DNA of 34,636 nucleotides from Amniculibacterium aquaticum (GTDB lineage Bacteria > Bacteroidota > Bacteroidia > Flavobacteriales > Weeksellaceae), in the NCBI RefSeq assembly GCF_003852705.1, contig NZ_REFA01000024.1, forward strand, positions 1 through 34,636, written 5' to 3'. Under the pieces are notes generated by a model. The model did no database searches. It was not told the DNA's origin and saw nothing but the letters and a program-made list of their open reading frames with translations. This document shows, in pieces, positions 1 to 34,636 of the stretch. How positions within the stretch are numbered: the first letter of the stretch is position 1; each line of letters starts with the position of its first letter. The position numbers and the translations under genes were made by a program.

Positions 1-2
1 TG

Positions 3-116
3 AACGCTTGGATAGATAGCTTTAAAGCGCTATTAATACGATATGAAACTAAAGAAAAACATTGGAGGGATTTTCATCTGCTCGCATTCTGTTGTATTTT
101 GATTAGGAAACATTAA
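3..116 (+). mobile_element. C-terminal fragment of an IS5-family transposase (cut by window edge)
   Basis: Frame 3 is open from the left edge to TAA at 114-116 and encodes 37 residues beginning NAWIDSFKALLIRYE and ending in LAFCCILIRKH. This pattern (NAWxDxFKALLxRxE, then a tryptophan, then LAF and I-RK) is the usual C-terminus of IS5-family DDE transposases. The rest of the gene lies left of the window, so it cannot be told whether the element is intact. No terminal inverted repeat could be identified downstream, because only one end is visible. The family assignment rests on a short segment. Confidence 0.75.
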
Positions 117-153
117 ACAAGTTCAATCTTTAAAAAAAATATATCGATATAGA

Positions 154-183
154 AAACAGTGAGCCTAGCTTGCTGTTTTTTTA
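154..183 (+). terminator. Rho-independent terminator after the transposase fragment
   Basis: An 11-bp stem (AAACAG-TG-AGC pairing with GCT-TG-CTGTTT, two G-U pairs, loop CTA) is followed by seven T. It lies 37 bp after the transposase stop. The following 124 bp up to hppA are very AT-rich and hold no gene that I can see and no exact TAnnTTTG box. Confidence 0.75.
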
Positions 184-307
184 TTTTCCTTCATTTCGTT
201 TTTGTGATTTGTAAATATTGAATATAATTTTTATCATATTTTTAAATTTTATATGAATTTATTTATTATTTTTAATTCTTATATAAACCAAATACAAAAA
301 CTGAACT

Positions 308-2494
308 ATGAATTTATTTTATTTGATCCCTATTTTTGGGTTGGTCGCTTTGCTGTACACCTTTCTGCAAAGCAACTGGGTGAGTAAACAAGCTGCCGGA
401 GACGAGAAAATGAAAGAAATCTCTGGACATATTGCCAACGGCGCTATGGCTTTTCTAAAAGCTGAATACAAAATTTTGACTTATTTTGTATTTATTGTTG
501 CTGTATTGCTGGGCATTATGGGGATGTCCAATTCCGATTCTCATTGGAGCATTGGTCTGGCTTTTGTTGTTGGAGCAATTTTTTCTGCATTGGCAGGTTT
601 TATAGGTATGAGAATTGCCACCAAAGCGAATGTGAGAACTGCAGAAGCCGCGAAAACTTCTTTGTCTAAAGCACTAAAAGTTTCTTTTACCGGAGGATCC
701 GTGATGGGAATGGGAGTGGCCGGTTTAGCTGTTCTAGGACTTGGATCTTTATTTTTAATCATTAAACAAATTTTCGCCCCAGATGCAGAAGTCGATTCCA
801 AAGGATTGATACAAACCATCGAAATCCTAACCGGTTTTTCTTTAGGAGCCGAATCCATCGCACTTTTTGCAAGAGTAGGTGGCGGGATCTATACCAAAGC
901 CGCCGATGTAGGTGCTGATTTGGTCGGCAAAGTAGAAGCCGGAATCCCGGAAGATGACCCAAGAAATCCTGCAACCATAGCAGATAATGTAGGAGATAAT
1001 GTAGGTGATGTAGCTGGGATGGGTGCCGATTTGTTCGGTTCTTATGTCGCTACGGTTTTGGCGACCATGGTTTTGGGGAGAGAGACGATTTCCCAAGATC
1101 AATTTGGTGGCTTTGCTCCCATTCTTTTACCCATGCTCATAGCAGGTTTGGGAATTTTATTTTCCATTATTGGTACTTTTTTTGTGAAAATAAATGAAAA
1201 CTCTCCTTTAGAAACTTCTAAAGTTCAAAATGCCCTGAACCTAGGAAATTGGGGAAGTATTGTGATTACCGCCGTGGTTTCTTATTTTTTAGTGGATTAT
1301 ATTTTGCCGGAAACAATGGTGCTAAGAGGACACGAGTTTAGTAAAATGGGTGTTTTTGGAGCCATTATGGTTGGACTTTTGGTAGGCACTTTAATGAGCG
1401 TCATTACCGAATATTACACAGCAATGGGAAAAAGACCGGTGTACAGCATTGTCGAGCAATCTTCTACAGGACATGCAACCAATATTATTGGTGGACTATC
1501 TGTGGGTATGGAATCTACATTTCTTCCTATTTTGGTTTTAGCAGGTGGTATTTTTGGATCCTATCTTTGTGCTGGTTTGTACGGTGTTGCCATTGCTGCA
1601 GCCGGAATGATGGCAACAACAGCCATGCAATTGGCTATTGATGCTTTTGGACCAATTGCCGATAACGCCGGTGGAATAGCTGAGATGAGTGAATTGCCCA
1701 AAGAAGTTCGTGAGAAAACCGATATCTTGGATGCTGTCGGAAATACAACGGCTGCCACAGGAAAAGGATTTGCAATTGCTTCTGCGGCACTAACTGCTTT
1801 GGCGTTGTTTGCGGCTTTTGTAGGTATTGCAGGTATCGACGGGATTGATATTTACAGAGCCGATGTTTTATCCGGACTTTTTGTAGGCGCTATGATTCCG
1901 TTTATTTTTTCATCTTTAGCCATCACTGCGGTGGGACAAGCTGCAATGGCAATGGTGGAAGAGGTGAGAAGACAATTTCGAGAAATTCCCGGGATTTTGG
2001 AAGGTACAGGAAAACCCGAATACGACAAATGTGTTGCGATATCCACCGATGCGTCCATTAGAAAGATGATGTTGCCCGGAGCCATTGCCATCATCTCTCC
2101 TCTTTTGGTTGGTTTTATTTTTGGACCAGAAGTTTTGGGCGGCTTCCTAGCAGGAGCGACCGTCTCAGGAGTTTTAATGGGAATGTTTCAAAATAATGCG
2201 GGTGGTGCTTGGGATAATGCTAAAAAATCTTTCGAAAAAGGAGTGGATATAAAAGGTGAAACTTATTTCAAAGGATCAGATCCTCATAAGGCATCGGTAA
2301 CTGGAGATACGGTGGGAGACCCTTTCAAAGATACTTCTGGACCGTCCATGAATATCCTGATAAAATTAATGTCCATTGTTTCTTTGGTGATTGCTCCAAC
2401 ATTGGCCACCTTGCACAAGGATAAAATTGAAGAAAATAGAAAAGCAAAATTGGAAACTTTACAACATGTAAAAACCAATCATCATTCAGAATAA
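308..2494 (+). CDS. hppA: Membrane-bound ion-pumping pyrophosphatase, K+-dependent type
   Basis: This 728-residue polytopic inner-membrane protein couples pyrophosphate hydrolysis to outward ion pumping. Seen: the pyrophosphate-site segments [20 protein letters not shown] (191-210), the aspartate-rich [12 protein letters not shown] (226-237) and ADNAGG (451-456), and about 16 hydrophobic segments. The family divides by one residue: K+-independent enzymes have Lys and K+-dependent enzymes have Ala in GNTT(K/A)A. Here it is Ala482, so K+-dependence is expected. The acidic residue that Na+-type enzymes carry in LFES, and plant enzymes in FGSYAE, is absent: the sequence is LFGSYVAT (Gly244, Ala248). 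I recall that the Flavobacterium-type subfamily with this change pumps H+, but ion specificity is not proven here. The start ATG lacks a Shine-Dalgarno sequence, as is usual in Bacteroidota. The gene stands alone and is followed by a terminator. Confidence 0.95.
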
Positions 2495-2515
2495 CAAATA
2501 ATAGTTTATGAAACG

Positions 2516-2538
2516 AAACCTCCTTTTTGGGAGGTTTT
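2516..2538. terminator. Terminator between convergent hppA and aminotransferase gene
   Basis: An 8-bp perfect stem AAACCTCC / GGAGGTTT with loop TTTTTG is followed by a short T/A tail on the plus strand. It overlaps the stop codon of the convergent aminotransferase gene (2537-2539), so the two transcripts meet here. Confidence 0.65.
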
Positions 2539-3679
2539 ATATTTTCTTCAAGTTTTCCACAGCTTGTACGATGGTATCTTCGTGTTTGGCAAAACAAAGT
2601 CTGATTTTACCAGTATCGATGTGGTCGTGATAGAAAGCTGAATACGGAATTGGAGCAACCTTGATGGTTTCGATGAGCCATTTAGAAAATTCTAAATCAC
2701 TCATATACGGTTTGATGTTCTTGAATCCCACGGTTTGAAAATAGCCTCCTTCTACCTTTGGATCCAGATCAAAGGGGAGCTCTTCGAGTAAATGATAAAA
2801 GAAATTTCTTTTACTTTGATAAAATTTTCTGTGCTCTTCAGCATCGAAAACCTCTAAATATTTAGCCAAAGCATATTGAGAATAGACATTAATATTGAAG
2901 GAAAGGTATTGATGCAAATCCTTGAAGGCTGACATGAATTTTTCTGTCCCCGTGATGTAGCTGGCTTTCCATCCGCTAATGTGGAACATTTTTTCAAATG
3001 AAAAAACAGAAAAACTCCTGTTCTTAATTTCCGGATGCAAACGAGCGGAGTAAAATTCGCTATGGTCGTAACAAAGCAAATCGTAAACTTCGTCCGAAAC
3101 GACCAAGATATCGGTGTTTTTTATGACCTCCCAAAGCTGGTCCCAATCTTCTTTTTTCCAAACTTTTCCCGTTGGGTTACTCGGAGAATTGACGATGATG
3201 CCTTTTGTTTTTTTACGAATAAGAGATTTTAGTTTGTCCCAATCGATGCTGTAATTTTCTTCCATTTGAAAATAAACAGGTACTGCACCTCGAATTTCAA
3301 TAGCTGGAGCATAGGTTTCGTAACACGGTTCGATAACGATCACTTCATCTTCGGGTTCTAGAAAAGTGGCCAATGCCAGATGTATGCCGTATGTGGCTCC
3401 CGGGATAACCGCCAATTCATTTTCGGACAGTTCTAATGGGTGATTTCTTTTTTTATTGAACTTGATGAGGTTTTCCGTCAATATTGGTAACTCCGATACC
3501 GAAGCATACTGAAAAAGATTTTGGTCTGCCGCTTCTATTAAAAAATTTTGAAGACGAGGATCCGGATGGAAATCTGGAGAACCCTGACTTAGATTAACCG
3601 CAAAATGCTGATTTGCCAATTCAGCTATTTCGGTATAAATATTGACTTTACCTGCAGAATGTCTTTTTCTGAACTTCAT
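2537..3679 (-). CDS. PLP-dependent aminotransferase, YbdL/kynurenine-aminotransferase-like, copy 1 (diverged)
   Basis: A 380-residue fold-type I class I/II aminotransferase. The family (E. coli YbdL methionine aminotransferase, eukaryotic kynurenine aminotransferases) transfers amino groups from methionine and aromatic or similar amino acids to 2-oxo acids. Seen: SQGSPDF (31-37), PGATYGIH (93-100), NSPSNPTGKVW (164-174), SDEVYD (195-200), the PLP lysine Lys230 in SFEKMFHISGWK, and RLCFAK near the end. The open frame extends 79 codons upstream to 3916, but that part overlaps the neighbouring gene in another frame and does not look like the family. The ATG at 3679 gives the same length and N-terminus as copy 2. 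It lies 92 bp downstream of copy 2 on the same strand and is probably cotranscribed. It has unusual changes next to the active site (Glu229 before the PLP lysine, INVYSQ for VNAPAQ), suggesting altered specificity. Confidence 0.88.
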   Translation of the reverse strand: MKFRKRHSAGKVNIYTEIAELANQHFAVNLSQGSPDFHPDPRLQNFLIEAADQNLFQYASVSELPILTENLIKFNKKRNHPLELSENELAVIPGATYGIHLALATFLEPEDEVIVIEPCYETYAPAIEIRGAVPVYFQMEENYSIDWDKLKSLIRKKTKGIIVNSPSNPTGKVWKKEDWDQLWEVIKNTDILVVSDEVYDLLCYDHSEFYSARLHPEIKNRSFSVFSFEKMFHISGWKASYITGTEKFMSAFKDLHQYLSFNINVYSQYALAKYLEVFDAEEHRKFYQSKRNFFYHLLEELPFDLDPKVEGGYFQTVGFKNIKPYMSDLEFSKWLIETIKVAPIPYSAFYHDHIDTGKIRLCFAKHEDTIVQAVENLKKI

Positions 3680-3771
3680 TAATGGTATTTTAATTAAATT
3701 TAGTTTTTGTTGAATAAAATTAATTAAAATTCGGTATTGTGCAATGGTGTCTGCGGTTAAATTTGAATATT

Positions 3772-4914
3772 CTATAAGTTTTTCATATTTTTTACTGCTT
3801 GTTCGATAACTTCTTCTCTTTTTGCAAAACAAAAACGAATGTTTCCAGTGTTTTTTTGATCGTGATAAAATGCCGAAACCGGTATTGTAGCTACTTTTTT
3901 CTCTGTTGTAAGCCATATTGCAAATTCCTTGTCGGACATATTGGGTTTTATGGTTTTAAAATTCCCGGTTTGGAAATAACTTCCTTGCGCTGGTCTTTGC
4001 AACTCAAAAGGTGTTTCTTGCATCATATCCCAAAAATAATCTCTTTTTGCCTGCATCAGCTCAGTATTCTTCTTTTGATCGAAAATTTCCAAATACTGCG
4101 CAAGGGCTTGTTGGGCAGGTGCATTCACACAAAAAGTGAGGTATTGATGTACTTTTCTAAAGGCAATGCTTAGTTCCTCAGAGGCAACGATATATCCAAT
4201 TTTCCAGCCGGTAATGTGAAACATTTTTCCAAATGAAAAAATACTGAAGCATCTCTTTTTGAGTTCGGGGTGGTGAAAAGCACTGTGGAATATGGCTTTG
4301 TCATAGACCAAAAGATCATAAACTTCGTCGGAAATTACAATGATGTCGGTGTTTTTTATAACTTCCCAAAACTGATTGATGGACTCTTTGCTCCAAATTT
4401 TTCCTGAAGGATTGTTGGGGGAATTGATGATGATGGCTTTGGTCTTTGGAGAAATTGCATTTTTGAATTCGTCCCAATTGAGTTCAAATTTTTCATTCAA
4501 TTGTACAAAAATGGGTTTTCCACCACTCATCTCAATAGCAGGGACATAGGAGTCGTAACACGGATCAAAAACGATGACTTCATCTCCCGGTTGTAGTATA
4601 GTAGCTAAAGCGGTATAGATGGCATAAGTTGCACCGGGGACAATGGTAATTTCTTCTTTTTCAATAGTTAACGGTAGGACTCTATTTTTGTTGAAGGCCA
4701 CCAAATTGTCAATTAATAAAGGATTGCCTTGTAAAGGCGCGTATTGGTTAAAATTGTTTTCTGTGGCTTGGCTAAGAAGTTTTTTTAGCTTTGGATCGAT
4801 TTCGTAATCGGGGAAGCCTTGGGATATATTGATGGCTTGGTGTTGTTGTGCCAATTGTGACATTTCTGAAAAAATGGTCAAGTCACTGCCGCTGTGTTTT
4901 CTTTGGATATTCAT
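3772..4914 (-). CDS. PLP-dependent aminotransferase, YbdL-like (methionine aminotransferase type), copy 2
   Basis: A 380-residue class I/II aminotransferase and tandem paralog of the gene just downstream. It keeps the canonical family motifs: SQGFPDY (31-37), GATYAIY (94-100), NSPNNPSGKIW (164-174), SDEVYD (195-200), SFGKMFHITGWKIGY with PLP Lys230, VNAPAQ, and RFCFAKREE near the C-terminus. These match the YbdL pattern closely, so methionine:2-oxo-acid transamination is the best guess; kynurenine or glutamine substrates are possible. The ATG at 4914 is chosen over an upstream one at 4947 because MNIQRKHSG aligns with the start of copy 1. It is divergent from the M28 peptidase gene, with 147 bp between them. 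No exact TAnnTTTG promoter box was found for it. Confidence 0.9.
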   Translation of the reverse strand: MNIQRKHSGSDLTIFSEMSQLAQQHQAINISQGFPDYEIDPKLKKLLSQATENNFNQYAPLQGNPLLIDNLVAFNKNRVLPLTIEKEEITIVPGATYAIYTALATILQPGDEVIVFDPCYDSYVPAIEMSGGKPIFVQLNEKFELNWDEFKNAISPKTKAIIINSPNNPSGKIWSKESINQFWEVIKNTDIIVISDEVYDLLVYDKAIFHSAFHHPELKKRCFSIFSFGKMFHITGWKIGYIVASEELSIAFRKVHQYLTFCVNAPAQQALAQYLEIFDQKKNTELMQAKRDYFWDMMQETPFELQRPAQGSYFQTGNFKTIKPNMSDKEFAIWLTTEKKVATIPVSAFYHDQKNTGNIRFCFAKREEVIEQAVKNMKNL

Positions 4915-5061
4915 CAGGAGTATTATTCGTTCGGTAATACAACGCAAATTCGGAATAATTATTTATTTTAGCCGTATCAATTGATGATAAAATTTGATTT
5001 TTTATCGATTGAAATCCCATTCTTACTTAATTTTCATTAAAAAAATACAAAATACTTATTT

Positions 5062-6081
5062 ATGAAGAGAGTCTCCATATCGGTACTTATCCTATTAGGA
5101 TTGGTTTCTTGTAAAACCATTGATTATACGACCAACGGAAAAGCGTACAATCAAGCGTATGAATCTATAAAATCCGATGAGTTAAAGAAAAATTTATTCG
5201 TAATTGCCTCCGACGAAATGGAGGGTAGAGATACCGGAAGCAAAGGCCAAAAAAAAGCAGGCGATTATGTAATAAATTATTATAAAGATCGAAAAATTGG
5301 CTATCCGGAAGTATTGGGTTCGTATTTTCAAAAAGTACCTGCAGAATACATGAATAAAAAATCGTGGAACGGGAAACGATTTTCGGACTCGGATAATATT
5401 TTGGCTTTTATCAAAGGCAGTGAGAAGCCCAACGAAATTGTCGTAATCTCTGCGCATTATGACCATATTGGAACGAAAAACGGAGTCGTTTATAACGGTG
5501 CCGATGACGATGGAAGTGGTACAGTTGCTGTTATGGAAATCGCTGAAGCCTTCAAATTGGCAGAGAAAAAAGGGCACGGTCCCAAAAGATCCATCTTATT
5601 TATGCATGCAACCGGTGAAGAGCACGGGCTTTTTGGATCATCTTATTATGTCGATCATCCTGTATTTCCTTTAGAAAATACCGTGACCAACCTTAATATA
5701 GATATGATTGGTCGTTGCGATCCGGGAAATTGCAATCAAGACTATGTATATGTTATCGGATCGGAAATGTTGAGCTCGGAATTGAAAATGATTTCTGAAG
5801 CAGCAAATAACAAGACTTATAAAATGAAGTTGGATTATAAATACGACGATCCCAAAGATCCGAATCGTCTATATTATAGGAGTGACCATTATAATTTTGC
5901 CAAAAATGGTATTCCTGTTGCTTTTTACTTTGATGGGATTCATGAAGATTATCACAAAGAAACAGATGACCCGGAGAAAATAGATTACGAATTGCTAAAG
6001 AAAAGAACACAACTAATTTTTTCAACAGCATGGGAGTTGGCCAACCGAAAGGATAGGATTGTGGTGGATAAAAAACATTAA
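5062..6081 (+). CDS. M28-family zinc peptidase, predicted lipoprotein
   Basis: This is a 339-residue protein. A lipoprotein signal (residues 1-17, lipobox LVSC, lipidated Cys17) places it in the envelope. The peptidase domain has the complete two-zinc M28 set: His132 and Asp134 in AHYDH, bridging Asp148 in GADDDGSG, general base Glu186 and ligand Glu187 in TGEEHG, Asp214 in NIDMIGR, and His298 in DYHKETDD. M28 enzymes of this type are aminopeptidases or related exopeptidases; the exact substrate is unknown. There is no PA-domain insertion of normal size and no C-terminal type IX sorting domain. The gene is monocistronic, with a strong terminator 9 bp after the stop. In the 147-bp divergent spacer, an imperfect inverted repeat at 4978-5011 ends in the 7-bp palindrome GATAAAA / TTTTATC. 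Confidence 0.9.
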   Translation: MKRVSISVLILLGLVSCKTIDYTTNGKAYNQAYESIKSDELKKNLFVIASDEMEGRDTGSKGQKKAGDYVINYYKDRKIGYPEVLGSYFQKVPAEYMNKKSWNGKRFSDSDNILAFIKGSEKPNEIVVISAHYDHIGTKNGVVYNGADDDGSGTVAVMEIAEAFKLAEKKGHGPKRSILFMHATGEEHGLFGSSYYVDHPVFPLENTVTNLNIDMIGRCDPGNCNQDYVYVIGSEMLSSELKMISEAANNKTYKMKLDYKYDDPKDPNRLYYRSDHYNFAKNGIPVAFYFDGIHEDYHKETDDPEKIDYELLKKRTQLIFSTAWELANRKDRIVVDKKH

Positions 6082-6089
6082 ACAAATTG

Positions 6090-6123
6090 GAGATGAACAA
6101 GAAAAGGTTCGTCTCTTTTTTTT
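6090..6123 (+). terminator. Rho-independent terminator of the M28 peptidase gene
   Basis: A 9-bp stem GAGATGAAC / GTTCGTCTC (one G-U), loop AAGAAAAG, is followed by eight T. It also separates the peptidase gene from the convergent tRNA gene. Confidence 0.85.
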
Positions 6124-6130
6124 GGAAAAA

Positions 6131-6202
6131 TGACTCCACCAAGAATCGAACTTGGATCTAAAGTTTAGGAAACTCTTGTTCTATCCGTTGAACTATGGAG
6201 CC
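6131..6202 (-). tRNA. tRNA-Arg, anticodon CCT
   Basis: Reading the minus strand gives a full 72-nt cloverleaf: acceptor GGCTCCA / TGGAGTC (one G-U), D stem GTTC / GAAC with an 8-nt loop AACGGATA, anticodon stem AGAGT / ACTTT with loop TTCCTAA, a 4-nt variable region, T stem CCAAG / CTTGG with loop TTCGATT, and discriminator A. Loop positions 34-36 are CCT (complement of plus-strand AGG at 6167-6169), reading AGG arginine codons. The 3' CCA is not encoded and must be added by the CCA-adding enzyme. It is a single tRNA, not part of a cluster. Confidence 0.95.
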
Positions 6203-6587
6203 TTTGGTGCAAATTTAGGATAAATCTGCTTTTAAACTTCATTTAATTGAATTGAAAATGTAGGATTTAGCATTGGATTTCAACCGTATAATTTTAAAAA
6301 TATTGTGTGGTGTTAAAATTTATTTTGAAATCATTTAATAGGTTGATAATCAGGTTTTTAATTCGAGTTTAGTAAGTGTTTTTTGGTGATTTTGTTAATT
6401 ATTTTTAACTTTTAGTGTATTTTTTAACATTTTTTTAACAGTCTTTTGAATCGCTTTATTCATAGGGAGTTGCAGGTTTTGTTATGATTTTTTTAAGAAT
6501 AGTTTGATGCTTTTTAACGAGGTGGTTTTTGTCGGAATTGATAACCGCCTAATTTTGCCCTCGTTAAAACCCCCAAAATTCAAAAGT
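6203..6587 (+). other. Gene-free region and leader of the rlpA-like gene
   Basis: These 385 bp hold the tRNA promoter at the left and no reading frame of note. The rest is very AT-rich. The right part can fold: TTTTAACGAGG (6512-6522) is perfectly complementary to CCTCGTTAAAA (6559-6569), and inside it GGTGGTT (6521-6527) pairs with AACCGCC (6543-6549). The two helices share two G residues, so either can extend at the other's cost. The structure ends 18 bp before the start codon of the next gene. No exact promoter box was found. Confidence 0.5.
6210..6217 (-). promoter_or_regulatory. -7 box of the tRNA-Arg promoter
   Basis: The minus strand reads TAAATTTG, an exact match to the Bacteroidota TAnnTTTG box, ending 7 bp before the mature tRNA 5' end. 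No TTG is seen 19 bp upstream, so the -33 element is weak. Confidence 0.6.
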
Positions 6588-6956
6588 ATGATGAAAGGAG
6601 TTAGTCTCGTAATCATAATGATGATTTCAATGCTAAGTTTTTATTCATTTTCGAGTGAAGCAACCGATGCAAAGACAAGTTTAATATCGTTCTACCACGA
6701 TAAATTTAACGGTAGAAAAACAGCAAGCGGTGAGCTTTTTGATAATTCAAAACTTACAGCAGCTCACAGAAGTCTTCCATTCGGAACTAAATTGAAAATG
6801 ACGAATATTAAAAACGGAAAAAGCGTTGTCGTTAGAATCAATGACAGAGGACCATTTGTAGCGTCTAGAGCATTAGATGTATCCAAAGCAGCTTTCAAGG
6901 CCATAGCGCCAGTAGGTCACGGTGTAGTCCCTGTTGAATATGAAGTTATTAATTAA
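6588..6956 (+). CDS. Small secreted RlpA-like protein (single double-psi beta-barrel domain)
   Basis: A 122-residue protein with a signal peptide (about 1-24) and one double-psi beta-barrel domain (about 32-120). Seen: the RlpA hallmarks SFYHDKFNGRKTASGE (34-49), AAHRSLPFGT (58-67), VRINDRGPF (82-90) with Asp86, and ALDVSKAAF. In E. coli and Pseudomonas, RlpA is an outer-membrane septal-ring protein and in some species a lytic transglycosylase for naked glycan strands. This version has no lipobox and no SPOR domain, so it is a minimal form whose peptidoglycan activity is inferred. The open frame continues 28 codons upstream to 6504, but only the ATG ATG at 6588/6591 puts a signal peptide at the N-terminus. 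It is preceded by a foldable leader and followed by a terminator. Confidence 0.88.
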   Translation: MMKGVSLVIIMMISMLSFYSFSSEATDAKTSLISFYHDKFNGRKTASGELFDNSKLTAAHRSLPFGTKLKMTNIKNGKSVVVRINDRGPFVASRALDVSKAAFKAIAPVGHGVVPVEYEVIN

Positions 6957-6976
6957 TAATACATTTTAGACTAATG

Positions 6977-7008
6977 AAGAATCGGATAAGCATCCGATTC
7001 TTTTTTTT
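6977..7008 (+). terminator. Rho-independent terminator of the rlpA-like gene
   Basis: A 9-bp perfect stem GAATCGGAT / ATCCGATTC with loop AAGC is followed by eight T. Confidence 0.9.
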
Positions 7009-7089
7009 AGCATTTAATTTTAAAATGACGAGCGAAACATCAAAAACAAGCCTTGGGCTTATTGGTGTTCGATGTTTAAAAAAATATGA

Positions 7090-8670
<1,581 letters not shown>

Positions 8671-8685
8671 GAAATTTTAAATTTT

Positions 8686-8717
8686 AAATTTTAGATTGTG
8701 GATTTTGTCTAAAATTT
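8686..8717 (+). repeat. AT-rich inverted repeat between atpD and atpC
   Basis: AAATTTTAGA (8686-8695) is perfectly complementary to TCTAAAATTT (8708-8717). The left arm is preceded by two more AAATTTT units and the right arm is followed by two TATAATC units, so the spacer is built of short direct repeats. There is no T tract directly after the stem, so this is more likely an mRNA processing or stability element than a terminator. Confidence 0.55.
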
Positions 8718-8747
8718 ATAATCTATAATCTATAATTTCATTTAAAG

Positions 8748-9029
8748 ATGATTATAAAAATATTAACCCCGGAAACTGTAATTTTTGAAGGTGAGGTAGA
8801 ATCTGTTCTACTACCAGGGAAAAATGGGGATTTCCACATCATGAAAGATCACATTGCCATCGTTTCGTCTTTGGTTAATGGAAATATAAGACTTTTCACC
8901 AATGAAGTTCCTGAGCAATTTGCCAAGAACCTTAGAAAAGAAAACGAATCCAAATCGGTTTATTCTTTTTTAGTTAAAAGTGGAGTTATCGAGTTCAGTA
9001 ATAATAAAGGAATCATCCTCGCTGAATAA
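8748..9029 (+). CDS. atpC: F1F0 ATP synthase epsilon subunit, short form
   Basis: A 93-residue protein corresponding to the N-terminal beta-sandwich domain of epsilon, part of the central rotor stalk. Seen: the typical opening MIIKILTPETVIFEGEVESV, LLPGKNGDFHIMKDHIAIVSSL (two conserved turns of the sandwich), and VKSGVIEFSNNKGIILAE. E. coli epsilon is about 139 residues. Here the whole C-terminal two-helix region is missing and the frame simply ends, followed by a clean terminator, so this is a natural short form and not a frameshift. The helical region is what inhibits ATP hydrolysis in E. coli, so that control should be absent. It forms one operon with atpD. Confidence 0.93.
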   Translation: MIIKILTPETVIFEGEVESVLLPGKNGDFHIMKDHIAIVSSLVNGNIRLFTNEVPEQFAKNLRKENESKSVYSFLVKSGVIEFSNNKGIILAE

Positions 9030-9050
9030 GACAAAAGTCTTTGATAAATT

Positions 9051-9083
9051 AAAACTGGGTTGCCTAAGCAACTCAGTTTTTTT
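9051..9083 (+). terminator. Terminator of the atpDC operon
   Basis: The stem AAACTGGGTTGC / GCAACTCAGTTT (one G-T) with loop CTAA is followed by a run of T. It lies 21 bp after atpC. Confidence 0.88.
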
Positions 9084-9096
9084 ATGCAGTAATCAT

Positions 9097-9133
9097 AAAA
9101 AATCGATTCAAATATTACAATTGAATCGATTTT
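9097..9133 (-). terminator. Terminator of recQ
   Basis: The 13-bp perfect stem AAAATCGATTCAA / TTGAATCGATTTT with a 9-nt loop is followed on the minus strand by six T. It lies 23 bp beyond the recQ stop and back to back with the atpDC terminator. Confidence 0.88.
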
Positions 9134-9156
9134 ATATTTAAGCTAATATCTACAAC

Positions 9157-11355
9157 CTAATTGGCAATATCACTGATGAATTTTATTCTGAGCATCCTAA
9201 GTTCTTCATCGCTCAAATCATCACCAAATTCATCGGTGATTACCTTCATGCTATCGCTTTCGGACTCTTTCATAAAGTCCATAAACTCATCGATTAAATC
9301 CTCGTCAATCGTATCTTCAATATAATAGTCGATATTTAGTTTGGTACCTTGATAAACAATTTGTTCCATTTCTTTTAAAAGATCGGTCATGGTAAGATTT
9401 TTAGCCTTGGCAATATCTTCAAGATCAATTTTTTTATCGGTACTTTGTATGATGAAAACCTTGTGCGAAGCTTTGTTGGCCACTTGTTTTATGACCATAT
9501 CTTGAGTTCTCTCAATTTGGTTATCTTCTACATATTTTTTGATAAATTCGGCGAATTCTTTACCAAATTTTTTGGCTTTACCTTCACCAACTCCGTATAT
9601 TTTGCCAATTTCATCAATGTTGATGGGGTATTGCACCGTCATGTCCTCCAAACTGGGATCCATAAATACGGTGTACGGAGGGATTCCTAATTTTTTTGCA
9701 ACCTTTTTTCTAAGTTCTTTTAGTAGGTTAAAAAGATTTTGGTCTAGGGAATTTCCTCCTTTAACTTCAATTTGATCGATGTCTGCTTTTGTTTGGGCAA
9801 GGTCGTATTCTCGATCTTCAGCAATTAAAAATTCTATTTCTTTGGAGTTTTTTAGAATTTCATTCCCTTTTTCGGATATTTTAAGAACACCGTATGTCTC
9901 AATATCTTTAGTTAAAAATCCTTGAACCGTAGCTTGTCTGATGATGGATTTCCAATAATTATCCGATTCTTTTTTTCCAATACCAAATTGTTTGTAGTTT
10001 TCCAACTTATACGATTTTGTAATGGAGCTTTCTTTACCTGTAATAATATTGATAAGGTCTTTGGTTCTGAACTTTTCGTCCAAAGATTTTACAGTATCCA
10101 ATACGATTTTCAGTTCATTGAAAACATTTTTTAATTTTGGAGGGTTTACGGAATTGTCGTCCATTTTTGCACCAGCTCCTTTGATTGGGTCGAAAACTTC
10201 ACCAAAATAATAAAGAAGGTATTGTCTGCGGCTCATGGAAGTTTCGGCATAACCAACCACTTCATTGAGCAATTGCAAACCGATTTCTCTTTCTGAAACG
10301 GGTTTTTGAGCCAAGAATTTTTCTAATTTTTCAATATCTTTTGGGTCGTAAAAGGCTACACAATGTCCTTCGCCACCGTCTCTGCCGGCCCTACCGGTTT
10401 CTTGGTAATAACTTTCTAGTGATTTTGGTATGTCGTAATGGATTACAAATCTCACATCCGGTTTGTCAATACCCATACCAAAAGCAATGGTTGCGACTAT
10501 GATGTTGCATTCTTCCATCAAGAATTTGTCTTGGTTGCCCATTCTGGTTTTGTTGTCCAGCCCAGCGTGGTATGGGAGTGCGTTGATCCCGTTGACCTGA
10601 AGGAGTTGTGCAAATTCTTCAACCTTTCTACGGCTTAGACAATAGATAATTCCAGACTTACCTTTATGAGTGTTTATAAATCGTATAATTTCTTTATCGA
10701 TATTTACTTTTGGCCGTACTTCATAAAATAAATTAGGTCGGTTAAAGCTTTCTTTAAAAACCAAGGCGTTGTTCATGCCCAAAGTTTTTTGGATGTCGTC
10801 TTGTACTTTTGGAGTTGCCGTAGCCGTTAGCGCAATTACCGGTACATTGGCGATTTTATCGATGATGAGTTTTAGATTTCTATATTCTGGACGGAAGTCG
10901 TGCCCCCATTCCGAAATACAGTGTGCCTCGTCAATGGCGACAAAAGAGATCTTCACTTCTTTAAAAAAATCGAGATATTCGTCTTTTATTAGAGATTCTG
11001 GAGCAACATAGAGCAGCTTGGTTTTGCCCGATTTTATGTCGTCCATCACCGTTCTGGTTTGCGACTTGTTGAGGGACGAATTAAGAACATGGGCAACACC
11101 TTCCTCTGAGGATAGTCCATTAACGGCATCGACTTGGTTTTTCATCAAGGCGATGAGTGGCGATACCACAATGGCTGTACCTTCGGAGATAAGTGCGGGT
11201 AACTGATAACAAAGTGACTTTCCACCGCCTGTTGGCATCAAAACAAAAACATCATTGCCCTCCAAAAGAGATTCGATAACTTGTTCTTGTTGTCCTTTGA
11301 AATTTGAAAAGCCAAAATGCTTTTTTAGTTCTTTAGATAATTCCGTGTTTTTCAT
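9157..11355 (-). CDS. recQ: ATP-dependent DNA helicase RecQ, lacking the zinc-site cysteines
   Basis: A 732-residue superfamily 2 helicase that unwinds DNA 3' to 5' in recombination and repair. Seen: motif 0 FKGQQEQVI (19-27), Walker A PTGGGKS (41-47, Lys46), DEAH (142-145) followed by the aromatic loop [32 protein letters not shown] (motif V), and [10 protein letters not shown] (motif VI); then the RQC region with winged helix (about 370-510), an HRDC domain (about 538-612) and a C-terminal helix-turn-helix-like tail (about 625-732). The zinc module normally has four cysteines; here residues 368-406 have none ([12 protein letters not shown] is followed by [14 protein letters not shown]). The ATG at 11355 is chosen over 11415 because the upstream one lies before the promoter's -7 box. 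The gene is divergent from kdsD. Confidence 0.95.
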
Positions 11356-11402
11356 TGTAACTTCAAATGAAATCAAAAATTGTTTTAAATTTGCACTAAC
11401 TT

Positions 11403-11432
11403 CAAAATTAATCATTATTCATCAGAAATCAA
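11403..11432 (-). promoter_or_regulatory. Flavobacterial promoter of recQ
   Basis: On the minus strand TTG (11432-11430), exactly 19 bp, then TAATTTTG (11410-11403): a perfect fit to TTG-N19-TAnnTTTG. Transcription would start near 11397, about 40 nt before the ATG at 11355, which rules out the longer reading frame start. Confidence 0.8.
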
Positions 11433-11522
11433 ATTTTTAATTAATTTTTTTTAGTAAGAAATATGAATTAAAAATTAAAGAATGCAGGTTCTAAATTTCT
11501 GTAAATTACGAAATCCATCCGA

Positions 11523-12482
11523 ATGAATTCAGAACAAATCCAAGAATTAGGAAAAGAAGCAATAGAAATTGAAATAAATGAGTTGGTAAAACTTAAAGAA
11601 AGAATTGATGCTGACTTTGTAAAAGCAGCCGAATTGATAGGCTCAGCGAAAGGAAAATTAATTGTAGTTGGAATCGGAAAATCGGCTCATGTAGGAAATA
11701 AGATTGTTGCAACACTCAATTCTACCGGCACTCCTTCGCAGTTTTTACATGCTTCTGAAGCCATACACGGCGATTTGGGAGTGGTGCAAAAACAAGATGT
11801 GGTTTTGTGCATTTCCAATTCCGGCAACTCTCCTGAGATTGTTAATTTGGTGCCTTTTCTAAAAGAATATTCTTCTGCTCTGATTGGCATGACCGGAAAT
11901 TTGAACAGCAAATTGGCCGAGTTCTCCGATGTGGTACTCAATACCAAAGTCGATAAAGAAGCGTGTCCCAACAAATTGGCTCCTACATCTTCGACTACGG
12001 TTCAAATGGCTTTGGGTGATGCTTTGGCGGTGGTGCTTATGGAGATGAAAAATTTTAGAGCCAATGACTTTGCCAGATTTCATCCAGGTGGAAGCTTGGG
12101 GAAAAATTTAACCTCGAAAGTGGAACAATTTTTATCGTCCAAGAAACCACAAGTTAGTCCAGAAGCAGGTATAAGAGAGGTGATCATTTCCATCAGTTCC
12201 TCTTCTCACGGAATTACCATTGTTGCTGAAGAGGATAAAATTCTAGGGGTCATTACCGATGGTGATTTAAGAAGGATGTTGATGAAGGACGAAGATGTTT
12301 CTAAGGTTTTGGCAAAAGACATCATGTCGAAAAATCCTAAAACCGTGGAGAAAAATACTTTGGCGAAAGTAGCAATGAAAATACTGAAAGACAACAATAT
12401 CGGACAGTTGGTAGTGACTAACAATGGCGAATATTTCGGTATTATCGATCTGCATACTTTGTTGGACGAAGGGATTAATTAA
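11523..12482 (+). CDS. kdsD: D-arabinose-5-phosphate isomerase (KdsD/KpsF/GutQ family)
   Basis: The 319-residue enzyme interconverts ribulose 5-phosphate and arabinose 5-phosphate, the first committed step to Kdo of lipopolysaccharide. Seen: the SIS sugar-isomerase domain (about 30-200) with VVGIGKSAHVGNK (48-60, Lys53), HASEAIHGDLG (76-86), ISNSGNSPE (97-105), the family hallmark NKLAPTSSTT and FHPGGSLGK (186-194); then two CBS domains (about 205-260 and 270-319). The length and domain order are those of the full-length family. It is followed directly by tatC with a TAATG stop/start overlap in a different frame, so the two are likely cotranscribed. A TAAATTTG box at 11386-11393 could serve as promoter, but no -33 element fits. 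The next Kdo enzyme, kdsA, is also in this window. Confidence 0.94.
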   Translation: MNSEQIQELGKEAIEIEINELVKLKERIDADFVKAAELIGSAKGKLIVVGIGKSAHVGNKIVATLNSTGTPSQFLHASEAIHGDLGVVQKQDVVLCISNSGNSPEIVNLVPFLKEYSSALIGMTGNLNSKLAEFSDVVLNTKVDKEACPNKLAPTSSTTVQMALGDALAVVLMEMKNFRANDFARFHPGGSLGKNLTSKVEQFLSSKKPQVSPEAGIREVIISISSSSHGITIVAEEDKILGVITDGDLRRMLMKDEDVSKVLAKDIMSKNPKTVEKNTLAKVAMKILKDNNIGQLVVTNNGEYFGIIDLHTLLDEGIN

Positions 12483-12534
12483 TGTTGATTTTAATTTAGA
12501 ATTCAAAATTTTGAAAGAGAACGAAGAAAATGAT

Positions 12535-13362
12535 ATGTCCTTTTGGGGACACATTGGCGAACTTAGAAGCCATCTGATACGATGCGTGATTGCCATAATA
12601 ATTTGTGCATGCGTCGTTGGTTTTAATATAGAATGGATTATCGATCATGTATTTTTTGGACCGGTTCGGAATGATTTTCCAACCTTTAAAGTGGTCAACC
12701 ATTTTTCCAGAATGTTTATTGGTGAAGATAGTATCACACTTCCTGCCGATTTTCCGGTGAGGGTCCAGAGGCTGTATCAGCAATTTAATGTGATGATGGC
12801 CGTGTCCATATTCGGAGGGATCGTTTTGGCATTTCCCTATATTGTTTATGAGATTTGGAGATTTATTTCACCGGCTCTTCACGAAAATGAAAGAAAAAAT
12901 TCTCTTTTTGTGATTAATGGAATTTGGATTCTTTTTATGATGGGAGTCCTGTGTGGATATTATTTAATTTTGCCCTTTGCGGTTAATTTTGGAGTCATTT
13001 TTAAAATTTCAGACATCATCATTCCATTGTACGATCTTTCGGATTATGCGACACTGTTTTTACAAGTCGTTCTCGGGATGGGAGTGATGTTTTTATTCCC
13101 AATGTTGGTGTATTTCTTAACCAATATGGGATTATTAACTCCGGAATTTATGAAAACCTATCGTAGGCACGCCATTGTACTGATCATGGTAGTCGCTGCA
13201 ATTGTTACACCCGCCGATGTGATGAGCATGATGATGGCAGCCATGCCTCTATTGTTGCTGTATGAAATTTCTATTATGATGTGCAATCGTACTTTTAACA
13301 TTCTCCAAAAGAAAGAAGCTTTGGAAAATAATAAAGCATTGGCAAAAAAAGATACGGTATAA
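12535..13362 (+). CDS. tatC: Sec-independent protein translocase TatC
   Basis: A 275-residue polytopic inner-membrane protein, the twin-arginine signal receptor of the Tat pathway that exports folded proteins. Seen: the N-terminal cytoplasmic signature MSFWGHIGELRSHLIR (family FxxHLxELRxRL), six hydrophobic segments, the conserved FISPALHENERK loop with its glutamate, and the closing VTPADVMSMMMAAMPLLLLYE. The first periplasmic loop is long (VRNDFPTFKVVNHF through FPVRVQRLYQQF), as is common in Bacteroidota. The start is uncertain: the ATG at 12535 fits the family, but an in-frame TTG at 12511 would add LKENEEND. The ATG overlapping the kdsD stop (12482) is out of frame and opens only five codons. 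No tatA or tatB is present in this window. A strong terminator follows. Confidence 0.94.
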   Translation: MSFWGHIGELRSHLIRCVIAIIICACVVGFNIEWIIDHVFFGPVRNDFPTFKVVNHFSRMFIGEDSITLPADFPVRVQRLYQQFNVMMAVSIFGGIVLAFPYIVYEIWRFISPALHENERKNSLFVINGIWILFMMGVLCGYYLILPFAVNFGVIFKISDIIIPLYDLSDYATLFLQVVLGMGVMFLFPMLVYFLTNMGLLTPEFMKTYRRHAIVLIMVVAAIVTPADVMSMMMAAMPLLLLYEISIMMCNRTFNILQKKEALENNKALAKKDTV

Positions 13363-13386
13363 AAATTTCTTTATACAATTTGGACA

Positions 13387-13419
13387 AGTCAAAAACCCCA
13401 ATAGGTTTTTGACTTTTTT
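13387..13419 (+). terminator. Terminator of kdsD-tatC
   Basis: The perfect 10-bp stem GTCAAAAACC / GGTTTTTGAC with loop CCAATA is followed by six T. Confidence 0.9.
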
Positions 13420-13632
13420 ATTTTATTTAATGGTTTGATATTGTGTTATATATGAATGTTTTTAGTTGGGTTTATTTTAGAACTTCGTTTTCTATAAAGT
13501 GGATTAGCGGCTAAATAAATTATTCTATACATAATAAATGCAGTAATGTTCGTTTTTTTTATTTATTAATACATATTGTTTAAAATAAAAGCCATATATT
13601 TATCAAAAACTTATATTAACCAGTATTAACGA

Positions 13633-15894
13633 ATGAATATGCGAAAATCTCTATCGGCGTTGCTTTTTATTTTCATCTTTTTTAATTATCAATTTTTACA
13701 ATCTCAAACCTATCAACTCACCGGAAATCCTGTAAATACCAACGGATGGTCTTTGGTGTCCAATGCGATTGTAAGTACGGATTTTGTGCAGTTAACAGCC
13801 GATCAAGGAGGTTTGTACGGAGCCATCAAACTCAATGATCCTATTAATCTTAAATATTGTGATAAATGGAAAGTGGAGTTCGATTTTCGAATTGATGGAA
13901 ACGGAACGACAACCTACGGCAGAGGTGATGGTTTTACTTTCTGGTATTTGTCCAATCCCCCAACGGGTTTTGTCTCTGGTGGCGGATTGGGAATTCCCGC
14001 AAATGCCTCGGGTTTAATGGTTGGATTTGATATTTTTAACAACACCACAGAAGGGCAGATGAGTAAAATTCATTTGTTGTACGGCACCAATAATACGCCA
14101 GGAAATAATATAGAATTTAACAACACCCCCGGAAGTACATTTCATTCGCCAGATCTAATTTCTACACAACCTTTCGTTGGTCCTACCTTTAAACATGTTG
14201 TTGTAAATGGAGAGGTTGATCCTGCCAATCCCAACAATTGGATCATAAAAATCACTATGGACAATGTGCAAATCGTCAATCAATCTTTTGCACCTTCCAA
14301 TGGAGCAATTGGCATGGGACAGGGTTATTTCGGGTTTTCTGCTGCAACAGGTGGTGCCAGTGCTAGGCATTCCATAAAAAATGTAAAAGTTTATGTTGAT
14401 AAAGTACCTATTTTTCAAAACAATATTACTCCAGAGGTGTGCATCAATCCCAATACCAATTTGGGTTCTGTAGATCTTACACAGTACGAAAATCAGTTTG
14501 TTGCCAATCCGGCAAATTATACTTTTACTTATGTGGTGCAGGGGAGTACAACACCGGTGGCCGATCCAAGCAACTTTCAATATACTGGAAATACCAATGT
14601 GCAGGTGATTATTAAGGATCCTACAGCAACTTTGTGTGATAATGGAGATGGAATTATTGAACTCCATCCAACGCCTTTTGTAGCCAATGATGCGATTTTG
14701 ACCTCTTGTCAAAATAACAATTCAGGACTTGCTACTTATGATCTTACCACGGCCAATGTGATTAATGACCCTACGGCAACCAAAAAATATTTTGCAACGA
14801 TGGCCGATCTCAATGCCGGGATAGAGATTCAGAATCCATTTGTTTATACCTCTCCAACTACTGATGTCTATGTGTTGGTGACCAGTGCCAATGGCTGTTC
14901 GAGTATTGCAAAAGTTTCACTTCAAATTTATTTGAACGCATTGGTAAACGATCAAACTTTGAAAACCTGTTTCTTAGAAAATCTTACAACCAACGGAATT
15001 TTTAATCTTACCCAAGCCAATGTTACAGGGACTCCAGGAGTGGTGAAAAAGTATTATCCATCACCAACCGATGCCGTTAACGAGACCAACGAAATTCTTA
15101 ATCCAACGGTTTATAATGCTCCATCGGGATTTGTTTTTGTGAAAGTGAGCACCAATCAAGGCTGTTATAACATTGCTAAAATTACTTTACTTGTAGAGCT
15201 TCCTCAACCTTCACCGATTCTTAAAGATCAAATAATTTGTACAGAAGATACGACAACTTTGGATGCAGGTCCCGGTTATATAGCATACGAATGGAGCACA
15301 GGAGCGACCACTTCATCCATAAGCAATATTGGTGTTGGTGATTATTGGGTGAAACTAAGCAAAGACGGTTGCACAACTTTGCAAAAAGTTAAGGTGATCC
15401 CTGCTGAAGTACCCACGATTACCCATGTCGATGTAACCAATGCAACACTTTCTGTTGTTGTTTTTGGTGGAAAAGCGCCGTATCAATATTCAATAGACAA
15501 TATTAATTGGCAATCATCCAATGTTTTTACGGGTGTATTTAGAGGACAAGTAAAAATTTATGTCAAAGACGAAAGCAACTGCCAACCCATTATCACCGAA
15601 GTTACCGTACCCAATTTGGTGAATCTCATTACGCCAAATGACGATGGTTACAACGACACAATCGATTATTCGGCATTGGGTTATAAAAAAGATTTTACAT
15701 TTACCGTTTTTGACCGTTACGGAGTGGTAGTTCATCAGGCCAATAAAAACAACAATTACAAGTGGGACGGAAAATTGGGAGGTCGAAAACTGTCAACCGG
15801 TACCTATTGGTATGTTATCACTTGGAAAGAAAACGATATAAAAGAAACCCCTATTAAATTTTCCGGGTGGATCATGCTTAAAAATAGAGATTAA
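13633..15894 (+). CDS. Secreted lectin-domain protein with type B T9SS sorting domain
   Basis: A 753-residue protein. A signal peptide (about 1-25, cleaved near FLQSQ) is followed by a legume-lectin-like beta-sandwich (about 27-256: WKVEFDFRIDG, GDGFTFWYLSNPP, GLMVGFDIFNN, and closing GYFGFSAATGGASARHSIKNV). The middle part (about 260-600) has repeated segments of the type NDPTATKKYFAT...VYVLVTSANGCSSIAKVSL, seen twice. The C-terminus (about 661-753: NLITPNDDGYNDT, FDRYGVVVHQ, WDGKLGGRKLSTGTYWYVI) is the gliding-motility-associated CHU_C domain, which directs type IX secretion to the cell surface (type B). It probably binds surface or environmental glycans; the ligand is unknown. An alternative start is the ATG at 13639. 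The 5' spacer has only a near-match promoter box (TATATTTA at 13595-13602). Confidence 0.88.
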   Translation: MNMRKSLSALLFIFIFFNYQFLQSQTYQLTGNPVNTNGWSLVSNAIVSTDFVQLTADQGGLYGAIKLNDPINLKYCDKWKVEFDFRIDGNGTTTYGRGDGFTFWYLSNPPTGFVSGGGLGIPANASGLMVGFDIFNNTTEGQMSKIHLLYGTNNTPGNNIEFNNTPGSTFHSPDLISTQPFVGPTFKHVVVNGEVDPANPNNWIIKITMDNVQIVNQSFAPSNGAIGMGQGYFGFSAATGGASARHSIKNVKVYVDKVPIFQNNITPEVCINPNTNLGSVDLTQYENQFVANPANYTFTYVVQGSTTPVADPSNFQYTGNTNVQVIIKDPTATLCDNGDGIIELHPTPFVANDAILTSCQNNNSGLATYDLTTANVINDPTATKKYFATMADLNAGIEIQNPFVYTSPTTDVYVLVTSANGCSSIAKVSLQIYLNALVNDQTLKTCFLENLTTNGIFNLTQANVTGTPGVVKKYYPSPTDAVNETNEILNPTVYNAPSGFVFVKVSTNQGCYNIAKITLLVELPQPSPILKDQIICTEDTTTLDAGPGYIAYEWSTGATTSSISNIGVGDYWVKLSKDGCTTLQKVKVIPAEVPTITHVDVTNATLSVVVFGGKAPYQYSIDNINWQSSNVFTGVFRGQVKIYVKDESNCQPIITEVTVPNLVNLITPNDDGYNDTIDYSALGYKKDFTFTVFDRYGVVVHQANKNNNYKWDGKLGGRKLSTGTYWYVITWKENDIKETPIKFSGWIMLKNRD

Positions 15895-15913
15895 TTTTAT
15901 TAAGAATATCGTG

Positions 15914-15939
15914 GAGCGGCTTCGGTCGCTTTTTTTTTA
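15914..15939 (+). terminator. Terminator of the lectin-domain gene
   Basis: The stem AGCGGC / GTCGCT (one G-U) closes a TTCG tetraloop and is followed by nine T. Confidence 0.88.
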
Positions 15940-15978
15940 TTTAAAAGGGTGTAAACTGGGATTGCTCAGATTATTTCT

Positions 15979-15986
15979 TATTTTTG
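15979..15986 (+). promoter_or_regulatory. -7 box upstream of the M1 peptidase gene
   Basis: TATTTTTG matches TAnnTTTG exactly and ends 19 bp before the start codon. No TTG lies exactly 19 bp upstream, so this is a partial promoter match. Confidence 0.5.
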
Positions 15987-16005
15987 AATTGATAATTGAA
16001 AACGA

Positions 16006-17622
16006 ATGAAAAAAGGACTCGCTTTATTGCTATTGTCAAATTTGGTTTTGGCACAAAATTTAACAAAACAAGATACTTTGAAAGGCAGTAATACCGCATA
16101 CAGAGATTTTTGGGATGTTAAAAAATATACCATTTCTGTTGAACCCAATTTTGAGAAAAAATCACTGCAAGGATACAACGAGATATCTTTCGAAATCTTG
16201 AAAGACACTACGACTCCAACTTTTCAAATCGATCTGCAACAGCCTATGGATTTTCGTTTGGTTAATGATATAAATGATGGTTTTACAGTGGAAAGAACAG
16301 GAGATTTTATCTTCATCAAATCCAATAAAAATTATAAAAAAGGTGAAAAAGGAAAACTGAAAATCGAATTTTTCGGAGAACCAAGAATTGCTAAAAATGC
16401 CCCTTGGGATGGAGGTTGGGTTTTTGCTCAGGACAGTTCCGGAAAGCCTTGGATGTCTGTTGCCCAAGAAGGTGATGGCGCCTCGCTTTGGCTGCCCATC
16501 AAAGATATTTGGAGTGACGAACCGGAGAATGGCATTCAGCTTAAAATCATAACTGCCGAAGATTTGGTCGGAGTAGGGAATGGACGATTAATTTCTACAG
16601 AAAAGAGCAACGGTAAAAAAGCGTGGACTTGGGAAGTGAAAAATCCCATCAATGCGTATTCCATAGTGCCAACCGTTGGTAACTTGGTCAATTATAAAGA
16701 CCATTATTTGGGCGAAAAAGGAAATTTGGACTTGGATTATTGGGTTTTGGCCGAAAATTTATCCAAAGCCAAACAACAGTTTCAACAAGTAAAACCCATG
16801 CTAAAAGCTCTAGAATTCTGGTTTGGTCCGTATCCTTTCTACGAAGATTCCTACAAGATTGTTGAGACACCTTACTTGGGAATGGAGCATCAAAGCAATG
16901 TTGCCTACGGTAACCACTACGAAAACGGATATTTGGGAAGGGATCTTTCTGGGACCGGAGTAGGATTGAACTGGGATTTTATCATCGTTCATGAGAGTGG
17001 ACACGAGTGGTTTGCCAACAACATCACCGCCAAAGATCAAGCCGATATGTGGATTCATGAAAGCTTTACCAGCTATTCCGAAACGCTGTTTACGGAAAAA
17101 TTTATGGACAAAATCTCTGCCGATAGATATGTACAAGGAACACGACGAGCCATTTTGAACGACATACCTATCATTGGAGCGTATGGTGTAAGAGGCAAAG
17201 GTAGTGGAGACATGTACTACAAAGGGGCCAATATGCTGCATACCATACGACAGGTGATCGGCGATGACGAGAAATTTAGATCCATACTTCGGGGTCTTAA
17301 CAAGGATTTCTACCATCAAACGGTGACCACCAAGCAGGTGGAAGAGTACATAAACGCCAAGTCCGGAATGGATTTCTCATCGGTATTTGATCAGTATCTT
17401 AGAACAACCAAAGTGCCTGTTTTGGAATATTATTTCAAAAAAAATAAAGTTTATTTTCGTTGGCAAAATACCGTTGAAGATTTCACAATGCCTTTAAGAT
17501 TTGGAGATTACACCATTGTGCTATTATCCGACAAGTGGGGGAAAATGAAAATTAAAAAAAATACTCAGTTTGAGTTTAATAAAAATTACTACATACACTA
17601 TAAGGAAGTAAAGGGAAAATAA
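16006..17622 (+). CDS. M1-family (gluzincin) metallopeptidase, exported
   Basis: A 538-residue protein with a signal peptide (about 1-17, ending LVLAQ). It has an N-terminal beta domain (about 25-210) and a thermolysin-like catalytic domain with the complete M1 zinc site: HESGH (His329, Glu330, His333) and, 18 residues on, Glu352 in WIHESF. The exopeptidase motif is GMEHQ (292-296) where classic M1 aminopeptidases have G(A/G)MEN. YKGANMLHTIRQ follows in the helical part. It is shorter than full aminopeptidase N (about 870) because the C-terminal helical domain is reduced. It probably trims peptides in the periplasm; substrate unknown. It is monocistronic. Confidence 0.92.
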   Translation: MKKGLALLLLSNLVLAQNLTKQDTLKGSNTAYRDFWDVKKYTISVEPNFEKKSLQGYNEISFEILKDTTTPTFQIDLQQPMDFRLVNDINDGFTVERTGDFIFIKSNKNYKKGEKGKLKIEFFGEPRIAKNAPWDGGWVFAQDSSGKPWMSVAQEGDGASLWLPIKDIWSDEPENGIQLKIITAEDLVGVGNGRLISTEKSNGKKAWTWEVKNPINAYSIVPTVGNLVNYKDHYLGEKGNLDLDYWVLAENLSKAKQQFQQVKPMLKALEFWFGPYPFYEDSYKIVETPYLGMEHQSNVAYGNHYENGYLGRDLSGTGVGLNWDFIIVHESGHEWFANNITAKDQADMWIHESFTSYSETLFTEKFMDKISADRYVQGTRRAILNDIPIIGAYGVRGKGSGDMYYKGANMLHTIRQVIGDDEKFRSILRGLNKDFYHQTVTTKQVEEYINAKSGMDFSSVFDQYLRTTKVPVLEYYFKKNKVYFRWQNTVEDFTMPLRFGDYTIVLLSDKWGKMKIKKNTQFEFNKNYYIHYKEVKGK

Positions 17623-17648
17623 AAGATTCTACAATCGTTTTCATAACA

Positions 17649-17680
17649 CAAAAAACTACCCCAGTCGGAGTAGTTTTTTT
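17649..17680. terminator. Bidirectional terminator between the M1 peptidase gene and clpS
   Basis: AACTACCCC / GGAGTAGTT pairs with one mismatch around loop AGTC, with an A run on the left and a T run on the right. It can therefore end both convergent transcripts. Confidence 0.8.
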
Positions 17681-17702
17681 TATGATGTTCGTGGGGCTTT
17701 TG

Positions 17703-18005
17703 TTAAACAATTTCACTGGTCAAAGACTTAGAAATTAGTTTTTCGTGCATGGGTTTTAGCAGATCCATGCTTCCCGTTTTTACAGTGGCTTTGCCTTTGT
17801 AATGAACCAGTATGGTACATTGTTCTGCCTGTTCTAAGGTGTGTTTGCAAATGTCTATCAGGCAATCGATCACATAATCGAAGGTGTGGATGTCGTCATT
17901 ATGAAGGACCAATTTATAGACTTCGTCGGTATCGTCCAATACCAAAACATCCTCTTCATATTTCCTTTTCGGATCGTCGTATAAATACATATCGTCAATA
18001 TTCAT
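17703..18005 (-). CDS. clpS: ATP-dependent Clp protease adaptor ClpS
   Basis: This 100-residue protein presents N-end-rule substrates to ClpA/ClpC-ClpP. Seen: the core YKLVLHNDDIHTFDYVID (30-47), with the Asn-Asp-Asp segment that contacts the substrate N-terminus, then CKHTLEQAEQCTILVHYKGKA and the closing LKPMHEKLIS helix. The N-terminal arm (about 1-28) is acidic and disordered-looking, as in other ClpS proteins. It lies 17 bp downstream of the CNNM-like gene on the same strand, so the two are likely cotranscribed, though no functional link between them is evident. No Clp ATPase gene is present nearby. Confidence 0.93.
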   Translation of the reverse strand: MNIDDMYLYDDPKRKYEEDVLVLDDTDEVYKLVLHNDDIHTFDYVIDCLIDICKHTLEQAEQCTILVHYKGKATVKTGSMDLLKPMHEKLISKSLTSEIV

Positions 18006-18022
18006 TGCTCAAAATAAAAAAA

Positions 18023-19384
18023 TTAATTTTCGCTAATTTCATCCATCATAGTGTCCATGATGTTTTTAGGATCGTAGGTTAACTCGACCAATTCGACACT
18101 TTTATTTTGCATTTTTAAAATTTTGAAATGGTAATCGTAAAAGTCGAATTCTTGATTTTCTTCTGGGATGTCTCCCAATTCATGCATGATAAAACCGGAC
18201 AAGGTGTTATAATCTCCTTCTTCTGAAAGAGGTAATTTTTTTGGAAGGTATTCGTTGATTTCATCCAAAGGTTGTGTCGATTTGATCCAGAAAATATTGT
18301 CGCCAATTCGGTCCACCATTTTTTCTTCTTCGTCTTCTTCATCTTGGATCTCACCCACCAATTCTTCCAAAATATCTTCCAAAGTGATGATGCCTTCGGT
18401 ACCACCAAACTCGTCGATAACGATGGCCAAGTGTTGTTTCTTTTGTTGGAAAACCTTTAATAAGTCTGAAATTTTCTTGGATCCCACCACAAAAAATGGC
18501 TCACGAAGGTAATCTTTAAAATCAAAATGCTCCAACTCTCCTTTGTGTTTTACATAGGCACGAATAATTTCTTTGGTATAAAAAATCCCGATGATGTTAT
18601 CGATAGAGTCTTCGTAAACGGGCAATCTGGAGTATCCGCTTTCTAATATTTTATTCAAAATTTCTTCCTTTTCATCGGTGATGTCAATGGATAAAATATT
18701 TTGTCTAGGCACCATGATTTGTTTTGCCGAATGGTCGGTAAAGTCAAATGCATTTTTGATGATTTCGTAATTCTCTTCCTCTATTTCTCCAGAGTCTGCA
18801 CTTTGTTTTACCAAAAGTTGCAACTCTTCGGACGAGTGAATGTCTTGCTCCGATGCCGGATGGATGTTGATGATCCTAAGGAATGCATTGGAAAGAACAT
18901 TCATAGACCAAATAAACGGCTTGAAAAGATTAGTGAAAACACGAAGTGGATAGGATATGAATAATGCCGTAGGTTCTGGTTTTCTAATCGCAATGGATTT
19001 AGGGACCAACTCACCAAAAACGATGTGCATAACCGTGATTAATAAGAAACTGGCCACCATGGAAACTGTAGTGATGGTTCCGGCTGAAAATTCTATTCCC
19101 ATGGTCGTGAAAAGACTCATAAAAACATGTTCTAAAGCACTTTCTCCTACCCATCCTAATGCTAGAGAAGCGAGGGTAATGCCTAATTGTGTTGCTGATA
19201 GATAGGCGTCCAGATGTTTTAGGATGTGTTCTGCCTGCTTTGCCATGGTGTTTCCTTCGGCGGCTTTCAGCTGGATTTGGGAGTATCTAACTTTTACGAT
19301 AGAAAATTCTGCGGCTACGAAAAAGCCATTGAGTAAAACGAGGAAAAGGGCAATGAAAATCTTGACTAAACTGTCGGGGTCCAT
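18023..19384 (-). CDS. CNNM/HlyC-type membrane protein with CBS pair and CorC domain
   Basis: A 453-residue inner-membrane protein of the 'hemolysin' or CNNM family, which includes Mg2+ and other cation transporters. Domain order: a DUF21/CNNM membrane domain (about 1-190, with FFVAAEFSIVKVR, ATQLGITLASLALGWVGE and HIVFGELVPKSIA), a CBS pair (about 205-335, from QIMVPRQNILSID to LAIVIDEFGGTEGIITLEDI), and a C-terminal CorC_HlyC domain (about 355-445, DNIFWIKSTQPLDEIN, GDYNTLSGFIMHELG). The family's name 'hemolysin' is historical; ion transport or its regulation is the better guess. It starts with ATG at 19384, and an exact TATATTTG -7 box sits about 24 bp upstream. Confidence 0.92.
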   Translation of the reverse strand: MDPDSLVKIFIALFLVLLNGFFVAAEFSIVKVRYSQIQLKAAEGNTMAKQAEHILKHLDAYLSATQLGITLASLALGWVGESALEHVFMSLFTTMGIEFSAGTITTVSMVASFLLITVMHIVFGELVPKSIAIRKPEPTALFISYPLRVFTNLFKPFIWSMNVLSNAFLRIINIHPASEQDIHSSEELQLLVKQSADSGEIEEENYEIIKNAFDFTDHSAKQIMVPRQNILSIDITDEKEEILNKILESGYSRLPVYEDSIDNIIGIFYTKEIIRAYVKHKGELEHFDFKDYLREPFFVVGSKKISDLLKVFQQKKQHLAIVIDEFGGTEGIITLEDILEELVGEIQDEEDEEEKMVDRIGDNIFWIKSTQPLDEINEYLPKKLPLSEEGDYNTLSGFIMHELGDIPEENQEFDFYDYHFKILKMQNKSVELVELTYDPKNIMDTMMDEISEN

Positions 19385-19407
19385 GTATTTAAGTTATGTA
19401 TAATTTA

Positions 19408-19415
19408 CAAATATA
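19408..19415 (-). promoter_or_regulatory. -7 box of the CNNM-like/clpS operon
   Basis: The minus strand reads TATATTTG, an exact TAnnTTTG match, 23 bp upstream of the start codon. The base triplet 19 bp upstream is ATG instead of TTG. Confidence 0.6.
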
Positions 19416-19494
19416 TAGATATTTTTTTAATGTGCATTTATTTGTTCAATAAGAAGGATGCAATCAAGCATTTGATAATGCAACGGTTGGTAAT

Positions 19495-19526
19495 AAAAAA
19501 ACACTCTGGAAATAGAGTGCTTTTTT
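19495..19526 (-). terminator. Terminator of the TonB-receptor operon
   Basis: On the minus strand the 6-bp stem CACTCT / AGAGTG with loop ATTTCC is followed by seven T. It lies just after the receptor stop codon. Confidence 0.85.
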
Positions 19527-19531
19527 AAAAT

Positions 19532-21736
19532 TTATTTTATTCTAAATTCTAATTTTACATTGAAAAATCTACCGGTTAACCGGGTCGGTACCGGATAGAT
19601 GTATTGGGTATTGACATCGGTAACCCATTGGTTAGCAACCGTATTGTTGATATTGAAGGCATTGAAAACTTGTACGCCCAAAGTAAGTTCGTCAAAAGCT
19701 CCCCAAAATCCCCAACGATCGTTCTTTTCTTTAGGATCTATAAAAACATAGGACAATCCCATATCCACTCTTTTGTAAGACGGCAAAGTCCTTTGGAATT
19801 GGTAAGAATTGCTGTATGGAGGTGCTCCTGTTGGCAATCCCATGGCATATACTCCCGTTAGGTTTACCCTCATTTTTGGGAATTTTGGCATGTAGTCTTG
19901 GTAGAAAATGGCAAACCTGAATCTCTGATCGGTTGGTCTTGCAATATCACCTTGATTGTCGATGTTTTCAAAAGCACGAGCGTAACTTGCCGAGATCCAC
20001 GACTCTACACCGGGTACAAATTGTCCGTACAATCTGGTGTCTATTCCGTAGGCATAACCTGTGGCATTGTTCTGCCCGGTATATTTTATCCTAACATTGT
20101 CCATATAAAACGGAATTAGTTGATCCATTTTTTTGTAATACAATTCGGTAGTCAGTTTGAAAGGTCTATCGTACATATCGAATTCATAATCATTGGCCAA
20201 GATCATCTGTAGGGATCTTTGAGATTTGATGTCCGAATTGAAACTGCCGTCCAAATCTTTTATTTCTTTGTAAAAAGGTGCTTGGTAATAGATCCCACCG
20301 GATAATTTAAAGAGCATGTCCGCTTCCCAATCGGGTTTTATGGCAAATTGTGCCCTTGGCGAAAAAATGGTTTCTTTGTTGTACGACCAATTCGAAACTC
20401 TAGCTCCGGCATTTAAAAATACTTTTGAACTTCCCCACATCAACTTTTGAGAATATTGCAAATAGGCCGATAGTCGGGTAGGAGAGATGGCATTGTTTCC
20501 GGCAATGTAATGCTTTAGTTCCAAAGCCGATCCGTCCAATGTTCCAGGATTGGTAACCACTCTCGGGACGCTGTATCCTATGGAGTCGATCAGTTGCCAT
20601 TCGTTGGTGAAATCTTTTAGGTTTTCTTTTTCATATTTGAAACCTACTTCGATATCAGTATTTACATTAGGAGAAAATTTTGTTCTCAGTTGGGATCCGT
20701 AGGTTTTTACCAATAAATCGTTTCTGGCATGATCGATTTGCCCACCCACATCATAAGAAGTTACAGGCTCTCCGGTTACTGGATCAAAAGTTTGCAACAT
20801 GTAGGCAGAAGCTGTGGTGTAGTATTCTCTTTCCCGGTTTTGGTATGCAAAACCATCCAAAGTAATTTTTACTTTTTTTGAAGGTTTGTAGGTGATGCTT
20901 CCTGTACCCATCATGTTTTTGTACTGGTCGTTCTCTTTTCCGTTGTAGTACACGGTGAGCTTTAGTGGGGTGAGCAAACTACCAAAATCGACTTCTTTTT
21001 TCTTAGGAATCATTTCGTAATCGTTCTTGGACCAAAACCCAACAAATGAAACCGAAAGTTTCGGGTTGATGTGGTAGTTGATGTACGATTGGAAATCCAT
21101 ATATTTTGGGTTGAAGTCCGTATCTTCCTTCAAAGTATTCAGTACCAAATTGGTATTTCGGTAACGAGCAGAGATAAGTGCCGTAAGTTTTTTGTCTCGA
21201 GTAGCAAAACCGGTTGACAATCTCCCTCCAATCAAACTGGCTTCTCCGGCCACTTCAAATTTTTCTGGTTCTCGGTAATAAATATTAAGTGCCGATGACA
21301 TTTTGTCGCCGTATTTGGCTTCGAAACCACCCGCAGAAAAATTAACCGAGGAAACCATATCCGGGTTGATGATGCTCATCCCTTCTTGCATGGAGTTTCG
21401 AATTAAAAAAGGTCTATAAATCTCTATATCGTTGATGTAGATTAGGTTTTCGTCATAATTTCCACCTCTTACCATGTATTGTGAAGAGAGTTCGGTGTTG
21501 GAGTTCACCGAAGGCAAAGTCTTTATTAGTCCTTCGATACCACCAGAGATTGAGGCAATCTGTGCAGCTTCTTTTGCCGAAATTTTCACACGGGTAAGGT
21601 CGGTGTTTTTCTGAGCATTCCTTTTTTGGAAAACCACTTCTTCTATGTTTGATTCTCTTGCTGTTGTATCTTTTTTACTCTGAGCGATAAAAAATACAGG
21701 TAAAGAAACCAGAGATGTGAGGATAAGTTTTTTCAA
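19532..21736 (-). CDS. TonB-dependent outer-membrane receptor
   Basis: A 734-residue protein with a signal peptide (about 1-19, VSLPVFFIAQ), a short linker, a plug domain (about 45-160: GLIKTLPSVNSN, QYMVRGGNYDENLIYINDIEIYRP, MVSSVNFSAGGFEAKYGDKMSSALNI) and a 22-strand-type barrel to the C-terminus (GRFFNVKLEFRIK). It has no carboxypeptidase-like extension and no SusD partner, so it is not a SusC-type polysaccharide importer; the ligand (metal chelate, peptide or other) cannot be told. The start codon is TTG: no in-frame ATG exists between it and the kdsA gene, and the signal peptide begins there. It follows kdsA with a 37-bp gap and is probably the last gene of that operon. Confidence 0.9.
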   Translation of the reverse strand: MKKLILTSLVSLPVFFIAQSKKDTTARESNIEEVVFQKRNAQKNTDLTRVKISAKEAAQIASISGGIEGLIKTLPSVNSNTELSSQYMVRGGNYDENLIYINDIEIYRPFLIRNSMQEGMSIINPDMVSSVNFSAGGFEAKYGDKMSSALNIYYREPEKFEVAGEASLIGGRLSTGFATRDKKLTALISARYRNTNLVLNTLKEDTDFNPKYMDFQSYINYHINPKLSVSFVGFWSKNDYEMIPKKKEVDFGSLLTPLKLTVYYNGKENDQYKNMMGTGSITYKPSKKVKITLDGFAYQNREREYYTTASAYMLQTFDPVTGEPVTSYDVGGQIDHARNDLLVKTYGSQLRTKFSPNVNTDIEVGFKYEKENLKDFTNEWQLIDSIGYSVPRVVTNPGTLDGSALELKHYIAGNNAISPTRLSAYLQYSQKLMWGSSKVFLNAGARVSNWSYNKETIFSPRAQFAIKPDWEADMLFKLSGGIYYQAPFYKEIKDLDGSFNSDIKSQRSLQMILANDYEFDMYDRPFKLTTELYYKKMDQLIPFYMDNVRIKYTGQNNATGYAYGIDTRLYGQFVPGVESWISASYARAFENIDNQGDIARPTDQRFRFAIFYQDYMPKFPKMRVNLTGVYAMGLPTGAPPYSNSYQFQRTLPSYKRVDMGLSYVFIDPKEKNDRWGFWGAFDELTLGVQVFNAFNINNTVANQWVTDVNTQYIYPVPTRLTGRFFNVKLEFRIK

Positions 21737-21773
21737 ACGAGGTGAGTTTTTATGAGGTTGATGAGTTTTATTT

Positions 21774-22583
21774 CTAATTAATTGCTTTTCTAATCTTGGT
21801 TAATTTCCCCAAGAGGTCATCCAAAAGATCCAATTTCAGCATATTGGCTCCATCGGATTTTGCACACGAAGGATCCGGATGGGTTTCTATAAAAAGTCCA
21901 TCTGCACCCACAGCAATTCCGGCTTTGGCAATGGTTTCTATAAGCTCTGGTCTCCCGCCGGTAACTCCAGATTCTTGGTTGGGTTGTTGCAAAGAGTGGG
22001 TGATGTCCAGGATAACCGGGGCGTATTTTTGCATCGTAGGAATCCCACGGAAATCTACAACCAAATCGGTATATCCGAAAGAATTTCCTCTTTCGATAAT
22101 GCCGACTTTATCGTTGCCGGAGTCTTTCACTTTTTGTACGGCAAATTGCATGGATTCAGGAGACAGAAATTGTCCTTTTTTCAGCGTTACTACCTTTCCG
22201 GTTTTTGCTGCTGCAACGACCAAATCGGTCTGTCTAACCAAGAAAGCGGGGATTTGCAATACATCAACATATTGTGCAGCAAGAGCGGCATGCTCGTTTT
22301 CGTGGATGTCGGTTGTGGTTGGGATGTTGAAATGTTGTCCTACTTTCTTGATGATCTCAAGGGCTTTCAGGTCACCAATTCCTGTAAAAGAATCGACTCT
22401 GGAGCGGTTGGCTTTTTTAAAGCTTCCTTTAAAAATGTAGGGGATTTCGTATTTGTTTGTTATTGCAATTACTTTTTCTGCAATTTCAAAAGCCAACTCT
22501 TCGCTTTCTATGGCGCATGGACCGGCAATTAGGAAAAAGTTATTTGAATTTTTGTGTTGGATGTTATGAAGATGTTGTATCAT
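21774..22583 (-). CDS. kdsA: 3-deoxy-8-phosphooctulonate (Kdo-8-P) synthase, metal-dependent class
   Basis: This 269-residue cytoplasmic TIM-barrel enzyme condenses arabinose 5-phosphate with phosphoenolpyruvate to give Kdo 8-phosphate for lipopolysaccharide. Seen: IAGPCAIES (19-27), FKGSFKKANRSR (51-62), TTDIHE, QIPAFLVRQTDL, and DITHSLQQPN. The four ligands that define the metal-dependent class (as in Aquifex) are all there: Cys23, His196, Glu233 and Asp244. E. coli-type metal-independent enzymes have Asn at the cysteine position. The start ATG lies 20 bp inside the end of the upstream TPR gene, which points to translational coupling. It works one step after KdsD, whose gene is about 9 kb away in the opposite orientation. 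Confidence 0.96.
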   Translation of the reverse strand: MIQHLHNIQHKNSNNFFLIAGPCAIESEELAFEIAEKVIAITNKYEIPYIFKGSFKKANRSRVDSFTGIGDLKALEIIKKVGQHFNIPTTTDIHENEHAALAAQYVDVLQIPAFLVRQTDLVVAAAKTGKVVTLKKGQFLSPESMQFAVQKVKDSGNDKVGIIERGNSFGYTDLVVDFRGIPTMQKYAPVILDITHSLQQPNQESGVTGGRPELIETIAKAGIAVGADGLFIETHPDPSCAKSDGANMLKLDLLDDLLGKLTKIRKAIN

Positions 22584-23436
22584 TTTTTTGTATTGTAGAT
22601 TCTAAAAGTTCTATTTGTTTTTTATATCGTTCTGTATCGAATTCTTTTTTAAATTCTATCAACCATTTTTTAGCAATATCATTTCTTTTTTTGTGACTGC
22701 TGTGAAGGATCAGGTTGCTTATGGCTTCGGCTTTGTAAGTCGGGATTTTAAAATTTGAAATATTATTAACGATGAATTTTTCAGTTTCTGTAATTTTGGA
22801 TTGATTGAGTAAAGAATAGATGTATTCTTTATAAATTAATTCGTCTTTGAAATTGTTTTTAAAGGCTTCGTCACAAATTTGTTCTGCCTCGGGAAATTTT
22901 CCTAAAGCATTGTAGGAAAAAGCCAATTCAAAATAGAATTTATTGTTGAAGAATTTTTCACTTCTTAACTTTTCTAAGATGGGCAGGGCAAGTTGTGGAG
23001 CATTGCCACCGTTCAAAGAGCTGGCTCTATTTAATTTTTTTTCTTGATCCGTATCATTTGTTTTATAAAATTTTAACCATTCCGGTTCTGCTTCTAGCTT
23101 AGATTTTTCAATAAATGTTTGTGGTACTTTAGAAACTTTCAAAGCAAAATTTTCTATTCTAAAAATAATAAAAGCATGCTCTGCTTTGGGATCTTTTTTT
23201 AAAATTATATTGTCATTTTCATCACTGAGTATTTCTCCGATGTGCCTATAACTGTAACCCGCCATAGAGTCGTAATATACATAACCAAAAGTATATTGCT
23301 TGGGTGTTTTGCTTTCAGTAGCAATGTATTGGTTTTCTGCTTCTGAAATTGGAGTGTCAAATTTTAAATCACTGGTTTTTTGTGCGAAACCAAAAGTGAA
23401 TGATGTTATTAAAAATGCAATTGAAATTTTTTTCAT
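22564..23436 (-). CDS. Exported TPR-like protein of unknown function
   Basis: A 290-residue protein with a signal peptide (about 1-18, ITSFTFGFAQ), a variable N-terminal region (about 20-125) of mixed beta character, and a helical C-terminal part (about 135-290) resembling tetratricopeptide repeats: NKFYFELAFSYNALGKFPEAEQICDEA and ELIYKEYIYSLLNQSKITETEKFI. I do not recognise a family. It is probably periplasmic. Its 3' end overlaps the kdsA start by 20 bp, so it heads an apparent operon with kdsA and the TonB receptor; that arrangement does not prove a role in Kdo synthesis. A -7 box TATTTTTG lies about 20 bp upstream. Confidence 0.75.
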   Translation of the reverse strand: MKKISIAFLITSFTFGFAQKTSDLKFDTPISEAENQYIATESKTPKQYTFGYVYYDSMAGYSYRHIGEILSDENDNIILKKDPKAEHAFIIFRIENFALKVSKVPQTFIEKSKLEAEPEWLKFYKTNDTDQEKKLNRASSLNGGNAPQLALPILEKLRSEKFFNNKFYFELAFSYNALGKFPEAEQICDEAFKNNFKDELIYKEYIYSLLNQSKITETEKFIVNNISNFKIPTYKAEAISNLILHSSHKKRNDIAKKWLIEFKKEFDTERYKKQIELLESTIQKNDTTSS

Positions 23437-23455
23437 GTTGTTTTTTACAGAGAAT

Positions 23456-23485
23456 CAAAAATATTGAAATTAAATGATATATTAA
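23456..23485 (-). promoter_or_regulatory. Probable promoter of the TPR-kdsA-receptor operon
   Basis: The minus strand has TATTTTTG (23463-23456), an exact TAnnTTTG match, with TTA instead of TTG exactly 19 bp upstream (23485-23483). The start codon is 20 bp downstream. Confidence 0.6.
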
Positions 23486-23498
23486 TTGACTATCGGGA

Positions 23499-24977
23499 TT
23501 ATTTTCTTTGGTAAAGGTTGTAATCCGTCCCCGATGGTTTTAGTCTGTAGATTTTCTCCAAAATTTTATTGTTGGATTTCAGATGGTCTTTAATTCTAAA
23601 TTCTTTGATGAGTTTATAATTTTCCTTGTAATAATCGGCATTTTCGTCTTGCGAAAGGTCCTTGTAAGAAAGCAAATATTTTGGTTTTCTGTTCTTGATG
23701 GTGTTAATTTTATAATGGGATTTGTCCTTTTTTATTTCATCTTGAATTTTTTTATCGACCAATCCCACTTCGTCAATGGTTTTTAGATGCGAGAAATACG
23801 GAACATAACCTGCAGGTTCTAAAAAGATCCATTGGTTTTTATCTTTTTCTATACTGTCCAGGTACAAGCCGATGTATCTTCTATAATTCCACTCTCCATT
23901 GCCTGTGGCGATAGAATGCACGGTTTGAAAGGCTACCATGGGCAAAATGTAAAAAATAATTAAGAGTGAAAGCCAAAGTTTTCTCTTCCTTTCTTGTTCC
24001 AAAATCAAGATCAAAATAGGGACAAAAAGCAGAATTTGTGGTACCCAGTAATACCAATCGAATAGGCTTTTTTGTGAAATGAATATCAACTGTTTTGCCC
24101 AACCAAAAATAAAAACCATCCATAGAAAACGGTTTCTTTCTTCTTTCTTTTTGATGATGAAAATGAAAGCTAAAATTTCGAATACAAGAACCACCCAAGT
24201 AATCGGGTTGATGGCTCCGGGAAGCTTTATCATTCCCCAAAAGTTTCCATAATTCAAATAAAAATATTCCCAGTTTTGTGCCGTGGTAAAGCTTCTGTCG
24301 TAGGTCAATTGTTTTGCTGTGATGGTGTTGTTCACCACTTCGTGGAAGTACAAGCTATTGAATCCGAAAACGACACCAAGTCCCAAAATTCCCCCCAAAA
24401 TATAAGACCATCGGATTTTTTTTGTCCAAATAAGATCCACCAAAAAGACAATTCCTAGGAAAATTACCGTATCTATTCTTGCAAACAATATGAGAATGGG
24501 GAAGAGGATGAGCGCCCATTTTTTCTCTCTGAAAAACCCAAAATAAATTAAACTCATCTCTAAGAAAAACAACAACCCGTACTCCATACCCAAAATAGAA
24601 ATCTTAATGGAGGGTGGCAGTATCCCAAATAAAAAGATGAATACAGCTTGATGCCAGACATCTTTTAGTAATACTTTCGACAGCAGATAAGAGCCTATTG
24701 TAAATAATATGGAGTTGAAAATTAAAAGTGGATAGACAAAGTTGATTTTCCCAAAAAGTAGATTGAAAAAATAAGAGGTAAACATGTACAAGTGCGTGGT
24801 CGATGAGGATATTTTCTCTGCTCCATTAAAACCGATCACTCCATAATCCAACAGGTTTTGTGCGACCCTCCAAGTGATGAGTGCATCTTCCTGAATGTGT
24901 TGGGTTGCTAGAAAAATCAGTTTGAAAAGAATGGTGAAAATTACTGCGTAAACCGGTATTTTGTTTGTGTTTTTCAA
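23499..24977 (-). CDS. Polytopic GT-C-type glycosyltransferase-like membrane protein
   Basis: A 492-residue protein with about ten hydrophobic segments (about 8-375) and a soluble C-terminal part (about 385-492). Near the N-terminus the first extracytoplasmic loop has QEDALITWRVAQNLLDYG, then GFNGAEKISSSTTHLYMF. This acidic pair (Glu30-Asp31) followed by R-A-NL-G and N-G-E-S-T is a pattern of GT-C enzymes that use polyprenyl-phosphate sugars (arabinosyltransferase AftB-like and related). The C-terminal FLEPAGYVPYFSHLKTIDEVGLVD also recalls that group. Donor and acceptor are unknown. The start is TTG at 24977; no in-frame ATG lies before the upstream terminator, and a TATATTTG box lies 22 bp upstream. 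It lies next to the DUF2723 protein, another GT-C fold. Confidence 0.72.
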   Translation of the reverse strand: MKNTNKIPVYAVIFTILFKLIFLATQHIQEDALITWRVAQNLLDYGVIGFNGAEKISSSTTHLYMFTSYFFNLLFGKINFVYPLLIFNSILFTIGSYLLSKVLLKDVWHQAVFIFLFGILPPSIKISILGMEYGLLFFLEMSLIYFGFFREKKWALILFPILILFARIDTVIFLGIVFLVDLIWTKKIRWSYILGGILGLGVVFGFNSLYFHEVVNNTITAKQLTYDRSFTTAQNWEYFYLNYGNFWGMIKLPGAINPITWVVLVFEILAFIFIIKKKEERNRFLWMVFIFGWAKQLIFISQKSLFDWYYWVPQILLFVPILILILEQERKRKLWLSLLIIFYILPMVAFQTVHSIATGNGEWNYRRYIGLYLDSIEKDKNQWIFLEPAGYVPYFSHLKTIDEVGLVDKKIQDEIKKDKSHYKINTIKNRKPKYLLSYKDLSQDENADYYKENYKLIKEFRIKDHLKSNNKILEKIYRLKPSGTDYNLYQRK

Positions 24978-24999
24978 GTCTATGTATTTTTGTGCTTTG

Positions 25000-25007
25000 C
25001 AAATATA
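25000..25007 (-). promoter_or_regulatory. -7 box of the GT-C-like gene
   Basis: The minus strand reads TATATTTG, exact, 22 bp before the TTG start codon and just after the terminator of the preceding gene. No TTG was found 19 bp upstream. Confidence 0.55.
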
Positions 25008-25023
25008 ATTTTTAAAAAGAGAA

Positions 25024-25049
25024 TAAAAAAACGGACATTGCTGTCCGTT
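25024..25049 (-). terminator. Terminator of the DUF2723 gene
   Basis: On the minus strand the perfect 8-bp stem AACGGACA / TGTCCGTT with loop GCAA is followed by a run of T. It is 5 bp beyond the stop. Confidence 0.88.
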
Positions 25050-25054
25050 CTGTT

Positions 25055-28000
25055 TTATTGGGTTACCTTGATAATGGCGTTGGTAATCTGGCTTTCTTTC
25101 TCTTTGGAATAAGTGGAGTCGTAAGGATCCATCACATCAAATAAGTATTGGTAAAATGGGGTGATGTTTTGTACTTTTTCCGATTCTTTCATGGCTTTTT
25201 CCTTGCCGATCATTTCCAAATCTTTTACAAATTCGTTAAAGCGTTTGTCGATTGGTGTTAAGGATTTGCTAATGTAATCGTAGGCCTTGTCCTTTTGTCC
25301 CATTCTTTCATAAGCATCCGCAACAGCACTCACCACAAGAGAGTATTCCATTGGTTTTACCCTCATTTCTCTTTTAACAAATTTTTGCTCTTTAGCGCTT
25401 AGTCCCAAGTAATAATCGTATTCTTTGAAGATGGTTTTCTTAAGTTCGTCGGCCATTTTCAGTCCTTTGGCTTCTTGTCCGGAAGCGATATATCCAGTAA
25501 CCAAATAGCTCAACGATCGCACATCGGAATATTTGCTTGCCGGGATTTCAGCATTTGCCAAATCCAAAAGTTCAGTTGCTTTTTGTTTTTCTCCCATTTT
25601 TGCCAAAGCCTGAGCAGCTCTAGAAGCCGTGCTTCTGTAAGTGATGATGTTGGAGGTGCAGGTTTCATCAAAATGTACATTTAGATCTTTAAAGTTGCCC
25701 CATTTGAAGTTTTTCACCACTTGATACAGTTGGTTGCCGTCCACTCTTCCGATTTCGCCACTGGCATCTTGTTTCGTATATATCGGTACCAAACGGAAAC
25801 TGAATCCGTCCATCTGAAGATAATTTTGAAGGAAAAAAACATTTTCATCATCATAAATTCCACCATTTGAGAAGCTGATCGGTCTTTTCCAATCGAAGTT
25901 GGCCAAGATGTCCATAAGCATCAAATTGTTTTTAAACATCGACGATTTTTTATAATCGATAACGATTTGATCTGCAGCCAATGCAGCATCTTTTGCTGTG
26001 ATAATTCCTGCTTTTACCGCATTTTCTTTATTCACTGGAAGTATGAATTTACTAACCGGCAAGAAGTTGAACTTTTCGTACTTTTCTTCACCGAAAATCA
26101 TTTTCAAGATCTCGTCTTTCTCCGCAGATTTATGTTTTATGAAGTTAATGGCTTCCTTCATGGTCATGGAATCTTGAGTGATGAACTTCCTAAATCCAGC
26201 AAAAGCAGTTTCCGGAGCTCCTTGTTCTTGCAAATTGTCGAAAATTCCTTTCCAATCGTTCGGTGTCATCAGATAGATTTGGTCGTTGGTGCCTTCTCTA
26301 TATTCGTTATGAGAAAGTACACTTGGTACAGGCATGGCATTGTAAGTTCTTCTTTTTACTTGGTCAATATTCCAAGGGGTAGAAAGTAGGGTAAAGTTGA
26401 CCACTTTCACATCGTCACGGAAGTTTTCAGTTTCTTGTATCGCCCAAACCGGATAGGTGTCGTTGTCACCGTACACAAATATGATGTCGTTTTTTGGCAA
26501 AGATTTCAGTACAGAATAGGCGTAATCGTGAGCCGCCTCTCTACCACTTCTGTTGTGTGGTGTATAATTTTGGAAGCCCATCATTAGCGGAATACCCAAC
26601 AAGATCACTCCGGCTACAATATTAATTCCATTGGATTTTATTTTTTGTTGAATAAACCACAAGATAGCCGCAGCTCCCAAACCAATCCAAATGGCAAATG
26701 CGTAGAACGAGCCCACCATGGCATAGTCTCTCTCCCTAGGTTCGAAAGGCTTTACTCCGGTATAAAAAACAATTCCTATACTGGTAAGTACAAATAAAGA
26801 TAGGATGGCGTAAAATCTGCCGAAATCGCGGTTCAGTTGGAAGAAAAAGCCGATTAACCCTAGCAAAAGTGGCAAGAAAAAGAATTTAACCGTACTTTCA
26901 TTGTTGAATTTTGCAGGCATTTTACTCATATCTCCAACATTGGCTTGGTCAATAAACGGAATTCCGGAAATCCAATTTCCTTTGGTGTTTTCCATATTTC
27001 CCTCCAGGTCATTTTGTCTTCCAACAAAATTCCAAAGAAGGTATCTCACAAAATAATATCCGTTTTGGAAAGTGAAAAAATAATCTAAATTTTGTGATAA
27101 ACTAGGTCTTTGAACATTGATTAAGTCGTATTTTTTGGCTTGAAGATAATCCTCCAGCTTGATGCTTTTGTCTTCGTATTTGGATCGCAAATCTTCAAAA
27201 ATTTGTTTGGCTTCCGGACTGTCTGCTATGGCTTCGTTGGAATAGTTGAAGGTGAAGTCCGGTGCGCCGTACATGCTGATGTAGTTGGACATAACATCCT
27301 GACTTTCGTTGAACATTCTTGGCATAAAACTCACATGGGCCGGGTTGTACACATAATCAAATCTTCTGCCTACCTCGCGGTACTCTCCAGATTGCTCGTC
27401 TTTTTCATAAATTACTCCTTTGTCCACACTTTTATAGCTGCCGTCTTCATTTTTTTCAATGCCATTTGCATCCAAATAAGCGGTGTAGTTTTGTCCGTAG
27501 ATGGTTGGCCAATCGCCGTATTGTACACGGTTGTAATAATCCAACATCCCAATGGCATTGTCCGGATCGTTCAGGTTCATCGGTGGGTTGGCATTGGCAC
27601 GGATAGGGATAACCAACCAACACGAGAATCCAATAATCATGAAAACAACCGATAATGCTATGGTTTGTATAATTTTCCTACCCGATTTGTTGGCGTATTT
27701 AACAGCGAAATAACTCGCAAGAATCAATAAAATAAATGCAATGATGGTACCCGAATGGAAAGGCAATCCCAAACCGTTTACCGCGAATATTTCCGTTTTT
27801 CCAAAGAAAGTCATGATCACCGGGAAGATGATTTTGAAAACAAAACTCAGTACGACCAGAGTGATGGCATTGGCCCAAATGAATGATTTCCAAGAAAATG
27901 TGTAATTTCTAGCGTAGTACACCAAACAAACTGCCGGTATGGCCAACATGCACATCATGTGTACACCAACAGAAAGTCCGGTTACAAAAAAGATAAGGAT

Positions 28001-28540
28001 AATCCATCTTTGGTTGTCGTTTTCGTGATATTCATTTTCCCATTTGGTGATGAGCCAAACAATCAAAGCAATAAACATGGAAGCCATAGAATATACTTCG
28101 CCTTCCACAGCCGAATACCAGAATGTGTCCGAAAAGGTAAAGGCTAAAGCACCGATAAGTCCTGAAAATAAAATGGAAATTTCTTGGTGTTTTGTGATCT
28201 CATCAAAATCTTTGTTTAGAAGTCTTCTTACCAAATGCGTGATGGTCCAAAACAAAAATAAAATGGTAAATGCACTAAACAAAGCCGACATGGCATTGAT
28301 CACAATGGAGTACAGTTCGCCTTGTCCCATGGCAAAAATCGCCGCTACGGCTCCAACCAATTGAAAGAGAGCCGCTCCAGGAGCGTGGGTAACTTGAAGT
28401 TTTACAGCGGATGAAATGTATTCGCCACAGTCCCAAAAACTGAAACTCCTTTCCATGGTGCTAAGGTAAGTGGTTAGTGCAATGATGAAAACAACCCATC
28501 CCAAAAGGGTGTTCCATTTTTTAAATGTCCAATTTTTCAT
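25055..28540 (-). CDS. DUF2723-family membrane protein (GT-C / protein O-mannosyltransferase-like)
   Basis: A 1161-residue protein. The N-terminus (about 10-330) is strongly hydrophobic with the DUF2723 signature FSFWDCGEYISSAVKLQVTH (Asp37, Glu40 in the first external loop) and HAPGAALFQLVGA. A second membrane block lies about 560-690 (KPFEPRERDYAMVGSFYAFAIW). Between and after these are large soluble regions, including VYGDNDTYPVWAIQE, and the C-terminus (about 1000-1150) looks helical and TPR-like. The family is present in nearly all Bacteroidota, is classed with GT-C glycosyltransferases and is expected to move a sugar from a polyprenyl carrier to protein or glycan outside the inner membrane. 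Its exact reaction is not known to me. The gene is monocistronic, ending in a terminator, with the other GT-C-like gene next downstream. Confidence 0.85.
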   Translation of the reverse strand: MKNWTFKKWNTLLGWVVFIIALTTYLSTMERSFSFWDCGEYISSAVKLQVTHAPGAALFQLVGAVAAIFAMGQGELYSIVINAMSALFSAFTILFLFWTITHLVRRLLNKDFDEITKHQEISILFSGLIGALAFTFSDTFWYSAVEGEVYSMASMFIALIVWLITKWENEYHENDNQRWIILIFFVTGLSVGVHMMCMLAIPAVCLVYYARNYTFSWKSFIWANAITLVVLSFVFKIIFPVIMTFFGKTEIFAVNGLGLPFHSGTIIAFILLILASYFAVKYANKSGRKIIQTIALSVVFMIIGFSCWLVIPIRANANPPMNLNDPDNAIGMLDYYNRVQYGDWPTIYGQNYTAYLDANGIEKNEDGSYKSVDKGVIYEKDEQSGEYREVGRRFDYVYNPAHVSFMPRMFNESQDVMSNYISMYGAPDFTFNYSNEAIADSPEAKQIFEDLRSKYEDKSIKLEDYLQAKKYDLINVQRPSLSQNLDYFFTFQNGYYFVRYLLWNFVGRQNDLEGNMENTKGNWISGIPFIDQANVGDMSKMPAKFNNESTVKFFFLPLLLGLIGFFFQLNRDFGRFYAILSLFVLTSIGIVFYTGVKPFEPRERDYAMVGSFYAFAIWIGLGAAAILWFIQQKIKSNGINIVAGVILLGIPLMMGFQNYTPHNRSGREAAHDYAYSVLKSLPKNDIIFVYGDNDTYPVWAIQETENFRDDVKVVNFTLLSTPWNIDQVKRRTYNAMPVPSVLSHNEYREGTNDQIYLMTPNDWKGIFDNLQEQGAPETAFAGFRKFITQDSMTMKEAINFIKHKSAEKDEILKMIFGEEKYEKFNFLPVSKFILPVNKENAVKAGIITAKDAALAADQIVIDYKKSSMFKNNLMLMDILANFDWKRPISFSNGGIYDDENVFFLQNYLQMDGFSFRLVPIYTKQDASGEIGRVDGNQLYQVVKNFKWGNFKDLNVHFDETCTSNIITYRSTASRAAQALAKMGEKQKATELLDLANAEIPASKYSDVRSLSYLVTGYIASGQEAKGLKMADELKKTIFKEYDYYLGLSAKEQKFVKREMRVKPMEYSLVVSAVADAYERMGQKDKAYDYISKSLTPIDKRFNEFVKDLEMIGKEKAMKESEKVQNITPFYQYLFDVMDPYDSTYSKEKESQITNAIIKVTQ

Positions 28541-28914
28541 GATTTATTTATACAATTCTGCGAAAATAGTATTTTTCAATCATTTATTTGGAATTTTTAG
28601 TGAGAATCAAATCTTTTTAAAAGTATTTTAATCTTTTGAAAGTTTTTAATTTTATCACTCACTTTCTTGAAAGCTTAACGCCTTGATTTTTAGTTTTCAG
28701 TGAATAAGTATTTCAGATGTTTTTATCTAAATTAAGTGTGGTGAGTGATTTTTATTAAAAAATGGTTTGATTTTTGCAACCGAAAAGTGTTTTATAAATA
28801 TTTGTAATTGTACTGTTTGTAGGTTTTTGAAAATTTTATTGACTTAAATCACAAGAATAAAAATATTTTTTTTATACTTTTGCAAACGGTTTTTTAGAGA
28901 AAAATGATAATATA
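28541..28914. other. Divergent intergenic region between the DUF2723 and sulfonolipid genes
   Basis: These 374 bp are AT-rich and hold no gene I can support. The right end has a -7 box (28875-28882) for the plus-strand gene. A near-match TATTTTCG on the minus strand (28568-28561) may serve the DUF2723 gene. In the middle, ATCACTCAC (28654-28662) is exactly inverted at 28741-28749 as GTGAGTGAT, 78 bp apart, and a small palindrome CTTTCTTGAAAG sits at 28662-28673. These could be operator or looping sites. Confidence 0.45.
28875..28882 (+). promoter_or_regulatory. -7 box of the cysteate-synthase-like gene
   Basis: TACTTTTG matches TAnnTTTG exactly, 32 bp before the start codon, followed by GCAAAC as often seen after such boxes. 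No TTG lies 19 bp upstream. Confidence 0.6.
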
Positions 28915-29952
28915 ATGACTAATGTTCACGATAACATTTTAGGATTAATTGGGAATACTCCGTTAGTAAAATTGAATGAAGTAACCAAACAATGTCCTGC
29001 AAAAGTTTATGCTAAATTAGAATCATATAATCCTGGGCACTCCACCAAAGACAGAATCGCTCTTCATATTATTGAAGCGGCAGAAAAAAAAGGTCTTTTG
29101 AAGCCCGGTTCAACTATTGTGGAAACAACTTCTGGGAATACAGGGTTCTCCATTGCTATGGTCAGCATCATCAAAGGATACAAATGCATCTTATCCGTAA
29201 GTGATAAAACCAAAGCCGAAAAGATTGCCTACCTTAAAGCTTTAGGTGCCGAAGTTCATATTTGTCCGGCCTCCGTTCCAGCAGATGACCCAAGATCCTA
29301 TTACGAAGTTGCTAAAAGAATTGCTGCAGAAACTCCAAATTCTATTTACATCAATCAATATTTTAATGAATTGAATATTGATGCGCATTACCAAACAACA
29401 GGCCCTGAACTTTGGGAGCAAACCGAAGGTAAAATTACTCACATCTTGGCTTGTACCGGTACCGGTGGGACTCTTTCCGGAACTGCAAAGTTTCTAAAAG
29501 AAAAAAATCCAAACATCAAAGTAATCGGTGTAGATGCCGACGGTTCAATATTGAAAACCTACCACGAAACTGGAAAAATTGATCATTCTGAAATTCATTC
29601 CTACCAGATCGAAGGTCTTGGGAAAAATTTAATTCCTTCAGCTTTGTTGTTTGATAAAGTAGATGAATTTGTTCGTGTTAATGACGAAATGTCCGCATAT
29701 TGCACCAGAGAAATTGCATTAAAGGAAGCTATTTTGGGAGGTTATACCACAGGAGCTGTACTGCAAGCGTTCAAACAATATTCAGAAGACAATCAATTAT
29801 CAGAAAATGATTTGGTAGTTTTAATTTTCCCAGATCACGGTTCCCGATACATCACAAAAGTGTACAGCGATCAATGGATGGCGGATCAAGGTTTCGTAAA
29901 TAATTGTGTTCACAATTATGACGAGGTTTTTAAAACAGAAGTTGTAAAATAA
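28915..29952 (+). CDS. PLP-dependent cysteine-synthase-family enzyme, probable cysteate synthase
   Basis: A 345-residue fold-type II enzyme. Seen: IGNTPLVKLNE (12-22), the PLP lysine Lys45 in NPGHSTKDR, the substrate loop TSGNTG (72-77), the phosphate-binding loop GTGGT (182-186), and FPDHGSRYITKVYSDQWM near the end, as in cystathionine beta-synthase and cysteine synthase. By motif alone it could be a cysteine synthase or cystathionine beta-synthase. The next gene is a serine-palmitoyltransferase-like enzyme, and in Bacteroidota sulfonolipid synthesis a cysteine-synthase-like cysteate synthase works with such an enzyme. I therefore infer that it makes L-cysteate from an activated serine (O-phosphoserine) and sulfite. 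There are no CBS or heme domains. The reading frame starts with ATG without a Shine-Dalgarno sequence. Confidence 0.8.
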   Translation: MTNVHDNILGLIGNTPLVKLNEVTKQCPAKVYAKLESYNPGHSTKDRIALHIIEAAEKKGLLKPGSTIVETTSGNTGFSIAMVSIIKGYKCILSVSDKTKAEKIAYLKALGAEVHICPASVPADDPRSYYEVAKRIAAETPNSIYINQYFNELNIDAHYQTTGPELWEQTEGKITHILACTGTGGTLSGTAKFLKEKNPNIKVIGVDADGSILKTYHETGKIDHSEIHSYQIEGLGKNLIPSALLFDKVDEFVRVNDEMSAYCTREIALKEAILGGYTTGAVLQAFKQYSEDNQLSENDLVVLIFPDHGSRYITKVYSDQWMADQGFVNNCVHNYDEVFKTEVVK

Positions 29953-29965
29953 TAATGAATAACAA

Positions 29966-30012
29966 AAACATAAATCAGTCTTTTACTCACCGTGAAAGAC
30001 TGATTTATGTTT
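29966..30012 (+). terminator. 18-bp perfect inverted repeat between the two sulfonolipid genes
   Basis: AAACATAAATCAGTCTTT (29966-29983) is perfectly complementary to 29995-30012, with an 11-nt loop. It lies 13 bp after the first gene and 34 bp before the second. The 3' side has only three T, then AATAATTAATAAAAAA, so it is a poor classical terminator. It could be a partial terminator, an mRNA stabiliser or a protein site. Confidence 0.5.
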
Positions 30013-30046
30013 AATAATTAATAAAAAATTAATAAAAATTCGCAAA

Positions 30047-31321
30047 ATGATAGATATTTTCGATAGAATAAAACAGAATCCTGGTCCTCTAGGACAATTT
30101 GCAGATTACGGAGAAGGGTATTTTATTTTCCCAAGATTAGACGGTCCTATCGGACCTAGAATGAAATTTCAAGGTAAAGAAGTGATTTTTTGGTCGGCCA
30201 ACGACTATTTAGGACTTTGCAACCACCCGGAAGTTTTAGAAACCGATGCCAAAGCTGCTGCAGAATACGGAATGTTTTATCCTATGGGAGCCAGAGCCAT
30301 GTCCGGAGAAACCGATAACCACCTGAAACTGGAAAAAGAACTAGCAGAATTTGTACAAAAAGATTCGGCATATCTTCTAAATTTCGGATATCAAGGGATG
30401 GTATCTACTATTGATGCTCTTGTCTCCAGACACGATGTTATCGTTTACGACTCCAACTCTCATGCGTGTATTGTAGATGGGGTTAGATTGCACATGGGAA
30501 AAAGCTTTATGTTCCGTCATAACGATATGGACAGCTTCGAAAAAAACATCAAAAGAGCAACAAAAGTAGCCGAAGAAAACGGTGGCGGTATCTTGGTAAT
30601 CACCGAAGGTGTTTTTGGGATGACTGGACAACAAGGAAAACTGAAAGAAATTGTAGCGTTTAAAAAACAATATCCTTTCCGTCTATTGGTCGATGACGCT
30701 CACGGTTTCGGAACCTTGGGGAAAACAGGTGCCGGAGCTGGAGAAGAGCAAGGTTGCCAAGACGAAATCGATGTGTATTTCTCTACTTTTGCCAAATCCA
30801 TGGCAGGATTCGGAGCATTTTTGGCCGGAAACAAAGAAATCATCAGATACCTAAAATTCAACCTTCGCTCTCAGATTTTTGCAAAATCCCTTACCATGCC
30901 AATGGTTTTGGGCGGATTGAAAAGATTGGAATTGCTAAGAACAAGACCAGAAATTAAAGCCAAACTTTGGGAAAATGTAAACAAACTTCAAAGTGGTTTG
31001 ATAGAAAGAGGATTCAACTTAGGGAATACCAATACCTGTGTAACTCCGGTTTTCATGCAAGGAAGCCCCGTGGAAGCTACACTTTTGGTAAAAGATCTTA
31101 GAGAGAATTTCGGTATTTTTACCTCTGTGGTGGTCTATCCCGTTATTCCTAAAGGTATGATTTTGTTGAGACTGATCCCTACTGCTTCTCACACCGATTC
31201 CGAAATCAACGAAACACTAGCTGCTTTTGAAGCCATCCATGACAAATTGGTTTCTGGACAATACAAACAGCAAGCTGAACAATATTTGAAAGAAAATAAT
31301 TTGAGTTTCAAAGAAATTTAA
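30047..31321 (+). CDS. Alpha-oxoamine synthase family enzyme, probable cysteate fatty acyltransferase (capnine synthesis)
   Basis: A 424-residue fold-type I PLP enzyme of the family of serine palmitoyltransferase, KBL and AONS, which condense an amino acid with acyl-CoA or acyl-ACP and release CO2. Seen: FWSANDYLGLCNHPEV (48-63), GARAMSGETDNHLKLE (81-96), YDSNSHACIVDG (134-145), DDAHGFGTLGKTG (216-228), and the PLP lysine Lys250 in STFAKSMAGFGAF. Its N-terminus (FDRIKQNPGPLGQFADYGEGYF) resembles the flavobacterial proteins shown to act as cysteate fatty acyltransferase in capnine (sulfonolipid) synthesis, as I recall. The upstream cysteine-synthase-like gene supports this. Alternative: serine palmitoyltransferase for sphingolipids. 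No ketoreductase or N-acyltransferase gene is present next to it. A terminator follows. Confidence 0.82.
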   Translation: MIDIFDRIKQNPGPLGQFADYGEGYFIFPRLDGPIGPRMKFQGKEVIFWSANDYLGLCNHPEVLETDAKAAAEYGMFYPMGARAMSGETDNHLKLEKELAEFVQKDSAYLLNFGYQGMVSTIDALVSRHDVIVYDSNSHACIVDGVRLHMGKSFMFRHNDMDSFEKNIKRATKVAEENGGGILVITEGVFGMTGQQGKLKEIVAFKKQYPFRLLVDDAHGFGTLGKTGAGAGEEQGCQDEIDVYFSTFAKSMAGFGAFLAGNKEIIRYLKFNLRSQIFAKSLTMPMVLGGLKRLELLRTRPEIKAKLWENVNKLQSGLIERGFNLGNTNTCVTPVFMQGSPVEATLLVKDLRENFGIFTSVVVYPVIPKGMILLRLIPTASHTDSEINETLAAFEAIHDKLVSGQYKQQAEQYLKENNLSFKEI

Positions 31322-31345
31322 TTTATTTTTGAATTAACTTAACTG

Positions 31346-31388
31346 CCCGATTTATTTAACTTTAATAAAAATAAATCGGGTATTTTTA
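31346..31388 (+). terminator. Terminator of the acyltransferase gene
   Basis: The perfect 12-bp stem CCCGATTTATTT / AAATAAATCGGG with an 11-nt loop is followed by TATTTTTA. Confidence 0.85.
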
Positions 31389-31408
31389 TGAAATAAAACA
31401 ACCAATTG

Positions 31409-32500
31409 ATGAAAGAAAATCCAAAAATTACAATCATCTTTATTCTACCGGATCTGGAAACGGGTGGTGCAGAACGCATTGTCGTGTCTTTGGCCAATCA
31501 TTTACCAAGAGAAATTTTTATTCCAAAAATTTTGCTCCTACGAAAAGAAGGAGGGTATCTTTCTTTTGTAAAAGACGATGTTGAAATTATTGATCTCAAA
31601 ACACAACGCATTCGCAACGGTTTGCTTCCAATTCTAAAAGAAATTAGAATAAGAAAACCCGAATTGGTCTTTTCTGGTTTTGGAGAGGTGAATGCCTATC
31701 TGTCTTTTTTTGTGAAATTTTTCCCAAAAACAAAATTTATCGCCAGAGAAACCAATGTAGTTTCCCAACATGTAACAAGAAAAGAAATTCGGTTTTTTTA
31801 TAAATTCTACAACAATTACCACAAAATTATTTGCCAAAGCGACGATATGAAACAGGATTTGCTCCAAAATTTTCATATTCAAAATTCAAAAACAGTGAAA
31901 ATCAACAATCCTGTAGATTTTGATTTTATCGAAAAGCAAAGTCGTGATGCTTTGGCTCCGCAAAAATTTTCTTCTGATTTCAAAAATGTTGTTGCAATCG
32001 GAAATTTGTCATCAAGAAAAGGTTTTGATCTCTTGTTAAATGTTTTTGCCCGTCTGAAAAATGAAAAAATCCTCTTGCACATCCTCGGAGATGGTCGTGA
32101 TAAAGAATTGCTGTTGAATTTAAAAAAAGAATTAGGATTAGAAAATGTAATCTTTCATGGACAACAGAAAAATCCGTATCAATTTTTGAAGCATGCCGAT
32201 TTATTTGTTCTTTCCTCTCGTTACGAGGGTTTCCCCAATGTACTTTTAGAGGCCGGTGCCTGTGGGACTTATTCCTTAGCCAACGATTGTCCGGGTGGGA
32301 TTAGAGAAATTATCCTTCCGAATATTAACGGAGAAATAGAATATATTGAACAACCTGAAGCTTTTGCAGAAAAAATTAAAAGCATTCTTCAAAAAAAGTT
32401 CAATAGAGAAACGGTTAAAGAATCGATCAGATCTCGATTTTCTAAAGAAATTATTTTTCAAAGCTATTTTAATTTATTTCAAGATTTTAGAAATTGGTAA
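31409..32500 (+). CDS. GT4-family glycosyltransferase
   Basis: A 363-residue retaining GT-B glycosyltransferase. Seen: the N-terminal donor-facing loop DLETGGAERIVVSLAN (15-30), the inter-domain region NPVDFDF, the C-domain opening VAIGNLSSRKGFDLLL, LHILGDGRDKELL, GQQKNPYQFLKHADLFVLSSRYEGFPNVLLEA with the E-x7-E pair Glu273/Glu281 that binds the nucleotide sugar, and NDCPGGIREI. No signal peptide or membrane segment is present, so it acts at the cytoplasmic face. Its sugar and acceptor are unknown; lipopolysaccharide or other surface glycans are likely. The ATG at 31409 is used; a TTG directly before it is unlikely. There is a terminator on the upstream side. No other polysaccharide gene is adjacent, so this is an isolated transferase. 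Confidence 0.88.
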   Translation: MKENPKITIIFILPDLETGGAERIVVSLANHLPREIFIPKILLLRKEGGYLSFVKDDVEIIDLKTQRIRNGLLPILKEIRIRKPELVFSGFGEVNAYLSFFVKFFPKTKFIARETNVVSQHVTRKEIRFFYKFYNNYHKIICQSDDMKQDLLQNFHIQNSKTVKINNPVDFDFIEKQSRDALAPQKFSSDFKNVVAIGNLSSRKGFDLLLNVFARLKNEKILLHILGDGRDKELLLNLKKELGLENVIFHGQQKNPYQFLKHADLFVLSSRYEGFPNVLLEAGACGTYSLANDCPGGIREIILPNINGEIEYIEQPEAFAEKIKSILQKKFNRETVKESIRSRFSKEIIFQSYFNLFQDFRNW

Positions 32501-32599
32501 TTTTTATTTTCTTGTAAAACTACCTTGTGATTTGTCATTCTAATCAATCAAATTTTTGTAAATTCGCCAAAAATTAATTTTAATAAAAAATACATAAAA

Positions 32600-34003
32600 A
32601 TGTCACAGTTTGATGTTACCGTAATCGGTTCTGGTCCTGGTGGATATGTTGCAGCAATCCGTGCTGCTCAATTGGGTTTCAAAACAGCAATTATAGAAAA
32701 ATATCCAACCATGGGTGGGACTTGTCTCAATGTAGGGTGCATCCCTTCCAAAGCATTGTTGGATAGTTCAGAACATTTCGAAAAAGCAAAACATGAATTT
32801 GCAGACTACGGAATTATCATCAACGAGCCTAAAGTAGATTTGGCTAAAATGATCGCCAGAAAAGATGCGGTTGTTGATCAAACTACAAAAGGAATTAGCT
32901 TTTTGATGGATAAAAATAAAGTAACCGTTTTCGAAGGTATCGGTAGCTTCGAGTCGGCTACTCAGATCAGAGTAACCAAAAACGACGGTTCTTCAGAAAC
33001 TATCGAGTCCAAATACACCATCATCGCAACCGGTTCCAAGCCTTCTTCTTTGCCATTTATCAACATCGATAAAGAAAGAATCATCACCTCTACCGAAGCA
33101 CTTAAGATGAAAGAAGTGCCGGAACACATGTTGGTTATTGGTGGTGGAGTTATTGGTCTAGAGTTGGGTTCTGTATATCTTAGGTTAGGAGCTAAAGTCA
33201 CAGTAATCGAATTTATGGATAAGATAATCCCGGGTATGGACGGTGCTTTGTCCAAAGAACTACAAAAAGTACTTAAAAAACAAGGAATGAAATTCGAACT
33301 TTCTACAGCCGTTTCTGGTGTCGAAAGAAATGGAGATGCAGTTAAAGTTTCAGCAAAAAACAAAAAAGGCGAAGAAGTTGTTTTCGAAGGAGATTATTGT
33401 TTGGTCTCTGTAGGTAGAAAACCATTCACAGACGGACTAGGATTAGAAAAAGTAGGAGTAGAGCTGGATGAAAGAGGTAGAGTAAAAACCAACGACCACT
33501 TACAGACCAATATTTCTAACATTTATGCCATCGGAGATGTCGTGAAAGGAGCAATGCTTGCACACAAAGCCGAAGAAGAAGGGGTATTTGTTGTAGAAAC
33601 TTTAGCCGGACAAAAACCGCATATCAATTATAACCTTATTCCAGGTGTTGTGTACACTTGGCCAGAAGTTGCCGGAGTAGGTAAGACCGAAGAGCAATTG
33701 AAAGCAGAAGGTGCCGCATACAAAGTGGGGAACTTCCCTATGAGAGCATTGGGTAGAAGCCGTGCCTCTGGAGATACCGATGGTTTTGTAAAAATATTGG
33801 CCGACGAAAAAACCGACGAAATCCTAGGATTCCACATCATCGGAGCTCGTGCAGCCGATCTAATTGCAGAAGGAGTTACCGCAATGGAGTTTCGTGCAAG
33901 CGCCGAAGACCTAACCCGTATGTCGCACGCGCATCCAACTTATGCAGAAGCCATTAAGGAAGCAGCATTAGACGCAACTGGCAAAAGAGCCATTCATATG
34001 TAA
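32600..34003 (+). CDS. lpdA: Dihydrolipoyl dehydrogenase (E3)
   Basis: This 467-residue flavoprotein reoxidises dihydrolipoamide of the 2-oxoacid dehydrogenase complexes and the glycine cleavage system with NAD+. Seen: the FAD-binding GSGPGGYVAAI (10-20), the redox disulfide GGTCLNVGCIPSK (Cys42, Cys47), the NAD-binding GGGVIGLELGSVYLRLG, the second FAD segment IYAIGDVVKGAMLAHKAEEEG, and the C-terminal catalytic dyad His445-Glu450 in HAHPTYAE. Length and order are those of the standard enzyme, with no lipoyl domain fused to the N-terminus. No E1 or E2 genes are nearby, so E3 is probably shared between complexes. A near-match -7 box TAAATTCG lies at 32559-32566. A terminator follows. Confidence 0.97.
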   Translation: MSQFDVTVIGSGPGGYVAAIRAAQLGFKTAIIEKYPTMGGTCLNVGCIPSKALLDSSEHFEKAKHEFADYGIIINEPKVDLAKMIARKDAVVDQTTKGISFLMDKNKVTVFEGIGSFESATQIRVTKNDGSSETIESKYTIIATGSKPSSLPFINIDKERIITSTEALKMKEVPEHMLVIGGGVIGLELGSVYLRLGAKVTVIEFMDKIIPGMDGALSKELQKVLKKQGMKFELSTAVSGVERNGDAVKVSAKNKKGEEVVFEGDYCLVSVGRKPFTDGLGLEKVGVELDERGRVKTNDHLQTNISNIYAIGDVVKGAMLAHKAEEEGVFVVETLAGQKPHINYNLIPGVVYTWPEVAGVGKTEEQLKAEGAAYKVGNFPMRALGRSRASGDTDGFVKILADEKTDEILGFHIIGARAADLIAEGVTAMEFRASAEDLTRMSHAHPTYAEAIKEAALDATGKRAIHM

Positions 34004-34026
34004 TATCCAGTCACATACTTATATAA

Positions 34027-34056
34027 AAAGAGAGACATTTTTTGTTTCTCTTTTTT
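34027..34056 (+). terminator. Terminator of lpdA
   Basis: The 10-bp stem AAAGAGAGAC / GTTTCTCTTT (one G-T) with loop ATTTTTT is followed by six T. Confidence 0.85.
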
Positions 34057-34062
34057 ATTTGG

Positions 34063-34165
34063 GCACCTATTCCGCCCTCCGTTCCCGCTTTTTTATTTTT
34101 TTTGCAACCAAGCAGCCTTCAAAAGCAAAAAAAAAATAAAAAGAGCTCCACTCAGGTCGGGGTGC
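34063..34165. other. Long foldable intergenic element
   Basis: The 103 bp can close into one long hairpin. Outer GCACC (34063-34067) pairs with GGTGC (34161-34165); after a 4-nt bulge CCGCCCT (34072-34078) pairs with AGGTCGG (34154-34160) with one mismatch; inside, T6-A-T8-GC (34089-34105) pairs with GC-A10-T-A5 (34125-34142); the apical loop is 19 nt. It can form on either strand. The minus strand also has a 28-codon frame (34179-34093) that I regard as chance. I believe similar elements recur between genes in Flavobacteriales, but I cannot check this. Confidence 0.5.
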
Positions 34166-34166
34166 G

Positions 34167-34293
34167 ACATCTCACTCATCTAATATTCTAGATTAACAAA
34201 TTAACGAATATTCAACTTCACCCTCCTTCAAGGATTCACTATCCTTGAAGGATTTTATTCAGTACCGCCAATACTTCTCCATTATTTAAATCG
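34167..34293. repeat. Tandem intergenic repeat, copy 1 (127 bp)
   Basis: The copy begins ACATCTCACTCATCTAATAT and contains GAATATTCAACTTCACCC, then a perfect 11-bp palindrome CCTTCAAGGAT / ATCCTTGAAGG with a 5-nt loop, then TTTATTCAGTACCGCCAAT and a TTTAAA-like end. Copies 2 and 3 follow directly. Confidence 0.9.
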
Positions 34294-34455
34294 ACATCTC
34301 ACTCATCTAATATTAAGATCAACATCAACATCAACATCAACATCAACATCAGCATCAACATATTCACGAATATTCAACTTCACCCACCTTCAAGGATTCC
34401 CCATCCTTGAAGGCGTTTATTCAGTACCACCAATTTTTCTCCTTCGTTTAAAGCA
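34294..34455. repeat. Tandem intergenic repeat, copy 2 (162 bp, with inserted hexamer array)
   Basis: It has the same order of blocks as copy 1. The segment after TCTAATATT is replaced by an (ATCAAC)n microsatellite, making it 35 bp longer. The palindrome arms are intact (CCTTCAAGGAT / ATCCTTGAAGG) and only the loop differs. Confidence 0.9.
34318..34359. repeat. Hexamer microsatellite ATCAAC x7
   Basis: Seven ATCAAC units in a row, the sixth being ATCAGC, lie inside copy 2 of the larger repeat. Such arrays arise by slippage. Confidence 0.95.
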
Positions 34456-34583
34456 ACATCTCACTCATCTAATATTCTAGATTAACAAATTAACGAATAT
34501 TCAACTTCACCCTCCTTCAAGGATTCACCATTCTTGAAGGAGTTTATTCAGTACCGCCAATAATTCCCCACCATTTAAAGCGA
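34456..34583. repeat. Tandem intergenic repeat, copy 3 (about 128 bp)
   Basis: Nearly identical to copy 1 over its first 70 bp. The palindrome has one change (ATTCTTGAAGG), which keeps pairing in plus-strand RNA as a G-U but breaks it in minus-strand RNA. After it, 53 bp of simple A/C-rich sequence (ACCAAACACC repeats) run to the window end, with no gene visible. Confidence 0.88.
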
Positions 34584-34636
34584 TCCTACATTTCCATCCA
34601 CCAAACACCAAACACCAAAAACTAAAAAAAAGGCCA

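Follow-up and report, generated by a model that had tools for sequence, protein, structure and literature searches.

Does a gene for a cysteine-synthase-fold enzyme, lying next to a gene for a serine-palmitoyltransferase (SPT)-fold enzyme, encode the start of a capnine pathway? The question is raised by two genes in the 34,636-nt stretch of DNA analyzed here (the window), which is contig C24 of a 2.55-Mb genome (99.79% complete) whose nearest relatives are Cloacibacterium (Weeksellaceae). CapA and CapB of Capnocytophaga (Liu et al. 2022, as described in the available parts of PMC10191378, PMC11211663 and PMC9304779) have been proposed as the first two capnine enzymes, and the original prediction for this locus was likewise a cysteate synthase followed by a cysteate fatty acyltransferase (CFAT). 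Two intact open reading frames of the predicted folds, each with an ATG start and 94 nt apart, were indeed found to span 28915-31321:

28915 to 29952, + strand: predicted cysteate synthase, CapA type, 345 aa (NF053679 match, PDB 9k2p, CapA clade).
30047 to 31321, + strand: predicted cysteate fatty acyltransferase, CapB/SulA type, 424 aa (PDB matches, Lys280, active-site residues, tree).

Chance matches are excluded by far for both proteins (best PDB E = 6e-139 for the first and 2e-194 for the second). For comparison of the surroundings, 80 relatives' loci were kept from 573 found, a set from which the window's own species is possibly omitted. Weeksellaceae membership is given with the tree for Cloacibacterium, Planobacterium, Elizabethkingia and Riemerella; most of the 80 bear the names of Weeksellaceae genera, and a few are MAGs. 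The second protein shares 92% identity with that of Cloacibacterium normanense and 83-92% with those of the other 79 relatives. A TMEM260-like protein is encoded divergently upstream (25055-28540) and is matched in 73 of the 80 loci; no functional link with the pair is claimed. Two further genes were considered as pathway members and rejected, as the glycosyltransferase at 31406-32500 gave a tblastn match in one of the 80 related loci and the dihydrolipoyl dehydrogenase at 32600-34003 in three, the third of these (L061) being distant and on the opposite strand; the flanks searched were at most 6 kb long, some of them shorter.

The two genes of the pair are adjacent in 77 of the 80 relatives' loci. 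In two of the exceptions, Riemerella (L061) and a MAG (L026), the first gene lies elsewhere in the genome (80 and 82% identity). No match to it was found in the third, a 1.5-Mb MAG (L028) in which the CFAT is still present. The wider distribution was surveyed in a sample of 148 Bacteroidota genomes, in which related genomes are not independent; it includes three genomes of the window's family (f1) and 14 of a second family in the same order, probably Flavobacteriaceae (f2). A CFAT of at least 51% identity occurs in 54 of these genomes, the next best matches reaching at most 37%. A gene of the CapA clade, to which membership outside the tree was assigned by score, is present in 18 genomes, all of them among the 54, and in 11 of the 18 the two are neighbors, arranged as in the window and 75-299 nt apart. 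Since the other 36 CFAT genomes are without a CapA-clade gene by score, the two genes are not obligate partners across the phylum. The review PMC10191378, in the part available to us, assigns to Alistipes and Odoribacter a different cysteate synthase of archaeal type, unlike the window with its CapA type.

The second protein is a full-length alpha-oxoamine synthase (PF00155). Among solved structures it scores highest against 28eh (‘Cysteate-C-fatty acyltransferase’, 650 bits) and SulA of Alistipes finegoldii (7u7h, 560 bits), with lower scores for the best SPT (3a2b, 232 bits) and for a KBL enzyme (197 bits). In the NCBIfam profile search it matched no CFAT-specific model, and the name CFAT therefore rests on the PDB neighbors, the tree and one diagnostic residue. 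This residue is Lys281 of SulA, an alanine in SPT, which may separate sulfonolipid from sphingolipid condensing enzymes according to the accessible text of Radka et al. (PMC9304779), where SulA is also described as taking cysteate and acyl-ACP, and not serine or phosphoserine. Lys280 of the window protein aligns with it, and the position is lysine in 41 of 41 CFAT rows of the alignment, alanine in 13 of 13 SPT-type rows and asparagine in two KBL rows; it is also lysine in all 81 Weeksellaceae-type rows. The six active-site residues N53, H140, D217, H220, K251 and R376 (SulA numbering), which are common to SPT, are all present in the second protein, and N52, H139, D217, H219, K250 and R375 (window numbering) are kept in 81 of 81 Weeksellaceae-type rows. 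The PLP lysine, Lys250, is in place, in keeping with the intact PLP lysines noted beforehand. The window protein shares its clade, its active-site residues and its diagnostic lysine with A. finegoldii SulA.

A different reading would make the second enzyme an SPT for ordinary sphingolipids, with a cysteine synthase beside it by accident. Fold and PLP chemistry are common to both kinds of enzyme, and the best NCBIfam match of the second protein carries the SPT name (NF047600), but at 281.6 bits it stays far below the cut-off of 640. The phylogeny against true SPTs, named beforehand as the test by which the prediction could be refuted, set the protein apart from them: in the maximum-likelihood tree, a branch with 100/100 support parts 41 CFAT rows, including 28eh and 7u7h, from 13 SPT-type and two KBL rows, with a program warning of long branches meeting between five CFATs of family f21 and the SPT/KBL side. 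Besides the window's genome, 53 genomes have a CFAT that reaches 51% identity or more; 34 of them are represented among the CFAT rows (29 as loci, and 5 of the 18 from f21), together with 4 of the 80 named relatives' loci. Of the 12 ‘SPT’ loci, eight fall short of the SPT cut-off and carry only the label SPT-type. The SPT of Sphingobacterium multivorum (3a2b) illustrates the difference, as it has the fold family, the PLP chemistry and the catalytic residues in common with the window protein, but carries alanine at the diagnostic site and belongs to a separate clade. At the thresholds used, the genome encodes two proteins of the CFAT/SPT/KBL family, namely the second gene's product and a glycine C-acetyltransferase (676 bits, cut-off 493), neither of which is an SPT over the cut-off. 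An SPT identity for the second protein is rejected by score, tree and diagnostic residue, and, given also the conserved linkage to a CapA-clade gene, the reading as SPT plus accidental neighbor is extremely improbable.

One residue speaks against the CFAT assignment: next to the diagnostic lysine, the window protein differs from A. finegoldii SulA in having a phenylalanine (Phe77) at the position of SulA Ala78. The backbone carbonyl of that alanine contributes to holding the lysine, according to the portion of PMC9304779 available to us. Phenylalanine occupies this position in 81 of 81 Weeksellaceae-type sequences, and alanine, glycine or serine in the other 34 CFAT rows. Because the CFAT of Chryseobacterium gleum is reported to be active on cysteate (PMC11211663, available text), the phenylalanine is probably tolerated.

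The first protein has a full-length PALP/cysteine-synthase fold (PF00291, 265 bits) and carries the stretches STKDR, TSGNTG and GTGGT, which we take to be its PLP motifs. Its top NCBIfam model is CapA (NF053679) with 561 bits, below the curated cut-off of 600, as in the other two genomes of its family (546 and 548 bits). The 14 f2 genomes score 616-663 bits, and the cut-off appears to be tuned to that family. As the cut-off was missed, we do not claim the NCBI automatic name, and place the gene by its clade. The best PDB match is 9k2p (466 bits), which its depositors name only as a PLP-dependent protein beta subunit and not as a cysteate synthase. In the tree, in which L061 has no row of its own (its gene was entered as L175) and two G069 rows are identical, the first gene falls inside a CapA group of 24 rows (100/98), or of 25 rows with the gene L147 of family f5 (100/99), and the group includes the 14 over-cut-off proteins and 9k2p. 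Clade and best-matching model both support the cysteate synthase that had been predicted.

The shortfall against the CapA cut-off leaves room for another interpretation, namely that the first gene's product belongs to general sulfur metabolism, as a cysteine synthase or a cystathionine beta-synthase (CBS), and that the second enzyme's cysteate comes from another source. The runner-up NCBIfam model is indeed cystathionine beta-synthase, at 377 bits with a cut-off of 510. The sulfite supply points the same way: the genome holds no match to the PAPS reductase family PF01507, which was matched in 14 of 14 control genomes, and none to the sulfite reductase family PF01077, matched in 11 of 14. The genome, however, encodes a second cysteine-synthase-like protein (C6:85047-86018, 329 aa; L018), which falls among the CBS-like proteins and outside the CapA group. 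Moreover, the three genomes of the window's family score 546-561 bits on the CapA model, above one f5 gene (G037, 508.5 bits) and all the rest of the 148 genomes (at most 493 bits), and the first gene co-occurs with and adjoins the CFAT. A role of the first gene in general sulfur metabolism is accordingly very unlikely in our judgment.

The later steps of the pathway would be encoded elsewhere. The original prediction held that the reductase and the N-acyltransferase are not adjacent to the pair, and a Pfam search agrees with this: of the 43 listed window ORFs of at least 90 aa, many of them overlapping, 23 were searched, two had no match and none belonged to an SDR or acyltransferase family. 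The best reductase candidate in the genome is an SDR of 270 aa (C1:99521-100333), the top model of which is KdsR (NF049977, 3-ketodihydrosphingosine reductase) with 229.8 bits against a cut-off of 400. A similar SDR occurs in 17 of the 17 f1 and f2 genomes (229-281 bits on the KdsR model), but SDRs related to it occur widely, with matches at E 1e-30 in 126 of 148 genomes, none of them exceeding the KdsR cut-off. We know of no defined family of sulfonolipid N-acyltransferases. SerC, the maker of O-phosphoserine, is present in the genome. In C. gleum, three of 12 tested SDRs worked, and none of them was adjacent to the pair (PMC11211663, in the part available); the window resembles it in this respect.

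The claim that the second gene directly follows the first holds for gene order, the two being adjacent, but a strong hairpin intervenes in the 94 nt between them. Three elements around the genes bear on their transcription:

28875 to 28882, + strand: TACTTTTG, matching the sigma-A -7 box (TAnnTTTG), with the first gene's ATG 40 nt downstream.
29966 to 30012, + strand: inverted repeat (hairpin) with an 18-bp perfect stem, 21 predicted pairs and a loop of 5.
31346 to 31380, + strand: probable terminator after the second gene, a 12-bp perfect stem followed by TATTTTTAT.

The flavobacterial sigma-A -7 consensus is TAnnTTTG in the accessible text of PMC9723704, here called the TANNTTTG box. Of 75 stretches, the window included, 74 have it in the 100 nt that precede the start of the first gene, compared with a mean of 8.2 in mononucleotide shuffles, and it mostly lies at -38 to -41 (-40 in the window). 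The TACTTTTG box is a probable promoter of the gene pair. A generic sigma-70 scan of the stretch gave 10 sites, compared with 14.0 in shuffles, and a generic terminator scan two sites, compared with 3.3, without listing the spacer hairpin.

The window spacer folds at -27.8 kcal/mol (z -9.6), a value as low being reached in 0 of 200 shuffles. The z score is below -2 in 68 of the 78 Weeksellaceae-type spacers (those of 77 loci plus the window's) and above it in ten (median -3.1), while it falls below -2 in none of the 74 stretches from before the first gene that served as controls. The stems are unlike in sequence between genera. In a selection of 16 Chryseobacterium spacers out of the 78, a T-run comes after the stem, the arrangement of an intrinsic terminator; within these 16, none of nine pairs was changed on both sides, and the stem is conserved in sequence. 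Covariation thus lends the hairpin no support, which comes instead from how the spacers score in folding and from the occurrence of differing stems in different genera.

If the hairpin were a full terminator, the two genes would be independent transcription units that merely lie side by side. Outside the Weeksellaceae, this arrangement is favored by a TANNTTTG box within 120 nt upstream of the CFAT, present in 19 of the 27 loci L103-L129 (mean of 2.1 in shuffles), and by a stem with a T-run in four of eight spacers (L109, L110, L113 and L114). The box lies at -37 in L110, at -29 in L114 and only at -10 in L109, and in L113 it is visible in the spacer further upstream than the scanned stretch. 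A clean stem with a T-run is absent from L111, L112 and L116, and L118 has a long stem and a weak T-run. Within the Weeksellaceae-type spacers, 14 of the 78 also contain the box, all of them among the longer ones (at least 92 nt). The remaining 64, however, have none, including those of the window (94 nt), L023 (95 nt) and L025 (101 nt), and the median distance from the stem to the CFAT start is 22 nt, which is too short for a promoter. The stem of the window is also without a strong T-run. In our judgment, full termination is less likely than not. The likeliest reading is that the window hairpin acts as a partial terminator with read-through, terminator- or attenuator-like; partial termination with read-through is a category in the flavobacterial transcriptome study (PMC9723704, available part).

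Taken together, we regard it as very likely that capnine synthesis begins with the products of these two genes, which would catalyze its first two steps under the following scheme, an interpretation supported at the sequence level. Transcription would probably start from the TACTTTTG box, with the intergenic hairpin probably limiting the transcript that reaches the second gene. With PLP as cofactor, the CapA-type enzyme would exchange the phosphate group of O-phosphoserine for sulfite, giving L-cysteate. On the CapB/SulA-type enzyme, a PLP-cysteate external aldimine would form and condense with acyl-ACP, with loss of CO2 and release of 3-ketocapnine. A reductase encoded elsewhere, perhaps the SDR at C1:99521-100333, would convert 3-ketocapnine to capnine, which an N-acyltransferase would then turn into sulfonolipid. 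A more speculative extension, to which we give little credence, is that capnine synthesis serves as the lineage's main sulfite fixation: given the missing matches to both reductase families, sulfite, imported or derived from organic sulfur, would be captured by CapA into membrane lipid, the sulfonolipid would also be a sulfite sink, and the hairpin would keep the acyltransferase below the CapA level.

Cloacibacterium is a non-gliding group, and Chryseobacterium gleum belongs to the same family, the Weeksellaceae. C. gleum is a reported sulfonolipid maker (PMC11211663 and PMC10191378, available parts), and its Cys and CFAT enzymes (Cys1 and CFAT1 of strain DSM 16776) are reported to work in the same portion of PMC11211663. 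The pair is similarly adjacent in many Chryseobacterium loci, with 80-88% identity to the window, a comparison made without the C. gleum sequences themselves. Like CapA and CapB of Capnocytophaga, the window has the two enzyme types with the same proposed reactions, and CapA tops the matches of its first gene; it differs in that the first gene is 39 bits short of the CapA cut-off and the pair has no adjoining reductase. The pathway is already published, and the window pair is a further copy of it. In the literature library searched, no paper combines Cloacibacterium with sulfonolipid. Given the pair, a Cloacibacterium-like organism is predicted to contain sulfonolipids, for which immune and developmental effects have been reported; the analysis also points to a missing sulfite source. 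It also provides a comparative set, in which adjacent genes are separated by a hairpin and sometimes have a promoter box between them, for testing the balance of the two steps.

The predicted cysteate fatty acyltransferase (CFAT), the step 2 enzyme of the pathway, carries a phenylalanine beside the diagnostic lysine, which is Lys281 in the solved Alistipes finegoldii enzyme SulA and alanine in serine palmitoyltransferases.

30275-30277: codon for Phe77 of CFAT

In the alignment, the corresponding position (Ala78 of SulA) was occupied by Phe in 81/81 Weeksellaceae-type sequences, and the remaining 34 CFAT rows had Ala, Gly or Ser there. Across the 148-genome sample, a gene of the CapA clade, to which step 1 is assigned, was absent, by score, from 36 of the 54 genomes with CFAT. 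Neither PF01507 (PAPS reductase) nor PF01077 (sulfite reductase) was matched in the organism's own genome (99.79% complete), which carries a predicted cysteate synthase gene.

Elsewhere in the window, the following features were recorded.

2537-4947, - strand: two adjoining aminotransferases (PRK09082 model)
22564-23436, - strand: 290-aa ORF without Pfam match
23499-24977, - strand: 492-aa ORF without Pfam match

The methionine aminotransferase model PRK09082 was the best match of both aminotransferases (357 and 447 bits; cut-off 420), and their longest ORFs overlap. Since residues 1-89 of the 459-aa ORF gave no match at all, its upstream start is probably false. The 492-aa ORF, located beyond the divergent TMEM260-like neighbour of the pathway genes, was matched in at least 42 of 80 related loci, a lower bound with the locus flanks ending at that point.

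The two pathway genes themselves are separated by a spacer with a strong hairpin.

29966-30012: terminator-like hairpin between the step 1 and step 2 genes

Scored against shuffles, 68 of the 78 spacers (the window and 77 relatives) had a folding z below -2, and only 14/78 contained a match to the flavobacterial sigma-A -7 consensus downstream of the hairpin. A hairpin in most spacers, followed by a promoter box in few, suggests that transcription terminates in part between the two genes.
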